Source: Rhodocytophaga aerolata
GTDB taxonomy: Bacteria; Bacteroidota; Bacteroidia; Cytophagales; 172606-1
Length of the DNA stretch: 64,000 nt
Direction of reading: 5' to 3'
Assembly: GCF_030503435.1 (NCBI RefSeq)
Contig: NZ_JAUKPO010000008.1
Location: 124,001 to 188,000 of the forward strand
The notes under the pieces were generated by a model, which saw nothing but the letters and a program-made list of their open reading frames with translations, did no database searches and had not been told where the DNA came from. This document shows, in pieces, positions 1 through 64,000 of the stretch. The first letter of the stretch is position 1, and each line of letters begins with the position of its first letter. The position numbers and the translations under genes are program-made.

Positions 1-422
1 TGGCCGCCAGGGTGATAGCCGTGTCAGATATGATCGACGGAGCCTCTTTTCAGCAAGTGTTCAGTCAATTAACAGAGCAATATGGTTTTGCTCCACTCTC
101 AGCCTTTAATGTAGCGATGCGGGTATTCCGGGGAGGAGGCCTGACCAAAGACGCTGTATACCTGCGTGGGCTGGTAAGCTTGCTGGTTTATTTACGAGAA
201 GGAAATGAGCTGGAACCTTTGCTACTAGGTAAAATCCGGCAAGACTATATTCCCATCGTACAGGAACTGATCTACCGCCGGGTACTTCGTACCATTCCTA
301 TTAAACCCAGGTACCTGTCTGATCCACTGGCACTTGCCAAGCTCAGACAACTTAAAAAAGAGGGTACCGTATTTACATTACTTAACCCACATCCCCATGA
401 AAATCGCATTTTTAGTGAATGA
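1..422 (+). CDS. DUF1704 (QEGLA-motif / MATCAP-like) protein, C-terminal part
   Basis: The reading frame is open from the left edge of the window (codons before the GTG at 12 are also open), so the N-terminal part of the gene lies outside. The visible 140 or so residues contain the conserved block MRVFRGGGLTKDAVYLRG near their middle, which I recognise from DUF1704 proteins (annotated as flavohemoglobin expression-modulating QEGLA-motif proteins in bacteria; the eukaryotic relatives are MATCAP-type metallocarboxypeptidases that remove C-terminal tyrosine from tubulin). The expected HExxxH zinc motif would lie upstream of the window, so catalytic competence cannot be judged. The last 26 bases overlap the start of the ATP-grasp ligase gene, which suggests translational coupling. 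Family assignment is fairly secure; substrate is unknown. Confidence 0.75.
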   Translation, partial: AARVIAVSDMIDGASFQQVFSQLTEQYGFAPLSAFNVAMRVFRGGGLTKDAVYLRGLVSLLVYLREGNELEPLLLGKIRQDYIPIVQELIYRRVLRTIPIKPRYLSDPLALAKLRQLKKEGTVFTLLNPHPHENRIFSE

Positions 423-1443
423 CATACAAACCGAAGAACCCTCGTATACCACAACTTTCCTGGCGCATAAAATGCATACCCTGGGACATGAAGTATACCA
501 GATGGGAGTAGGTGAACTGGCCTACTACCCGGAAGGCCATATGGGCGCAACTGCCCACCGGGTGCCTGCCGCCAAATATAAAACAGCAGAAAACTACCTG
601 GATGCCCTGCAAAGTGAAAAAGCCATTATAGAGAAAATAACCGCGCCCGATCTGGATATAATTATGCTCCGCAACGACCCGGCTTCAGAAGGAGAAGGAC
701 GCGACTGGGCCAGAAACGCAGGTATTGTATTCGGACAGCTGGCTTTACGGAATGGTGTAATTGTGCTGAATGACCCTAACAGCCTGGCCGATGCCATTAA
801 TAAAATGTATTTTCAGCATTTCCCAGAAAGTGTTCGCCCCTTAACCCTGATCACACGCGACAAGGAAGAAATCCGCCGGTTTTTTGCAGACCTGAAAGGA
901 AACATGATTTTGAAACCCTTACAGGGCTCTGGTGGGGCAAATGTATTTATGGTCCGGAAAGACGATGCCACCAACCTAAACCAGATGATAGAAGCCATTT
1001 CCCGTGACGGCTACATTATTGCCCAGGAATACTTGCCAAAAGCTGCAGAAGGAGATATCAGGCTTTTTGTAGTAAATGGGCAGGCACTTAAACATAAAAA
1101 TAAATATGCTGCCCTGAAACGGGTAAGCAAAAAAGGAGACGTACGGAATAATATTCACGCCGGAGGATCTGTAGAAAAGGCTGAAATAACCGACGAAATG
1201 CTGGAGTTAGTAGAACTGGTACGGCCAAAACTCATAAATGACGGTATGTTTATGGTGGGCCTGGATATTGTCGGAAATAAGCTAATGGAAATCAATGTAT
1301 TTACTCCTGGTGGGCTACATACGTGCAGCAAACTGGAAGGTGTAGATTTTTCAGAACCAGTGATTGAAGCATTGGAAAGAAAAGTGCACCATAAAAAAGC
1401 CTATGAGACGGAGGTAAGCAATAAGACAATTGCTGTTATTTAA
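397..1443 (+). CDS. GshB-like ATP-grasp ligase
   Basis: A 348-residue protein laid out like bacterial glutathione synthetase: an N-terminal Rossmann-like domain beginning MKIAFLVNDIQTEEP, then an ATP-grasp fold with the nucleotide-binding ILKPLQGSGG (171-180), GDIRLFVVNG (219-228), RNNIHAGGS (250-258) and the metal/phosphate-binding GLDIVGNKLMEINVFTPGG (288-306). An upstream in-frame start at 334 would add 21 residues with no family match, so the ATG at 397 is chosen; it overlaps the DUF1704 gene by 26 bases. No gamma-glutamylcysteine ligase (gshA) is in the window, and many Bacteroidota do not make glutathione, so the amino-acceptor may be something else. Enzyme class is confident; the name glutathione synthase is only a family label. 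Confidence 0.8.
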   Translation: MKIAFLVNDIQTEEPSYTTTFLAHKMHTLGHEVYQMGVGELAYYPEGHMGATAHRVPAAKYKTAENYLDALQSEKAIIEKITAPDLDIIMLRNDPASEGEGRDWARNAGIVFGQLALRNGVIVLNDPNSLADAINKMYFQHFPESVRPLTLITRDKEEIRRFFADLKGNMILKPLQGSGGANVFMVRKDDATNLNQMIEAISRDGYIIAQEYLPKAAEGDIRLFVVNGQALKHKNKYAALKRVSKKGDVRNNIHAGGSVEKAEITDEMLELVELVRPKLINDGMFMVGLDIVGNKLMEINVFTPGGLHTCSKLEGVDFSEPVIEALERKVHHKKAYETEVSNKTIAVI

Positions 1444-1463
1444 CAGTTTTAACCCGGTTCTTA

Positions 1464-1499
1464 AGAAGCAGACAGGCACCTCATCGCTTGTCTGCTTCT
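1464..1499 (+). terminator. Hairpin terminator after the ATP-grasp gene
   Basis: Perfect 11-bp arms AGAAGCAGACA and TGTCTGCTTCT enclose a 14-base loop, 20 bases after the stop codon and between two convergent genes. The downstream T-run is poor on both strands, so it may work as a weak or bidirectional terminator. Confidence 0.6.
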
Positions 1500-1543
1500 G
1501 TGTTTCCCCTACACAGACTTTTTTGCTAATTACAGGCACTGGT

Positions 1544-2233
1544 TTACAAAAGTTTTTTCACCGTTACTTTACTGGCAATAATCCAGCTGATAGCAGTCCA
1601 CAGCAATAAATGCCCGTACATAAGAAATAAGTGCCCGAAGCTTTTTTCTTCAAAAGCCGCCTGCAAAACGCCAATTCCCCCGGCCGAAGGAATAATAAAA
1701 TAATGCACCAGATCTCCAATTCCGAACAGGCTTAGAAAAGGAAGACCAGTCAGCACAAAAAAGGGGACGGAATACACCAATAGTTGATTGAAGGAACGGG
1801 TGAATGCCCCTACAGCGAAGCCAGCAAGCGAAAACATAAATGCAGATAAAAAAGCAGCTGCCAGCAAATGGAATAGATTGAAATCAGTTCCTTTGGTAGC
1901 AAAAGCCATTATAAACGAAATACCAGTTGCCAGCAAAGAAAGCAGCACTGTCTTTGACAGCAGATAGGTTTGGAATGGCAAGGGTAACACAGAAATAGCC
2001 TGCAAAGTATGCTGATTTTTATCGAACAGGAGCAGCACACTGGCAAACAAATACCCAGTTATGACCGGATCGTTAAAGATGAGGATAATGAGTATGTTGG
2101 TTAAATTGCCCAGGGGTTTAAGCAGATAGAACAGGGCGATATAAATTCCGGCTACTAGCGCTGCCAAAAGAAAAAGCCGGTTACGGTTCAGCAGAATAAC
2201 GTCCCATTTAAGCAGTTGCCAAAAATAGGTCAT
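1544..2233 (-). CDS. ABC transporter permease (ABC-2 type, drug-export-like)
   Basis: A 229-residue, very hydrophobic protein with about six predicted membrane segments (roughly residues 18-40, 50-67, 82-110, 118-147, 152-175 and 200-218). It carries no ATPase motifs. Its start overlaps the stop of the upstream ABC ATPase gene by 4 bases (ATGA-type overlap), so the two form one exporter. The arrangement of short permease plus single ATPase resembles the fluoroquinolone-export type described from mycobacteria, but the substrate cannot be read from sequence. It is the last gene of a four-gene minus-strand operon that begins with a LytS-type sensor kinase. Confidence 0.8.
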   Translation of the reverse strand: MTYFWQLLKWDVILLNRNRLFLLAALVAGIYIALFYLLKPLGNLTNILIILIFNDPVITGYLFASVLLLFDKNQHTLQAISVLPLPFQTYLLSKTVLLSLLATGISFIMAFATKGTDFNLFHLLAAAFLSAFMFSLAGFAVGAFTRSFNQLLVYSVPFFVLTGLPFLSLFGIGDLVHYFIIPSAGGIGVLQAAFEEKSFGHLFLMYGHLLLWTAISWIIASKVTVKKLL

Positions 2234-3081
2234 AGCAGTGTTGCCCCGGTTAATTTAATAAACACTTCTTCCAGGGTAGCTTCCTGCGAATGAATGGTAG
2301 CTACCTCATGCTTTCGGATAAGCTCTATAAAATCCGGATTATGCCCGATGTTTTCCAGAGGAAAAACCAAGGGAGCTACCTCAGTATTGGTTACTTCAAC
2401 TTTTACCGTTTGCCTGCCAAACTTTTTTTTCAGATGCGCAGGTGTATCCAGCGCTTTTATTTCTCCCTGGTACAACAGGGCTACCCTGTCGCAGAGCTGA
2501 TCAGCATCGAACATATTGTGGGTGGTAATGAAAATGGTTTTTCCTTCGGCCTTTAGCTGCTTAATCATGTCCTTTATTTTGCCTGCATTAATGGGGTCCA
2601 GGCCGGAAGTAGGTTCATCCAGAAACAATACATCTGGGTTATGAAGTAGGGCCCGCACAAAATTCAACCGCATTTTCATACCCTTGGAGAAGTCGGCTAC
2701 TAGCTTCCGGGCATCGTGTTCCAGGCCAACTTTTTGCAGCAAGGAATATTTATTTTGAGTGGGCTTGCGGTAGAAAGCAGAAAAAAAATCCAGGTTTTCT
2801 TCCGCGGTTAATTTTATGTAGTGATTGGGCAGTTCAAAGGATACGCCTATCTGTTCATAAAACTCTCTACCCCATTCGGCCAAGGGTTTGCCATCAAACA
2901 AAACGTTGCCTGTGTAGCCGTTAAGCAATTTATACAATATCTTCTGGGTTGTACTTTTGCCTGCGCCGCTAGGCCCCAGAAACCCAAACACTTCCCCTCT
3001 TTCTACCGAAAAGGTAAGCTTTTGCAGGGTATCTTGGCTGTTGCCGGCATAGCGGAAAGTCAGGTCTTTTACTACTAACAT
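2230..3081 (-). CDS. ABC transporter ATP-binding protein
   Basis: A 283-residue ABC ATPase with every expected motif: Walker A GPSGAGKST (36-44), a signature loop in the form FSKGMKMRL (131-139, SKGM in place of SGGQ as is common in CcmA-type exporters), Walker B VLFLDEP (151-157), D-loop SGLD and the H-loop histidine in TTHN (near 188). A C-terminal extension of about 80 residues is usual in drug- and lipid-export ATPases. It lies 8 bases downstream of the LytTR regulator and overlaps the permease gene, so the regulator and exporter are probably co-transcribed. Direction of transport is inferred as export because no binding protein is present. Confidence 0.9.
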   Translation of the reverse strand: MLVVKDLTFRYAGNSQDTLQKLTFSVERGEVFGFLGPSGAGKSTTQKILYKLLNGYTGNVLFDGKPLAEWGREFYEQIGVSFELPNHYIKLTAEENLDFFSAFYRKPTQNKYSLLQKVGLEHDARKLVADFSKGMKMRLNFVRALLHNPDVLFLDEPTSGLDPINAGKIKDMIKQLKAEGKTIFITTHNMFDADQLCDRVALLYQGEIKALDTPAHLKKKFGRQTVKVEVTNTEVAPLVFPLENIGHNPDFIELIRKHEVATIHSQEATLEEVFIKLTGATLL

Positions 3082-3089
3082 CAGAATGA

Positions 3090-3812
3090 TTACTCCAGCG
3101 TAAGTTTCAAGGCTTTCACCAGCTCATGTTTGTAATTACGGCCTATGGGAAGCTCTTTTCCGGCAATATACAAATGTTGGGGAGTATATGATTCTATTTT
3201 ATCTGCCGAAATAATATATGAGCGGTGGATGCGCAGAAACTTCTCTTCCGGCAGCATTTCTTCCAGGGAGGTAATGGTTTGCTTGGCTACCAGCTGCCTG
3301 GCTGTGGTAACAATACGCACATAATCTTTCAGGCTTTCAATGTACAAAATATCTTTCTGGAACACTTTTACCATTTTGCGGTCTACCCGGAAATACAAAA
3401 AAGCCTCATGGCTTGTAGGAAGTGTTTCTACAGGAGGCAGGGCTGTGGGGGCTGTGTTTTCCAGCGAATATACTTTGCCGATGGCCTTTATAAAGCGTTC
3501 CAGCGAAACTGGTTTTAGCAGATAATCGATGGCATCCAGCTCAAAAGCTTCCAGGGCATAGTCCCGGTAAGCAGTAGTGAATATTACTCTGGGCGGATTG
3601 CGCAAGGTTTTTAGAAAATCGGTTCCCAGCAGTTTAGGCATTTTAATGTCTAAAAATAACAGATCAACTGGCTGTTGTTGCAGCACTTCAAAGGCAGCAA
3701 TAGCATTTTGACACTGGCCTACTACGTCCAGCATAGGAACCATGGCAATATGCGCCCTCAATACGGCAAGCGCATGGGGTTCGTCATCTACTAACAGGCA
3801 TCTGATTTTCAT
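3090..3812 (-). CDS. LytTR-family response regulator
   Basis: A 240-residue regulator: receiver domain at 1-120 with the acidic pocket DDE (9-11), phospho-acceptor Asp55 in LFLDIKMP, TTAY around the conserved Thr, and LLKPV with the conserved Lys; a LytTR DNA-binding domain at about 138-238, with LYIESLKDYVRI and FLRIHRSYI typical of that fold. The start ATG lies inside the 3' end of the sensor kinase gene (29-base overlap), so the two are a cognate pair. LytTR proteins bind pairs of short direct repeats; I could not identify such a pair with confidence upstream of the operon. Confidence 0.92.
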   Translation of the reverse strand: MKIRCLLVDDEPHALAVLRAHIAMVPMLDVVGQCQNAIAAFEVLQQQPVDLLFLDIKMPKLLGTDFLKTLRNPPRVIFTTAYRDYALEAFELDAIDYLLKPVSLERFIKAIGKVYSLENTAPTALPPVETLPTSHEAFLYFRVDRKMVKVFQKDILYIESLKDYVRIVTTARQLVAKQTITSLEEMLPEEKFLRIHRSYIISADKIESYTPQHLYIAGKELPIGRNYKHELVKALKLTLE

Positions 3813-4974
3813 CTGGCTTGGATATAGGCAGTACGCTCACTGGTCCGGCTTTGTCAACAACAGAAAGGGATTCTAGCTGCAGGCTGAGATTTACAATAAA
3901 GGTCCCTTCCTCACTGGTGATTCTCAAATCATGCAAACCCGGATAAAGTAAATCTAAGCGTTTCTTTACATTCGTCAAGCCGATTCCTGCTGAATGGTTG
4001 ATTGGCTGGGTGTACGGCACCTGTACTTCCGGCTGGCTGTTAACTAGCTTAAACTTTAGAGTATCTGCCCGTACAAACATATCCAGGCTTATCCAGGCCT
4101 GATCGAGCAGTTCGCTGGCCCCATGCTTAAAACTATTTTCTATAAAGGGCAACAGCAGCAAAGGGGCTATCTGTTTGTGTCCGTATTCGCCGCGTATATT
4201 GACCGACATATCCAGGTGATTTCCGTACCGCAGCTTTTCTAGTTCAATATAATTTTGCAGCATGGCTATTTCTTTATCCAGAGGTACTCTGGGCGTATTA
4301 CATTCATAGAGCATATAGCGCAGCAATCCGGAAAGTTTCAGTACTATTTCCGGCGCCAGCTCTGACTTGGTTAAGGTAAGCGAGTATAAGTTATTTAAGG
4401 TATTGAACAGAAAATGCGGATGTACCTGCGATTTGAGCAGCTGCAACTCGGCTTTTAGCTTCTCCTGCAACAGCTGTTGATTATCTTTTTGTTTGAGATA
4501 AAAATATTTCATCAGTTTAATGGCAGCTGCAAAACCACCTGTTTGTATCCCTCCCCGCAGGCCAGACATCATCCCATAATAAAAGTTACTTTTGGGAATA
4601 GCTAAACCCACGCTTTCACGAAAAGGGATAATCGCCAGCAGGGTAATTGCATGTGAAATAAAGGCAGCCAGCAGGGTACTGCTTATTAGACATAACATAA
4701 ACAGCCAGTATCTACCTTTTAGCAAAAACTTTGGAATCAGCAGGTAAATAATGCTATAGCTAAATACGATGTGGCTCGGCAGAAATAAAAAAGCTTCTAT
4801 ACTGGACAAAACTATGGTATCTTTAAAAATATACCACCCTGAATCCGTTTCTATGGGCCTGGTTCCATATAAAAAGGAGAAAAAAAGCCACCATGCAACC
4901 CAGAACACACCATGCCGGCTTATCCGGTAAAGTGGTTCATCAGAAAAAATAAAACGGGTTTCGGAAAACTTCAT
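3784..4974 (-). CDS. LytS-type sensor histidine kinase
   Basis: A 396-residue membrane kinase of the His_kinase (PF06580) class. About four hydrophobic segments fill residues 22-120, followed by a short coiled-coil (160-180), the phospho-acceptor motif QVHPHFLFNTLNNLYS (183-198) and a C-terminal HATPase with the N-box PFIENSFKHGA and a glycine-rich GIGLTNVKKRL. The ATG at 4974 is preferred over the TTG at 5004 because the added residues are not hydrophobic or conserved and Bacteroidota rarely use TTG. It is the first gene of the operon kinase, regulator, ABC ATPase, permease. Confidence 0.9.
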   Translation of the reverse strand: MKFSETRFIFSDEPLYRISRHGVFWVAWWLFFSFLYGTRPIETDSGWYIFKDTIVLSSIEAFLFLPSHIVFSYSIIYLLIPKFLLKGRYWLFMLCLISSTLLAAFISHAITLLAIIPFRESVGLAIPKSNFYYGMMSGLRGGIQTGGFAAAIKLMKYFYLKQKDNQQLLQEKLKAELQLLKSQVHPHFLFNTLNNLYSLTLTKSELAPEIVLKLSGLLRYMLYECNTPRVPLDKEIAMLQNYIELEKLRYGNHLDMSVNIRGEYGHKQIAPLLLLPFIENSFKHGASELLDQAWISLDMFVRADTLKFKLVNSQPEVQVPYTQPINHSAGIGLTNVKKRLDLLYPGLHDLRITSEEGTFIVNLSLQLESLSVVDKAGPVSVLPISKPDENQMPVSR

Positions 4975-5248
4975 ATAAACAGCCTGGGCTTCCCTCTCGG
5001 TCAACTAAAAATAATAAAAAGCACAGACCGCCACTAATTTTCGGACCATTTGTAGACAAACAACCATAAAACAAGTCCGAACAGCTAAATGAGCTGATGA
5101 AGGGAGTTCGTACTTACTTTTCTGTTTTCTGTCTTCAGCACATCAGCCAATGGCGATTTCTTCTGCATACACATAAAATACTTTTTATTTTAGGATTGAC
5201 CATTGACTGAAAAAGAAATAAACACTACCACTGCTACCATATACACCT

Positions 5249-5602
5249 ATGAAAACACTTATAAACCCATGCTTTATAAAAGCTACTAGTTTATTCTTTC
5301 TACTGATTCTGCACATACAGGCTGTTGCCGAATCACCTGCGTTTAGCCCCGACGGCGGCTACTGGGTTGTAGAAACGAATGTCCAAACGAAAGATTTTAC
5401 CATTATCAAATTCTACGATGCCCGGCATCATCTACTGTATGAGGAAAAGATAGAAGGCAGGTTCGTAGATATACATAAACCTAAGCACAGAAAAATGCTG
5501 GACAAGAGCCTGAAAATGCTGGAACACAACAACCTGATAGCCTCCCAACTTAAAGGATACCAGCAGCAAATAACTTCTGCCCTGGCTAGAAAAAGAGAAT
5601 AA
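5249..5602 (+). CDS. Small secreted protein of unknown function
   Basis: A 117-residue protein with a clear N-terminal signal sequence: positive start, hydrophobic run SLFFLLILHIQAVAE (14-28) and probable cleavage near AVA-E. The mature part of about 90 residues begins with FSPDGGYWVVETN and contains a beta-rich stretch followed by a basic helical C terminus. I do not recognise the family. It stands alone between a divergent operon and a terminator at 5628, so it is a single-gene unit. Reality of the gene is supported by the signal peptide, the ATG start and the terminator just after the stop. Confidence 0.65.
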   Translation: MKTLINPCFIKATSLFFLLILHIQAVAESPAFSPDGGYWVVETNVQTKDFTIIKFYDARHHLLYEEKIEGRFVDIHKPKHRKMLDKSLKMLEHNNLIASQLKGYQQQITSALARKRE

Positions 5603-5627
5603 TACCAACCTGTACAACAACCTATCA

Positions 5628-5661
5628 AAAAAGCTGCGGAAGTATCCGGCAGCTTTTTTTA
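5628..5661 (+). terminator. Rho-independent terminator
   Basis: Arms AAAAAAGCTGC and GCAGCTTTTTT (11 bp) with an inner GGA/TCC pairing, followed by a T-run. It sits 26 bases after the stop of the small secreted-protein gene. Confidence 0.85.
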
Positions 5662-5819
5662 TTTACCTGGCAAGTTTGAATAAGTTATGGATTCCTGTAA
5701 ATTAGTTAAGCAGTTTATAGGAAAAGTTAGTATCTACGTGTCTTCCTGTTCGGTGTATAGCGCTAAGCATGCACGGAAATGAATCTCAGGAAGCTGGCTG
5801 TCTGTAATTTTACGCTTGT

Positions 5820-6536
5820 ATGAAGGAACGATACTTTGGAATAAACATAGAAGAAAGCCTGCACCGCATAGACAACCTCCTGGCAGAAAACAACGAAGCC
5901 TATGCGCAGTATACCACCTTTCCTCATAAGTGGCAGGAAGAAGGCTTGAAAGGAATTTATGTCAATGCGGCTATTCTGTATTTCGACCTGAAAAGAACGT
6001 CTATGTTGTTTGGCCACCATTCTATTCCTACGGTGGCTAAAATCATCCGCACCTATATTTCGGAGATCACTTCTGTGCTTAAAAGTGTACCCAAATGCAA
6101 AGGTGTGGTGCTGGATGGCGATAATATTTATGGCGTGTATGATGCCTCTCTATCCACTGGCCTCGACAATGTATTTGCACTTGCCGTAATTGGCAAAAGT
6201 ATTCTGGAGGTCCTAAATCATAAACTCCGCCTTCAGCAAATGCCACTCGTGAATGCTGGCGTAGGCATAGATTTTGGCAAGGTGCTTATGGTAAAAACAG
6301 AGTTTAAATACGTAAAAGAACCCGTATGGCTGGGAGATGTCATCTACTTTGCAGCCCGCTACAGCCACCTGGCCAATCATGCAGAAAGCGGTTCTCCTAT
6401 TTATCTGTCCAAAGTAGTTTATCAGCATTTAAGCAAAGAATACCAGGCCTTATGCCAGCCCAATGAACCTCTGGACTGCTACCAGTCTACGGATACGTAC
6501 GACCCTATCACCTACTGGCTACAAAAGCAGGATTAA
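5820..6536 (+). CDS. Stand-alone class III nucleotidyl cyclase (Pycsar-like)
   Basis: A 238-residue protein with a single cyclase homology domain and no receptor, HAMP or membrane part. Visible signatures: first metal aspartate Asp56 in AAILYFDLKRTSML, second metal aspartate Asp101 in VVLDGDNIYGVY, GVGIDFGKVL (147-156), and VWLGDVIYFAARYSHLA (169-185). The usual transition-state Asn of VNxAxR is replaced by Tyr176, while Arg180 is kept. Bare-domain size, the DGD motif, the VWxG...AA block and the K-T after VGID are what I associate with PycC cyclases (cCMP/cUMP makers of Pycsar defence) more than with adenylate cyclases; nucleotide choice is inference. It is 81 bases upstream of an ftsZ gene on the same strand. 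Confidence 0.75.
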   Translation: MKERYFGINIEESLHRIDNLLAENNEAYAQYTTFPHKWQEEGLKGIYVNAAILYFDLKRTSMLFGHHSIPTVAKIIRTYISEITSVLKSVPKCKGVVLDGDNIYGVYDASLSTGLDNVFALAVIGKSILEVLNHKLRLQQMPLVNAGVGIDFGKVLMVKTEFKYVKEPVWLGDVIYFAARYSHLANHAESGSPIYLSKVVYQHLSKEYQALCQPNEPLDCYQSTDTYDPITYWLQKQD

Positions 6537-6617
6537 GAAAACACCTAGACAAGTAAGTTGCCGGAAACTTCATTTTTTTGATTTTCAAATCTTCCAATTT
6601 GTTAAATTGCAGGTGCT

Positions 6618-8009
6618 ATGACGAAGGGCGCTGCTTACTTTTTTGACATACCGGCCAAAAGAAAACCGCTGATAAAGGTAATAGGTATAGGCGGGGGCGG
6701 AAGCAATGCAGTAAGCTTTATGTACAAACAAGGCATTAAGGATGTAGAGTTTGTGGTGTGCCATACCAATGCCAAAGCCCTCATCCAATGTCCGGTTCCA
6801 AACAAGTTGCAACTGGGAAGCAAAATAGCCCAGGGAATGGGTTCTGGTTCCAACCCGGAGAAGGGAAAAATGGCCGCTGAAGAAACCATTGAAGACATCT
6901 ACGAACTATTTGATTCGTCTACCAAAATGGTATTTATTACCGCAGCCATGGGCGGCGGAACTGGCACCGGCGCAGCACCTGTGCTGGCAGCTGTAGCTAA
7001 AGAACGGGATGTACTCACTATTGGCATTGTTACCTCTCCCTTTGGCTTTGAAGGCCGCAAAAAGAAAGAACAAGCCTATTGGGGAATAGAATACCTGAAA
7101 GCCAACTGCGATGCCGTTATTGTAATTTTGAATGATAAACTTCGGGAAATTTATGGAAACCTCTCCATTAGCGAAGCCTTCCGCAGAGCCGATGAAGTAA
7201 TGCTTTCTGCCGTTAAAAGTATTGCTGAAATCATTACCGTTCCTGGCTATGTAAATGTGGACTTTGCCGATATTAAAATGATCATTAAAAATTCGGTAGT
7301 AGCGGTAATGGGAACGGCAAAGACATCGGGCGAAAACCGGGCCTTGCGGGCTGCCGAAGAAGCATTGTCTTCTCCCCTGCTCAATAAACGTGATATTCAT
7401 GGTGCCCAGAAAATACTACTCTCGATTGTATCTGGCGTAAAAGCCGAGTTGCAGGTAGAAGAACTGATGACGATTACCGATTATATCATTACTAAGGCAG
7501 GCAAAGAAGCAGAAGACGTAATATTCGGCCATGGCATTGACCAGTCTCTGGGAGAAAGCATCCAGGTAACAATTATTGCTACCGGATTTAACGAAAACCT
7601 GAGTGAAATGATGGGCACCCAGGTGGACGAGGTACCGGATACCAGTCCGCTGCTAATTGCCAAAACTGGCGACAAACACCTGATCTGGGATTCGCCTACA
7701 CCCGAAATAGGCTTTGGCATGTATTTCCCTAAATCGAAACAACCCGATATCCAGGAGCAATCTACTGAGGCCAGTGCAGACACCCAGATCCTGGAAACAC
7801 CAGACACCGTTGAAAAAACACTCAGCTTATTTGAAGCCCCTCAACTTACTCCCACTCTTGCAAAGACGCAGGCTACCAACGCAGGAAAAGAAGAAATACG
7901 TGCAACCAGAACAGAAGATCAGCCTGCCGCTGCTGATCCGGGTAAACAGGAGGAGAAGAAAACAAAATTTGCTTCTTTCTGGAAAAAACTAAAAGATTCC
8001 CTTTGGTAA
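6618..8009 (+). CDS. ftsZ: FtsZ homologue outside a division cluster
   Basis: A 463-residue tubulin/FtsZ GTPase. The core (1-324) has GIGGGGSNAV (23-32), the tubulin signature MGGGTGTGAAP (111-121), NDKLREIYGNLS (172-183) and an intact catalytic T7 loop NVDFADIK (213-220), so GTP binding and hydrolysis should be possible. Departures from usual FtsZ include HTNAKAL where NTDAQAL is typical. A long low-complexity linker (about 325-446) rich in Thr, Glu and Pro ends in a basic, aromatic tail FASFWKKLKDSLW that looks amphipathic and unlike the usual FtsA-binding peptide. Neighbours are a nucleotidyl cyclase and hypotheticals, not ftsA/ftsQ/mur genes, so this is probably a second FtsZ, though the whole genome is needed to say so. 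Confidence 0.88.
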   Translation: MTKGAAYFFDIPAKRKPLIKVIGIGGGGSNAVSFMYKQGIKDVEFVVCHTNAKALIQCPVPNKLQLGSKIAQGMGSGSNPEKGKMAAEETIEDIYELFDSSTKMVFITAAMGGGTGTGAAPVLAAVAKERDVLTIGIVTSPFGFEGRKKKEQAYWGIEYLKANCDAVIVILNDKLREIYGNLSISEAFRRADEVMLSAVKSIAEIITVPGYVNVDFADIKMIIKNSVVAVMGTAKTSGENRALRAAEEALSSPLLNKRDIHGAQKILLSIVSGVKAELQVEELMTITDYIITKAGKEAEDVIFGHGIDQSLGESIQVTIIATGFNENLSEMMGTQVDEVPDTSPLLIAKTGDKHLIWDSPTPEIGFGMYFPKSKQPDIQEQSTEASADTQILETPDTVEKTLSLFEAPQLTPTLAKTQATNAGKEEIRATRTEDQPAAADPGKQEEKKTKFASFWKKLKDSLW

Positions 8010-8181
8010 TCCTTATATATCAGTAGTTATCTGTCCGCCAGTTTAGGGAAGGCAGCTCTTATGAATAATTCTACTTATAGTTCTTTTAGCAAATAATCAC
8101 TTAACACTCAACCTCAAACCTGGTAGGTTTCTGCTTAGCTAATCATTCACTGTAAAAGCTATACTATACAAGATTCGAGAT

Positions 8182-8772
8182 CTACTCAAACAACGGTTTA
8201 TTCCATTGCTCAATTAGTTTGGCAGAAATGTGGCCATCTTTAAGCACTATCCGTTCTTTTTTCCACATCACAAACTCCCCCCTTTCCCGCTCTTCTTCCT
8301 TAACAGCTAGTAAACTTTCAGGTTTAGCTTTACGGAATACTACAGTCTCCAGTTTATTTTTCCGGTTGCGAAGCAGCACATCCAGGTAGGTAGTATCTGT
8401 CTGGTAATGGTCAGAAATTGCTTTTACTAAGGCATATTCAGTAAAAGGATTAACTCTGGAAAGTAAGTGTGTCCGTTCGAAGCGGCCTAGTGAAGGGTTA
8501 TATTTTCCTATGACAAAGGTATGCTGGTATTGAGTTTCCGGTTCATAGGTCTGCTGTTGCTGAAATACCACATCAAACTCCCGGAGCCTTTGATAACCGG
8601 CTATACTGGCCGGAAGTTCCCGCATATGTGCCCATTCAAACTCATGCCATAATGTATGTTTGCGTACATTACTATCTCCTGCCGTAACCAGTAGAAAGAA
8701 GACAGGGAAAACAAAAAAACTATTGACTGGAAACAGATAAGTATATATTGTTTTATACACCCGGTATCGCAT
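8182..8772 (-). CDS. Hypothetical protein with N-terminal hydrophobic segment
   Basis: A 196-residue protein. Residues 9-30 (TYLFPVNSFFVFPVFFLLVTAG) form one hydrophobic segment that could be an uncleaved signal anchor or signal peptide. The rest is soluble and charged, with many Gln, Arg and Glu residues and no motif I recognise. It faces the ftsZ gene (convergent) with about 170 bases between them. Reality is supported by the ATG start, length and a composition like its neighbours; function unknown. Confidence 0.6.
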   Translation of the reverse strand: MRYRVYKTIYTYLFPVNSFFVFPVFFLLVTAGDSNVRKHTLWHEFEWAHMRELPASIAGYQRLREFDVVFQQQQTYEPETQYQHTFVIGKYNPSLGRFERTHLLSRVNPFTEYALVKAISDHYQTDTTYLDVLLRNRKNKLETVVFRKAKPESLLAVKEEERERGEFVMWKKERIVLKDGHISAKLIEQWNKPLFE

Positions 8773-9157
8773 ATACAGTTAAATAGATTTGCTGTATATG
8801 GCCTGCCATGCTTTCATCGTAATCTTAGTGCCGGTGCTGGCAGGCTTACTAATGCCACGAAATGGATTCAATTTATTACTTAGCTGTTGATAAACCTTTC
8901 AAACGCAGGTAAACCTTACAGCTTTTTAGAATATGCTTCTTCACTCCAGGGGGCATCTGCATACCGCTCTTCAGGTAAAGAAATTTTTCGCATTTCATCC
9001 GGAAGCAGTCTGTTTTATGAATAATTCCAGGGAACCGCGGGCTATTTGTGCATAGCAATACCAAGGCACAATACACCGGCAAAATGGATTTTTTATTACC
9101 TTTTACTAGATATTATCCTTCCTATCGTATACCTTAAACTCAAAATACAGACGCAGT
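8773..9157. other. Intergenic region without a convincing gene
   Basis: A 385-base divergent region between a hypothetical gene and the cytochrome lipoprotein gene. A minus-strand frame at 8876-9082 (68 codons) lacks any recognisable domain or signal peptide and I do not call it. The region must carry the promoters of both flanking genes, but no strong TAnnTTTG element was found. Confidence 0.5.
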
Positions 9158-11500
9158 ATGGTCATTGGCTATATAAAAAGTAAAGGGCGGATAAGAGCAA
9201 GCTTCGCCATTTTAACATTTTTACTCATGTCTTGCAGTGAACGGGGTAACCACTCTACTGCCAGTGTTCAAATGGTAAAGGAAGAAATGGCATTTTCCTC
9301 GCCAAGGATAGTGAGCCAGCAGCCGAACACTACTCCCTTACCGCCGCAAGAAAGCCTGAAGACTTTCCGCCTGCCCAAAGGCTACCGCCTGGAAGTAGTC
9401 GCCAGTGAGCCGATGATTTCTGAGCCGGTGGCCCTCGCCTGGGATGGCAATGGACGAATGTATGTAGCCCAGCTGGAAACCTATATGCAAACAGTGGATG
9501 CCAAAGACCAGAATGAACCTCGCAGCCGCATCATGCTACTGGAAGATACAGACAATGATGGCCGGATGGACAAAAGTTCGGTGTTTCTGGATAAACTTCT
9601 CTCTCCCCGCATGATGCTGTGTATAGGCAATGAACTGCTGGTTAATGAAACGAATACCTTTGACATTTACGCTTATAAAGACAGCAATGGAGATGGCAAA
9701 GCAGACCAGAAAAGACCTGTTTTTCAAACAGAAAATAAAGCCTATGGTAATGTAGAACATCAGCGGAGCGGCCTGGACTGGAACCTGGATAACTGGATTT
9801 ATGTCACCACTGACCCGGTACGTTTCCGGTACAAGCAGGGCCGTTTAATGTCCGATTCCCTGGTGAGCGGCTCTAACGGGCAATGGGGGCTTACCCATGA
9901 CAATTACGGCCGTTTATTCTTTAGCCGGGCTGCCTCTGGCATGGCTGCCACCGGGTTTCACCTTAATCCCGCCTATGGCCAGCTGGATTTTGACGATGCC
10001 TATGATTCTACCTTCCACCAGGTATGGCCTGTAATTAAAACACCCGATGTCAATGGTGGACCCAAAACCTTGCGGGCCGACAGCACCCTAAAAAGCTTTA
10101 CTTCGGTTTGTGGGCAGTCTGTATTCCGCGGCGACCGGCTTCCACAGACCATGGTAGGCGACTACCTGGCGGCTGAGCCAGTAGGAAGGTTTATCCGGCG
10201 GGCTAAAATTACAAATGAAGCAGGCAAAAAAATGTTAACAAATGCTTATCAGCAAGATGAGTTTATTTCGTCTACTGATATGAACTTCCGCCCCGTAAAC
10301 ACTTATTCCGGCCCGGATGGTTGCTTGTATATAGTAGATATGTACCGGGGAATTATTCAGGAATCTACCTGGGCACAGCCTGGCAGTTACCTCTACGACC
10401 AGATTATGACCAAAGGCCTGGAGAAAAATATAAAGAATGGCCGTATTTACCGGTTGGTCTATGAAGGAATAGCACCTGGGCCGAAGCCGCAGATGTTAAA
10501 TGAATCCACGGCCAAGTTAGTCACTTACTTAGATCATCCCAATGGCTGGTGGCGGGACAATGCCCAGAAAGAAATCATTCTCCGGGGAGACAAATCGGTA
10601 GTGCCGGCCTTGCGGCAAATTAGTTTGGGAGAAAAAGGGCCACTCTCAACAAAACCTTCCTTTTTAGCCAGATTGCATGCTCTCTGGACGCTGGAAGGAT
10701 TAGATGCCACGGATAAGCAACTGTTAGTAAACATTTTAAACGATCCAGATGCACAGTTAAGAAAAGCTGCTATCCGCATCAGTGAACCGTACTTAAAGCA
10801 GAATGATCGGGAGCTTGTAGAGAAGCTCATATCCATGGCAGAAGAACAAGACACCGATGTGCGTATGCAACTGGTAGTATCCCTGTATAGTCAGGGGCAG
10901 AAAAAGACTAAATCTCTGGCAGATTCTATGCTTAGCAATAGTTCAGACGACCAGCGGATGGCTGCTATCCAGACAAGTTTACAAAAGAATGAAGAAGCTA
11001 AAAAGTACGGGGTAAACTTAGTAGCTTTAAAGGATGCTGACCGCAGAATGGTAATGAAAGGAGCAGCCATATTTCAAACCCTTTGCGCCAGTTGCCATGG
11101 CAGCGAAGGACAAGGTTTATCTACCAATATTGCTCCGCCTTTGGTAAGTAAGTTTAAGCTGATCGAACAAAAAGAAAGCGTGATTAAGATTCTGCTTCAT
11201 GGCTTAAAAGGTCCGGTAGATGGCAAAACCTATCCGGATATAATGCCCCCTATGGGAGCCAATGATGATGAATGGATTGCTTCTGTGCTGAACTATGTCC
11301 GCTATGATTTATGCATGCGGAGTTTTCCAAAAATGTCGCAGGGGTATATTGATTGGGTACTTATTAAGCCTGAAGGTGTAAAGAAAATCAGGGAACAGCA
11401 TGCCGGAAGAAAAGAACCCTGGACCTGGGATGAACTTATAAGTAATGCACAAAAGCCAGCTACTCAACCCGTAAGTAGCCAAAACAAAACAAATAACTAA
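9158..11500 (+). CDS. PVC-type heme-binding CxxCH dehydrogenase lipoprotein
   Basis: A 780-residue lipoprotein: lipobox around Cys26 (FLLMSC), then a beta-propeller dehydrogenase-like region (about 65-435; starts LPKGYRLEVVASEP and contains repeated D-N/D-G-D metal-type loops such as DTDNDGRMD and DSNGDGKAD), a HEAT-like helical region (about 450-600) and a C-terminal mono-heme cytochrome c domain with CASCHG at about 643-648 and probable Met ligand in IMPPMGAND. This layout is the membrane-bound dehydrogenase (TIGR02604-like) architecture frequent in Planctomycetes and Cytophagales, thought to oxidise sugars or alcohols at the cell surface. Substrate unknown. The HIT gene follows 31 bases later on the same strand. 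Confidence 0.85.
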   Translation: MVIGYIKSKGRIRASFAILTFLLMSCSERGNHSTASVQMVKEEMAFSSPRIVSQQPNTTPLPPQESLKTFRLPKGYRLEVVASEPMISEPVALAWDGNGRMYVAQLETYMQTVDAKDQNEPRSRIMLLEDTDNDGRMDKSSVFLDKLLSPRMMLCIGNELLVNETNTFDIYAYKDSNGDGKADQKRPVFQTENKAYGNVEHQRSGLDWNLDNWIYVTTDPVRFRYKQGRLMSDSLVSGSNGQWGLTHDNYGRLFFSRAASGMAATGFHLNPAYGQLDFDDAYDSTFHQVWPVIKTPDVNGGPKTLRADSTLKSFTSVCGQSVFRGDRLPQTMVGDYLAAEPVGRFIRRAKITNEAGKKMLTNAYQQDEFISSTDMNFRPVNTYSGPDGCLYIVDMYRGIIQESTWAQPGSYLYDQIMTKGLEKNIKNGRIYRLVYEGIAPGPKPQMLNESTAKLVTYLDHPNGWWRDNAQKEIILRGDKSVVPALRQISLGEKGPLSTKPSFLARLHALWTLEGLDATDKQLLVNILNDPDAQLRKAAIRISEPYLKQNDRELVEKLISMAEEQDTDVRMQLVVSLYSQGQKKTKSLADSMLSNSSDDQRMAAIQTSLQKNEEAKKYGVNLVALKDADRRMVMKGAAIFQTLCASCHGSEGQGLSTNIAPPLVSKFKLIEQKESVIKILLHGLKGPVDGKTYPDIMPPMGANDDEWIASVLNYVRYDLCMRSFPKMSQGYIDWVLIKPEGVKKIREQHAGRKEPWTWDELISNAQKPATQPVSSQNKTNN

Positions 11501-11531
11501 CTACCTCTCCAGGCCATACGTTGAATACTCC

Positions 11532-12008
11532 ATGAATTGTCCCTTTTGTACAAAAACACCTGCAGATTACTTTATAGAGACAGAGAGTTTTGCTGCTATC
11601 TATAACATAGCTCCTATTTTACCGGGCCATACCTTAATCATACCCAAAAAACATTATGAAAGCCTGTTTGAACTTTCAGACCAGGAGCTGGCTGAGTTTA
11701 TGATTCTGGGAAGAAAAGTAGCCAGGCTATTAGCTCATTTATTTCTGACAGATGCCTTCGACTGGGCTATCCAGGAAAAAGAAGCGGCTGGCCAGTCGGT
11801 AGCTCATTTGCATATGCATGTAGTTCCCAGAAAAATCGGCGACTTGCCCCATCCTGGCGACTGGTATACTGCTTTGGAAAAAAGTGAACTGGTGGGTATC
11901 GACACTGAGATCAGAAGAAAATTGAATTCTGAAGAAATGCGTACCATTACTCATCGTTTAAAAGAGGAAGTTGGCAAATTTTTCAGTACAAATAGTATTT
12001 CAACATAA
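11532..12008 (+). CDS. HIT family nucleotide hydrolase
   Basis: A 158-residue protein with a Cys pair NCPFC (2-6) that probably binds a structural zinc, and the histidine triad HLHMHVVPR (92-100) whose central His94 is expected to attack the alpha-phosphate of dinucleoside polyphosphates or AMP-lysine-type substrates. SVAHLH and ILPGHTLIIPKKH match the Fhit/HINT core. It begins 31 bases after the cytochrome lipoprotein gene and may share its transcript, although the functional link is unclear. Confidence 0.9.
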   Translation: MNCPFCTKTPADYFIETESFAAIYNIAPILPGHTLIIPKKHYESLFELSDQELAEFMILGRKVARLLAHLFLTDAFDWAIQEKEAAGQSVAHLHMHVVPRKIGDLPHPGDWYTALEKSELVGIDTEIRRKLNSEEMRTITHRLKEEVGKFFSTNSIST

Positions 12009-12098
12009 GCGGGATACTTTCCTGATTTTTAGTTTCTGATTCTTTTTAGCTATCAAGTTTACGTTAACTTAACATTTTCAACCATTGTTATTACCACT

Positions 12099-12353
12099 AT
12101 GCACTCACCGGTTATTTCTAAACGCGAATTCTTTATTAATACCTTCCATACGGTACTCGACAAGCTCAATACAGCTATTATTAAAGGAAACGATCATTAT
12201 AAAACGCATGGAGAAATAGTTATTGATATGGCTGACTTTCCCGAACTCTCGCACGAAAATGTCAGGCAGCAACTTAAACTTATTCTGAAGGAACTAGGCT
12301 GGGAATCTACCTTCCAGACCGACAGGAAAAAAGACCTAATGATTTTATATTAA
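12099..12353 (+). CDS. Small hypothetical protein
   Basis: An 84-residue soluble protein of mixed helix and strand pattern, with ATG start and no signal peptide, cysteine cluster or membrane segment. The acidic middle (GEIVIDMADFPELSHENV) and the C terminus LKELGWESTFQTDRKK give a compact alpha/beta look. I do not recognise the family. It lies between the HIT and mobA genes on the same strand; spacing of 90 and 71 bases leaves room for its own promoter. Confidence 0.55.
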   Translation: MHSPVISKREFFINTFHTVLDKLNTAIIKGNDHYKTHGEIVIDMADFPELSHENVRQQLKLILKELGWESTFQTDRKKDLMILY

Positions 12354-12424
12354 TCTGGTTTTACTCCAAGCTCCAGTAAACATTGTGGTATTTTACTTAA
12401 ATTATCCTTTCTAAATAACATTCA

Positions 12425-13021
12425 ATGGCAAAGGCAAGTAAACCGGTTACCGGAATAATTCTGGCAGGCGGCAAAAGCTCAAGAATGGGTTTTGACAAAG
12501 GTATGGCAGCATTCAATGGCAGAGCTATGGTGACATGGGTAATAGATACGCTGCAAGCTGTATGTACCCATAGTATGATTATCAGTAATACGGATGCGTA
12601 TCATCAGCTGGGCCTGCCGGTATATGCGGATATTTACACAGATAGCGGCCCGTTGGGAGGAATTTATACAGGATTGAAGTATAGTACTACAGAGTATAAC
12701 CTGATCATGGCTTGCGATATGCCGTATGTTAAACCTGAGCTGCTTGTTCAGCTGTTGGCTTTTGCAGATGACTACAGCATAGTAGTTCCTTCTGTTAATG
12801 GTCAATTTGAGCCTTTATGCGGCTTTTATCACAAATCTACCTTACCCAAAATGGAAGAACTGCTTCAACAAAACACCAGGAAAATGCAGCACGTAATCCG
12901 GCAATTTCCTTACAAAGAGATCCAGATTGAAGGTTCAAGCCCTGATTCACAAATGTTTGCCAACATTAACACACCAGAGCAATTGCTGCAAAACCAGATT
13001 TCCACTCAATCAAAGCAATAA
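12425..13021 (+). CDS. mobA: Molybdenum cofactor guanylyltransferase MobA
   Basis: A 198-residue nucleotidyltransferase, normal length for MobA. The nucleotide-binding loop LAGGKSSRMGFDKG (13-26), GPLGGIYTGL (75-84) and the metal-binding aspartate in ACDMPYVKP (Asp98) are all present. MobA transfers GMP from GTP to molybdopterin to give the guanine-dinucleotide cofactor. No other moa/moe/mob gene is in the window, so it is a detached cofactor gene here. The C-terminal domain (KMQHVIRQF, FANINTPEQL) fits MobA rather than sugar nucleotidyltransferases. Confidence 0.88.
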   Translation: MAKASKPVTGIILAGGKSSRMGFDKGMAAFNGRAMVTWVIDTLQAVCTHSMIISNTDAYHQLGLPVYADIYTDSGPLGGIYTGLKYSTTEYNLIMACDMPYVKPELLVQLLAFADDYSIVVPSVNGQFEPLCGFYHKSTLPKMEELLQQNTRKMQHVIRQFPYKEIQIEGSSPDSQMFANINTPEQLLQNQISTQSKQ

Positions 13022-13146
13022 AGAAGCCGCAGGGTAAATATATAGGTAGAATAACCAGTGATTGATTTTTTTCTACGATAAGCTTGCAACCCTTTGCCTG
13101 TATGTGTGGTCTTACAGATAGTCGCAATACCCCTTAGAAAACAACC

Positions 13147-13944
13147 ATGAAACGTATTACCCTATTTCTGCTGGCATTCATTTGCTTGGCATTCACCTCC
13201 TGTTCACTTCTGGATGATATTGAACCTACCCCAGATGAAGATAAACTTCCCCCGAATACCCTTACCAGCAGCCGTTATTACTTCTCTGATAAAACGTCTA
13301 ATCAGATCAAATACATCTATAACCGGGCTGGCAACCTGCTAAGAAAAGACTGGTATACCCAAAATAATGTGATTGACTTCCAGGAAAATTTTATTTATGA
13401 GAATGGTGTGCTAGTAAAAATTAAAAGAAGTGCAACTAATGATGAATTTGCTGAAGTTAGATTTACCTACAAAAATGGCCTGACAAAGTCTCTGGAATAC
13501 TGGATGGAAGATACAGATTCTACTCTTTCCAGATTGCACACCACCGTTTATGAATATTCCGGTAGCCTGATCACCAAAGCTACTACTACCTTTTACAATG
13601 GCGGCCCATCTTACTACAGCGTGTACACGTATGAAAACGGAAATATAACTTCAGTAAAAGCCTATAACCTATCGAGCCATGTGCTGCTGGAAGAGGATTA
13701 CTATACGTATGACAATAAGCCTAATCCCTTTTACAAACTAACTAATCAATATCATGGAAGTCCTGTAAACTCTTCCAGGAATAATGTGGTGCATTATAAA
13801 ATAGTCTCCTACAATCATATTCCCTCCAAACCGGAAATGTCGTATGAATATATCTATAATGATAAGGGCTATCCGGTAGAAAAATTTATTCTGGGCAATG
13901 CGAACAAAAGGTATCTGGATGAATCGTTTTCCTATAATGACTAA
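13147..13944 (+). CDS. Lipoprotein with YD-like beta repeats
   Basis: A 265-residue lipoprotein: signal sequence with lipobox ending at Cys19 (AFTSC). The mature part is a series of short beta strands of the form YxYxNGxL / YTYENGNITSVKAY, reminiscent of YD/RHS-like repeats found in many small Bacteroidota surface lipoproteins. Tyr and Asn are abundant and there is no enzyme motif. Likely outer-membrane attached; function unknown. Confidence 0.65.
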   Translation: MKRITLFLLAFICLAFTSCSLLDDIEPTPDEDKLPPNTLTSSRYYFSDKTSNQIKYIYNRAGNLLRKDWYTQNNVIDFQENFIYENGVLVKIKRSATNDEFAEVRFTYKNGLTKSLEYWMEDTDSTLSRLHTTVYEYSGSLITKATTTFYNGGPSYYSVYTYENGNITSVKAYNLSSHVLLEEDYYTYDNKPNPFYKLTNQYHGSPVNSSRNNVVHYKIVSYNHIPSKPEMSYEYIYNDKGYPVEKFILGNANKRYLDESFSYND

Positions 13945-14093
13945 GGATAGTAAATTTATCTATTCAAACTCTTTTTGTACCCTCTAATCCGTATATTCTT
14001 TCATACCTATATATTTGCTTTGTAAGGCGTACCCAATAAAACATTTTTTGCAGAGTTATGCTTTGTAAGAAGTATGTACAACATCTGTATAAC

Positions 14094-14645
14094 ATGAAAG
14101 AAAAGAAATCTAAACTTCCCTTTGTTCTGATTGGATTGGTACTTGTATTGGTGGGCCTGGGTATATGGCTCGGTTCCGGAGGTTCTGAAAAAGCTGCCAA
14201 TAGCCCTGCTACCCCAACAGGTACCCAACTTCCGCAGACTTCTTCCCAGCGTATAGAAGGACAGTTAACGTTCATTAAACGTGCGGATGCCAGCAAAATT
14301 AAACAAATAGCCATTGAAATAGCCGATACGCCCGAAGAAAGAAACCGCGGATTAATGGACCGGCGCAGTTTGCCAGACTCTACCGGCATGCTTTTTATTT
14401 TTGAAAGATCCGGGCAACAAAGCTTCTGGATGAAAAACACCTACATTCCACTGGATATTATTTTTGTGAATGCCAACAAAGAAATTGTAAAAATCCATAA
14501 ATATGCCGCTCCGCACTCCATAGATTCATATCCTTCTGAAAAAGAAGCCTTATATGTGGTAGAAGTGGTGGGTGGGTTTACCGATCAGCATACTATACAG
14601 GAAGGCGACCAGATTTCTTTTAACTTAACGCATGGGCCAAGTTGA
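14094..14645 (+). CDS. DUF192 family membrane-anchored protein
   Basis: About 183 residues: one N-terminal membrane segment (FVLIGLVLVLVGLGIWLG, about 10-27), a Ser/Pro/Thr linker and a DUF192 domain (about 65-175) with TPEERNRGLMDRRSLP, GMLFIFERSGQQSFWMKNT and PLDIIFVN, the hallmark blocks of this family. An in-frame ATG at 14058 would add 12 residues ahead of the basic MKEKKSK start; the ATG at 14094 gives a normal signal anchor and is chosen. DUF192 proteins are small periplasmic beta proteins without a firmly known role. Confidence 0.85.
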   Translation: MKEKKSKLPFVLIGLVLVLVGLGIWLGSGGSEKAANSPATPTGTQLPQTSSQRIEGQLTFIKRADASKIKQIAIEIADTPEERNRGLMDRRSLPDSTGMLFIFERSGQQSFWMKNTYIPLDIIFVNANKEIVKIHKYAAPHSIDSYPSEKEALYVVEVVGGFTDQHTIQEGDQISFNLTHGPS

Positions 14646-14757
14646 GTAACTAAATTCTATCCCAGCCATCAGGCATCTATAGCAGGTGAGTGGAGTTGAA
14701 AATCCCTGGCAACTGCTTTTTTTATATACCTGATCTGTATTTATTCCGTACCATGCG

Positions 14758-15678
14758 ATGATACCTGTTTTGTTAGCTATTCTGATGTTTTATACCACAT
14801 TTATGAGCAACTCTACCCTTGACGTTTCTCCGGACAGGATTTACAAAGATGTGGAAGTACTAACCACAATCCAGCCAGCCAGAAACTATGCAAATCTTGC
14901 CTCATTAAACAAGGCAGCCGACTACATTCACCAGCAGTTTGGTCAGCTGGACTGCCAGCTGGAAGAGCAAACGTTTATAGTAGATGGAAAAACATACAGA
15001 AACATTATTGCTTCTTTTGGAAAGTTAGATGGTGAACGGGTAATTGTAGGGGCTCATTATGATGTATGTGGCGACCAGCCCGGAGCCGACGATAATGCCA
15101 GTGCGGTTGCTGGCTTGCTGGAAACTGCCCGTTTGCTGCATGCCCAGAAACCAGTATTAAACTACCGGATAGATTTTGTTGCCTACAGCCTGGAAGAACC
15201 TCCTTATTTCGCAACCGAACAAATGGGCAGTGCAGTCCATGCAAAATACTTGCACGATAACCAGATTCCTGTAAAAGCCATGATCTGCTATGAAATGATT
15301 GGATACTTTTCAGATAAACCTTATTCACAACAGTTTCCTGATCCAGCTTTGAGTAAAATTTATCCTAACAAAGGCAATTTTATTATTGTGGTAGGCATAC
15401 AAGGGCAGGAGACTTTTGTAAAAAATGTACAAATGCTGATGCGGAAACATTCCTCCATAGATGTGCAATCCATTACCTTTCCTAATTCGGAAGGATTAGC
15501 CGGCCTCTCTGACCACAGAAATTACTGGAAATATAAGTATCCGGCAGTAATGATCAATGATACTTCTTTTTTAAGAAACCCCAATTACCATAAAAAATCA
15601 GACACTATTGACACTCTGGATTTTAAAAAAATGGCAGAGGTAGTGAAAGGCGTGTATGCCGTTGTTACGCAACTTTAA
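14758..15678 (+). CDS. M28 family zinc peptidase
   Basis: A 306-residue peptidase of the M28 type. Zinc ligands and catalytic acids are visible: His100 and Asp102 in VGAHYDV, Asp111/Asp112 in GADDNASA, Glu146/Glu147 in SLEEPP, Asp and His in GLSDHRNYW and a final His in NYHKKSDTID. The N terminus is hydrophobic (2-16) and could be a signal peptide or anchor. The protein is shorter than PDZ- or PA-containing relatives and consists only of the catalytic domain. Substrate is probably peptides with free N termini. Confidence 0.87.
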   Translation: MIPVLLAILMFYTTFMSNSTLDVSPDRIYKDVEVLTTIQPARNYANLASLNKAADYIHQQFGQLDCQLEEQTFIVDGKTYRNIIASFGKLDGERVIVGAHYDVCGDQPGADDNASAVAGLLETARLLHAQKPVLNYRIDFVAYSLEEPPYFATEQMGSAVHAKYLHDNQIPVKAMICYEMIGYFSDKPYSQQFPDPALSKIYPNKGNFIIVVGIQGQETFVKNVQMLMRKHSSIDVQSITFPNSEGLAGLSDHRNYWKYKYPAVMINDTSFLRNPNYHKKSDTIDTLDFKKMAEVVKGVYAVVTQL

Positions 15679-16274
15679 TGCATACTAATAAAATATTGCT
15701 ACCTCGCTCCTTTCCATTATCCGTCGCTTAGCAGTAATCTTTCTTTTTCTTACAGAAATTAGCTTTTTTACCAGAAGGCTCCTTTTGGCTAGTTGCTTGC
15801 CAAACTTCTCTGCTGACTGTTCTTTACTTGCCTGAACGACCGCTACGAAAATACAAGGCTGCAAGCGAATATATAGTCCCAAAGCCAGGAAATAAAAAGG
15901 AAAGAATAGCCCAGGTATGGCTACTGATGCCCTCTCTTTCATGAAAAAACTAGCTTTTACTCATATACTGATGGTATACAACGAAAGAAATTATGCTGGC
16001 TCCTCTATCTAAATGCTAAACGTACTTCCGGAGGCAGGCATGTAAATAGTACAAAAGAGTCTTTTTTTGCACTATTTTTATCAGACAGTACGAAGGTTCT
16101 CAAAATAAAAATCTCACGCCAGATATAGAGATAACTTGCTTTTTTAATGGGATTGTTACATCTTTCAGGCAATTGAAAGTGTAAGCATTGGGTTACGGGA
16201 TAATTTAATTTTTCTGCTTTTATGTATATTTATTGAAGCAAATAGCCGTTACTCCATCATAAATTTTCTAACAA
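15679..16274. other. Long intergenic region with one hairpin
   Basis: About 600 bases without a gene I can support. A minus-strand frame (15685-15942) has no recognisable domain. A hairpin with arms AATAGT and ACTATT extended by a CAAAAGA/TTTTTTTG pairing (16045-16076) and followed by T-rich sequence could be a terminator or a structured leader of the serine hydrolase gene. Nothing else stood out. Confidence 0.45.
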
Positions 16275-17498
16275 GTGATTAAGCAGACTCTCCTCCGTTG
16301 TATATATGCAGGTTTACTTAGTGCCAGTTTGTATGCCTGTACAGAATCCCACTCCAGCGAAAAGAAATTTGTCGTAACTGATAGCCTTCAGTTGCACAAC
16401 GATAGTATTCACCGGATGTTTAACCAGGCGGATGCTGCCAGTAAAGCGTACCAGCTGGATACTTTCTTTCATAGCATGCATAAAAAGAGAGGGTTCAATG
16501 GTACCGTGCTTATTGCTCAACATGGACAGATTATCTACAAAGGCGCTTTTGGCTATGCCGATCTCCGCAAGAAAGATAGTTTAACAACCAATACGGCGTT
16601 CCAGCTTGCCTCTGTATCCAAACAGTTTACGGCTATGGCTGTGATGATTCTAAAGGAAAGAGGGCTGCTGTCGTATGATGATGAAGTACAGAAATATTAC
16701 CCTGAATTTCCTTACAAAGGCATAACCGTACGCATGCTACTTACGCACCGTTCTGGTCTACCTGATTATACCTATTTTAGTGAAGACTTCTGGCCCGACA
16801 GAAAGAAATTTCTGGACAATCAGGAGGTGATTAAAATGATGGCCAAGCATCAGCCTAAGCCTTATTATTTGCCTGATAAACGCTACGATTACAGCAACAC
16901 TGGTTATTCTGTACTTGCAGCTATTGTAGAAAAAGCTTCCAAAATGAAGTTTGAAAACTTTATGCAGAAGGAAGTATTCAAACCCTTGGGCATGACGCAT
17001 ACATGGGTATTCAATGGGAATAATACGGCGCTTACTGAAAAAGTAGCTGTTGGTTATACAGCTGGCAGACGCGTAGTCGCAAATAGTTATCTCAATGGCG
17101 CTACCGGCGACAAAGGCGTATATTCTACGGTAGAAGATATGTTTAAATGGGACCGCGCCTTGTATAGTGGCAAAATAGTAAAAGCTACCACGCTGGAAGA
17201 AGCTTTTCAGCCGGCTAATAAAGAAATGAAAAAAGAAAATTATGGCTATGGCTGGCGACTCAAAACCCTTGACTGCGGACAACCGGTAGTGTATCATGGC
17301 GGCTGGTGGCATGGCTACAAGAGTTATTTTATGCGTAACCGCCATGACCAGAGTACAGTTATTGTGCTCACCAATATTGCCAACCATAGTTTAGGCCATC
17401 TGAAAAATGTACAGCCTATTTTATATCCAGAGCAAACTTTGCTTACAGTTGCCAAAACATCGCCTACCGATAGTGTGCAGGTGGCTGGTGGAGAATAG
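16275..17498 (+). CDS. Serine hydrolase, class C beta-lactamase-like lipoprotein
   Basis: A 407-residue lipoprotein starting at GTG, with signal sequence and lipobox Cys22 (SLYAC). The beta-lactamase/transpeptidase fold has nucleophile Ser113 and Lys116 in ASVSKQFTAM, the YSN triad (206-208) in YDYSNTGYSV and VYHGGWWHG for the third motif. Such proteins include D-aminopeptidases, esterases and penicillin-binding-like hydrolases; a real beta-lactamase activity cannot be assumed. It is monocistronic, preceded by a long AT-rich leader. Confidence 0.87.
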   Translation: MIKQTLLRCIYAGLLSASLYACTESHSSEKKFVVTDSLQLHNDSIHRMFNQADAASKAYQLDTFFHSMHKKRGFNGTVLIAQHGQIIYKGAFGYADLRKKDSLTTNTAFQLASVSKQFTAMAVMILKERGLLSYDDEVQKYYPEFPYKGITVRMLLTHRSGLPDYTYFSEDFWPDRKKFLDNQEVIKMMAKHQPKPYYLPDKRYDYSNTGYSVLAAIVEKASKMKFENFMQKEVFKPLGMTHTWVFNGNNTALTEKVAVGYTAGRRVVANSYLNGATGDKGVYSTVEDMFKWDRALYSGKIVKATTLEEAFQPANKEMKKENYGYGWRLKTLDCGQPVVYHGGWWHGYKSYFMRNRHDQSTVIVLTNIANHSLGHLKNVQPILYPEQTLLTVAKTSPTDSVQVAGGE

Positions 17499-17698
17499 CC
17501 ATATGCATTTTAAGATTTTCCTTTACAGATACCCACAGTTCTAGTAAGTATTTTTGTGGTATCTCCTCACTTTGCCTATGAAAGATATACTTGCAGTGAA
17601 CTTTAGTTAGATTTTATGCATGTATTCTTTGACATTTGGCATAGTACAAGGCCATTAATTCTAACATACATGCTTATTGTCCTAGTCAAAATATAATT

Positions 17699-18319
17699 GT
17701 GGAAAACAAAATCACTTTCACAATAAAAGTACTAGTAGTAATATTTATTTTAGGTTGTATCCCTCCTGCAATCTTGAGCAATATCGAACCCAGAAGTATA
17801 TTAGCTCAGTTGCTTATGAGTGGTTTATTACCCTTAACTGCTATAATATTTTTGATGGTTTGTGTATTTTTAATAGTGGTATTGAGCTTATTTAAAGGTA
17901 AAATTTTTGAAGGGCTTTTAGTGATAAGTGTGGCGGCAATTACATTCCTATTTTTTGTTTTTTTTGCTGCTTTAGGTTATGGGGAAATTGGTATCTTCAA
18001 GCAAGATAGAATTATATACACTTCTATAAAAGACTCAAAGAAAAAACTTATAGTTCAGTATTATGAAGTTGGAGTGACTGGGAATCCACGATGGCGAACC
18101 ATCATAGTTCATAATCAGAGAGCAAATTTCAGAAAGTATGAAGAATTATCGTTGGATTTTCATGCAATTGCCGGACAAGAAATGTCTGTTATAGGAGATG
18201 GCCATATCAATTATTCATTACTTCCCAAAAGTATAGGCCTATTTAAAGAGGAGAGATTTATCCTCGAAAGTGTGTGGCTATTTAGTGGGGAAATAATAAC
18301 TAAGAAGAGTGAAATTTAA
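17699..18319 (+). CDS. Hypothetical membrane protein
   Basis: A 206-residue protein beginning at GTG with MENKITF. Three hydrophobic stretches (about 8-26, 38-65, 72-95) are followed by a soluble domain of about 110 residues (KKLIVQYYEVGVTGNPRW). The reading frame is visibly more AT-rich than its neighbours and uses AT-rich codons (ATA, TTA, AGA) freely, so it may be an acquired gene. No family recognised. It is convergent with crtB with only 11 bases between stops and no hairpin in that gap. Confidence 0.6.
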   Translation: MENKITFTIKVLVVIFILGCIPPAILSNIEPRSILAQLLMSGLLPLTAIIFLMVCVFLIVVLSLFKGKIFEGLLVISVAAITFLFFVFFAALGYGEIGIFKQDRIIYTSIKDSKKKLIVQYYEVGVTGNPRWRTIIVHNQRANFRKYEELSLDFHAIAGQEMSVIGDGHINYSLLPKSIGLFKEERFILESVWLFSGEIITKKSEI

Positions 18320-18330
18320 CTACTTATGCG

Positions 18331-19164
18331 CTACATAAAATTCAGCTTATGTTTGAAGTAGGTTTGAATAAGAATAGCTAGTTTCTGGTTGTCTGGTACG
18401 CGGATTCTTTCTTGCAGGACTTTAGAAGCAGGTAGACTTTTTATTTTGTTGAACAACGACACATAATACATATAGGCCAGGTATACGCCCCATTTGGCCC
18501 CATTTGGCAACCGGATAATTCCCTCGTAAGCAGCATCAAAATCATTCTGAATATCCTGCTCAATAGCGGTTTTGGCATCTCCATTGAAGGCTTCAAAATT
18601 TACTCCCGGAAAATAGATGCGGCCTCTTTCATAATAATCGCTTTTAATATCTCGTAAGAAGTTTACTTTCTGGAAGGCAGCACCTAGGCGGCGGGCGGGT
18701 TCTTTTAACTTTTCGTATTCTTCTTTATTGCCTTCGCAAAACACACACAAGCACATCAGCCCTACCACTTCCGCCGACCCATAGATATATTCCTCATAGC
18801 CACCGGAGTTGTATTCACTAAAATACAAATCCATTTCCATGCTCTTCAAAAAAGCTTCAATCAGCTCATGACTAATATCATACTCATTTACAACTAGCTG
18901 GAAGGAATTTAATACCGGATTCAGACTAATTTTATCTGTTATGGCCTTATACGTGTCTTTCTTGAAGCAATCCAGCAATTCTTTCTTATTGTGGTTATGA
19001 AAGGTATCTACTATTTCATCGGCATACCGCACAAATCCATAAATTGCATAGATTGGAAAGTGAAACTTCTTATCCAGCGTTTTAATCCCTAAGGTAAAAG
19101 AGGTACTGTAGTTCTGTGTAATGAGCTTACTACATTGAAGCGTAGTCTGGTTGTATAAATCCAT
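18331..19164 (-). CDS. crtB: Phytoene synthase CrtB
   Basis: A 277-residue squalene/phytoene synthase family enzyme that would condense two geranylgeranyl diphosphates to phytoene. The two aspartate-rich motifs are present: DEIVD in VRYADEIVD near residue 50 and DIKSDYYERGRIYFP near 165-180. YSTSFTLGIKTL at the N terminus is typical. The ATG at 19164 (MDLYNQT) is preferred to the TTG at 19179 or ATG at 19173 because family members start there. It follows crtI by 131 bases on the same strand and is probably in one transcription unit with it. Confidence 0.92.
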   Translation of the reverse strand: MDLYNQTTLQCSKLITQNYSTSFTLGIKTLDKKFHFPIYAIYGFVRYADEIVDTFHNHNKKELLDCFKKDTYKAITDKISLNPVLNSFQLVVNEYDISHELIEAFLKSMEMDLYFSEYNSGGYEEYIYGSAEVVGLMCLCVFCEGNKEEYEKLKEPARRLGAAFQKVNFLRDIKSDYYERGRIYFPGVNFEAFNGDAKTAIEQDIQNDFDAAYEGIIRLPNGAKWGVYLAYMYYVSLFNKIKSLPASKVLQERIRVPDNQKLAILIQTYFKHKLNFM

Positions 19165-19295
19165 AGAGAGCATAGGCAAGGTTACTTAGGTCTGAAATGT
19201 AGATGTTTAAAGTATACGGCTTAACTACAGGTGCACTCGAAAGTCGCTAATTTCATTAACCAGTATTTGGAAAATATGTTTTAATATGGAAAGAA

Positions 19296-20774
19296 TTAGC
19301 TAAATTCTTTTTGCACTTCGCCAGCCACTACCTGCCCTGAAATGAGTGAAGGAGGCACACCGGGCCCCGGTACCGTAAGCTGCCCGGTAAAATATAAGTT
19401 TTTTACCTTTTTGCTTTTCAGGGATGGTTTTAAAATAGCTGTTTGCATTAACGTATTAGCCAGGCCATATGCATTGCCTTTAAAGGCGTGGTAATCTTGC
19501 TTAAAATCTGCATGGGCATAACTCCGCTTAAATACCACATGTTCCTGTACAGATTGGCCCGTCAGGTTTTCCAATCGCTGCATCACCATCTGATAGTATT
19601 TTTCCCGTACTTCCGCAGTATCTTGTAAATCTGGAGCCACCGGAATAAGAATGAATAAGTTTTCACACCCTTCCGGAGCCACACTGCTGTCGGTTATGGA
19701 AGGAGCCGACACATAAAATAAGGGTTTAGATGGCCATTGGGGACTCTCGTATATTTCCTTCGCATGATCTTTAAAATCTTCATCAAAGAACAGGTTGTGA
19801 TGGCGCAGGTTCTTTAACCGCTTGTTGACACCCAGATAAAAGATAAGGGAAGAGGGAGCCATTACCCGTTTATCCCAATACTCTTCTGTATAGTTCCGCA
19901 GATCTTTTGTTAACAAATCATATTCAACATGGTGGTAATCGGCTCCGGCTACCACTATATCAGCTTCATATTGGCCCTTGCTGGTAACTACCCGGCGTGC
20001 CTGCCCATTCTCTACTATAATTTTACTTACTGGTTCGGCATACCTGAACTTTACGCCTTTTTCCTCCGCAACTTTAACCATTCCTTCCACAATCTGATGC
20101 ATACCTCCCATAGGATACCAGGTACCTAAACTTATATCAGCATAGTTCATCAGGCTGTATAGCGCAGGTGTATTTTCCGGTAATGCTCCTAAAAAAAGAA
20201 TGGGAAACTCAATTAATTGCAGAATCTTTTTGTGATGGAAAAACTTGCGGATATGACTTGAAAAAGACTGAAATACATCTAACCGGAGTACATCTACCAA
20301 TAATTTCAGGTCAATAAACTCTGTCAGCGAACGGCTGGGCTTGTATACCAGATCGTTAATTCCTACCTGATATTTATAGGCGGCCTGGGCCAGAAACTTC
20401 TCCAGCATCTTGCTGCTTCCTGGCTCCAGCGACTCAAATAATGCATTAATCTCAGTCATACGGGCCGGAATATCCAGCAGGTCATCTTTTCCAAAAAATA
20501 CCCGGTAGGAAGGATCTAGGCGCACCAGCTGATAATAGTCCGCTGTTTTCTTTCCAAACTTGTCAAAATAGGCATCAAACACATCAGGCATCCAATACCA
20601 GCTAGGCCCCATATCAAAAGTAAAACCTTTGTCTTTGAACACTCTGGCCCGGCCACCTGGGCTTTCATTTTTTTCCAGCACCTCTACTTCAAATAGCCCT
20701 GTAGCAGCAAGGCTGGTGGCAGCAGCCAATCCGGCGAACCCTGAACCAATAACTAATACTTTCTTCTTTGCCAT
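19296..20774 (-). CDS. crtI: Phytoene desaturase CrtI
   Basis: A 492-residue FAD enzyme that introduces double bonds into phytoene to give lycopene-type carotenoids. The dinucleotide-binding motif VIGSGFAGLAAA (8-19) and the adjacent ESPGGRARVF are at the N terminus; the C-terminal CrtI signature YFTGQLTVPGPGVPPSLISGQ region lies at about residues 463-483. Length is normal. Transcribed toward crtB. Lycopene cyclase and hydroxylase genes usually found with this pair in related genomes are not in the window. Confidence 0.93.
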   Translation of the reverse strand: MAKKKVLVIGSGFAGLAAATSLAATGLFEVEVLEKNESPGGRARVFKDKGFTFDMGPSWYWMPDVFDAYFDKFGKKTADYYQLVRLDPSYRVFFGKDDLLDIPARMTEINALFESLEPGSSKMLEKFLAQAAYKYQVGINDLVYKPSRSLTEFIDLKLLVDVLRLDVFQSFSSHIRKFFHHKKILQLIEFPILFLGALPENTPALYSLMNYADISLGTWYPMGGMHQIVEGMVKVAEEKGVKFRYAEPVSKIIVENGQARRVVTSKGQYEADIVVAGADYHHVEYDLLTKDLRNYTEEYWDKRVMAPSSLIFYLGVNKRLKNLRHHNLFFDEDFKDHAKEIYESPQWPSKPLFYVSAPSITDSSVAPEGCENLFILIPVAPDLQDTAEVREKYYQMVMQRLENLTGQSVQEHVVFKRSYAHADFKQDYHAFKGNAYGLANTLMQTAILKPSLKSKKVKNLYFTGQLTVPGPGVPPSLISGQVVAGEVQKEFS

Positions 20775-20849
20775 ACACTAATCTGTTCTACAGGACTGCT
20801 CAATGCGTATTTAAAATAAAATTTTATGTCAGGTTTCCGGACCATCTCT

Positions 20850-20880
20850 CCAAGATATCGCTCTAGAATTAATATCAAAG
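20850..20880 (-). promoter_or_regulatory. Candidate promoter for crtI
   Basis: On the minus strand TTG is followed after 18 bases by TATCTTGG, one mismatch from the Bacteroidota -7 element TAnnTTTG. It sits about 75 bases before the crtI start. Pattern match only. Confidence 0.35.
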
Positions 20881-20984
20881 CATTTAATATAATAATCTAG
20901 CGTACAGGGATTATTTAATTTATGTATTAGGTTACATAAACCCATCTAATTTATCTGTGCTCTGGTAATTTACCTTTCTGATTG

Positions 20985-21026
20985 CCTAAAAACGAAACTT
21001 CCTAAACAGCGCAATGTTTAGGAAGT
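20985..21026 (-). terminator. Terminator of the sigma factor gene
   Basis: Perfect 11-bp arms ACTTCCTAAAC and GTTTAGGAAGT with an 8-base loop; read on the minus strand it is followed by TTTCGTTTTTAG. It lies about 36 bases beyond the sigma gene stop and separates it from crtI. Confidence 0.8.
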
Positions 21027-21061
21027 AACCAGTTTAATTTAGGCCGATGCAAAAGTGTATA

Positions 21062-21574
21062 TTAATAGCTATAGGAATAATTCTGCAGCATATCCTTTAA
21101 TTCCTTTCTGGCAATGTGAATTCTGTTTTTTACCGTTCCAATTGGTATGTTAAGTTTCTCAGCAATCTCATGATACTTAAATCCTCTGAAATGCATGATA
21201 AAAGGAGTACGGTATACATCATCCAAGCTCTTCATCGCCCTACTGATGTCGTCCAGGGTAAAGCTGGAATACGCCAGGTTATCGGTGATGTTGTCCATTG
21301 AATTAATGTAATGCAGATTGCTGGTAGTATCAATGAACGTTTTCTTTCTTACTAAGCGCTGATAGTTTGTAATAAAGGTGTTCTTCATGATGGTATACAA
21401 CCATGCTTTTAAATTAGTACCCTCTGCAAACTTATCACGGTTGGTAAATGCCTTCAGCAAGGTTTCCTGAAGTAAATCATTCGCATCTTCTCCATCCTTA
21501 GTCAATCTTAGCGCAAAAGGCCTAAGAGACTTGGATATCTTATTAATTGAATACGTAAACTCTAATGCTGTCAT
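21062..21574 (-). CDS. ECF-type RNA polymerase sigma factor
   Basis: About 170 residues with sigma region 2 (DANDLLQETLLKAF, NLKAWLYTIMKNTF) and region 4 helix-turn-helix (YHEIAEKLNIPIGTVKNRI). A longer frame to a TTG at 21628 exists, but the ATG at 21574 (MTALEFTYSI) matches the start usual for this family and is preceded at a suitable distance by a promoter-like element. No anti-sigma gene is adjacent. It is divergently isolated upstream of crtI-crtB with a terminator in between; in related Cytophagales such a sigma gene commonly accompanies carotenoid genes, so light- or stress-linked control is possible. Confidence 0.88.
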   Translation of the reverse strand: MTALEFTYSINKISKSLRPFALRLTKDGEDANDLLQETLLKAFTNRDKFAEGTNLKAWLYTIMKNTFITNYQRLVRKKTFIDTTSNLHYINSMDNITDNLAYSSFTLDDISRAMKSLDDVYRTPFIMHFRGFKYHEIAEKLNIPIGTVKNRIHIARKELKDMLQNYSYSY

Positions 21575-21586
21575 ACCCTTATGCGT

Positions 21587-21807
21587 TTTGTTTAACCAAA
21601 TATACAAATTATTAAACGAAATTTCCAAACTTTGTTTAATGTTTATTGAAAAAACTTTAACAAAAATAATTAACTATCGCTGTTAATAAACAGATTAATA
21701 TAACAAATTTTATCTTTGTACTATTTACAGAGACAAAACACAATATAATGATTGTAATTTAGCAGGACAACTTTGTTTAACTGAAATATGCTAATATTAA
21801 ACAAAGT
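21587..21807. promoter_or_regulatory. Repeated TTTGTTTAA boxes, including a perfect 11-bp inverted repeat
   Basis: The 9-mer TTTGTTTAA occurs at 21587, 21631 and 21772, and inverted at 21797-21805. The last two are part of a perfect inverted repeat, ACTTTGTTTAA (21770-21780) and TTAAACAAAGT (21797-21807), with a 16-base spacer; the full 11-mer is repeated at 21629-21639. A plus-strand TATCTTTG (21711-21718) lies among them but no plus-strand gene follows. The region is the 5' side of the sigma gene and the rest of the 21575-22087 gap holds no gene I can support. Confidence 0.5.
21597..21629 (-). promoter_or_regulatory. Candidate promoter of the sigma factor gene
   Basis: Read on the minus strand, TTTG is followed after 21 bases by TATATTTG, matching TAnnTTTG, about 22 bases ahead of the ATG at 21574. 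The downstream position supports the shorter gene start. Confidence 0.5.
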
Positions 21808-22030
21808 AAATTGACCTAAAGATTTTTAAAGGGAGTATTTTTATTGAAGCTTTGTTGTACAGAAATGGGTTGTTGTATCTGTCTAAAGGATAAACGTACA
21901 CCTATTTACCAGTTGCCACATGTAATGGCTTATCAGATTATGTTATTGTAGACGTATACGCAAATTCTATTTATTAGATAAGTATTATTTTATAATACCT
22001 GAAAAATTTACCTGGCTACAAGCTGAGACA

Positions 22031-22065
22031 AATAAAAAGCGCTTATATTATTAATATAAGCGCTT
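22031..22065 (-). terminator. Terminator of the NDP-sugar dehydratase gene
   Basis: A palindrome with 14-bp arms, AAGCGCTTATATTA and TAATATAAGCGCTT, around one base; on the minus strand it is followed by TTTATT. It starts about 23 bases after the stop of the gene ending at 22088. Confidence 0.75.
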
Positions 22066-22087
22066 CTGCTAGGCATCACTAGTATCT

Positions 22088-24028
22088 TTACTCAACCATC
22101 TCCTGCGGTTTGTCTAGTTTTTCATAGATGGAATTTTTGCTGATGTATTCAGGCACAATCTTTTTCATACTCATAATAATAGCTTCATTATTGTGTAGAG
22201 TAAGCAGTGTAGACAAATCGAATATCTGTTCTTTAATGAGTGCAAAACTATAATTACGGGTTTTGGCAATTAATATCTGCGGATGGTGGGTTGGCTTGGT
22301 ATTTTCTTCATTACTTAGCAGTTCCTCATACAATTTTTCTCCCGGACGCAATCCCGTATAAATCAACTGTATATCTTTACCTAATGTTAAGCCTGAAAGT
22401 TTTATCATTTTTTTAGCCAGATCTACTATTTTGATAGACTTGCCCATATCAAACAAAAATATTTCCCCACCTTCACCGATACTGCCTGCTTCCAGCACCA
22501 GCTGGCAGGCCTCGGGTATGGTCATAAAGTAACGGGTAATTTCCGGATGAGTAACTGTAACCGGGCCTCCCTGAGCTATTTGCTTCCGGAAACGGGGTAT
22601 TACGGATCCATTCGAACCCAGCACATTGCCAAAACGGGTGGTTATAAACCTGGTATTTTGTATGGGGCTACCATCATCTATACTAGCTAGTTCATTATTA
22701 AGAGATTGGGTGTATATCTCCGCAATACGTTTGGAAGCTCCCATTACGCTTGTTGGGTTAACCGCCTTATCAGTAGAGATCATAATAAATTTCTCTACAC
22801 TATATTTAGCGGATAAATCGGCTAGTATTTTGGTTCCCAGAATATTTACAATTACAGCTTCGGCAGGGTTTTCTTCCATAACTGGCACATGCTTGTAGGC
22901 AGCCGCATGAAAAACAATATCAGGCTTAAACTTCCGGAAAAGTTTCTCCATCCGGCTACCGTTAGTGATATTGCATAGCCTCATTTGGTAATTAATCTTA
23001 TAAGGCAGCTCGGAAAGTTCTAGTTCCAGGTCGTACAAAGCAGACTCGGCCTGGTCTATCAGAATCATGTTCTTAGGAGAGAAGAGAAGGATCTGCCGGG
23101 TAAGTTCACTGCCAATGGAACCAGCAGCTCCCGTAATCATAATCGTTTTTCCTTCAATTTCCTGTTTAATTCGGGTTTTATCCAGTTGTATAGGAGCCCT
23201 GCCTAATACATCTTCAATATTTACATCTTTAATCTGCTTCAGGCTCAACTCTCCATTAATCCACTTCTGTACCGGCGGAATGCTACGGGCCTGTATACCA
23301 AATGCCAGACAAGTATCTATTACCTCTTTCTTTTTTTCAGGTGACAGATCCTGGATGGCAATAATGAGCACTTCTACTTTCTTTTGATTGATGAGTCTGA
23401 CAAGATTCTCATTATTATTCTGATAGATATGAATCCCATCAATAGTGTTCCGTACTTTTCCGGGGTCATCGTCCAGAAAAGCGACTACATTCATATTGTT
23501 ATCTTTGTCCTGGGAAATAGTTTTTTTTGTAATAACCCCTGCTTCTCCGGCCCCATAAATGATAATGTTTACTTTCTTCTGGCTATGGCTCTGGTTTTTC
23601 CATTCAAAGTAAAGAATCTTGGCCAGGATGCGTATGGCACACATACATAACATAGACACACAATAATCAATAATAAGAACAGAAACCGGTATGATATAGG
23701 CGTCTTTTAAATAATAATGGAGGCTGTTCACCAGGAATATGACCAGGAAACTAAAACTAAGCGCCTGAAATATTCTTTTGGCATCTTCTACACTGGTATA
23801 TTTAATAATACCTGCAAAACTTCCGGTTATGAGAAAAAAGATACTCTTTACGCTGATGGCTAGCAGTAAAGCAATGGATAGATCAATCCAGTTAATAAGT
23901 TCTATTTCAAAGTTTAGCCTTAATAAAAAGGCCAGAACCAAAGATGCCACACATATAAGAACATCAATCTGGAAAATAACCCACCTGGGTGTGTACTTGA
24001 TCAGATTGAATAAAGCGGTCGGTTTCAT
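22088..24028 (-). CDS. Membrane-bound NDP-sugar 4,6-dehydratase (CapD/WbpM/PglF-like)
   Basis: A 646-residue enzyme: four membrane segments (about 17-40, 48-75, 88-105, 110-138), a first Rossmann domain with YGAGEAG (158-164) and a second, catalytic SDR domain with ITGAAGSIGSE (297-307). The active site STDKAVNPTSVMGASK (417-432) has Met428 where most SDR enzymes have Tyr, the arrangement known from WbpM and PglF, with Thr418 and Lys432. It would dehydrate UDP-GlcNAc or a related sugar for capsule, O-antigen or glycan synthesis. No other glycan gene lies next to it; its terminator follows directly, so it is monocistronic. Confidence 0.9.
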   Translation of the reverse strand: MKPTALFNLIKYTPRWVIFQIDVLICVASLVLAFLLRLNFEIELINWIDLSIALLLAISVKSIFFLITGSFAGIIKYTSVEDAKRIFQALSFSFLVIFLVNSLHYYLKDAYIIPVSVLIIDYCVSMLCMCAIRILAKILYFEWKNQSHSQKKVNIIIYGAGEAGVITKKTISQDKDNNMNVVAFLDDDPGKVRNTIDGIHIYQNNNENLVRLINQKKVEVLIIAIQDLSPEKKKEVIDTCLAFGIQARSIPPVQKWINGELSLKQIKDVNIEDVLGRAPIQLDKTRIKQEIEGKTIMITGAAGSIGSELTRQILLFSPKNMILIDQAESALYDLELELSELPYKINYQMRLCNITNGSRMEKLFRKFKPDIVFHAAAYKHVPVMEENPAEAVIVNILGTKILADLSAKYSVEKFIMISTDKAVNPTSVMGASKRIAEIYTQSLNNELASIDDGSPIQNTRFITTRFGNVLGSNGSVIPRFRKQIAQGGPVTVTHPEITRYFMTIPEACQLVLEAGSIGEGGEIFLFDMGKSIKIVDLAKKMIKLSGLTLGKDIQLIYTGLRPGEKLYEELLSNEENTKPTHHPQILIAKTRNYSFALIKEQIFDLSTLLTLHNNEAIIMSMKKIVPEYISKNSIYEKLDKPQEMVE

Positions 24029-24108
24029 AAAGTAATGAGCGGATTATATAGCTTAATGTGCAAAAGAGGCTAATTAAACCCTATGCTTGCCTGGAAATAA
24101 TTTAGATG

Positions 24109-24984
24109 TTAACGTATGCTGCCAACTTCTACACCCGGGCTTATTTTTTTCACCAGACCTTGCAACACTTTGCCAGGCCCACATTCAATAAAGGTAGTGG
24201 CCCCATCTTTTACCATATTTTGCACGGACTGTGTCCAGCGGACAGGTTCTGTTAACTGGGCAATCAGATTGGCCTTAATGGTTTCTATGTTGGTAGAAGG
24301 CTGAGCATTCACATTCTGGTAGATAGGACAACGAGGTGCCGAAAAAGTAGTTCTCTCTATAGCCTTTGCCAGTTTTTCACGCGCTGGCTCCATCAAAGGA
24401 GAATGGAAGGCACCTCCTACTGGCAATGGCAATGCACGCTTAGCACCTGCCTCTTTCAACCTGGCGCACGCTATTTCAATGCCTTTAATACTTCCCGAAA
24501 TAACCAGCTGACCCGGACAGTTATAATTCGCTGCTACAACTACTTCATCTATCTGGGCACAAACTTGTTCCACTTTCTCGTCTTCCAATCCAAGTATGGC
24601 AGCCATCGTAGAGGGGTTCATTTCACAGGCTTCCTGCATAGCCGATGCCCGCTGGGCCACTAAAAGCAATCCATCTTCAAAGGAAAGGGCTTTGCTGGCA
24701 ACCAGAGCAGAAAATTCACCTAATGAATGACCGGCAACCATTTGCGGTTCAAAATTTTCAGAAATAGCCGCCAGGATAACCGAGTGTAAAAAGATAGCAG
24801 GTTGGGTTACATTAGTTTGTTTCAATTCTTCTTCGGTGCCTTGAAACATGACTCTGGTAATATCAAATTTTAGTAGCTGATTTGCCTTTTCAAACAAGCT
24901 TTTTGCTTTGTCAGATTCTTCAAACAGCTCTTTTCCCATACCCGGAAATTGTGAACCTTGCCCAGGAAAAATATATGCTTTCAT
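24109..24984 (-). CDS. fabD: Malonyl-CoA:ACP transacylase FabD
   Basis: A 291-residue acyltransferase that loads malonyl groups on acyl carrier protein for fatty acid synthesis. Nucleophile Ser87 in GHSLGEFSAL, the substrate-binding Arg112 in QRASAMQ, and His194 in GAFHSPLM are in place. FPGQGSQ at the N terminus and ECGPGKVLQGL at the C terminus are standard. Other fab genes are not adjacent. Start ATG at 24984 fits the family exactly. Confidence 0.94.
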   Translation of the reverse strand: MKAYIFPGQGSQFPGMGKELFEESDKAKSLFEKANQLLKFDITRVMFQGTEEELKQTNVTQPAIFLHSVILAAISENFEPQMVAGHSLGEFSALVASKALSFEDGLLLVAQRASAMQEACEMNPSTMAAILGLEDEKVEQVCAQIDEVVVAANYNCPGQLVISGSIKGIEIACARLKEAGAKRALPLPVGGAFHSPLMEPAREKLAKAIERTTFSAPRCPIYQNVNAQPSTNIETIKANLIAQLTEPVRWTQSVQNMVKDGATTFIECGPGKVLQGLVKKISPGVEVGSIR

Positions 24985-25114
24985 TACAACAGGTGGTTTT
25001 AGGTTGGTAAATTTAGTAATTACAGTCTAAAAAGTAAGTAGTTGTCCCACTTTTATACCAGAAGGTTACGTAATGAATCTGTTACATACCTAGTATCAAC
25101 TAGTTACTAAACTA

Positions 25115-25507
25115 TTATAGGAATTTCTGCCGGAGCTGCGGGGTAGGAATACGGCAGGTTTCAGACTTGCCAAAAAGTTTATACCGGTTTTTAGCCAGTA
25201 AATCATAGAAGGTATCTAGTATAAACGATGGCAACAGGTTAAATATAGACAGGACAGGCCATAAGCCATTTAAGTCTTTTACAATTTCCAGAGCTGCAGC
25301 AGACTTTTTATACACCTTACCATTTTTAATCAATACCACACTATCCAGGGAATTTGTATCTGGCACCTGGTATTGCTGAAGCAGTTTCCGGCCTATTTCT
25401 GATTGCAAAGAGGCAAAGCTGAACTGGTTTCGGCTGTCCCGGTCAATTATAAAATTGATACTGGCGTTGCAAAAATTACAAACTCCATCAAAAAGGATTA
25501 TATGCAT
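25115..25507 (-). CDS. DCC-family thiol-disulfide oxidoreductase-like protein (DUF393)
   Basis: A 130-residue thioredoxin-like protein. FDGVCNFCNASINFI (6-20) carries the Cys10-x-x-Cys13 pair after DG, the mark of the DCC family, and the remainder (FASLQSEIGRKLL, LWPVLSIFNLLP) fits as well. Family members are presumed redox proteins without a defined partner. Single gene between fabD and the large exported proteins, all on the minus strand but with gaps over 100 bases. Confidence 0.87.
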   Translation of the reverse strand: MHIILFDGVCNFCNASINFIIDRDSRNQFSFASLQSEIGRKLLQQYQVPDTNSLDSVVLIKNGKVYKKSAAALEIVKDLNGLWPVLSIFNLLPSFILDTFYDLLAKNRYKLFGKSETCRIPTPQLRQKFL

Positions 25508-25662
25508 CGTATATAAATTAAATCAGTGAAGAATAAATGCCTCTGGGCAAATTGCAAACTTCTTTCTCTTAAACGTGAATTAAGTACAGAAGGTATACTC
25601 CGTATAACAAGCTATTCTAAATTTACATTCAGTTGCCTGATCGCTATATTTAATCCCTATAT

Positions 25663-28428
25663 TTATTTGAGTACCTGCACCCATCCTTTGATCTGGGTGA
25701 GCTCATCACTTCGCCGCAAACGGGCAAACCTGACCTTGGCCAGATAGTAGTACACCCCGTTGGTCACCTCACTGCCCCCACTCTCCTCTCCCGAACCAAT
25801 CATACCATCCCAGTTGATGAGCACATTGCTGGTCTCAAACATAGGCCGGCCCCAGCGGTTGTAGACGGTCACCTCCACGGATTCCACAAATCGAGGACAA
25901 GGAAAAGGGGTGAACAGCTCATTTTTGCCATCCCCATTGGGGGTGAACACATTGGGCAGCTCATAGTAGGGACAGTTGTCTTTGCAGACCACATTGCTCG
26001 GGGCACTCTCCTGCCCATCCTCATCGACAGCCGTCACATAGTAACAACCCGCATACGAGCTCAAGCCGCTATGCTCATAGAACATGGCAGGTGGCCGGGG
26101 GCTGTTGATAGTGGCGATCAAGGCAAACTCGGTATCCTCCTCATAGCGCTTGTAGTACAAGCGGTAGGCCACAATGTCCTCATCACAGTTCTCCCCAACA
26201 GCTGTTGGATAACTCCAGGTAAGCTTATTGGCAAAGCTTTCTACATTACAGAAAGATTCCCCTGTCAGGCTGCCGCAGTCCAGGCTGTCGATGGCTAGCA
26301 AAGGCGGACAAGGAGCCAGCGTATCTAGGGGGGCCGCACAGGCGATCTGTGACTTGTTGATCAAAGGGGATAAAATCTTGGGGTTACCATAGCTGCCATA
26401 GGTTTCTACATAATAGCAATAGGTGGAATCCTCATCCAAGACCAGCCCATTGCCGGTGTCACTGAAGCGGAAACTGCCTGCATCGCTTACCGCCACATCC
26501 GCTAACAGCTCAAACACGCCCGGCAAGGTGCGGCTCTCGCGGTAAACTTTGTGAGTGGTACCGGCATTGCTCCAGGGCACATTAGCCTGCCAGGAAAGGT
26601 CAATCACATTCACCCCCGGAGTCACGGTCAGGCGCACCGAGGAAGCAGTGGCCGAAGAGTCTTTGAGCCTGCTTGTCTGATAGTAAAACAGGAGCATATA
26701 GTTGTAGGCATTGACCTCTGTGTCTAGTCCGCTATCCCGGAAGGTGGTGTCATTGACTGTGGCAGCAGTAAAGCTAGTCACCGTACGGCTGCCTACTAAA
26801 GAGAAATCCGTGCCCGAAAGCCCGGTGGCCCGGTAGAGCTCATAGCGGTAAGGCCCGGGGAAGGCAGCCTGATCCAGCTCCCGGGGCTGCAGCCAGCGGA
26901 TAAAGATCTCGCCTTGTGGAGCAGTTCTTTCCACCGACACATTGGTGATGAAGGGCACATCCAAGGCCAACGAGGCACAGACAGCATCAGAAGCCAGGCT
27001 TTCTCCACCTGAGGGAGGAGCAAAGGAGGCTGAGATCACATAGCTGTAGCTGACCCCTGACTGCAAGCCTTGGCCCGCATTGTCATCCACAAAAGAGGTG
27101 GTGCCGATGGGCACTGTACCGATCTGCACATAGCCCGAGGCCGGGTCCACACCTGTCCGGCAGGGGTCATCGGGCAGCTCGCCACAGCCGATTCTGCGCC
27201 AGATGACCATCTGCGAGGCGTTGCTGCAGGTGTAGGCATCCCAGGAGAGCCCAATCGAGTTGCCTTGGGCAGTGGCTGTCAGCCCGGTGGGCTTAGGACC
27301 TACTACCCGGATCTGCCAGGTCTTTATATCAACTAAAGTATCTCTTAATGGTAAGTCTTCTGCCTTAAAAATAACCTGATAGGGTTGCTCCCGCACATGC
27401 AAACATTGGGTTTGCCAGGTAAAATTACCCACTGCCGGGCTATTTTGAGGAATCATATCTGGTGTAAAGGTTGCTCTGGGAGCCGGAAAGTTCGGCTCAT
27501 ATAAACCACTACTCGACGACAAGCGTATCTGATTACCATCCGGATCAGTGGCGCGAATTACTCCGGTAACCAGAGAGCCTGCCACAACACACGTATCATT
27601 TGGAATAACTAGTAATGGGTGGTTATTCCGGCAATCCGACACCCTTATCTGCATATCTCTGGTAACTTCACCGATTTTCACGCCATTCCGCCATTCTTCA
27701 ATGATAAAAGCTACATTGTATTCTCCTTGTACCACTGGCGCATCCCATACAAGATCTCCGCGCTGATTAATATTAAAACTCGCAGGCCCGGTTCCAGCCT
27801 CATTGGTGCCGGCTCTAACCGTAGTAGGATCTACATACCCAACAGCATTAATTCCCACATTTTGTTTAGGCACTATCAACCGGTAAGCCAGGCTATCCCC
27901 GTCAATATCAAAGGCATCCGGGTTATGCACAAACCGTTCGCCTACGCAGGCCCGGTCTATAGGAGGGTTGAGCAGCACTGGTGTATTGTTAATTCCTACC
28001 TGCTGATTAATAAACAAGGTAGTCTCCACATAGAAGCTAATCATATCAGAGGGAGATCCTAAATTTACAATTCCTGCATTTCTGTTTGGAATAATAACAC
28101 TCACTGTATAGATACCTGCTGCCGGATAGGTATGGGTAAAAACAAACTCAAGTTCTTCGGTGTCATTGCCAAGCGGGGTAGTTCTTCTAATATCATTGGG
28201 TTGGGAAAGGGTACCATCGCCAAAATTCATGGTTACCGCCGCTTGCGGTACACCTCTGGTGTTCCGGTACATAACAAATCTAAAAATATAGCGGAATGAG
28301 TTTTGGTTTCCTCCGGTAGTATCCCGGAAGGCTGAAATTTCGCCAGCTCTGACATGGGTAGCATATATTTCTGATAAGGGAATAGCCAGAAAAATCAGAA
28401 AGAGTAGTAAGCGTTTTGCTAACGGCAT
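25663..28428 (-). CDS. T9SS-exported PKD/Fn3 protein with CHU_C sorting domain, copy A
   Basis: A 921-residue secreted protein. Signal peptide (1-23, ending SEIYA-THVRAGE), beta-sandwich/PKD-like N-terminal half with FTHTYPAAGIYTV and FDIDGDSLAYR (about 24-370), then several fibronectin type III-like domains (from about 380, GLTATAQGNSIGLSWDAY), and a C-terminal gliding-motility/T9SS type B sorting domain with LPNVFTPNGDGKNELF and VYNRWGRPMFE (last 90 residues). It is expected to cross the outer membrane by the type IX system and act at or beyond the surface. From about residue 370 to the end it is identical in protein sequence, except the last residues, to copy B; the N-terminal part is only roughly 60 per cent alike. 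Confidence 0.88.
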   Translation of the reverse strand: MPLAKRLLLFLIFLAIPLSEIYATHVRAGEISAFRDTTGGNQNSFRYIFRFVMYRNTRGVPQAAVTMNFGDGTLSQPNDIRRTTPLGNDTEELEFVFTHTYPAAGIYTVSVIIPNRNAGIVNLGSPSDMISFYVETTLFINQQVGINNTPVLLNPPIDRACVGERFVHNPDAFDIDGDSLAYRLIVPKQNVGINAVGYVDPTTVRAGTNEAGTGPASFNINQRGDLVWDAPVVQGEYNVAFIIEEWRNGVKIGEVTRDMQIRVSDCRNNHPLLVIPNDTCVVAGSLVTGVIRATDPDGNQIRLSSSSGLYEPNFPAPRATFTPDMIPQNSPAVGNFTWQTQCLHVREQPYQVIFKAEDLPLRDTLVDIKTWQIRVVGPKPTGLTATAQGNSIGLSWDAYTCSNASQMVIWRRIGCGELPDDPCRTGVDPASGYVQIGTVPIGTTSFVDDNAGQGLQSGVSYSYVISASFAPPSGGESLASDAVCASLALDVPFITNVSVERTAPQGEIFIRWLQPRELDQAAFPGPYRYELYRATGLSGTDFSLVGSRTVTSFTAATVNDTTFRDSGLDTEVNAYNYMLLFYYQTSRLKDSSATASSVRLTVTPGVNVIDLSWQANVPWSNAGTTHKVYRESRTLPGVFELLADVAVSDAGSFRFSDTGNGLVLDEDSTYCYYVETYGSYGNPKILSPLINKSQIACAAPLDTLAPCPPLLAIDSLDCGSLTGESFCNVESFANKLTWSYPTAVGENCDEDIVAYRLYYKRYEEDTEFALIATINSPRPPAMFYEHSGLSSYAGCYYVTAVDEDGQESAPSNVVCKDNCPYYELPNVFTPNGDGKNELFTPFPCPRFVESVEVTVYNRWGRPMFETSNVLINWDGMIGSGEESGGSEVTNGVYYYLAKVRFARLRRSDELTQIKGWVQVLK
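25675..27321 (-). repeat. 1,647-bp direct repeat, copy A
   Basis: Matches 28797-30443 at a constant offset of 3,122 bases without indels. The only mismatches I found are at 25696 and 25699 (both synonymous); all longer open frames in other registers are identical in the two copies too. Identity ends abruptly at 27321. The repeat is visibly richer in G and C than the flanking sequence and contains no transposase or terminal inverted repeat. Confidence 0.93.
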
Positions 28429-28784
28429 TAAATTTTAATTAAAGGTGAATTGAGTGAATGGCAAGAATCAATACTGTAAAATATGAAATTTGTTGCAATT
28501 TCAAAATTGTATTTCACATACTGATTACCTTCCTGAATCTTTCTGAAAATTACCAGGAGCCCCAAAGTAGACGGATGAGTTGTTTGAGCTGACTCAAGTG
28601 TAAACCTCTGCTTTTGCAAACATAAAGAAATCCAATTATTAGTTTACATCCTCAAATGCACACATCCTAAGCCATTTTCAAAAATTGCTATATACCAAAA
28701 TTACAAACTCCGGTATGTTTCTATACCGGAGTTTGCAAAAAATACTATTAGTATTGGATGATTAAGCTTATTGGGCAAGGATAC
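28429..28784. other. Intergenic region between the two exported-protein genes
   Basis: About 356 AT-rich bases. Contains the terminator hairpin at 28704-28735 and must carry the promoter of copy A. No small gene, tRNA or insertion sequence remnant was recognised, and the sequence is not part of the long repeat. Confidence 0.5.
28704..28735 (-). terminator. Hairpin terminator after copy B
   Basis: Perfect 13-bp arms CAAACTCCGGTAT and ATACCGGAGTTTG with a 6-base loop, about 50 bases beyond the stop of the copy B gene on the minus strand. It indicates that the two tandem genes are separate transcription units. Confidence 0.7.
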
Positions 28785-31580
28785 TTATCTCAGAATCTGC
28801 ACCCATCCTTTGATCTGAGTAAGCTCATCACTTCGCCGCAAACGGGCAAACCTGACCTTGGCCAGATAGTAGTACACCCCGTTGGTCACCTCACTGCCCC
28901 CACTCTCCTCTCCCGAACCAATCATACCATCCCAGTTGATGAGCACATTGCTGGTCTCAAACATAGGCCGGCCCCAGCGGTTGTAGACGGTCACCTCCAC
29001 GGATTCCACAAATCGAGGACAAGGAAAAGGGGTGAACAGCTCATTTTTGCCATCCCCATTGGGGGTGAACACATTGGGCAGCTCATAGTAGGGACAGTTG
29101 TCTTTGCAGACCACATTGCTCGGGGCACTCTCCTGCCCATCCTCATCGACAGCCGTCACATAGTAACAACCCGCATACGAGCTCAAGCCGCTATGCTCAT
29201 AGAACATGGCAGGTGGCCGGGGGCTGTTGATAGTGGCGATCAAGGCAAACTCGGTATCCTCCTCATAGCGCTTGTAGTACAAGCGGTAGGCCACAATGTC
29301 CTCATCACAGTTCTCCCCAACAGCTGTTGGATAACTCCAGGTAAGCTTATTGGCAAAGCTTTCTACATTACAGAAAGATTCCCCTGTCAGGCTGCCGCAG
29401 TCCAGGCTGTCGATGGCTAGCAAAGGCGGACAAGGAGCCAGCGTATCTAGGGGGGCCGCACAGGCGATCTGTGACTTGTTGATCAAAGGGGATAAAATCT
29501 TGGGGTTACCATAGCTGCCATAGGTTTCTACATAATAGCAATAGGTGGAATCCTCATCCAAGACCAGCCCATTGCCGGTGTCACTGAAGCGGAAACTGCC
29601 TGCATCGCTTACCGCCACATCCGCTAACAGCTCAAACACGCCCGGCAAGGTGCGGCTCTCGCGGTAAACTTTGTGAGTGGTACCGGCATTGCTCCAGGGC
29701 ACATTAGCCTGCCAGGAAAGGTCAATCACATTCACCCCCGGAGTCACGGTCAGGCGCACCGAGGAAGCAGTGGCCGAAGAGTCTTTGAGCCTGCTTGTCT
29801 GATAGTAAAACAGGAGCATATAGTTGTAGGCATTGACCTCTGTGTCTAGTCCGCTATCCCGGAAGGTGGTGTCATTGACTGTGGCAGCAGTAAAGCTAGT
29901 CACCGTACGGCTGCCTACTAAAGAGAAATCCGTGCCCGAAAGCCCGGTGGCCCGGTAGAGCTCATAGCGGTAAGGCCCGGGGAAGGCAGCCTGATCCAGC
30001 TCCCGGGGCTGCAGCCAGCGGATAAAGATCTCGCCTTGTGGAGCAGTTCTTTCCACCGACACATTGGTGATGAAGGGCACATCCAAGGCCAACGAGGCAC
30101 AGACAGCATCAGAAGCCAGGCTTTCTCCACCTGAGGGAGGAGCAAAGGAGGCTGAGATCACATAGCTGTAGCTGACCCCTGACTGCAAGCCTTGGCCCGC
30201 ATTGTCATCCACAAAAGAGGTGGTGCCGATGGGCACTGTACCGATCTGCACATAGCCCGAGGCCGGGTCCACACCTGTCCGGCAGGGGTCATCGGGCAGC
30301 TCGCCACAGCCGATTCTGCGCCAGATGACCATCTGCGAGGCGTTGCTGCAGGTGTAGGCATCCCAGGAGAGCCCAATCGAGTTGCCTTGGGCAGTGGCTG
30401 TCAGCCCGGTGGGCTTAGGACCTACTACCCGGATCTGCCAGGTTCTGATGTCTACCAGCTTTCTGGAAGTGTCGGGAGTTGGTAAGTCTTCTGCCCGGAA
30501 AACTACCTGGTAGGGTTGCTCCCGCACATGCAAACATTGGGTTTGCCAGAAGAAGTTGCCGGTTGCCGGATTGTTTTGAATAGGTGCAGGTACAGTAAAA
30601 CTTGCTCTGGGAGCCGGAAAGTTGCTTTGAAATAATCCGCTGCTGGCTGAAAGCCGGATACGATTGCCATCAGGATCGGTAGCCCGCACGAAACCTGGCA
30701 AAGGAGAACCTGCTACAATACAGGTATCATTAGGAATTTCTAGAAGAGGCCGCAGGTTTATATTATCCCGTACAATAATTTGCATATCCCTGGTAACTAT
30801 ACCTATCTTTTCCCCATTCCGCCACTCTTCTACCACAAAAGCCACATTATATATCCCGGGCCTGGTTGGAGCATCCCAGATTAAATCTCCTTTCTGGGTA
30901 ATACCAAAAGTGGCAGGGCCAGTACCTGCTTCGTTGGTGCCTGCTTGTACCAGTTGTGGATCGCGGTAGCCGTTTACCTCAAGCCCAAATCCCTGCTTAG
31001 GCGTTACTATTCTATAAGATAAACTATCGCCATCAATATCAAAGGCATCCGGGTTATGCACATACCGCTGCCCTACCCTAGCCAGGTCTACCGGAGGGAT
31101 TCTCAGTATCGGTGTATTGTTAATTCCTACTTGTTGATTGATAAATATAGTTGTTTCTACGTGAAAGGAAGTATTGACAGAATTAACCATATTCAATACA
31201 TCCCTATTGCGGTTATCTACTGTTACATATACCTGGTAAATTCCTGCCGCCGGATACGTATGGGTAAACTCATACGTTACCCGCTCTGTATCATTTCCGA
31301 TAAGCACTCGTGGTGAGTTTGGCTCTACAGAACCGCTGTTCTCCGGAGGGCTTCCATATCCAAAATAGAGGGTTGCCGGACCTGCAGCGACGCAGGTAGG
31401 ACAGGTATCGCGGTACATGGTGAATATAAAGCGGTACCTAAACGTACCAGAATTGCCTCCAGTAGTATCTCTAATGGCTATAATTTCTCCTGCTCTTACA
31501 TGGGTGGCATTTGCTTGGTTAACAGATATAATAAATAGCAGCAGAAGCAAGCTAAGTGCTTGAAATATGCGGCTTTGCAT
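28785..31580 (-). CDS. T9SS-exported PKD/Fn3 protein with CHU_C sorting domain, copy B
   Basis: About 931 residues from the ATG at 31580 (MQSRIFQAL), which gives a normal signal peptide ending SVNQANA; a longer start at 31604 is less likely. Layout as in copy A: N-terminal beta domains starting THVRAGEIIAIRDTTGG, Fn3-like domains, CHU_C sorting domain with FTPNGDGKNE. Its N-terminal part has an extra Cys pair (DTCPTC near 70) and several small insertions compared with copy A, for example TPDTSRKLVDIRTW against LRDTLVDIKTW just before the identical block. Probably a surface adhesin or matrix protein; the exact role is unknown. Confidence 0.87.
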   Translation of the reverse strand: MQSRIFQALSLLLLLFIISVNQANATHVRAGEIIAIRDTTGGNSGTFRYRFIFTMYRDTCPTCVAAGPATLYFGYGSPPENSGSVEPNSPRVLIGNDTERVTYEFTHTYPAAGIYQVYVTVDNRNRDVLNMVNSVNTSFHVETTIFINQQVGINNTPILRIPPVDLARVGQRYVHNPDAFDIDGDSLSYRIVTPKQGFGLEVNGYRDPQLVQAGTNEAGTGPATFGITQKGDLIWDAPTRPGIYNVAFVVEEWRNGEKIGIVTRDMQIIVRDNINLRPLLEIPNDTCIVAGSPLPGFVRATDPDGNRIRLSASSGLFQSNFPAPRASFTVPAPIQNNPATGNFFWQTQCLHVREQPYQVVFRAEDLPTPDTSRKLVDIRTWQIRVVGPKPTGLTATAQGNSIGLSWDAYTCSNASQMVIWRRIGCGELPDDPCRTGVDPASGYVQIGTVPIGTTSFVDDNAGQGLQSGVSYSYVISASFAPPSGGESLASDAVCASLALDVPFITNVSVERTAPQGEIFIRWLQPRELDQAAFPGPYRYELYRATGLSGTDFSLVGSRTVTSFTAATVNDTTFRDSGLDTEVNAYNYMLLFYYQTSRLKDSSATASSVRLTVTPGVNVIDLSWQANVPWSNAGTTHKVYRESRTLPGVFELLADVAVSDAGSFRFSDTGNGLVLDEDSTYCYYVETYGSYGNPKILSPLINKSQIACAAPLDTLAPCPPLLAIDSLDCGSLTGESFCNVESFANKLTWSYPTAVGENCDEDIVAYRLYYKRYEEDTEFALIATINSPRPPAMFYEHSGLSSYAGCYYVTAVDEDGQESAPSNVVCKDNCPYYELPNVFTPNGDGKNELFTPFPCPRFVESVEVTVYNRWGRPMFETSNVLINWDGMIGSGEESGGSEVTNGVYYYLAKVRFARLRRSDELTQIKGWVQILR
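28797..30443 (-). repeat. 1,647-bp direct repeat, copy B
   Basis: Second copy of the block at 25675-27321, in the same orientation. It codes for the Fn3 domains and the T9SS sorting domain. The left end lies a few bases from the stop codon and the right end falls in the codons for QIRVVGPKPTG region, at the junction between the N-terminal beta domains and the first Fn3 domain. Confidence 0.93.
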
Positions 31581-31687
31581 AAAAATAAGGCGATACGGGA
31601 GCATTGATCAGGCGCTATAAATTTGTACTTTCCTAACTAATTATATCACAAACAAATGTGCCGGTGGTTTGTTTCTTTACTAGCAAT

Positions 31688-31718
31688 TTACATATATAAA
31701 TGTAATTTACATATGTAA
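31688..31718. promoter_or_regulatory. Two adjacent TTACAT/ATGTAA palindromes
   Basis: TTACAT-6-ATGTAA at 31688-31705 is followed one base later by the perfect 12-bp palindrome TTACATATGTAA at 31707-31718. They lie in the divergent region between copy B (start 31580) and sdhC (start 31861) and could be operator sites for a dimeric regulator of either gene. AT-rich background makes chance occurrence possible. Confidence 0.4.
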
Positions 31719-31769
31719 GGTAAGTGAATAAATTGCATTTTAATTAAAATGGTGTATTGCGTTGTTTAA

Positions 31770-31777
31770 TATCTTTG
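31770..31777 (+). promoter_or_regulatory. Candidate -7 element of the sdh operon
   Basis: TATCTTTG matches the Bacteroidota TAnnTTTG element about 83 bases ahead of sdhC; a convincing -33 TTG at the normal distance was not seen. Confidence 0.4.
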
Positions 31778-31860
31778 CCGGGTGTAACTTTGAACGTTTC
31801 TTAAATTTGGTACTATATTTTAACTATTTGTTAACCTATTCTCTAATTATACATTAACCC

Positions 31861-32544
31861 ATGAGTTGGATTACACAAACCCTCACCAGTACTATCGGCC
31901 GGAAACTGGTAATGGCACTTACCGGTTTGTTTCTGGTTTCTTTTCTATTTGTGCATCTTTCCGGCAACTTCCTTATTTTCAGAGCTGATGGTGGGAGAGC
32001 CTTTAATGAGTACTCCCAGTTTATGTCTTCGGCCGGCATTGTCCGGGTACTTGAAATTATAATGGTTCTGGGCTTTGCCATTCATATTTATACCTCGTTT
32101 GTGCTCACCAGGCGCAATCAGAAAGCCCGGCCACAAGGATATGCTTTCAGCCAGCCTTCAGCTAATAGCAGCTGGTTTTCCAGAAACATGGGACTTAGTG
32201 GCAGTTTAGTCCTAATTTTCCTGTTATTGCACCTTCGCACCTTCTGGTACACCTATAAGTTCGGTGATATACCTACTGTAACTTACGAAGGCACAGAGTA
32301 TAAAGATATGGCTTACCTGGTAAAAACCGTGTTTCAGCAGGAATGGTGGCTATCTATCTTCTATGTAATTATTATGGTATTGCTCTCGTTCCACCTGATG
32401 CACGGCTTTGGCAGTGCTTTCCAGACCCTGGGTATCCGCCACAAGAAGTATACACCACTTATTGAGAAAATAGGTATTGCCATTGCTATTCTGGTTCCTG
32501 CCGGATTTGCCGCTTTTCCTATCTATTTTTTACTTACCCGCTAA
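31861..32544 (+). CDS. sdhC: Succinate dehydrogenase cytochrome b subunit SdhC
   Basis: A 227-residue membrane subunit of the five-helix type used by Bacteroidota, where one polypeptide anchors the enzyme and binds heme b and menaquinone. Hydrophobic helices at about 15-38, 55-75, 110-128, 158-180 and 200-222; candidate heme-ligand histidines are in FLFVHLSGNF, AIHIYTSF, LLHLRTFW and SFHLMHGFGSAFQTLG. Followed by sdhA and sdhB on the same strand, so sdhCAB is an operon. Confidence 0.92.
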   Translation: MSWITQTLTSTIGRKLVMALTGLFLVSFLFVHLSGNFLIFRADGGRAFNEYSQFMSSAGIVRVLEIIMVLGFAIHIYTSFVLTRRNQKARPQGYAFSQPSANSSWFSRNMGLSGSLVLIFLLLHLRTFWYTYKFGDIPTVTYEGTEYKDMAYLVKTVFQQEWWLSIFYVIIMVLLSFHLMHGFGSAFQTLGIRHKKYTPLIEKIGIAIAILVPAGFAAFPIYFLLTR

Positions 32545-32704
32545 GGTTTTAAACTTTATATCTGTAAAAAAGTTATTTATCTGAATAACGAGTTTTTCTT
32601 CAAAATCATATCAATCTATGAAATGGCCTAAACATGTATTTTACAAAACAGGATGCACATGCCGGCCATTCCATGTGATCATTAAAAAATAAAAATATAT
32701 TCAC

Positions 32705-34618
32705 ATGAAATTAGATGCTAAAATTCCAGAAGGCCCTCTGGCGGAAAAATGGACCAAGCATAAGTTCAACTTAAAGCTTGTCAACCCGGCAAACAAGAGG
32801 AAATATGATATAATTGTAGTAGGAACCGGTTTGGCTGGCGCCTCTGCCGCTGCCTCACTGGCTGAACTAGGCTACAATGTAAAAGCCTTTACCTTCCACG
32901 ATAGCCCCCGCCGTGCGCATAGTATTGCCGCACAAGGAGGGATTAATGCGGCTAAAAACTATCAAAACGATGGCGACAGCGTTTACCGCTTATTTTATGA
33001 TACCGTAAAAGGAGGTGACTACCGTGCCCGTGAAGGAAATGTATACCGGCTGGCAGAAGTAAGTGTAAATATTATAGACCAGTGCGTAGCTCAAGGTGTG
33101 CCTTTTGCCCGCGAATATGGTGGCTTACTAGCTAACCGGTCTTTTGGAGGAGCCCAGGTATCGAGAACATTCTATGCCAGAGGCCAAACCGGCCAACAAT
33201 TGCTGCTGGGCGCTTATAGTGCCATGAGCCGCCAAGTAGCCAATGGCAAAATTAAATTATATACCCGTACCGAAATGCTTGACCTGGTAATGGTAGATGG
33301 GCGGGCCAGAGGAATTATTACGCGTAACCTGATTACCGGACAAATTGAAAAGCATTCTGGTCATGCGGTATTGCTTTGTACCGGAGGGTATGGTAACGTA
33401 TTTTACCTGTCTACCAACGCAATGGGTTGCAATGTAACAGCTGCATGGAGAGCCCATAAAAAAGGTGCCTTCTTTGGAAATCCTTGTTTTACGCAAATTC
33501 ACCCTACCTGTATTCCTGTTTCAGGTGAATACCAATCGAAGCTTACCCTGATGTCGGAATCACTTCGGAATGATGGCCGGGTATGGGTACCTAAAAAAGC
33601 AGGTGATACCCGCAAACCAGAAGATATACCGGAAGCCGAAAGAGATTACTTCCTGGAAAGAAGGTATCCTTCTTTTGGTAACCTGGTGCCCCGCGACGTA
33701 GCTTCCCGTAATGCCAAATATGTATGTGATGAAGGAAGAGGCGTAGGCAATACAAAAATGGCGGTGTATCTGGATTTTGCGGATGCTATTAAAAGGGACA
33801 GCGAGAAAGTAATTTCTGCCAAATATGGAAACCTGTTTGACATGTATGAGAAGATTACAGGCGAAAATCCATATAAAACTCCAATGCGCATCTATCCGGC
33901 TGTTCACTATACAATGGGTGGTTTGTGGGTAGATTACAATTTAATGACTACCATTCCGGGATGCTATGCATTGGGTGAAGCCAATTTCTCTGACCATGGC
34001 GCAAACCGGCTGGGAGCCAGTGCATTGATGCAAGGCTTAGCCGATGGCTATTTTGTTATTCCTTATACTATTGGCGATTACCTGGCTACCTTACCTGCAG
34101 CAAAAGTAGATACAACCCATGCTGCTTTTACAGAAGCAGAAAAGGCTGTGATAGATTCCATTAAACGGCTGCTTTCCATCAATGGAACTAAAACAGTAGA
34201 CCAGTTCCATAAAGAATTGGGGAAAATTATGTGGGATTACTGCGGCATGTCGCGCCATGCAGAAGGCTTAAAAGGTGCCAAAGCTAAAATAAGAGCCCTA
34301 AAAGAAGAATTCTGGCAGAATGTAAAAGTCTTGGGTGTAAATGAAGAACTCAACCAGACACTGGAAAAAGCCAGCCGCGTAGCCGATTTTATTGAACTGG
34401 GCGAACTAATGGTGGAAGATGCTTTGCAAAGAAATGAGTCTTGCGGAGGTCACTTCCGGGAAGAGTTCCAGACCGAAGATGGAGAAGCCAAGCGGGATGA
34501 TGCCAATTATGCGTATGTAGCTGCCTGGGAGTACAAAGGATATAATCAGCCAGAGGAACTCCACAAAGAAGACCTGATTTTTGAAAATGTAAAACTCACT
34601 CAAAGAAGCTATAAATAA
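32705..34618 (+). CDS. sdhA: Succinate dehydrogenase flavoprotein subunit SdhA
   Basis: A 637-residue flavoprotein that oxidises succinate to fumarate. FAD-binding [13 protein letters not shown] (38-50), the covalent-FAD histidine His72 in [11 protein letters not shown], and the substrate-site stretch [10 protein letters not shown] and [11 protein letters not shown] are seen. Length and features fit the class of Bacteroidota succinate:menaquinone reductases. 160 bases separate it from sdhC and 73 from sdhB. Confidence 0.95.
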
Positions 34619-34691
34619 TAGGCAAATGTGTTGATATGCAAATGTGCCAATGAATAGCATCAGCATATCAACACATTAATTCATTATACAT

Positions 34692-35438
34692 ATGAAACTG
34701 ACACTAAAAATATGGCGGCAAAAACACGCCAACGATAAAGGAAAATTAGTAGATTATAATGTTGACATCAATCCGGAAATGTCTTTTCTGGAGATGCTGG
34801 ATGATTTGAATGAGAAACTTGCCGAAAGAGGTGAAGAACCAATTGCTTTCGACCACGATTGCCGCGAAGGAATCTGTGGAACTTGTAACTTATATATCAA
34901 TGGCAGACCACACGGCCCTATCCGTACCACCACCTGCCAGCTGCATATGCGGCATTTTCATGAAGGAGAAAGCATTGTAATTGAGCCATGGCGCGCCAGA
35001 TCTTTCCCGGTTGTAAAAGATTTAATTGTAGACCGCTCTGCTTTTGACCGCATTGTACAGGCTGGTGGCTATATTTCTGTGAACACCGGTAGTGCTCCGG
35101 ATGCCAACGAGATTCCCATACCTAAACAAATAGCTGATGAAGCGTTTAACTCTGCGGCTTGTATCGCCTGTGGGGCTTGTGTAGCCGCTTGCAAAAATGC
35201 GTCGGCTATGCTTTTTGTGGGTGCCCAGATCAGTAAGTTTGCCTTAGTACCCCAAGGAAAAGCCGAAAAGAAAATACGTGCAGAAAAGATGGTGGCCCAG
35301 ATGGATGCAGAAGGTTTTGGTGCATGTACCAATACGGGTGCCTGCTCAGCCGAATGTCCTGTAGAAATCTCTATGACAAATATTGCCCGTTTGAACAGAG
35401 AATACATAGGAGCTAAACTTACTTCTGACAACGTGTAA
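34692..35438 (+). CDS. sdhB: Succinate dehydrogenase iron-sulfur subunit SdhB
   Basis: A 248-residue electron-transfer subunit with three clusters: [2Fe-2S] ligands Cys57, Cys62, Cys65 and Cys82 ([12 protein letters not shown]...TCQ), and the two C-terminal groups [13 protein letters not shown] and [14 protein letters not shown] for the [4Fe-4S] and [3Fe-4S] centres. Last gene of sdhCAB; a strong terminator follows. Confidence 0.95.
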
Positions 35439-35471
35439 AGTCTACATAACACGCATTGAATAGTTTCATAT

Positions 35472-35509
35472 AAGTAAGCATACGCCCAAGCGTATGCTTA
35501 CTTATTTTA
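35472..35509 (+). terminator. Terminator of sdhCAB
   Basis: Perfect 13-bp arms AAGTAAGCATACG and CGTATGCTTACTT, 6-base loop, followed by ATTTTAT; 33 bases after sdhB. It separates sdhB from the convergent methyltransferase gene and may serve both. Confidence 0.85.
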
Positions 35510-35556
35510 TAAGATCCACATCCATAATTTTGTGTCATTCATAGAAACATAGCTTA

Positions 35557-36342
35557 CTACTTCTTTGCATACTCCTGCAAATAAGCTGCCTTAGGAGTAC
35601 GGCGGCCCACCAGCCGGAAAAAGGTAATTAGCCCTTCTTTATCTTCCTGCAATGCTCTGGCAAAAGGTTCATTCTTCTTGTTTTTATAATCTTGTATATA
35701 CTGCTCTTTAATAAATTGCACTTGCTCGCCGGGCAGATTTTCGGCACATACCACTTCTACTAAGCCGGTCCGCTCCCATAGTTTCTTCCACCACTCTGCC
35801 GAATGAACATAATACCAGTAACGCGAATAATCTGCTTTTAAGAAATCGGGCACCTGTTCAAATGTCTCTATTTCCTGGGTAAATGCTACATCTACAATAC
35901 CAATTAACCCTTCCGGTTTCACAAATTTGGCTAGGTAAGGCAGGTATTTATCGTCTGTTCCAAAATACGTATAGGAGTCAATCACTACAATGGCATCAAA
36001 ATAATTTTCTGCAAAAGGCAGGTTACGGGCATCCGCCTGAATAGGAAAAACCTTATGGCTACAAGCACTTTCCTGGATACGGGTAAAATTGTCTGTAGCT
36101 GATACGGCCTCATCCACTGCCCATACCTCTACTTCAAATTCCTTAACCATAAATATCGCACTGATGGCCTTGCCACAAGCCAGGTCCAGAACCCGCATCT
36201 CCTTTTGTAGCGGCATTACCTGCATTAAACTTTCCAAATTAAACAATACATTCTCGCCCATGGAGTTACTTTTCACCCACACCGGATCGTAATTCGTGCT
36301 GCGAGGAAATACATGATACATTGACTGGCCGGATACTGACAT
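35557..36342 (-). CDS. Class I SAM-dependent methyltransferase
   Basis: A 261-residue methyltransferase. SAM-binding motif I VLDLACGKA (51-59), acidic end of strand 2 in VWAVDEA, motif near DARNLPFAENYFDAIVVID (a Methyltransf_11-like core), and a C-terminal part of about 90 residues with many aromatic residues (SRYWYYVHSAEWWKKLWERTGL) resembling methyltransferases of small amines or sarcosine, but the substrate cannot be set from sequence. Single gene, convergent with sdhB. Confidence 0.85.
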   Translation of the reverse strand: MSVSGQSMYHVFPRSTNYDPVWVKSNSMGENVLFNLESLMQVMPLQKEMRVLDLACGKAISAIFMVKEFEVEVWAVDEAVSATDNFTRIQESACSHKVFPIQADARNLPFAENYFDAIVVIDSYTYFGTDDKYLPYLAKFVKPEGLIGIVDVAFTQEIETFEQVPDFLKADYSRYWYYVHSAEWWKKLWERTGLVEVVCAENLPGEQVQFIKEQYIQDYKNKKNEPFARALQEDKEGLITFFRLVGRRTPKAAYLQEYAKK

Positions 36343-36593
36343 CTTTTAAATTTTCTGTTTGAGATTCACTTATAGTTACCTAACAGGATAAGCCATGCTT
36401 TCATAGGGTTTTGCTGAGCTTAAGTGTACATAGATAAGCTCTAGCCTTTACTATTTAAGTTTTTTCCTGCTCAGGCATTTGACGAATAGTATGCATAAAT
36501 AGTTGCTTCTGAAACACTGCCGGAAAAGATAACTTCCTGGCTTGCGATACGTATAGCTACAAAGCATTTTACTTAAACTTTGAAAAACAACCT

Positions 36594-37046
36594 ATGGAAG
36601 ATATAAGAAAAAAAACATTATCGGTTTTGCAAAACCTGATCGAAATAAATAATGATGGCAACCATGGCTACCGCCTGGCAGCTGATAAAATTGAAAATCA
36701 AGAATATGCCACCTTGTTTCATGCCTATGCACAGCAGCGGGCATTATTTGCCAGCGAACTGGAAAGAGAAGCAAACTTGCTGGGCAAAGACGTGGATGGC
36801 AATGAAGAAAGTATTCTTGGAGCAATTCACAGAGGATGGATCAATATTAAATCAGTAATTGCGGGAGGAGACAGCGAAGCTATTTTACGCGAATGTGAAA
36901 CCGGAGATAAAGCGGCTGTGGAAGCCTATGAAAAGGCCATGAAAGAAAACTTACCTTCTAACATTGAAGCAGTACTCAGAAAGCAATATGCTGACATTGC
37001 AGAGGCCTATAATAAAATAAAAACCTTCAAGCACGTTACTTCTTAA
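36594..37046 (+). CDS. PA2169-family four-helix-bundle protein (DUF2383)
   Basis: A 150-residue, highly helical acidic protein. LIEINNDGNHGYRLAADKI near the start, an E-L-E-R-E helix and KAAVEAYEKAM later fit the ferritin-like DUF2383 family (PA2169-type) which is often found with general stress genes. No metal-ligand set as in true ferritins is obvious. Isolated by a terminator downstream; a TTAAACTTTG stretch about 20 bases upstream is close to a -7 element. Confidence 0.82.
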   Translation: MEDIRKKTLSVLQNLIEINNDGNHGYRLAADKIENQEYATLFHAYAQQRALFASELEREANLLGKDVDGNEESILGAIHRGWINIKSVIAGGDSEAILRECETGDKAAVEAYEKAMKENLPSNIEAVLRKQYADIAEAYNKIKTFKHVTS

Positions 37047-37074
37047 CGCAAGGAGTAGCCGTAATTTATCGTAC

Positions 37075-37115
37075 AAAAGAAAAGGATGGTTTATATAAAC
37101 CATCCTTTTCTTTTT
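37075..37115 (+). terminator. Rho-independent terminator
   Basis: Long perfect hairpin, arms AAAAGAAAAGGATGGTTTA and its complement with almost no loop, ending in TTTTT. It follows the DUF2383 gene by 28 bases. Confidence 0.88.
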
Positions 37116-37152
37116 AGGTTGATTGATAAAGCTATAAAATATGTACGAATGC

Positions 37153-37182
37153 TTTCTATTTTATGGACATACTTTAACTTTG
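37153..37182 (+). promoter_or_regulatory. Promoter of lysS
   Basis: TTTC (one change from TTTG) followed after 18 bases by TAACTTTG, a full match to TAnnTTTG; 20 bases before the lysS ATG. This leaves a very short leader. Confidence 0.55.
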
Positions 37183-37201
37183 CGAATTAAAACAGATATA
37201 T

Positions 37202-38929
37202 ATGCATCTTAGCGAACAGGAAATCAGAAGACGCGAAAAAAGAGAAGAATTGATGAAATTAGGCATACAGCCTTATCCATCCGAATTATTTGAGGTAAAC
37301 GTAAGTGCCCAGGATATACATAAAAACTACGCCACCCACAAAACCGACTATAAAGATATTTCCATAGCTGGCCGCATTATGAGTTTCCGCATTATGGGAA
37401 ATGCCTCTTTTGCCGAAATTCAGGATTCTACCGGCCGTGTTCAGATCTATGTCCGCCGCGATGACATCTGCCCAGGCGAAGATAAAACCCTGTACAATAC
37501 TGTTTTCAAAAAGCTGCTAGATATTGGCGATATTATAGGTGTAAAAGGCTACGTATTCACTACACAACTGGGCGAAGTATCTATCCATGTTACTAACTTA
37601 ACAGTACTTACTAAATCCTTGCGGCCGATTCCTATTGTAAAACGCGAAGAAGATGAACAAGGCAATGAAAAAGTGTACGATGCTTTCTCTGATCCGGAAC
37701 AACGTTACCGCCAGCGGTATGTCGACTTGATTGTAAATCCGGAAGTACGGGATACATTCCGGAAACGTACGCAGTTGACTAATTCCATCCGGGAATACCT
37801 GAATAACAAAGGATATATGGAAGTAGAAACGCCAATTTTGCAACCCTTGTACGGAGGCGCTGCTGCCCGGCCATTTAAAACGCACCACAACACACTGGAC
37901 ATGACGTTATATCTGCGGATTGCCAATGAGTTGTATCTAAAAAGGCTGATTGTAGGTGGATTTGATGGGGTATACGAATTTGCCAAAGACTTCCGTAATG
38001 AAGGCATGAGCCGTTTCCATAATCCGGAATTTACGCAGGTGGAGTTGTATGTGGCTTACAAAGACTATAACTGGATGATGAACCTGGTAGAAGAAATGGT
38101 AGAAAAAGTAGCCATAGATCTGCATGGAACAACGGAAGTAACAGTAGGCGAACACGTTATTAATTTCCAGCGTCCCTGGAAGCGGTATACCATGTTTGAG
38201 GCTATACAACACTACACCGGTATTGATATATCCCAGATGGACGAAGCACACCTGCGCGAAACAGCTAAAAAACTGAACGTACCGGTAGATGAGACCATGG
38301 GTAAGGGAAAACTGATAGATGAGATTTTTGGCGAAACCTGCGAACATCAGCTGATTCAGCCAACCTTTATCACCGATTATCCGGTAGAAATGTCTCCGCT
38401 GGCAAAAAAACACCGCAGCAAAGAGGGGCTGGTAGAACGGTTTGAAGCCATTTGTAATGGTAAAGAAATATGCAATGCCTTTTCTGAGCTAAACGACCCA
38501 ATAGATCAACGCAAACGGTTTGAGGAGCAACTGGAACTGGGCAAACGAGGCGATGTAGAAGCTATGGTACTGGACGAAGACTTTTTGCGGGCTTTAGAAT
38601 ATGGTATGCCCCCTACAGCAGGCTTAGGCATCGGTATTGACCGGCTGAGCATGATTATGACTAATTCGCCATCCATACAGGAGGTATTATTCTTCCCGCA
38701 GATGAAGCCCGAAAACCGTACGCCTGCCCCAACAGATGAAGAGTTTTTAGCCTCAGGTATCCCTGCTGAATGGATTCCTCTGGTGCATAAACTCAATTTT
38801 GCTACGCTGAAAGATTTTAAGGAAGCCAATCCCAATAAACTTTTCAATGACCTGAATGGCCTGCGCAAAAAGATGAAGATGGATATTAAAGCCCTTTCGG
38901 CTGATGAAGTAAAAAACTGGCTGAAGTAG
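37202..38929 (+). CDS. lysS: Lysyl-tRNA synthetase, class II
   Basis: A 575-residue enzyme: N-terminal anticodon-binding OB domain (about 55-160, with [14 protein letters not shown]) and class II catalytic domain with motif 2 [18 protein letters not shown] and motif 3 [11 protein letters not shown] (about 474-484). A C-terminal extension of about 75 residues beyond motif 3 is longer than in E. coli and is typical of Bacteroidota LysS. Monocistronic with its own promoter. Confidence 0.96.
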
Positions 38930-38984
38930 CAAGCGGAATTCCTGTATTTCTACACTACTGTGATGCTATAAAAGCATTGCCCGT

Positions 38985-39021
38985 ATAATAAAAACGCCCC
39001 GCTTAGTTGCATAAGCGGGGC
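38985..39021 (-). terminator. Terminator of the cold-shock gene
   Basis: Perfect 10-bp GC-rich arms GCCCCGCTTA and TAAGCGGGGC with a 6-base loop; on the minus strand a GTTTTTATTAT tail follows. It may also stop transcription from lysS. Confidence 0.88.
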
Positions 39022-39055
39022 CACTAACGACTGATTAATGTAAAGAATGATATGC

Positions 39056-39247
39056 TTATATTTTTTTTACATTAACGGCATTAACGCCTTTTTTTCCATC
39101 GATTTTATCAAAGGCAACTTTATCATTCTCACGTACCTGATCTACTAACCCGGTAATGTGGACGAAAATTTCCTGATTTGATAAATCTTCTTTAATGAAA
39201 CCATATCCTTTACTTTCATTAAAGAACTTAACTGTACCTGTTTGCAT
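39056..39247 (-). CDS. Cold-shock domain protein
   Basis: A 63-residue single-domain nucleic-acid chaperone. RNP1 is KGYGFI and RNP2 is IFVHIT; starts MQTGTVKFFNESKG, as in CspA-type proteins. It ends VNAVNVKKI. A candidate promoter lies just upstream and a strong terminator downstream, so it is a single-gene unit, probably highly expressed. Confidence 0.94.
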   Translation of the reverse strand: MQTGTVKFFNESKGYGFIKEDLSNQEIFVHITGLVDQVRENDKVAFDKIDGKKGVNAVNVKKI

Positions 39248-39273
39248 AAAAAATGAAATAAATTTAACCTTAC

Positions 39274-39302
39274 CAAATATATAAATAAAAACAAAATAGC
39301 AA
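39274..39302 (-). promoter_or_regulatory. Promoter of the cold-shock gene
   Basis: On the minus strand TTG, 18 bases, TATATTTG: a full match to the Bacteroidota consensus, 27 bases before the ATG. The region upstream is very AT-rich. Confidence 0.6.
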
Positions 39303-39440
39303 TAGTTTTTTACAAAAGTTTTTATACGATATACGGATTTTGAACGTTTAATACAACTTTTTCACCTCATTATCGGGGTAAAGCATTCCTGAATATTTTG
39401 CATTTCCGCAAAATTGCCAAATGCCTCTATATGTAGGTTT

Positions 39441-40424
39441 TTAGGCTTTGTTTACCCACTTACGCAGCGTAGCCAGGTCCTTTTTCATAGCTTCCAGGAC
39501 TTGCTCTTTAGGAATAGCCAACGATTTTGCACCCGAATCTGCCCCTCCCAGTGGGTATTCATAATGAAGAGAAAAAGGCCCCTTAATCTGGTAGCTTCTC
39601 AAAAGGCTAAAATACTGCGTAAAATCAACCATACCCTCACCCAAGGGCACATTCTCTATTTGCCACTTGCCATCTTTATTTTCCCACCGGAAATCTTTAA
39701 TATCTAATGTACGGATATGGCTCTGGACTAATTTTAAACCTAAAGGCCAGGAATTAGCGCCCTCTATAATGGCATGGCGGATATCGTACTGGCAGCCCAG
39801 CCACTGCGGATCAAGATCTTTAATCACCATCCATAAATCCCATATGGCCGATCCCAGATTTTTACCGGCATGGTTCTGATAAGCGCCATGTATCTGGTAT
39901 TGTTTATTTAAGGCAGCCAGCTGGCCAAACATTTTTTTGAAAACTTCCAAATTCTGCTCAATACTTTGCTTATCCTCATATTTTACCCAACCCATGCGGT
40001 AATATTTGATTCCCAGTTTGGCCGCTGTTTTCAAAATAGCTTGTGTATGCGGCTGGTCAGCACTGGTGATTTCGGTAGTAAGCATATACACTTTCAATCC
40101 CGCCTGTTCAACAGCTTTTACTGCTTTAGGCAAATCTTCCGCTACCCGTTCTGGTTCCACATGGCCATTGGGCCGCACCGTAAGATCTATGCCATCAAAG
40201 CCCAGCATAGCAGCCGTTTTAGCCATTTCCTGATAGGTAAGCCATTGCAGGTGTTTAGAAAAAATACAAATCTTAGTGTCATCAGCATCCCTGGCAAAGT
40301 TGGCTGGTTTTTCAGAAACTGTATCTAGGTTGATAGAAGCCGCAGCATTTGTTCCGGCGGCTAGTCCGGCAGTTGCCAATATAGACCTGTAAAGAAAATC
40401 GCGTCTGGTGTAAGGTATATCCAT
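39441..40424 (-). CDS. Secreted sugar-phosphate isomerase/epimerase-like TIM barrel protein
   Basis: A 327-residue protein of the xylose isomerase-like (AP endonuclease 2) family. N terminus YTRRDFLYRSILATAGLAAG has an RR-D-F-L twin-arginine-like motif, suggesting folded export by Tat. The barrel shows GFDGIDLTVRPNGHVEPE, the acid-rich ends of strands (for example YQNHAG, CQYDIRHAI, LDIKDFRW, PLGEGMVDF) which would form the metal site. Many Bacteroidota and Planctomycetes paralogues exist; substrate unknown. Confidence 0.84.
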   Translation of the reverse strand: MDIPYTRRDFLYRSILATAGLAAGTNAAASINLDTVSEKPANFARDADDTKICIFSKHLQWLTYQEMAKTAAMLGFDGIDLTVRPNGHVEPERVAEDLPKAVKAVEQAGLKVYMLTTEITSADQPHTQAILKTAAKLGIKYYRMGWVKYEDKQSIEQNLEVFKKMFGQLAALNKQYQIHGAYQNHAGKNLGSAIWDLWMVIKDLDPQWLGCQYDIRHAIIEGANSWPLGLKLVQSHIRTLDIKDFRWENKDGKWQIENVPLGEGMVDFTQYFSLLRSYQIKGPFSLHYEYPLGGADSGAKSLAIPKEQVLEAMKKDLATLRKWVNKA

Positions 40425-40671
40425 AAGTAAAGCAGAAATAAGATTATCAGAAATGTATAAATTTTCTTATATATTTTTCAACAAAAAAAAGCTTACCCAT
40501 TAAAAGTTTAAACTTGATCATTACAGCAGGTGGCCTGCGTAGAAAAAGTACAGGATACTATTTGTCCGTTGCCCATTGGCAGAGCAATTTTATTGATAAA
40601 AAGGGCCGGGTTAAACGCATTAATTTCAAATTTGACGGAACACTTATTACCCATAATTCAAATCTTTCCTT

Positions 40672-40679
40672 TACCTTTG
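40672..40679 (+). promoter_or_regulatory. Candidate -7 element of pyrG
   Basis: TACCTTTG matches TAnnTTTG 31 bases ahead of the chosen pyrG ATG. A clear -33 element is lacking. Confidence 0.4.
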
Positions 40680-40710
40680 TATCCCATAAGTTTATTTGAT
40701 AACACTACTT

Positions 40711-42342
40711 ATGGCATCTGCTAAATATATTTTTGTAACGGGCGGCGTTACGTCTTCTTTGGGTAAAGGTATTATTGCTTCTTCTCTGGCTAAACTCCTG
40801 CAATCGAGAGGTTTTTCAGTAACTATACAAAAGTTTGATCCCTATATCAATATAGATCCTGGTACCCTGAATCCGTATGAGCATGGCGAATGTTATGTAA
40901 CGGACGATGGCGCTGAAACGGATCTGGATTTAGGACATTACGAACGTTTCCTCAATAATCCTACATCACAAGCCAACAACGTAACTACCGGAAGAATTTA
41001 TAACAGTGTAATTACCAAAGAACGCCGGGGCGACTATCTGGGAAAAACCGTACAGGTCATTCCCCATATCACCGACGAAATCAAGCGTAATTTTACAGCG
41101 TTAGGTAATACTGGCAAGTATGACATTATCATTACTGAAATTGGCGGATGCGTGGGTGATATAGAGTCTTTGCCATTTATAGAAGCTGTACGCCAGATGA
41201 AATGGGACATGGGTGCCGAAAATGCAATAGTTATACACTTAACTTTGGTACCTTACCTTAAATCTGCCGGAGAGTTAAAAACGAAGCCTACTCAGCACTC
41301 TGTAAAAGACTTGCAGGAATCCGGAATTCAACCGGATATTCTGGTATGCCGCACTGAGCACCCACTACCAATCGAAATCCGGAAAAAGATGGCTCTGTTC
41401 TGTAACGTACACCTCAACTCTGTCATAGAATCCCTGGATGCCGATACCATATACGATGTGCCCCTGCTGATGAAGAAAGAAAAACTGGATGAACGGGCAC
41501 TGGAAAAACTAAACCTGCCTCATAACCAGGAACCGGATATAGAAGCATGGAAAGATTTTCTAGGCAGGTTAAAAAATCCTACCGAAGAAATTACGATCGG
41601 TTTAGTAGGGAAATACGTAGAATTACATGATGCCTATAAGTCTATTGTTGAGAGCTTTGTACATGCAGGCGCCCATAACGAATGCAAAGTGCATATCAAA
41701 TGGATACAGTCTGAAACGCTGCTTTCGCATAACTTTGAATATACCTTATCGGAACTGGACGGCATAGTGGTAGCCCCCGGATTTGGTCAGCGGGGTTTTG
41801 AAGGTAAAATAAATGCCGTGCGGTATGCCCGCGAAAATGGTATCCCATTTTTCGGTATATGTCTGGGTATGCAGTGTGCTAGTGTGGAGTTTGCCCGGAA
41901 TGTGTTGGGAATTAAAGATGCCTGCTCCAGTGAAATGGACCCGGACACCCCTAACCCGGTGATAGATTTAATGGAAGACCAGAAACAGATTACGGCCAAA
42001 GGCGGCACCATGCGGCTGGGTGCCTATGCCTGTGAACTGAAGAAAGGATCGAAAGTCAATCAGATTTATGGCAAAACGAGAATATCCGAACGGCACCGCC
42101 ACCGGTACGAGTTTAATAACAAATACCTGGAAGCCTTTGAAAAAGCCGGTATGATTGCCTCTGGCATAAATCCGGACAGCAAGCTGGTAGAAATCATTGA
42201 ACTAAAAGATCATCCCTGGTTTGTTGGTGCCCAATTTCATCCGGAATTAAAAAGCACAGTTATGAATCCGCATCCACTATTTGTTACCTTTGTAAAAGCT
42301 TCCGTAGAACATGCACTCAGAAAAAGATTAGTAGTAAGGTAA
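40711..42342 (+). CDS. pyrG: CTP synthase
   Basis: A 543-residue enzyme that aminates UTP to CTP using glutamine. Amidoligase P-loop region [10 protein letters not shown] (11-20) in the N-terminal domain and a class I glutamine amidotransferase domain with nucleophile Cys384 in GICLGMQ and the His/Glu of AQFHPELKS near 510. The ATG at 40711 (MASAKYIF) is chosen over an upstream TTG because it matches the family start. Monocistronic or with yidC 122 bases on. Confidence 0.96.
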
Positions 42343-42464
42343 TTCCTGTAGGTGAGTGATATATTCCTATAGCTTTTAAACAAAAATATCTGTAACCAAT
42401 TTAACATCAATCAACGCTATGCAAGGTACCCTGGTATCTTGCACATTTAACGAAACAAAAATTA

Positions 42465-44294
42465 ATGGATAGGAATCAGGCGACGGGCATTATGCTCATT
42501 TTACTATTGCTGTTTGTGTACTTTCAATTTTTTGCTCCCAATCCGCAACCCAAGCAAGTAATGAAAGACACTGGCGGAGCAAAAAGCACACAAACAAGCA
42601 GAGATACCACCGGAAGACAGGCTATAGTTACAGATTCTCTGCGAAACGATACCGTGGTAAACGAGCAGTTACAAAGAACCTATGGCGATTTTGCGGCGGC
42701 GGCTTCCGGGCAAGACCAGGAAGTAGTGCTGGAAAACAAAGATATACGGGTTACCTTTGGCACACGGGGCGGTAGAATTAAGGAAGTATTGCTGAAAAAC
42801 TATAAGACCTACGACCAGAAGCCATTAATCTTACTGGATGAACAGACGAATGAGTTGAGCCTCACCTTGCCTACCAATTCCGGAAATATCGCAATACAAG
42901 ATCTTTTCTTTACAACCAACAGTTCCAGTACCCAGGTAAGCGAAGGCGATTCCAGTACCATAACATTCAGGCTTGCCCTCTCTCCTACCCAGACTATTGA
43001 GCAAACCTACTCCCTGCGTGGCTCCGGATTTGAGCTTGGCTATGATCTCAAACTAAATGGAATGAATAATCTGGTGGGTAATACACCTGCACAGTTCTAT
43101 TGGCTAAATAATCTCAAGCGACTAGAATTGGATATGGAACAGAGCCGGATTACCTCAACCATCAACTACTATACGACCAATGGAAACTTTGAACAGGTAA
43201 CCGAAGCCTCTAAAAGCGAGGAAGAAGAAATAGTAGAGGTTCCGCTGCAGTGGGTTTCTCTGAAACAAAAATTCTTTTTATCTGCCATTATTGGCAATAC
43301 AACTACTTTTACTAACAGTATATTCCGGACTAGTGTAGATGAAGCAGACAGCAATACCGTAAAAACGCTGGAGGCTGCTATGAGTATTCCCATAGCAGAT
43401 TTAAAAAATGGAAAAGGTAATTTTTCCTACTACTTTGGCCCTAACGACAGCCGGGTGGTAGAAGGGGTTACAGAAGGATTTAAGGAAAACGTCTATTTTG
43501 GATGGCCGGTAGTGCGGGTAATTAACCGCTATATGATTGTGCCTCTCTTCCATTTTCTGGAAAACTTCTTTACTAATTATGGGCTCATCATCCTGATTTT
43601 AGTGCTGATTGTGCGGGTAATTCTACTGCCCCTTAACTACAAGTCGTATATTTCACTGGCAAAAACCAAAGTACTACAGCCTGAAATACAAGCTATTAAA
43701 GATAAATATGGCGATGACATGACCAAAGTACAGCAGGAGCAAATGAAGCTTTATGGACAGGTAGGTGTAAATCCATTGAGTGGCTGTATTCCAGTACTTT
43801 TACAAATGCCGTTCTTACTTGCCATGTTTAGCTTGTTTCCGAACCTGATTGAACTGCGGCAGAAGGAATTTTTGTGGTCTACTGACCTCTCTACCTACGA
43901 TTCCATTCTAAATCTTCCGTTTACGATACCTTTTTATGGCTCACACGTTAGTTTGTTTACTATTCTGATGACCATTTCATCGGTAGCCTATGCATACTTC
44001 AATAACCAGGTTTCTACCATTCAAGGGCCTATGAAGTCACTGCAATATGTAATGCCGGTTATGTTTATGTTTATCTTGAATAATTTACCTTCTGGTTTAA
44101 CGTATTATTACTTTGTGGCAAACGTAGTATCTATTGCGCAGCAGGTAATAATCCGGCGGTTTGTGGATGAAGATAAAATAAAAGCCTTGCTGGAAGAGAA
44201 CAAACTTAAAAACAAGGATAAAAAGAAGTCAAAGTTTCAGCAAAGGCTGGAAGATGCACTAAAAAATGCAGAAGAAGCCAAAAGAAAGAAATAA
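42465..44294 (+). CDS. yidC: Membrane protein insertase YidC
   Basis: A 609-residue Oxa1/YidC insertase. One N-terminal helix (ATGIMLILLLLFVYFQFF), a large periplasmic beta domain (about 75-335), then the five-helix insertase core (about 350-560) with YKSYISLAKTKVLQPEIQAIKDKYG in the cytoplasmic hairpin and GCIPVLLQMPFLLAMFSLFP. The C-terminal tail is lysine-rich (KNKDKKKSKFQQRLED...KRKK), as expected for ribosome contact. Usual neighbours rnpA/rpmH are not here. Confidence 0.95.
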   Translation: MDRNQATGIMLILLLLFVYFQFFAPNPQPKQVMKDTGGAKSTQTSRDTTGRQAIVTDSLRNDTVVNEQLQRTYGDFAAAASGQDQEVVLENKDIRVTFGTRGGRIKEVLLKNYKTYDQKPLILLDEQTNELSLTLPTNSGNIAIQDLFFTTNSSSTQVSEGDSSTITFRLALSPTQTIEQTYSLRGSGFELGYDLKLNGMNNLVGNTPAQFYWLNNLKRLELDMEQSRITSTINYYTTNGNFEQVTEASKSEEEEIVEVPLQWVSLKQKFFLSAIIGNTTTFTNSIFRTSVDEADSNTVKTLEAAMSIPIADLKNGKGNFSYYFGPNDSRVVEGVTEGFKENVYFGWPVVRVINRYMIVPLFHFLENFFTNYGLIILILVLIVRVILLPLNYKSYISLAKTKVLQPEIQAIKDKYGDDMTKVQQEQMKLYGQVGVNPLSGCIPVLLQMPFLLAMFSLFPNLIELRQKEFLWSTDLSTYDSILNLPFTIPFYGSHVSLFTILMTISSVAYAYFNNQVSTIQGPMKSLQYVMPVMFMFILNNLPSGLTYYYFVANVVSIAQQVIIRRFVDEDKIKALLEENKLKNKDKKKSKFQQRLEDALKNAEEAKRKK

Positions 44295-44337
44295 AGGGCA
44301 TTACCGCCTACTTTTCAATCAGCCTATACTACTTTAT

Positions 44338-46023
44338 ATGATACAAAGATTCTTTCTATTTTTTTGCCTGTTTATGCTAAGCTCTCTGGCTTTTGCACAG
44401 AATGCAAAAGAATATCAGCGCAAATTTGAGTCAGGCAAAGAACTATTAAAACAGGAAAAATACGCACTGGCGAAAGAGGTATTTACGCCGCTTACCCAGC
44501 AAAATCCGGCTAATCCTTATTCATCCTATGCCAATTATTATCTGGCCTATGCACATTTTAAAACCGGAAAACTGGATAATGCCAGGTTGCAATTAACGCA
44601 GCTGCTGGAAAGAAATCCAACCTGGCCTGATGCAGAAAATGCCTATTATTTACTGGCCAATATTGCTTTTGAGAAAAAAGACATGGCGGCTGGTTTTGGT
44701 CAGCTGGAAAAAATAAAAAACAAACAAATCCGGGAAGAGGCAGACAATCTGAAAAAACACTACCTGGCACAGGTAACCGATCTGGCTGTGCTGAAAAATT
44801 TACAAAAAAAATATCCGGAAGACAAAGCCCTAGCCAGCGTAGTAGTAGATAAGTTATTGATGAGTCCCAATGCCGATGAGGTAAAGTTGGCGCAGCAGCT
44901 GGATGCTAAATTTAAATTTGGCAAAGTAAAAGAGCTTGAAGAACAGAAAAAGGTATCTGTGAAAGATGAATACAATGTAGCGGTGCTTTTTCCCTTTCAA
45001 CCAGATAATCTGCTAGTCACCGACAAACCCCGCAACAACCAGTTTGCGCTGGATATGTATGTGGGCATCAAAATGGCGCAGGAGCAATTAGCCGCTAATG
45101 GCGTAAAAATAAATGTATATGCCTACGATATTGGCTCCGATGGCGACAAAATGCTGAATCTGATTAATCAGCCGGAATTTTCCGCGATGGATTTATTAAT
45201 CGGCCCCCTATATAGTGCTTCCAACAAAGTGGCTGTAAGCTATGCCAACGACCGCAATATTGCTTTAATTAACCCCATTTCTACCAATGCCCAGTTAGTA
45301 GAAAATAATCCGGCTGCGTATTTATTTCAGCCGTCTGTTGAACAACAGGTAAAACAAGCGGCTGATTATGCGTTTGCCAGTTTCGATAAAAAGCCGGCTG
45401 TTATTTTCTTTGGCGCTACGCCTAAGGATTCTTCCATAGCGCATAATTACCGGCGTTTTTACGAGCAAAAAGGAGGAAAAGTAAGTGCCATTACGAAGCT
45501 GTCTCTGACAGATGTAGCCAACGTTTCAAAGATTTTCGAAGGATTAACTAATGAGACTACCGGACACGTATTTATTTCTACTGACAACACTACCATTGTA
45601 GCCAATTTTATAAATGCCCTGGAACGTAAATCGTCCACTTTTCCGGTATTTACACTCCCCAACTGGCTGGAGCAGCGGATGATCTCTTTCGAGCAGCTCG
45701 AGCGGCGCAATGTACATGTTATTTATCCGGAGTATATAGATTATAATGCAGATACTGTGCAGGCCTTTCGTAAAAACTATATTGCCAGAAGAAACATTGT
45801 GCCCTCTATCTATTCGTACCAAGGGTATGATATGATGCTGTTTTTTGGCCAACTAATGGCAGAACATGGTACATTTTTCCATCAGGCATTGCACCAGCAG
45901 CCTCCGGTAAGAGGAGTAATTATGGCTGGGTACAATTACAATGGTTCTAACATTAACCAGTATGTACCTTTGGTAAAATTTGACAAAGCCAACTTAATTC
46001 TGGTCAATCCAATTTCGCCCTGA
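44338..46023 (+). CDS. TPR plus periplasmic-binding-protein (type 1 fold) exported protein
   Basis: About 561 residues from the ATG at 44338, which gives a signal peptide (MIQRFFLFFCLFMLSSLAFAQ); an upstream frame to 44266 overlaps yidC and is not needed. Residues 25-165 are tetratricopeptide-like helices (YALAKEVFTPLTQQNP, YYLAYAHFKTGKLDNA, AYYLLANIAFEKKDM); 200-561 form a type 1 periplasmic binding fold (YNVAVLFPFQP, LDMYVGIKMAQEQL, DLLIGPLYSASN, YSYQGYDMMLFF). The same order, TPR followed by a binding-protein fold, is found in LpoA (YraM/LppC), the activator of penicillin-binding protein 1A, so a cell-wall role is a reasonable alternative to solute uptake. It starts 43 bases after yidC. 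Confidence 0.8.
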   Translation: MIQRFFLFFCLFMLSSLAFAQNAKEYQRKFESGKELLKQEKYALAKEVFTPLTQQNPANPYSSYANYYLAYAHFKTGKLDNARLQLTQLLERNPTWPDAENAYYLLANIAFEKKDMAAGFGQLEKIKNKQIREEADNLKKHYLAQVTDLAVLKNLQKKYPEDKALASVVVDKLLMSPNADEVKLAQQLDAKFKFGKVKELEEQKKVSVKDEYNVAVLFPFQPDNLLVTDKPRNNQFALDMYVGIKMAQEQLAANGVKINVYAYDIGSDGDKMLNLINQPEFSAMDLLIGPLYSASNKVAVSYANDRNIALINPISTNAQLVENNPAAYLFQPSVEQQVKQAADYAFASFDKKPAVIFFGATPKDSSIAHNYRRFYEQKGGKVSAITKLSLTDVANVSKIFEGLTNETTGHVFISTDNTTIVANFINALERKSSTFPVFTLPNWLEQRMISFEQLERRNVHVIYPEYIDYNADTVQAFRKNYIARRNIVPSIYSYQGYDMMLFFGQLMAEHGTFFHQALHQQPPVRGVIMAGYNYNGSNINQYVPLVKFDKANLILVNPISP

Positions 46024-46068
46024 TAAGCTTAAATAATTTTCATTCCTAAAAAATCAATAGTATATTGT

Positions 46069-46102
46069 TAATGGCAAACGGAAACCTTCACGTTTGCCAT
46101 TA
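46069..46102 (+). promoter_or_regulatory. Inverted repeat immediately before the permease start
   Basis: Perfect 12-bp arms TAATGGCAAACG and CGTTTGCCATTA with a 10-base loop end only six bases before the permease ATG at 46109. There is no T-run after it. It could terminate the upstream gene, act as an operator, or fold over the translation start of the permease mRNA. Confidence 0.5.
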
Positions 46103-46108
46103 CGCTGA

Positions 46109-47440
46109 ATGCTCCACCAGACAAAAGCTGAAACTGTCTCTCTGAACCGATCTTTAGGACCTTTTATGCTGTGGGGATTGGGAGTAGGCCTGGTTATTTC
46201 AGGCATGTACTTTGGCTGGAATCTGGGCCTGGAAAAAGGAGGTACTTTAGGCTTTGCTATTGCTACCTTCTTTGTTATTATACTTTATACAACCTTTACC
46301 TTTTCCTATACCGAACTTGCTTGTGCCATACCCAAAGCTGGTGGTGCTTTTGACTATGCACATAAAGCTTTGGGTGAAAAAATGGGTTTTGTTTGCGGCA
46401 TTGCCCAGATTATTGAGTTTGTGTTTGCTCCGCCGGCTATTGCAGCGGCTATAGGTGCCTATTTTCAGATTTATTTTCCTTCCGTGCCAGGCATCCTCAT
46501 TGCCATTACTGCCTATGTATTCTTTACAGCATTAAATATTATAGGTGTTAAACTGGCCGCTACCTTTGAATTGTTTGTCACCATTTTCGCAGTAGCTGAA
46601 CTGCTTTTATTTGCCGGCGTTACCTTACCTCATTTCCAGGCAGCAAACTTCACGAAAAATGCTTTCCCCAATGGGTATGCTGGCATTTTTGCATCTATTC
46701 CCTTTGCCATCTGGTTTTTCCTGGCAATTGAGGGCCTGGCTAATCTGGCAGAAGAAACGGTAGACCCGGACAAAAATATAAAAAAAGGATTTGGCTGGGC
46801 ATTATTTACCTTGGTTGCTTTATGTATCCTTACCTTTGTTTCGGCTGTGGGTGTAGACGGCTGGGAACGAATTGTATATACCCCAACTGGTGAACCTTCT
46901 GACTCTCCCCTCCCGCTTGCTTTATCTGTAATAGTAGGAAACAACAATTTGCTCTATCACCTGTTAATCGGTATTGGTTTGATGGGGCTCGTTGCTTCTT
47001 TTCATGGCATTATACTGGCAGCAGGCCGGGCAACGTTTGAGTTTGGCAGGGTGGGTTACTTCCCGGCCATTCTGGGCAAACTACACCCAGTACGTAAAAC
47101 GCCGGCGGTTGCCTTGGTAGTAAATATGCTGGTAGGAATAGTTGCCTTGCTTACCGGAAAAACTGGTGAGATCATTACAATTGCTTGCATGGGGGCTCTT
47201 TCGTTGTATATTATTTCTATGTTTTCCCTGTTTGCCCTACGTAGAAACTATCCCGACATGCCAAGGCCATTTAAAGTACCTTTATACCCGGCTTTCCCAG
47301 CCATTGCTTTGGTTATTGCCCTCGTCGCCTTTATTGCTGTATGTATCTATAATCCGGGGCTTACCCTTATTTATTTTGGCATCCTATGCTTTACATATGT
47401 TGGGTATTTCTGGTTTCTGAAGAGAAGCCAAACACGTTGA
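46109..47440 (+). CDS. eat: Ethanolamine-type APC permease
   Basis: A 443-residue transporter of the APC superfamily with about 12 membrane helices. GLGVGLVISGMYFGWNLGLEKGG near residues 24-46, the AYTELACAIPKAGGAFDYAH-like block (about 68-87; here SYTELACAIP...) and the acidic EGLANLAEETVDPDKNIKKG (about 210-230) are what I recognise from the ethanolamine permease (Eat) subgroup rather than from general amino acid permeases. It is first in a row of five same-strand genes whose products form an amine-glutamylation pathway, which supports an amino alcohol as substrate. Confidence 0.82.
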   Translation: MLHQTKAETVSLNRSLGPFMLWGLGVGLVISGMYFGWNLGLEKGGTLGFAIATFFVIILYTTFTFSYTELACAIPKAGGAFDYAHKALGEKMGFVCGIAQIIEFVFAPPAIAAAIGAYFQIYFPSVPGILIAITAYVFFTALNIIGVKLAATFELFVTIFAVAELLLFAGVTLPHFQAANFTKNAFPNGYAGIFASIPFAIWFFLAIEGLANLAEETVDPDKNIKKGFGWALFTLVALCILTFVSAVGVDGWERIVYTPTGEPSDSPLPLALSVIVGNNNLLYHLLIGIGLMGLVASFHGIILAAGRATFEFGRVGYFPAILGKLHPVRKTPAVALVVNMLVGIVALLTGKTGEIITIACMGALSLYIISMFSLFALRRNYPDMPRPFKVPLYPAFPAIALVIALVAFIAVCIYNPGLTLIYFGILCFTYVGYFWFLKRSQTR

Positions 47441-47599
47441 CTTTGATGCATTTTGCTAGATAAACATTACTGCGAATGTTGCCCACTTATTCCGTACTGA
47501 ATTTTAACGGTTTAACTATAGAGTATTTTTTGTTATCTGCCGGATTTTTATCAAATTACCCACCATCGCTTTATCATCTATTCCACAAAGCAACGCCTT

Positions 47600-48955
47600 A
47601 TGACGACTGATCAAATTCTGGAATTTGTCCGGAAACATCCCCTGGCAAAAGTAAAACTGGCCGTTACCGATATAGATGGAATTTTACGAGGAAAGTATAT
47701 TTCCGCTGAAAAGTTTTCCGGAGTAGCAGAGGGAAATCTGGGATTTTGCGATGTGGTTTTCGGGTGGGACGCCGGTGATCTGGCCTACGATAATACAAAA
47801 CTTACCGGATGGCACACCGGTTATCCAGATGCTTCTGCTAAGCTAGACTTAACCACCTTCCGGAAAATACCCTGGGAACAAGACATACCTTTTTTTCTAG
47901 GCGAATTTATAGACACCCAGAACCAGCCAGCTTATTACTGCCCGCGGCAGTTACTAAAAAAACTCAAAAATGAGGCCGAATCGGAAGGGTACAAAGCGTA
48001 TTTTTCACAGGAATTCGAGTGGTTTAATTTCCGGGAAACGCCTACAACGCTGCAAGATAAAAATTACCGAAATGCAACACCGCTAACCCCGGGAATGTTT
48101 GGCTATTCCATCTTACGGACTACACTGGAGAATCCTTTTTTTAGTGATTTATTTGAGCTATTACGTCAATTCAATGTTCCCCTGGAAGGGCTGCATACAG
48201 AAACAGGGCCTGGAGTTTATGAAGCAGCCATCACGTATAGCGACATATTGGAAGCCGCAGACCGGGCTGTGTTATTTAAGACAAGTGTGAAAGAAATAGC
48301 CTATAAGCATGGCATTATAGCTACATTTATGGCCAAGATAGATGAAAATTTACCCGGATGCAGTGGCCATGTACACCAGAGTATCTGGGATAAAGATTCA
48401 AAAAATAATCTGTTTTATGAGGAGGCTGCTCCCCATAAAATGAGCAAATTTATGAAAAGCTACATTGCCGGGCAGCTATATTGCTTACCTCATATTTTGC
48501 CTATGTATGCCCCTACGGTAAATAGCTATAAGCGCTTGGTTCAGGGAGCCTGGGCACCTACCACACTCACCTGGGCTATAGATAACCGCACTGTGGCACT
48601 CCGGGCATTACCTGCAAGCAATAAGTCTACACGTTTAGAAACCCGGGTAGTGGGATCAGATTGTAACCCTTATTTAGCTATGGCTGCTTGCTTAGCTTCC
48701 GGCTTATATGGCGTACGGAATAATATATCGTTACAGGAGGCTACGATAGGAAATGGATATCTGGATACCTCCCATGGCTCTCTGCCAGGCAATTTACAGG
48801 AAGCTACTGCAAAGATGAAAGAGTCCGCCATTGCCAAAGAATTACTAGGCGAATCATTTGTCGAACATTTCTGCCAAACACGGGAGTGGGAGTGGCGGCA
48901 ATATGCCAAAGCCGTAACAGACTGGGAATTAAAGCGCTATCTGGAAATTATCTAG
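47600..48955 (+). CDS. Glutamine synthetase-like gamma-glutamyl-amine ligase
   Basis: A 451-residue ATP-dependent ligase of the glutamine synthetase fold. N-terminal AVTDIDGILRGKYIS (21-35) is typical of the PuuA/IpuC-like branch. Catalytic elements: EFEWFNF (138-144), Glu201 and Glu208 in HTETGPGVYEAA, GCSGHVHQS (253-261), NRTVALR (329-335) and ETRVVGSDCNPYLAMAA (347-363). It lacks the adenylylation-site tail of housekeeping GlnA and sits among catabolic genes, so it should glutamylate an amine rather than ammonia. With an ethanolamine permease next to it, gamma-glutamylethanolamide synthetase is the most likely activity. Gaps of about 160 bases on each side. Confidence 0.85.
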   Translation: MTTDQILEFVRKHPLAKVKLAVTDIDGILRGKYISAEKFSGVAEGNLGFCDVVFGWDAGDLAYDNTKLTGWHTGYPDASAKLDLTTFRKIPWEQDIPFFLGEFIDTQNQPAYYCPRQLLKKLKNEAESEGYKAYFSQEFEWFNFRETPTTLQDKNYRNATPLTPGMFGYSILRTTLENPFFSDLFELLRQFNVPLEGLHTETGPGVYEAAITYSDILEAADRAVLFKTSVKEIAYKHGIIATFMAKIDENLPGCSGHVHQSIWDKDSKNNLFYEEAAPHKMSKFMKSYIAGQLYCLPHILPMYAPTVNSYKRLVQGAWAPTTLTWAIDNRTVALRALPASNKSTRLETRVVGSDCNPYLAMAACLASGLYGVRNNISLQEATIGNGYLDTSHGSLPGNLQEATAKMKESAIAKELLGESFVEHFCQTREWEWRQYAKAVTDWELKRYLEII

Positions 48956-49115
48956 TATCGAAAACTATATATACAAGTACGCTAAGAGGAACAATCCAGG
49001 TTTTCTTATCTTTAACTATTGAACATTGGCATATAACAGCATATAACTTTTGATTTATAGCAGCCCTTACTTATTAGACAAGTATCAGCATATCATTTAA
49101 TCAGCACATCTACTT

Positions 49116-50264
49116 ATGACCTTTGATAAAGTATACCAGTATAATTTTCCGACCACTATCCGTTTTGGAGCCGGAGCAAGCCAGGAATTAGGTGATTATC
49201 TGAAAAGCCAGGGTTTGTCAAGGCCCCTGGTTGTAACTGATCCGGTGGTAGCAGAATTGCCTTTTTTTAAAACTATACTCAAGCAGGTAACAGATAAAGG
49301 ACTTTCACCAGAAGTTTTTAAAGATATACATAAAAATCCGGTGAAGTCAGATGTATATAAAGGAACCGAAGTTTGGGACCAAACCAACCGGGATTGTATA
49401 GTGGGTATTGGTGGAGGCGCGGCGTTAGATGTTGCACGGGCTATTTTGCTTAGAATTAACCACCGGGAAGATTTATTCAAATACGACGACCTGATTGGAG
49501 GCGATGTATACGTAACTAACGATGTGCCTCATTTTGTAACGATTCCAACTACCTCGGGTACAGGAAGTGAAGTTGGCCGGAGTGCCATTATTTCCGATGA
49601 TGAAACCAAGCAGAAACGCATTTTATTTTCGCCTAAACTATTGGCTAAAATCGTGTTTGCCGATCCAGAGCTTACTATGGACTTACCTGCATTCATCACA
49701 GCAGCCACCGGTATGGATGCCCTGACACATAATATGGAAGCCTTTCTGGCCAAAATGCCGCATCCTATTTGTGAAGGAATTGCGCTGGAAGGAATTAACC
49801 TGATAAAAGATTCATTGGAAAAAGCTGTTAACAAGCCTGATTTAGAATCACGGAGCAAAATGCTACTGGGTTCTATGATGGGAGCCATTGCGTTTCAGAA
49901 AGGGTTAGGCGTGGTGCACTCTCTGGCTCACCCGCTTTCATCGCTGCTGGACACGCATCATGGCCTGGCTAATGCAGTAAATATTCCGTATGGGATGGAA
50001 TATAATATTGCAGGGTTTGAACCTAAATTCAGAAGAATAGCACGCACCCTTGAATTGAAAGAGGAAACTGGCAACGCCGTCGTGCAGTATCTGTTTGACT
50101 TAAACTCCCAGATTGGCATTCCGCATAAGCTCCGGGAAATTGGTGTAAAGTCCGAACATATAGAAACGTTAGCTGACCTGGCCATTGCTGATTTCGCTCA
50201 TCCGAATAATCCAAAGCCAGTATCCCGAGAAGATTTCAAACAGCTGTACCAGAAAGCACTGTAA
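49116..50264 (+). CDS. Iron-containing (type III) alcohol dehydrogenase
   Basis: A 382-residue metal-dependent alcohol dehydrogenase. NAD(P)-binding GIGGGAALDVARAI (97-110) and TIPTTSGTGSEV (143-153); metal ligands Asp201 and His205 in MDALTHNMEA, His272 in LAHPLSS and His282 in HHGLANAVN. In the cluster context it would oxidise the hydroxyl of gamma-glutamylethanolamide to the aldehyde, the step that replaces the amine oxidase or transaminase of polyamine routes. The next gene starts 46 bases downstream. Confidence 0.9.
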   Translation: MTFDKVYQYNFPTTIRFGAGASQELGDYLKSQGLSRPLVVTDPVVAELPFFKTILKQVTDKGLSPEVFKDIHKNPVKSDVYKGTEVWDQTNRDCIVGIGGGAALDVARAILLRINHREDLFKYDDLIGGDVYVTNDVPHFVTIPTTSGTGSEVGRSAIISDDETKQKRILFSPKLLAKIVFADPELTMDLPAFITAATGMDALTHNMEAFLAKMPHPICEGIALEGINLIKDSLEKAVNKPDLESRSKMLLGSMMGAIAFQKGLGVVHSLAHPLSSLLDTHHGLANAVNIPYGMEYNIAGFEPKFRRIARTLELKEETGNAVVQYLFDLNSQIGIPHKLREIGVKSEHIETLADLAIADFAHPNNPKPVSREDFKQLYQKAL

Positions 50265-50310
50265 ATAAGTCATTAGCCGTTGGAATAATCATTTGTAGTT
50301 CTATTTGTTC

Positions 50311-51012
50311 ATGAATAAAATAATCATTGGCGTTACCGATTGCAGCAAGTACGACAACTACGCCCGCTGGATACAAGCATTTGGCACTGAGGTAGAAACG
50401 TTGAAGTTGAGTGAGAAAGCCAATAACTTAGCAGATGCGGCGCGTTGCCAGGGTATTGTATTTACCGGAGGAGAAGATGTACATCCGGGGCTTTACGGCA
50501 AGCCCGAATATCTGTCTTTCTGCCATCAAGATGATATAAATGAACTCCGGGATGAGTTTGAGTTAAAATTGATGGAGTATACAGAGCAAAATCATATTCC
50601 TGTACTGGGTATTTGCCGGGGTTTGCAGGTGTTCAATGTTTTTAAGGGAGGCACCCTTATTCCGGATATTCCCGCATGGGGCAAACCCACCCATGCGAAG
50701 CTAGCCGACGGCTCCGACCGATATCATTCAATTAATGTTATACCCGGCTCCTGGTTTGAACATGTAGTAGGCAAAGTAACAGGAGAAACCAATAGTAATC
50801 ATCACCAGTCCATTGACCGTGTGGGCGACGGGTTGGTAGCAAGTGCATTTTGTCAGGATGGCATTATAGAAGCAGCCGATAGAAAAGAGGTAGATGGGAA
50901 AGGCTTTTTGTGCCTGGTACAATGGCATCCTGAGAGAATGCATAATCAGCAAAACCCTTTTGTATACACTATCAGAGAAGCATTTATTAAAGCAGCCAAC
51001 GCTTTAATCTAA
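50311..51012 (+). CDS. Gamma-glutamyl hydrolase, class I amidotransferase type (PuuD-like)
   Basis: A 233-residue peptidase C26 enzyme. Nucleophile Cys102 in GICRGLQVFN, His206 and Glu208 in VQWHPER, and GIVFTGGEDVHPGLYG (48-63), the signature of gamma-glutamyl-GABA hydrolases. The ATG at 50311 (MNKIIIGVTD) is preferred to a TTG six bases upstream. It should release glutamate from the oxidised gamma-glutamyl intermediate. The next gene (aldehyde dehydrogenase) starts 11 bases on, so the two are surely co-transcribed. Confidence 0.88.
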   Translation: MNKIIIGVTDCSKYDNYARWIQAFGTEVETLKLSEKANNLADAARCQGIVFTGGEDVHPGLYGKPEYLSFCHQDDINELRDEFELKLMEYTEQNHIPVLGICRGLQVFNVFKGGTLIPDIPAWGKPTHAKLADGSDRYHSINVIPGSWFEHVVGKVTGETNSNHHQSIDRVGDGLVASAFCQDGIIEAADRKEVDGKGFLCLVQWHPERMHNQQNPFVYTIREAFIKAANALI

Positions 51013-51023
51013 AAATAAGATTT

Positions 51024-52397
51024 ATGAATGTAACTAATCCGGCAACCGAAGAAATAATTGCCACCCTTCCTGAAGACACTTCCTCCACTTTGCAGGAAAA
51101 GTTTACACTGCTGAAAAAGGCGCAAAAAGCTTGGGCACAGCAGACCATACAAGAGCGGACTTTAATTCTGAAAAAATTCAGTAGTCTGCTTGAACAAAAT
51201 ATAGAACAGCTAGCAGCCGTACTTACCTCTGAAGTAGGCAAGCCTCTGCAACAATCCCGCAACGAAATTAAAGGAGCGATTGCTCGTATTCAATGGCTGA
51301 CAGATAATGGAGAAAAATACCTAACGCATGAATGGATGACCCAAGAAGAGGGCTTGGGTGAGCAAATAAGCTATGAGCCCTTAGGAGTGATCTGTAACAT
51401 ATCGGCCTGGAATTATCCGTATCTGGTGGGGGTAAATGTATTTGTCCCTGCACTGTTAGCAGGAAATGGGGTGCTTTACAAACCGTCGGAATATGCGGCA
51501 CTTACAGGCCTGGAAATAGAAAAAATGTTAAGAAAGGCAGGCGTTCCGGACGAAGTGTTTCAGGTAGCTATTGGCGCATCTGCTGTGGGCGAATTGCTGC
51601 TTGATGTGCCATTTGATGGGTATTTTTTCACTGGCTCCTACCGGACCGGGAAATACATTTATGAACGGGTGGCTTCTAAAATGGTTCCTTGTCAATTAGA
51701 ACTGGGCGGTAAAGATCCGTTGTATGTAGCTGATGATGTGGAAGATATAAAATCGGTAGCAGCAGGTACGGCAGATGGTGCCTTTTATAATAATGGACAA
51801 AGTTGCTGTGCAGTAGAACGTATTTATGTGCATGAATCTATCTATGACCAGTATGTGGAAGAGTTTGTAAAAGAAGTAAAAACCTACAAAGTGGGGCCGC
51901 CCAGCGAAGAAGGAGTTTATGTAGGGCCGCTGACGAGAAAAGACCAGATAAAAGTACTGGAAGCCCAGGTAAAAGAGGCTGTTGAGAAAGGGGCCACAGT
52001 TCTGACAGGTGGGAAGCCAATACAAAAGAACGGATATTATTTTGAGCCGACGGTGCTTATCAATGTAAACCATCAGATGCGTGTGATGCAGGATGAATCC
52101 TTTGGACCCATTATTGGCATTATGAAAGTGAAAGATGACGAAGAAGCCTTGCAATTAATGGATGATACAAGCTATGGCCTTACAGCTGCCGTTTATAGCA
52201 AAAGTATGGAAAGGGCTGAGAATATCTTATCCAGATTAAATACCGGTACCGCTTACTGGAATTGTTGCGACCGGGTAAGTGCGGCACTACCCTGGAGTGG
52301 ACGTAAAAATTCAGGCTTTGGCTCTACATTATCTTATACCGGTATACGTGCCTTTGTCCGCCCCAAAGCCTATCACTTGCGAGGATTAAAGAAGTAA
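51024..52397 (+). CDS. NAD(P)-dependent aldehyde dehydrogenase
   Basis: A 457-residue ALDH superfamily enzyme. Oxyanion Asn130 in WNYP, general base Glu226 in LELGGKDP, nucleophile Cys261 in NNGQSCCAVERI, and the cofactor loop FTGSYRTGK (202-210). It would oxidise gamma-glutamyl-aminoacetaldehyde to gamma-glutamylglycine if the pathway substrate is ethanolamine. Last gene of the cluster; no hairpin terminator was seen in the following 330 bases. Confidence 0.9.
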   Translation: MNVTNPATEEIIATLPEDTSSTLQEKFTLLKKAQKAWAQQTIQERTLILKKFSSLLEQNIEQLAAVLTSEVGKPLQQSRNEIKGAIARIQWLTDNGEKYLTHEWMTQEEGLGEQISYEPLGVICNISAWNYPYLVGVNVFVPALLAGNGVLYKPSEYAALTGLEIEKMLRKAGVPDEVFQVAIGASAVGELLLDVPFDGYFFTGSYRTGKYIYERVASKMVPCQLELGGKDPLYVADDVEDIKSVAAGTADGAFYNNGQSCCAVERIYVHESIYDQYVEEFVKEVKTYKVGPPSEEGVYVGPLTRKDQIKVLEAQVKEAVEKGATVLTGGKPIQKNGYYFEPTVLINVNHQMRVMQDESFGPIIGIMKVKDDEEALQLMDDTSYGLTAAVYSKSMERAENILSRLNTGTAYWNCCDRVSAALPWSGRKNSGFGSTLSYTGIRAFVRPKAYHLRGLKK

Positions 52398-52729
52398 GCT
52401 ACTATTGTCAGTAAGTTTAATAAATATACCTCTATTTGGTAGGTCGTCAATTTACGGTCTTCTGGGGTATTATACTTGTTGTACATTGAAAAGTACATTT
52501 AACAAGAAGCAAACTAATTAGCTGGTGCAAACTTTAATGGCTTCTTTTAACCAGGCCAGGATACTATTCAATTTAAATTATATGCCTATAGTTGCTTACC
52601 TGTCAATAGTTTAATAAATTACTTAAGGTTAGTAGTAAGGGGTAAGCATACCCACATTTCTGTAAAGACAAGTATTCGTTCAACAGGTAACACACATCAC
52701 TAAACGTCCCATCTTTAAACTCTTCATCT
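52398..52729. other. Intergenic region without recognised features
   Basis: About 330 AT-rich bases between the aldehyde dehydrogenase and the next gene. I see no open frame of note, no strong hairpin and no clear promoter element. Confidence 0.5.
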
Positions 52730-53938
52730 ATGCAAGTTCTTGTTAAAGACTCTCCTGCACCTATCTTAGCAGGAAAGAAGCGGATAACTTCTATTGACTT
52801 GCTCCGGGGACTGGTAATGATTATTATGGCGCTGGACCATACCAGAGATTTTTTTCATATTACGGCACAAACGCAGGACCCAACAGACTTGGCTACTACC
52901 ACACCCATACTATTTTTCACCCGGTGGATTACCCATTTTTGTGCACCAGTGTTTGTGTTTTTAGCTGGCACATCGGCTTTTTTGTATGGCCATCGTATCC
53001 AGAATAAATTACAACTAAGTACGTTTCTGCTTATCAGAGGAGTGTGGCTGGTTCTTCTGGAAGTAACTATCATTAATTTTGGCTTCTGGTTCGATGTTAC
53101 CTTCAGTTTCACGGTATTGCAGGTAATCTGGGCTATAGGGATTAGTATGATCTGCCTGGCTGGTTTCATTCATTTGCCTTTCCGCTTCCTGTTGGGAGTT
53201 GGATTATTGATCGTATTCGGGCACAATCTGCTGGATGGTATTTCCCCTCCTACCGGCACTTTTGCTGATGTTCTGTTTTCTATTCTGCATCAGCCGGGGC
53301 CTCATCCACTGGATGCTTCCCACACCATTATGGTGATGTATCCGGTGTTGCCCTGGATTGGGCTTATACTTGTTGGCTACTGTTTCGGCTATCTGTACCG
53401 TCCGGAGCTGGAGGAAAGTTTCCGTAAAAGAACACTCCTGCAACTTGGTTTGGGTTGTATTGTGCTGTTTATTATCATCAGAGCCATTAACTTTTATGGT
53501 GACCCTGCCCCTTGGAGCATCCAGAACACGTTTACTTATTCGCTTTTGTCTTTTCTGAATACTACCAAATACCCTCCTTCCCTACTATACCTTTTAATGA
53601 CTATTGGTCCGGCATTGCTATTTCTGCGGTTTATAGAAGGTAAACAGGGTGAGATCTTGAAAGTATTTGATGTATTTGGCAGAGTACCGCTGTTCTATTA
53701 TATACTCCACTTTTATACGATTCACACATTTTCCCTGCTGGCGGCTTTATCAGCTGGGTATACCTGGAGTGACTTTCAGTTCAACCAAACATTTGGAGGA
53801 TTGCCAGAAGGCTTCGGTTATGGATTAGGCAGAGTGTATCTGATCTGGATTTGTATTGTTGCTATTCTTTACCCAATATGCAAGCGTTACAACCGATTCA
53901 AAAGTAAAAGCACTTCAACCTGGGTTAGTTACCTGTAG
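52730..53938 (+). CDS. DUF1624 / HGSNAT-like membrane acyltransferase
   Basis: A 402-residue membrane protein with about ten hydrophobic helices. The start KRITSIDLLRGLVMIIMALDHTRDF (18-42) holds the S-x-D-x-x-R-G and DH motifs of the heparan-alpha-glucosaminide N-acetyltransferase-like (DUF1624) family, which is related to acyltransferase 3 proteins. Acceptors in bacteria are unknown; modification of a surface glycan is plausible. It is followed on the same strand by two small membrane protein genes. Confidence 0.82.
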   Translation: MQVLVKDSPAPILAGKKRITSIDLLRGLVMIIMALDHTRDFFHITAQTQDPTDLATTTPILFFTRWITHFCAPVFVFLAGTSAFLYGHRIQNKLQLSTFLLIRGVWLVLLEVTIINFGFWFDVTFSFTVLQVIWAIGISMICLAGFIHLPFRFLLGVGLLIVFGHNLLDGISPPTGTFADVLFSILHQPGPHPLDASHTIMVMYPVLPWIGLILVGYCFGYLYRPELEESFRKRTLLQLGLGCIVLFIIIRAINFYGDPAPWSIQNTFTYSLLSFLNTTKYPPSLLYLLMTIGPALLFLRFIEGKQGEILKVFDVFGRVPLFYYILHFYTIHTFSLLAALSAGYTWSDFQFNQTFGGLPEGFGYGLGRVYLIWICIVAILYPICKRYNRFKSKSTSTWVSYL

Positions 53939-54053
53939 GACATTTGTTGCTAGAAATCTGCACCTTGGGTCTTCAAGCATTGTCTTATTAGTTAATTACA
54001 GCTATTTTGCCATTCTTCCGTATATGCACACAATTATTGGCTACTTACATAGA

Positions 54054-54248
54054 ATGGACATAAAAAAGATATTTGGCTCAACACTTACAATTCTGGGGAT
54101 TATCATTGTGCTTTTTGCCTGTGCTGCTTTCCTCTCCGACGGAAAGCCGGTCTTGGGGTTTTCTGTAGATAAAACTGAATCTATTGTACCTTTTCTGGTC
54201 GGCCTGGTCTTTCTGCTGTCAGGCATTAGTCTCATCAAAAGAAGTTAA
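54054..54248 (+). CDS. Small two-helix membrane protein
   Basis: A 64-residue protein from the ATG at 54054 (MDIKKIFGSTLTILG). Two hydrophobic helices (about 8-28 and 43-60) are joined by a short loop SDGKPVLGFSVDKTES. A longer frame starting at 53856 overlaps the acyltransferase gene and is rejected. Small proteins of this pattern are common in Bacteroidota; function unknown. Confidence 0.6.
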   Translation: MDIKKIFGSTLTILGIIIVLFACAAFLSDGKPVLGFSVDKTESIVPFLVGLVFLLSGISLIKRS

Positions 54249-54343
54249 TTTTCTCCTTCTGCTATTATATAATCTATATGTATAACAGGTAGATACGTTA
54301 CCATAATAAGCATTTTTCACCTACCCATTTGTCTATTGGTCTC

Positions 54344-54769
54344 ATGCATTGGCTTACTCTATTAATTATTACAGCTGTATTTTTCGGGTTTTATAATTTT
54401 TTTATTAAAGTTTCAGCCGGGCATATTCACGAAATTCTGGGGGCAGTTATTCTACAGGCCATTGCTTTGCTATTGGGTGGGATTGCCCTTGTATACTTAA
54501 AATTGAAGCAAGTGCCATTCGAAAACTCTGGCAAAGGCTTACTGTTTGCTGTGCTGGCAGGGGTATTTGTAGGATTAGCGGAGATTACTTCTTTTTATGC
54601 GTTTTCTAAAGGTACACCAGCTAGTGTGGGCATTCCGGTAATCGTTGGCGGAACCGTAATTGTAGGCACTCTATTAGGGGTTATATTTCTGAAAGAACAA
54701 TTGCATTGCCAGCATTACGCTGGCATCGTTCTCATACTAACTGGCATATATATACTAGCTTCCAGGTAA
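54344..54769 (+). CDS. EamA-type half transporter (DMT superfamily)
   Basis: A 141-residue protein with four to five hydrophobic helices and one EamA repeat (FFGFYNFFIKVSAGHI at the start; GVIFLKEQLHCQHYAGIVLILTGIYIL at the end). Typical EamA permeases have two repeats, so this should work as a dimer, as in the half-size DMT proteins. The ATG at 54344 is chosen over a TTG at 54329. Substrate unknown. Confidence 0.8.
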   Translation: MHWLTLLIITAVFFGFYNFFIKVSAGHIHEILGAVILQAIALLLGGIALVYLKLKQVPFENSGKGLLFAVLAGVFVGLAEITSFYAFSKGTPASVGIPVIVGGTVIVGTLLGVIFLKEQLHCQHYAGIVLILTGIYILASR

Positions 54770-54820
54770 CAAAAAGACTAAATTAATAGGAATAGATCGA
54801 CCTGGTAAACTCTCCAGCAA

Positions 54821-57283
54821 TTATATGCTTGTCAGTATATCCGGGATTTTCTGGTTTATATTCTTATTCTTAAACATCAGAGCATCCAGGTAATACAAAA
54901 CTTTTACTGAAATATTATTGCTTTGGGGCGTTTGAAGTGTCCGGTTAAAATTATCGGTATAATTTCTGGCCATATCAATGCCATCGGTCGCAATGGCATT
55001 TTTCCATACCAGGCTTACTTCGCTGCCTGGAGCAAACCACCAGGAAAATACCATATCTACATTAAAAGTATTGAAGTTGACATCTTTCTTTACGTCATAG
55101 GCTGCTTCCGTTAAGTTGCCATTTTCGGTAAGTGAAAAATACTTCTGATACATAGCAGAGGAGTTATAATGCCTGGCACGCAAGGTAAGCGACATCCGGT
55201 TGGTAAAAATATAGCTACTATTCAGGGTGTTAGAAATGGTTTTTACATTACGCATGCCAAAGAAAATAGAATCGTTCCGTACATTATCTCCAAATGAGCC
55301 GATGTCATCACTTGCCTGACGTGTATCCAGGTTATAGCGGAAAGAGAGTTTGTCATTTACCCGGTACCTGGGAGAAATGCCAAAATTATAAGAGTTGCGG
55401 TTATTTTCCTGGAAAGTGCGGTATTGCCCATAAAAATCCAGAGCTAAGCGCTTCCGGGTATCTGTAGATAGGCTGCTGCCTACTAAAATATTGGTAGGGA
55501 CCACATAATATCTCCCTTCCACACGGGGCTCATAAAAATCCATATTCTGCACAGGTTGTATATGGATATAGCTCCCTACATTGTAGAAATTTTTTAACGT
55601 AGTATAAACATTCCCATTCAGAGTTAAGCTTTGAAAAGTATAGGGTTTATATAATCTGGAGTAGGTTACGGCAAAATCAGTATACAAATTGTTCATCTTC
55701 CAGAAAGGCTTGAATATATTATATTCAACTCTGGCCCGCTGAGTGATTTCATTGTTATTAAATAAAATCCCCATATCATTCGGATTATAGGTATCGGTTT
55801 CAATTACCTGCGTAAAATCATACTGAAAATTGCCGCTTATTTTAGCCCCTGTTACAGAAGAAGTATGCCCAAGCTTAGGACCTTGCTTTTCCGGATCTAG
55901 AATCTGGCTGATGGCTCCACGGCCACTGAGCGAAAACATATTTGTTTTATCGGCAAAGCGAAATAAGCCCCCGGTAAGATTTGCATCATAGGCAGCACCT
56001 CTACGGGCAACATTGGTGTTTATAAGGCTGACATAGGAATTGTTCTTTAACGACTGATCCAATACCACAATGCTGTAGTTCGTTAACGGCTGGGTAAGAA
56101 TCTGCCTCCTCTCACCCTCTTCATTTTCCACGGTTGCAAACATATTGGCCGATACGGCATTAAATACACCTAAGCCCAGGCCTCCGGGTGTACGGCCAGA
56201 TACCTTACTGGCATTCAATAAACGGCTGGTCGTAGGGTTTGATACAATTTGCTCTCCCTCAGCTAGCTGTCCTTCCACCTGATCATAATTTAGCGGTTTG
56301 CCTCCAATTCTACGTGAGTAAAAGAACCCTCCTTTATTAAACAACTCCGTGCCTTCTGTAAAAAATGGCCGGTTTTCGTTAAACTGAACCTCATACGGAG
56401 ATAAGTTCAGCACCTGGTTATCTGATTGTACTTGCCCAAAATCCGGCACCAGGGTCATGTCCAGGGTAAAGCTTTGACTGATACCATATTTCACATCCAT
56501 GCCACCAGTCAGGTTCATAGAAGTGATATTTTTGCTTCCCTCTACCGGACTATTATTCACATAAGAAGAAATATAAGGCATAAAGGATAAGCGCAGGGGA
56601 GATTTAATTTGCTCTACGCCCAGCAGTTGCCCGGACTGGTTCAGAAAACCACTTACCGAAGGTTTAACCGGGTTCCAGAAATAGGCTTCATTCTTCCGGC
56701 GGATCTGCCTTTTAAAGTTAATTCCCCATACTTGTTCTTCGCGGTTTGCAAAGCGAATGGCTGAATACGGAATTTTCATTTCCACAGCCCAATGGTCATC
56801 GTGAATACTTACTTTGCTATGCCAGACGGCGTTCCAGTGCCAATCCTGGCCATTGGAAGAGAAGCGTGTATCCGATTGCACGCCAGCGGCTGTAACCATA
56901 AAGCCATATCCATTAATTTTATCATGATAGGTATCCAGGTAAACAGCAAAGTAATCAGAATTGCCAATTTCGTCACGTTTTACCAGCTGCCGCAACACAC
57001 TATCTGCCGCAACATCATACAGAATAGCCCCTATGTAAATAGCTACATCGTCGTACAATACTTTTGCAATGGTTTTATGCGTTTCGGGCTTTCCAGGTAC
57101 CGGCCAGTTCTGTACAAAATCTGTGGCATCGGGTGCCATTTGCCAGTCTGCTTCATCTAAGTTGCCATCGACTGTAAGAGTTTGCAAGGTACGTAAGGCC
57201 CTTACTTGTTTGGTAGGCACCTGCGCAAGCACTTTTGAGAAACTAAAAAGACATATGAAGACTGGTAAAAGTATTTTTTGCAT
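54821..57283 (-). CDS. DUF5916 outer membrane protein with CBM9-like domain
   Basis: About 820 residues from the ATG at 57283. Signal peptide (LLPVFICLFSFSKVLAQ), a family 9 carbohydrate-binding-like domain (about 30-215; LTVDGNLDEADWQMAP, DDVAIYIGAILYD, WAVEMKIPYSAIRF), then a DUF5916 region predicted to be a beta-barrel (alternating aromatic strands up to the C terminus) with NENRPFFTEGTELF. Such proteins are common in Cytophagales and are thought to sit in the outer membrane; ligand unknown. Convergent with the EamA gene, 51 bases apart. Confidence 0.85.
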   Translation of the reverse strand: MQKILLPVFICLFSFSKVLAQVPTKQVRALRTLQTLTVDGNLDEADWQMAPDATDFVQNWPVPGKPETHKTIAKVLYDDVAIYIGAILYDVAADSVLRQLVKRDEIGNSDYFAVYLDTYHDKINGYGFMVTAAGVQSDTRFSSNGQDWHWNAVWHSKVSIHDDHWAVEMKIPYSAIRFANREEQVWGINFKRQIRRKNEAYFWNPVKPSVSGFLNQSGQLLGVEQIKSPLRLSFMPYISSYVNNSPVEGSKNITSMNLTGGMDVKYGISQSFTLDMTLVPDFGQVQSDNQVLNLSPYEVQFNENRPFFTEGTELFNKGGFFYSRRIGGKPLNYDQVEGQLAEGEQIVSNPTTSRLLNASKVSGRTPGGLGLGVFNAVSANMFATVENEEGERRQILTQPLTNYSIVVLDQSLKNNSYVSLINTNVARRGAAYDANLTGGLFRFADKTNMFSLSGRGAISQILDPEKQGPKLGHTSSVTGAKISGNFQYDFTQVIETDTYNPNDMGILFNNNEITQRARVEYNIFKPFWKMNNLYTDFAVTYSRLYKPYTFQSLTLNGNVYTTLKNFYNVGSYIHIQPVQNMDFYEPRVEGRYYVVPTNILVGSSLSTDTRKRLALDFYGQYRTFQENNRNSYNFGISPRYRVNDKLSFRYNLDTRQASDDIGSFGDNVRNDSIFFGMRNVKTISNTLNSSYIFTNRMSLTLRARHYNSSAMYQKYFSLTENGNLTEAAYDVKKDVNFNTFNVDMVFSWWFAPGSEVSLVWKNAIATDGIDMARNYTDNFNRTLQTPQSNNISVKVLYYLDALMFKNKNINQKIPDILTSI

Positions 57284-57555
57284 GTACAAACAGTTAGGCG
57301 TAAAAAATGGCAGAACCTAGTTGAAGAAACTTTACCAATAAAACCCCAAAGGTAGCTCAACAGCCATTAATCGGTGTTATCTTTTCAGGTAGCTTCTGCG
57401 AGTTGTAGGAAATCACTAAAAAATGCATTGCCCAGTACACCTGCCACCTCTATAGCTAGCCATTTTATGGTAAGAGCTTGCTTTACAACTTTGCAAAAAG
57501 CCCTGCAATTCTTACACCAAAAAATAATTTTTATGTGAATTTTCTTTTAGTTTGA

Positions 57556-57563
57556 TAAATTTG
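57556..57563 (+). promoter_or_regulatory. Candidate -7 element before the amidohydrolase gene
   Basis: TAAATTTG matches TAnnTTTG 20 bases ahead of the ATG at 57584; a -33 TTG at normal distance is not clear. Confidence 0.35.
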
Positions 57564-57583
57564 AGAACCCACTTTTCCCTAGC

Positions 57584-58933
57584 ATGATGCGAAACTACTT
57601 AAGCCTGTATTTTTTATTAAGTTCTACCTTCTATCTCTTATGCTTACCCGCCTTTGCTCAGCAGATTGATACAAAAAAGCTAACTAATTTTGTTAATACA
57701 GCCTATCCGGACCTGTTTACCTTATACAAGCAATTGCATGCAAATCCAGAGCTTTCGTTTCAAGAGAAAAATACAGCAGCTACATTAGCTAATCAGTTAA
57801 GAAAGATAGGGTATGAGGTTACAGAAAACTTTGGCGGATACGGTATAGTAGGTGTATTGAAAAACGGGAACGGACCTTGTGTAATGATCCGTACCGATCT
57901 GGATGCGTTACCTGTAGAGGAACAGACCGGCCTTCCGTATGCTAGTAAGGCTCATATGAAAGATGCAGGGGGCAAGGAAGTATCTGTTATGCACGCCTGC
58001 GGACACGATGTACACATGACAGTATTTACAGGCGTTGCAAAAAGCCTGATGGAGTTTAAAAATAATTGGAAAGGCACCCTCATATTGATTGGGCAACCAG
58101 CTGAAGAACAGAGTGGCGGCTCTATTGCCATGCTGAAAGAAGGCTTGTATACCAAATTCCCACGGCCCGATTATGCCCTGGCCTTTCATGTAAACTCTTC
58201 GCTGGCAGCCGGCAAAGTAGGATATACAGAAGGTGGAATTATGGCAAGTGTAGATGCCGTGGATGTTACCATAAAAGGAATTGGAGGCCATGGAGCCATT
58301 CCGCATAATACGAAAGACCCAATAGTTATTGCTGCCCAAACAGTATTGGCTTTACAAACCATTGTCAGCCGTGAAATTTCCCCACTGGAACCAGCCGTTG
58401 TTACGGTAGGCTCTATTCAGGGAGGCACTCAATACAATATTATTCCCGATGAAGTAAAGATGCAACTTACCCTGCGTTCTTATTCCGATGAGGTGCGTAA
58501 CCAGACGATTGCTGCCATCAAACGCATAACCAAGGGTATAGCACAGGCGGCGGGCATACCCGATGACAGATTACCAACCGTACAGGTGCGGGAACAATAT
58601 ACCCCCTCCAATTATAACGACATTCCCTTAACACAGCGGCTTACAAAAGTGCTTATCAGCAGCATGGGCCAGGATAATGTAGTTAAAACACCTCCCTCGA
58701 TGGTAGGAGAAGATTTTTCCAGATACAGCCGGGTAGACCCTCCTATTCCTACTTGTATGCTCTGGCTGGGAGCAGTGGATCCTAAGAAAATAACCGAAAG
58801 CGAGCAGACAGGCAAGGCATTGCCTTCTTTGCATTCAAGTTCATTTGCTCCGTTGCCAGAACCTGCTATTAAAACCGGAATTCAGGCAATGACGGCTGCG
58901 GCTTTAGATTTATTTTTGGGGAAAGGAAAATAA
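57584..58933 (+). CDS. Exported M20 family amidohydrolase
   Basis: A 449-residue metallo-amidohydrolase of the hippurate/N-acyl-amino-acid hydrolase group. Signal peptide at 1-26 (SSTFYLLCLPAFAQQ); metal ligands Cys139 and His141 in MHACGHDVH, catalytic/metal Glu in PAEEQSGG (about 174-181), dimerisation domain from about 220 (IKGIGGHGAIPH), and the final metal site MVGEDFSRYS. It should act in the periplasm on N-acylated amino acids or peptides. Confidence 0.9.
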   Translation: MMRNYLSLYFLLSSTFYLLCLPAFAQQIDTKKLTNFVNTAYPDLFTLYKQLHANPELSFQEKNTAATLANQLRKIGYEVTENFGGYGIVGVLKNGNGPCVMIRTDLDALPVEEQTGLPYASKAHMKDAGGKEVSVMHACGHDVHMTVFTGVAKSLMEFKNNWKGTLILIGQPAEEQSGGSIAMLKEGLYTKFPRPDYALAFHVNSSLAAGKVGYTEGGIMASVDAVDVTIKGIGGHGAIPHNTKDPIVIAAQTVLALQTIVSREISPLEPAVVTVGSIQGGTQYNIIPDEVKMQLTLRSYSDEVRNQTIAAIKRITKGIAQAAGIPDDRLPTVQVREQYTPSNYNDIPLTQRLTKVLISSMGQDNVVKTPPSMVGEDFSRYSRVDPPIPTCMLWLGAVDPKKITESEQTGKALPSLHSSSFAPLPEPAIKTGIQAMTAAALDLFLGKGK

Positions 58934-59309
58934 TATACACCAGGGAATTTTGAATTATCTGTGCCCGAAAACAGGATTCTCAGTAAAAACAAGGTAGCTA
59001 AAAGGCTTATATCATACATCCTGTTTTACGGGATATATACTTAGAATAAAATAATTAAGGTTACTTCCCAAAAAGTTTACAATTAATAGTCAAATAATGC
59101 TTTTTGCTATAAAATGACAAGTATAGAACGTGTTGGAAAGAAAGCATAAAGCAGTAATAACCGGAATTCATGAGTCAAAACTTTGATAGTTGATTACCCT
59201 TCAGAGCTTTGTTCGATACAATAATACATCCGGCAATTTTCAGAATAGAATACCAGTATACCTACTACCGATAAATGTATTAACCTTAACCAGATTAGTA
59301 ACTTCTGCT
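58934..59309. other. Intergenic region before the TPR kinase gene
   Basis: About 376 AT-rich bases. The reading frame of the following kinase is open back to 59190, but the added 40 residues look like neither signal peptide nor domain. No other gene or strong hairpin is seen. Confidence 0.45.
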
Positions 59310-61433
59310 ATGAGATGGCATAGGATATTAGTATCCCTTAAAATAGTGTGGTTCACCTTGATGCTGATGGCGTATGTAATGCCCTGCACAGGACAATCTC
59401 ATGAACTGGATAGCCTTGAACAGAAACTAAAGGATACGAAAGATTCCCCGGCCAAAGTACAGGTACTCTATGCACTCACCAACCAATATCTGCTACAACA
59501 AGGCTATTCTCTCAAAGTAATTGAGCTTGCCGATCAAGCCTGCCAGCTAGCCCATCACCTGAACGACCAGCTAAGTATTGCTTATTGCTGGGATCTGCGC
59601 GGGGTAATTGCCCGCAATACCAGTAATTATGCCGAAGCCCTGGAAGGGCATAAGAAAGCACTGGAGATAAGCACCATGCTAAACCACAAAGCCTCCATGG
59701 CTCAGTTCCTGAATAATATGGGAGTTGTATACCGGCGGGTGGATGATTATCAGCAAGCCTTAACCTTTCATTTGAAAGCCCTAAAATTGTCAGAAAGCAT
59801 TGACGATAAACCCAATATTTCAGTGGCAGTAAATAGTATTGGCAATATTTACCTGTCTATTAAAGAATGGGGAAAAGCCCTGAACTACCTGACGAAAGGT
59901 CTGGAGCTGGAAACAGCCCGTAGCAACAAATTAGGGGTAGCTATTAATCTGAATAATATTGGCGGTGTACACGAAAATCTGGGCAACTTTGATAAAGCCT
60001 TAACCTATTATCAGCAGTCGCTAACCCTGAATACAGAGATGAACAATAGTAAAGGAATTGCTATTTGTTTGAATGATATTGGAAATATTTACGAAAAGAA
60101 CAACCGTCCAGATGAAGCCCTGGTTTATTACCTGCAAGCCCTGGAAATAAACAGCAAATTAGGCGATCAGGTGTATATTACTGATAGTTATATTAATATC
60201 GGTAAAGTTAGCAGCCGGCTTAAAAACTACACGCAGTCTTTACAATATCTGCAAAAGGGGCTTCATACAGCGCAGGAAGTTGGTTCTAAAAAACATATAC
60301 AACTTTGTTTTGAAGCAATTTCTGACACCTATTCCCAAATGGGTATGCATGAACAGGCATTACAGGTATACAAAAAAGCTATTATCTATAAGGATAGTCT
60401 GCTCAATGAATCGAATGCCAAGAATATAGCTGGCTTGCAAGCTTTTTTTGATAATAAGAAAAAAGAAGCAAGAATAGGTGTTCTGGAGCATGAAAAAGAA
60501 GATAAAGAACAAAAAATACAGTATCAACGCATTGTTACTGGCGTGTTAGTATTTGGATTATTGTTAATTCTGGTGGTTTTTGCTTTTTTATACCGGAACT
60601 ATCATATCCGCAAACGGACCAACCAGATTCTTGCTTACCAGAATGCAGCTATCAATCTACAGAAAGATGAAATTCTGCGGCAGAAAGAGAATATAGATCT
60701 GAAAAACCAGGAACTTGTACTGCTAAATGAAGAAAAAACCCACTTGATTGGCATAGTGGCTCATGATTTAAGAAGCCCTTTGAGCAGGATGTATGGATTG
60801 ACAAACCTGCTAAAACTGGATGAAAAGAACCTAACCGGCGAACAAAAACAGTATATACAGCTTATATCAGAAGAGTCGGCCAGGCTCAATGACATGATTG
60901 CCAAAATTCTGGATATGAATGCCATAGAGCAGCAGCGGATTAATCTTAAATTAGAAAAAACGGCTGTCCACCAGCTGATACAGGAAACGGTTAACCATAT
61001 TCAACCGGCTGCAGCAAAAAAACAGATCCGCATTCACTTCTCCCCTTCCACGCTGAAAAGTTTTGCTTTATTAGACTGGGGATATGCTATACAAATTCTC
61101 GATAATCTACTTTCTAATGCGGTTAAATTCTCCCCTTCCGGCAAACAAGTGTATATTGATTTGCAGGAAAGTACCGAAACTATAGAAATTACAATTGTAG
61201 ATGAGGGTCCGGGATTTAGTACAGAAGATCAGGCAAAACTGTTTGGAAAGTTCCAGAAGCTCAGTGCCAGACCAACTGCCGGAGAACCTTCTACTGGATT
61301 GGGGCTTTCTATTGTAAAAAAATATGTGGAGGCTATGCATGGGCAGATCAGGTGCGAAAGTACTCAGGGCAAAGGGGCTAAATTTATAGTAAGCTTTAAA
61401 AAATACACACACGCAGAAACAGCGGTAGCATAA
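59310..61433 (+). CDS. TPR-containing sensor histidine kinase
   Basis: About 707 residues from the ATG at 59310, which places a signal peptide first (IVWFTLMLMAYVMPCTGQ). Periplasmic part of about seven tetratricopeptide repeats (residues 60-390; for example NNMGVVYRRVDDYQQAL, NSIGNIYLSIKEWGKAL, NNIGGVHENLGNFDKAL), a membrane helix near 410-430 (IVTGVLVFGLLLILVVFAFLY), a coiled coil, HisKA with His485 in VAHDLRSPLSRM and HATPase with NLLSNAVKFSP, DEGPGFS and GLGLSIVKK. No response regulator is next to it, so it is an orphan kinase. The TPR sensor probably binds a protein or peptide. Confidence 0.9.
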   Translation: MRWHRILVSLKIVWFTLMLMAYVMPCTGQSHELDSLEQKLKDTKDSPAKVQVLYALTNQYLLQQGYSLKVIELADQACQLAHHLNDQLSIAYCWDLRGVIARNTSNYAEALEGHKKALEISTMLNHKASMAQFLNNMGVVYRRVDDYQQALTFHLKALKLSESIDDKPNISVAVNSIGNIYLSIKEWGKALNYLTKGLELETARSNKLGVAINLNNIGGVHENLGNFDKALTYYQQSLTLNTEMNNSKGIAICLNDIGNIYEKNNRPDEALVYYLQALEINSKLGDQVYITDSYINIGKVSSRLKNYTQSLQYLQKGLHTAQEVGSKKHIQLCFEAISDTYSQMGMHEQALQVYKKAIIYKDSLLNESNAKNIAGLQAFFDNKKKEARIGVLEHEKEDKEQKIQYQRIVTGVLVFGLLLILVVFAFLYRNYHIRKRTNQILAYQNAAINLQKDEILRQKENIDLKNQELVLLNEEKTHLIGIVAHDLRSPLSRMYGLTNLLKLDEKNLTGEQKQYIQLISEESARLNDMIAKILDMNAIEQQRINLKLEKTAVHQLIQETVNHIQPAAAKKQIRIHFSPSTLKSFALLDWGYAIQILDNLLSNAVKFSPSGKQVYIDLQESTETIEITIVDEGPGFSTEDQAKLFGKFQKLSARPTAGEPSTGLGLSIVKKYVEAMHGQIRCESTQGKGAKFIVSFKKYTHAETAVA

Positions 61434-61631
61434 CCCGCCTTCCCTAGTGACTCTTAAGTGCTGAACCAGTATGCTCACCCAGCTAAAAATGAACTGCTTG
61501 CATGCTATTTTCCAAGCTATTTGGGCTTTTACAAAAAAGGGTATGGCCTGGTTAACTTTCTGAATAAAAAAACTATATTGTTTATACTTTCCTGTATCAG
61601 TAGCGTATAAGTAACAGTATTTTTGTAAAAT

Positions 61632-62180
61632 ATGGCTACACAAGCTACCAGCGCAGAAGGAATACACATCAGGCAGGCTACCGAAAAAGATGCCAGTCTG
61701 CTGCTCGATTTAAGCGCACAAACTTTTAACCAGGCTTTTGGCAACCAGAACAGCTGTGATAATATGACGGCCTATATGGCTTCTGCTTTTACACAAGATC
61801 AGATCCTGGAAGAAATAAAAAGCCCTTCTTCCATCTTTCTAATGGCATATATTGCAGGCTATGAAACCCCGGTCGGGTATACCAAACTACGGACAGGTAA
61901 AACGCCTAAAGAACTAAAAGGAGCCAAAGCTTTAGAAATTCACCGCATTTATGTGTTGCAGGAAATGATCGGACATGGAGTTGGAAAAGCCTTAATGGAA
62001 CGCTGCCTGGCTATTGCACAACGGGAAAAGTACGAGGTAATATGGCTGGGAGTTTGGGAGAACAATACCCGGGCAATTGAATTTTATAAAAAATGGGGGT
62101 TTAAAAAATTCAGCTCTCATATTTTCCGTTTGGGTACCGAAGATCAAACAGATTACTTGATGAAGAAAGAGTTATTGTAG
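61632..62180 (+). CDS. GNAT family N-acetyltransferase
   Basis: A 182-residue acetyltransferase. IHIRQATEKDASLLLDLS at the N terminus, and the acetyl-CoA-binding motif A around IHRIYVLQEMIGHGVGKALM (Q/R-x-x-G-x-G/A in the form MIGHGVGKA). NNTRAIEFYKKWGFKK is the usual motif B. A TATTTTTG element ends 7 bases before the ATG, so the transcript may be almost leaderless. Substrate unknown. Confidence 0.87.
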   Translation: MATQATSAEGIHIRQATEKDASLLLDLSAQTFNQAFGNQNSCDNMTAYMASAFTQDQILEEIKSPSSIFLMAYIAGYETPVGYTKLRTGKTPKELKGAKALEIHRIYVLQEMIGHGVGKALMERCLAIAQREKYEVIWLGVWENNTRAIEFYKKWGFKKFSSHIFRLGTEDQTDYLMKKELL

Positions 62181-62193
62181 ACAGCCAAAACAA

Positions 62194-62220
62194 GTAAAAG
62201 GCAGACATTGCTGCCTGCTT
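62194..62220. terminator. Weak hairpin between convergent genes
   Basis: AGGCAG and CTGCCT (6 bp) around a 6-base loop, in the 70-base gap between the acetyltransferase and the lipoprotein gene. No strong T-run. Confidence 0.35.
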
Positions 62221-62249
62221 CTCTGTTTCTTTAACTAGATTATATCAAT

Positions 62250-62648
62250 TTACTCTGCTGCTTCCAGCGTCATTTCTGATCCATCGCCAGCCTTGAGTTT
62301 TATCTGATCGTCGGACAGGTTTACTACACTGTGCGATTCTGTTACAGAAGCTCCGGCAAATTGCAACGTAAGCAGCTTCGCCGAAGGGTCGTACTGCCAG
62401 TTTCCTTCAGCATTACCCTGCGCAGTGTTGGCGCTAAAGCTACCATCGGAGTTAAAACGGAGTACATCTTGTTTTTCTTCATCTGTAAGTTTTTCTTTTT
62501 TGCCTGCTGCGTTTGTTTCTTTGGCTACATGCCAGGTTTTGCTACCAGCTCCATAAAAAGCTTCTCTGTCGTCACCCTTTTTCTGGCAACTGAATGCTAC
62601 TACAATTAAGCTCAGCATCCACATAAGTATTAATTTTCTGACTTCCAT
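62250..62648 (-). CDS. Lipocalin-like lipoprotein
   Basis: A 132-residue lipoprotein: signal sequence with lipobox Cys21 (VVAFSC). The mature part shows GAGSKTWHVAKETNAAGK, a long acid/lysine loop, LRFNSDGSFSANT and EGNWQYDPSAKLLTLQF, the strand pattern of small lipocalin-like domains common in Bacteroidota lipoproteins. Function unknown; probably outer-membrane attached. Confidence 0.75.
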   Translation of the reverse strand: MEVRKLILMWMLSLIVVAFSCQKKGDDREAFYGAGSKTWHVAKETNAAGKKEKLTDEEKQDVLRFNSDGSFSANTAQGNAEGNWQYDPSAKLLTLQFAGASVTESHSVVNLSDDQIKLKAGDGSEMTLEAAE

Positions 62649-62860
62649 AACGTAGGTAATTTAGGTGGTTATTAGTAAACGATTGTTGGGTATTATCAGT
62701 CTTTGCTCTTGTACGGTATCTGGCTACCGGGGTTGCTTATTGGATAGTTCAATAGCCTGTCATTCCTTGATATACTAGCCAATTATTCCGCACAACTATA
62801 AGTCATATAATCCCGTTCAATTAAACAAAACACCTATTACTACTATCATTCGTTAAATTT

Positions 62861-63214
62861 ATGGGACTACTAGATTTTTTAAATAAAGGTCAGGAGAAGC
62901 CAGCCCCTGATGCACCTAAGCAGCCAACAAAAAAAGATACAGATTCTGTATTTGACAAACCTGGCGGACAAGTAAAGCCTCCGGTTACCGAACAGCCGAT
63001 TGCCAATGCCGACAAGGCAACTCCATCGAGTATACAAACGGAACCTGTACAAACGCTAACCTATACGGTAAAAAGCGGCGATTCACTCTCTAAGATTGCT
63101 CAGCAGCAATATGGAGATGGCACGCAGTGGAGAAGAATTTTTGAAGCCAATAAAGATATAATCAAAGACCCGAATCTGATTCATCCGGGACAAACAATAA
63201 AAATACCCAAATAA
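62861..63214 (+). CDS. LysM domain protein
   Basis: A 117-residue protein with a Pro/Lys/Thr-rich low-complexity N-terminal half and a single LysM domain at about 66-116 (YTVKSGDSLSKIAQQQYGDG...NLIHPGQTIKIP). It has no signal peptide, like E. coli YgaU/Kbp, a small cytosolic or periplasmic potassium-binding LysM protein; that relation is only a resemblance since the BON domain of Kbp is absent here. It ends before a strong bidirectional terminator. Confidence 0.82.
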   Translation: MGLLDFLNKGQEKPAPDAPKQPTKKDTDSVFDKPGGQVKPPVTEQPIANADKATPSSIQTEPVQTLTYTVKSGDSLSKIAQQQYGDGTQWRRIFEANKDIIKDPNLIHPGQTIKIPK

Positions 63215-63234
63215 ATTTCAAACATGTATTGCAA

Positions 63235-63284
63235 AAAATTGCCGGAGCATTGATTAAATAAAAAATCCTTGCTCCGGCAATTTT
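63235..63284. terminator. Bidirectional terminator
   Basis: Perfect 15-bp arms AAAATTGCCGGAGCA and TGCTCCGGCAATTTT around a 20-base loop, between the convergent LysM and bestrophin genes. T-runs exist on both strands. Confidence 0.9.
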
Positions 63285-63296
63285 ATAGCATAGGAC

Positions 63297-64000
63297 TTAT
63301 GCTTGTGCTACCTGATGCGGACTACCGGGCTTGGCATGCACTAAGATGTCTCTCTTTAGTAAAATTTCCCGTACGTTGTGCTTAATACGCAAAGACATCT
63401 CTTCCATAGGTAAATCATTAGAATCCATACCAAAAGGATCTTCTATTTCTTCAGCAATCAGTTCTATACTTACCAAAATATAAAATACCAGCATAACAAT
63501 CGGAATCGTCCAATAAGCAAAGGTGGTAATAAATCCAAGAGGCATAGTCATGGTATAAATGAAAATAAACTTCTTCATGAACATGCTGTACGAATAAGGA
63601 ATAGGTGTATTTTTAATCCGTTCGCAAGCCCCTACAATATCCGTAAACGACTTAATTTCTTTATCCAGAATAATTAACTGCTCACCCGAAATAAACTTCT
63701 GCCGGTACAAATGAATAATTTGCCCATATATAGAATTGGCAATCATATTAGGCACATGCTTTGCCTGCCCTAACTCTTCCAGCGTAAGACTTTCTGTATC
63801 TTCAAGTTCCGATAAATTTACTTTATTGCGCAGATGCCCCTTCAGCGCATATACATAATTGGCTATACTTTTGGCAAAAAATATTCGCGGCTTGGTTTCT
63901 GTATCAGGCAGAAAAGAATTTATTTTGATAGCAATGGACCGGGATTCATTTACCAAAGCTCCCCATAATTTTCTTCCTTCCCACCATCTCTCATACGCCG
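63297..64000 (-). CDS. Bestrophin-type chloride channel, 5' part missing
   Basis: The frame stays open to the right edge of the window; the first visible codons read AYERWWEGRKLWGALVNESRS, trimmed by the window end, so the gene starts outside. This and the later IPIPYSYSMF-like segment (TPIPYSYSMFMKKF), TTFAYWTIPIVMLVFYIL and IAEEIEDPFGMDSNDLPM are the conserved bestrophin (UPF0187) blocks. Bacterial bestrophins are pentameric anion or cation channels of the inner membrane. About two membrane segments are in the visible part. Confidence 0.92.
   Translation of the reverse strand, partial: AYERWWEGRKLWGALVNESRSIAIKINSFLPDTETKPRIFFAKSIANYVYALKGHLRNKVNLSELEDTESLTLEELGQAKHVPNMIANSIYGQIIHLYRQKFISGEQLIILDKEIKSFTDIVGACERIKNTPIPYSYSMFMKKFIFIYTMTMPLGFITTFAYWTIPIVMLVFYILVSIELIAEEIEDPFGMDSNDLPMEEMSLRIKHNVREILLKRDILVHAKPGSPHQVAQA

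Follow-up and report, generated by a model that had tools for sequence, protein, structure and literature searches.

The 64,000-nt stretch of Rhodocytophaga aerolata DNA analysed here (the window; GCF_030503435.1, contig NZ_JAUKPO010000008.1, positions 124,001–188,000, forward strand) probably carries a catabolic ethanolamine operon that bypasses the cobalamin enzyme EutBC and leads from ethanolamine to glycine. The use of ethanolamine is usually discussed alongside vitamin B12 and EutBC. In the proposed route, ethanolamine would be imported by an Eat permease and coupled by an ATP-consuming ligase to the gamma-carboxyl of glutamate; an iron alcohol dehydrogenase, followed by an aldehyde dehydrogenase, would then convert the hydroxyl end into a carboxylate, giving gamma-glutamylglycine, from which a C26 hydrolase would release glycine and glutamate. 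This succession of import, glutamate capping, two oxidations and hydrolysis had been put forward in a preliminary description of the locus; it remains the best reading, with added support from the comparative data, but the route itself is already published. We infer the reactions, their substrate and the co-transcription of the genes from what is seen directly, i.e., the genes, their families and catalytic residues, the recurring gene order, and an Eat permease that accompanies EutB in some genomes and a ligase in others.

The five ORFs were confirmed at positions 46109–52397, all on the plus strand and in the order previously described. They encode an Eat-type ethanolamine permease of the APC family (46109..47440, 443 aa), a glutamine-synthetase-like gamma-glutamyl ligase (47600..48955, 451 aa; PF00120; proposed gamma-glutamylethanolamide synthetase), an iron-containing alcohol dehydrogenase (49116..50264, 382 aa; PF00465/PF25137; proposed gamma-glutamylethanolamide dehydrogenase), a Peptidase C26/class-I amidotransferase-type hydrolase (50311..51012, 233 aa; PF07722; proposed gamma-glutamylglycine hydrolase), and an aldehyde dehydrogenase (51024..52397, 457 aa; PF00171; proposed gamma-glutamyl-aminoacetaldehyde dehydrogenase). 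The listed start of the hydrolase gene is a TTG at 50305, and the ATG at 50311 is the preferred reading. As had been noted, the last two genes lie 11 bases apart; the other intergenic gaps measure 159, 160 and 46 bases, and because of the first two of these, the co-transcription of all five genes is uncertain. A 12-bp perfect inverted repeat (46069..46102), whose end lies 6 bases ahead of the start codon of the permease gene, is a candidate terminator of the previous gene or a candidate operator. The repeat is absent from the 30 relatives having upstream sequence, two of which carry unrelated repeats upstream of the permease. No known RNA element scored above its gathering score in the window. 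The promoter scan found 14 sites versus 14.5 in shuffles, using the sigma-70 consensus, which is a poor fit for Bacteroidota, while terminator-like sites numbered 11 versus 6.7 in shuffles. A link to the downstream HGSNAT-like and EamA-like genes at 52730 and 54329 was rejected, as each formed a cluster of its own, with no other member, in the comparison of the first 110 loci.

The permease matches the ethanolamine permease model TIGR00908 with 443 bits (curated cut-off, 381.75), which bears out its earlier description as Eat-like. In the tree, the window Eat falls outside the clade of EutB-linked Eats, in a sister clade whose members mostly adjoin gamma-glutamyl ligases. The same division is seen in sequence identity to the window Eat, which amounts to 56–69% for ligase-linked and 43–47% for EutB-linked Eats.

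The ligase has a Gln-synt_C match of 1.8e-99 and an AF2 model with a pLDDT of 84.9. Its residues E138, E140, E201, E208, H257, H259, R330, R335, R345 and R349 align with conserved residues of GlnA that we take to form the glutamate/ATP site, so that these residues of the glutamine synthetase fold are kept, whereas W318 occupies the place of the Glu in the E. coli GlnA motif GYEAP. Glutamine synthetase identity was rejected, since the type I and type III models were scored below their NCBIfam cut-offs (231 vs 429 and 217 vs 470 bits, respectively) and the genome encodes a second GS-domain protein (729 aa), which may serve ammonia assimilation. The preliminary description gave the ligase a PuuA-type N terminus, but the protein is not PuuA-like in any specific sense: it scores 182.5 bits with the gamma-glutamylputrescine synthetase model (cut-off, 650), and its identity to E. 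coli PuuA is 29%. The ligase is 40% identical to IpuC and 33% identical to the EtoX-type ligase of Marinovum and, in a tree from which the MED193 and Csal sequences were left out, groups with neither of them but in a separate clade; given these low identities and this placement, the ligase lineage does not point to a substrate. Its second-best sequence match in the PDB is 5dm3, which is Csal_0679 according to the structure title.

The remaining enzymes of the set also carry their catalytic residues. The alcohol dehydrogenase, named as iron-dependent from the start, matches Fe-ADH (4.2e-43) and ADH_Fe_C (8.8e-49), has the iron ligands D201, H205, H268 and H282 by alignment with FucO, and is 37%, 32% and 30% identical to the enzyme of the Marinovum EtoX-type operon, FucO and EutG, respectively. 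The aldehyde dehydrogenase, likewise correctly recognized, matches Aldedh (1.3e-133), contains E226 and C261, and shares 37% identity with the Marinovum enzyme and 32% with PuuC. The hydrolase belongs to Peptidase_C26 (3.6e-43) and has C102 and H206/E208; all of its NCBIfam matches are below cut-off. It had been called PuuD-like, which is true of the broad family, but its identity to PuuD is 26%, and it is closer to amidotransferases from the ipu cluster and from a ligase cluster in Arthrobacter (33% over 168–182 residues).

It is highly improbable that the locus serves the catabolism of putrescine or another polyamine in the manner of E. coli Puu, and this candidate was rejected. At the level of broad families, the ligase, aldehyde dehydrogenase and C26 hydrolase do correspond to PuuA, PuuC and PuuD, and the two systems share the logic of glutamylation, aldehyde oxidation and hydrolysis. 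However, E. coli Puu uses the oxidase PuuB and the aminotransferase PuuE and has no alcohol dehydrogenase, while no oxidase or aminotransferase gene is present among the five; in addition, the PuuA model is far below its cut-off and the permease scores as Eat. As the preliminary description had argued, the presence of an alcohol dehydrogenase instead of an amine oxidase or transaminase speaks for an amino alcohol and against putrescine.

Conservation of the gene set was examined in 81 distinct ligase sequences (the window excluded) from loci with an Eat or alcohol dehydrogenase match nearby. The order Eat–ligase–alcohol dehydrogenase–hydrolase–aldehyde dehydrogenase was found for 47 of them, with median gaps of 14–23 bases as measured on alignment ends. 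Among the other 34, 13 loci are cut by contig ends and 21 are uncut yet different, about half of the latter being without Eat. One locus (L098) was typed I from a 24% alcohol dehydrogenase match about 5 kb off, and its neighbours contradict that type. The five-gene sets span many genera, including Pedobacter, Chitinophaga, Parapedobacter and Flavihumibacter. Recurrence of this order in 47 other distinct loci is far beyond chance, and it argues against the view, very unlikely in our estimation, that the ligase makes glutamine or a regulatory or biosynthetic gamma-glutamyl compound and that its neighbours are accidental. That view draws on the finding that most sampled relatives of the ligase reside in a kinase/phosphatase operon; the other GS-domain protein, the replacement of the GlnA glutamate by W318 and the missed glutamine synthetase cut-offs speak against it as well.

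In a sample of 392 Bacteroidota genomes, the five-gene neighbourhood, a search for which had been suggested, was detected in eight, this genome included. Eat is present in 20 of the genomes and EutB, the large subunit of ethanolamine ammonia-lyase, in 12. Of the 20 genomes with Eat, seven have it no more than 1 kb from EutB, eight next to a window-type ligase, and two in a gene set shared with a second type of ligase; in the other three it stands apart. EutB occurs in none of the 10 genomes with ligase-linked Eat versus eight of the 10 other Eat genomes (Fisher p, 0.0007), and all eight window-type genomes have Eat (hypergeometric p, 1e-11), both p values being optimistic because the genomes are related. 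The reported absence of EutBC genes was corroborated in the 9.07-Mb assembly, where neither EutB (at 1e-20) nor EutC (at 1e-3) had a match. Eat-carrying Bacteroidota thus appear to be divided between B12-dependent and B12-free routes.

Since Eat alternates between EutB and ligase contexts, ethanolamine is the best guess for the substrate and a likelier one than any other primary amino alcohol. There is a smaller chance, because ligase-linked Eats form a clade of their own, that the same chemistry acts on another such compound, converting, e.g., L-alaninol to alanine or 3-aminopropanol to beta-alanine. In nature, alaninol is less common as a nutrient than ethanolamine, which phospholipids supply, and the above-cut-off Eat match and the alternation with EutB also disfavour this reading. 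It gains from the ligase being nearer to IpuC than to the Marinovum enzyme, as the ipu route passes via gamma-glutamyl-L-alaninol (PMC6776027). For the preferred substrate, ethanolamine, the prediction is directly testable, because complete sets are present in genera that include named strains.

The window locus also brings to light a sister operon sharing the ligase family. In 33 of the 41 sampled genomes with this family, the ligase is found beside an APH-fold kinase, which has no Pfam match, and a HAD-IIA phosphatase, this being the commoner setting of the family in the sample. We tentatively suggest, as a possibility rather than an expectation, that the family serves two operons: the amino-alcohol catabolic set seen in the window, in which an Eat clade would have been combined with cobalamin-free routes of glutamylation made up of non-matching enzymes, and an as yet undescribed system of gamma-glutamylation that would act on a glutamylated amino alcohol, or on the phosphate of one, by phosphorylation and dephosphorylation in place of oxidation.

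The gamma-glutamyl route to glycine is not new. It is described for Phaeobacter and Chromohalobacter (PMC10132767) and, with a short-chain dehydrogenase, for Streptomyces (PMC6529630). The locus is less new than the preliminary description implied: the route is in print and the set recurs, but the Bacteroidota version is built differently, with another ligase lineage, another hydrolase family and Eat in place of TRAP. Westermann et al. (2023; PMC10132767) describe a single operon that covers the same four enzyme steps, together with proteomics, and cite relatives from Chromohalobacter and Agrobacterium whose function has been demonstrated; the MED193 operon is given there as RpiR, amidohydrolase, three TRAP genes, ligase, aldehyde dehydrogenase and gamma-glutamylethanolamide dehydrogenase. 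These EtoX-type operons (Phaeobacter MED193_10021–10056, the Chromohalobacter Csal_0678 region, Agrobacterium) resemble the window in clustering the four activities with a transporter. The plasmid loci of Marinovum and Qingshengfaniella follow the MED193 gene order and, as in the window, have an iron (class IV) alcohol dehydrogenase, encoded last. In contrast to the window, EtoX-type operons have a TRAP transporter (EtoVWX) instead of Eat, an N-formylglutamate-amidohydrolase-type hydrolase instead of Peptidase C26, a ligase of another lineage, and a different gene order.

The Streptomyces GlnA4 cluster (SCO1610–1615) shares with the window a ligase, dehydrogenase, aldehyde dehydrogenase and amidohydrolase/amidotransferase, but employs a short-chain dehydrogenase for the alcohol step; Krysenko et al. 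(2019; PMC6529630) show the first step and predict the remaining ones, and describe the permease of some species as unlike Eat. Judged by gene content only, a Bacteroidota set with a short-chain dehydrogenase (type III) is nearer to the GlnA4 cluster than the window is. In two Bacteroidota loci, an Eat of the window type (65% identical) occurs together with a different ligase, a different hydrolase and a short-chain dehydrogenase. A Legionella lytica plasmid carries a ligase (42% identical), aldehyde dehydrogenase, iron alcohol dehydrogenase and amidotransferase in this order, although BLAST failed to match the last of these to the hydrolase of the window. Overall, the findings suggest repeated assembly of the gamma-glutamyl route, with the ligase, alcohol dehydrogenase and hydrolase drawn from differing families. 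The Ipu cluster of Paenarthrobacter aurescens TC1 has a ligase and an amidotransferase-type hydrolase related to those of the window (40% and 33% identity, respectively), but includes P450, ferredoxin and short-chain dehydrogenase genes and starts from isopropylamine, an amine without a hydroxyl. Finally, the short Eat–EutBC operon of Pseudomonas aeruginosa (PMC5821096) and of the seven sampled Bacteroidota has Eat in common with the window, but relies on a cobalamin-dependent lyase where the window locus would use glutamylation.

The five genes are encoded on the forward strand in the order Eat permease (46109-47440), ligase (47600-48955), iron alcohol dehydrogenase (49116-50264), C26 hydrolase (50311-51012) and aldehyde dehydrogenase (ALDH; 51024-52397), and ORF calls together with clear family matches bear out the preliminary description, which had claimed five real ORFs in this order on one strand. 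The permease scores high enough to pass the ethanolamine permease model at its curated cut-off. For the ligase, no cut-off of a glutamine synthetase (GS) or gamma-glutamylputrescine synthetase model was reached, and the alcohol dehydrogenase, hydrolase and ALDH reach no equivalog cut-off among the matches listed. Alignments revealed that the GS-site glutamates, histidines and arginines are kept in the ligase, and that D201/H205/H268/H282 of the alcohol dehydrogenase, C102 and H206/E208 of the hydrolase, and E226 and C261 of the ALDH are present. Judged by these alignments, all four enzymes carry the residues expected for catalysis, the roles of which we assign from family knowledge. In the ligase, a tryptophan (W318) takes the place of the glutamate in GYEAP of GlnA, a residue that serves ammonium in true glutamine synthetases. 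A perfect 12-bp inverted repeat (46069-46102) ends 6 bases 5' of the permease start codon and was not seen in the 30 relatives for which upstream sequence exists.

The locus is probably best explained as a B12-free ethanolamine catabolic operon, in which ethanolamine would be imported, capped with glutamate, oxidized twice and hydrolyzed to glycine and glutamate. Neither EutB nor EutC was matched in the 9.07-Mb assembly (202 contigs, rated 100% complete), so the claimed absence of EutBC holds for the assembly. The genome has one copy of Eat and, outside the window, another protein with a GS domain (729 aa), for which no NCBIfam model was matched at 1e-30.

Ligase searches at an E-value of 1e-60 gave matches in 103 of 390 genomes of the order and 53 of 392 genomes of the phylum. 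Of these, 71 and 41 genomes, respectively, fall into a close ligase family (at least 50% identity); the other 32 and 12 carry a second family (32-37% identity). Neighbourhoods were sampled from the remaining 40 close-family genomes in the phylum sample, 40 more of the order sample, 20 of 43 second-family genomes, and the best 80 of at least 588 confirmed loci from titled genome contigs, many of which are MAGs. Classified by neighbours, the 179 loci comprise alcohol dehydrogenase with Eat (57), alcohol dehydrogenase without Eat (19, including the misassigned L098), Eat only (7), ligase-kinase-HAD (68), short-chain dehydrogenase type (13) and other (15). The first three classes hold 81 distinct ligase sequences, and the five-gene neighbourhood proposed for a search across Bacteroidota was found in exact order at the loci of 47 of them, with median gaps of 23, 23, 14 and 15 bases (on alignment ends). 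The full window type occurs in 8 of the 392 phylum genomes, and named carriers include Pedobacter, Chitinophaga, Olivibacter, Parapedobacter, Flavihumibacter, Puia, Membranihabitans and Sphingobacterium.

Of the remaining 34 sequences, 13 lie at loci interrupted by contig ends and 21 at uncut loci, a missing Eat being the most frequent real departure. Because these 21 loci depart from the five-gene order, the ethanolamine explanation becomes slightly less probable and another one gains, in which the chemistry is the same and the substrate is some other primary amino alcohol, e.g., L-alaninol; the latter nevertheless appears rather unlikely. In one genus (L097-L101), the genes on either side of the ligase (69-72% identical) instead encode a protein that matches ATP-grasp weakly and a GntP-family permease. 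At two loci (L104, L107), Eat adjoins the ligase, the oxidation genes are absent, and a 271-aa protein starts almost immediately 3' of the ligase.

Among the 392 Bacteroidota genomes, Eat was found above the cut-off in 20 and EutB in 12. Eat lies within 1 kb of EutB in seven genomes, adjoins a window-type ligase in eight, shares a gene set with the second ligase type at a distance of about 3 kb in two, and stands apart in three (two of these on contigs of limited length). EutB is present in none of the 10 genomes with ligase-linked Eat vs. 8 of the 10 others (Fisher p = 0.0007, kinship of genomes ignored). Thus, a single permease family is paired either with the classical ethanolamine lyase or with glutamylation. 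In the Eat tree (FastTree), the EutB-linked group (support 90) is separate from the ligase-linked group (support 96), and identity to the window Eat is 43-47% and 56-69%, respectively. The ligase-linked permeases may therefore have shifted in substrate, which counts against a simple ethanolamine reading. The Eat of L146, a short-chain dehydrogenase-type locus, nests within the window-type clade (FastTree), suggesting that the permease was transferred between ligase types. When the window is compared with L093, from a genome of its own genus, identity is 83-94% for the four enzymes but only 69% for the permease (46109-47440 vs. L093:6286-7608), a pattern that exchange or faster evolution of the permease would produce.

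In 33 of the 41 close-family phylum genomes, the ligase has nearby genes, mostly immediately 3' of it, for a HAD-IIA phosphatase and for a protein some 345 aa long. Operons of this kind occur among L226-L263 and L057-L132 (e.g., L232:9416-11374 and L087:9347 onward). One HAD member checked passed TIGR01460 (130 bits over its cut-off). For one 345-aa member, neither Pfam nor NCBIfam gave a match at 0.001, nor did PDB sequences at 0.1. The AF2 model of another (pLDDT 81.6, but low, 50-70, across residues 201-260, with the presumed catalytic motifs) matches APH-fold kinases, with amicoumacin kinase at the top (E-value, 1.6e-7; TM 0.64) and aminopropanol and choline kinases at lower ranks, which is consistent with a putative APH-fold kinase. 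On the ligase tree, the ligase-kinase-HAD label requires 3 changes vs. 56.3 in shuffles. Since 6 of the 33 genomes also carry EutB, this sister operon is not a mere substitute for EutBC. A full-text search of open-licence papers found, judged by title, no related account of it.

The preliminary description had called the clustered Bacteroidota version little described. That stands for the arrangement, a recurring Bacteroidota build not found described among the open-licence papers listed; the chemistry is already published. The accessible part of a review (PMC9397018) names Flavobacterium among ethanolamine users and contains no word starting with "Bacteroid".

In Streptomyces, according to PMC6529630, GlnA4 was shown to be a gamma-glutamylethanolamide synthetase, and the downstream steps were predicted. 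At L143 and L146, the window's Eat type adjoins a 34-35% identical ligase, a short-chain dehydrogenase, an ALDH and a different amidotransferase; judged on gene content, these loci are a Bacteroidota counterpart of the GlnA4 set.

For EtoX-type operons, PMC10132767 describes Phaeobacter MED193, in which proteins encoded by one operon increased when cells grew on phosphorylethanolamine (amidohydrolase, TRAP binding protein, ligase, ALDH and gamma-glutamylethanolamide dehydrogenase), and cites Chromohalobacter and Agrobacterium for relatives whose function was demonstrated. A Marinovum plasmid has the MED193 order (regulator, amidohydrolase, three TRAP genes, ligase, ALDH, class IV alcohol dehydrogenase), and a Qingshengfaniella locus is similar, with an RpiR-type regulator; both are taken as close relatives of the published MED193 operon. 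On a Paracoccus pantotrophus plasmid (L157:6142-14122), the EtoX-type enzyme core (genes for amidohydrolase, ligase, ALDH and an iron alcohol dehydrogenase) adjoins bhcBCD, annotated for glyoxylate catabolism, which is consistent with glycine as the product and suggests that glycine or glyoxylate feeds the beta-hydroxyaspartate cycle there.

PDB 5dm3, Csal_0679 by its title, ranks second among PDB sequence matches of the window ligase. This ligase belongs to a supported group with Proteobacterial plasmid ligases of mixed contexts (Paracoccus, Rhizobium, Burkholderia, Legionella and others), apart from the EtoX-type ligases and IpuC (FastTree, long outgroup branches). A Legionella lytica plasmid carries ligase-ALDH-iron alcohol dehydrogenase-amidotransferase, the first three being 42%, 37% and 40% identical to the window enzymes; its amidotransferase gave no BLAST match to the window hydrolase. 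The window alcohol dehydrogenase is closer to that of Marinovum (37%, 283 bits) than to FucO (32%, 205 bits) or EutG (30%, 184 bits), and the ALDH shares 37% identity with the Marinovum enzyme vs. 32% with PuuC. The ligase, by contrast, comes from another lineage.
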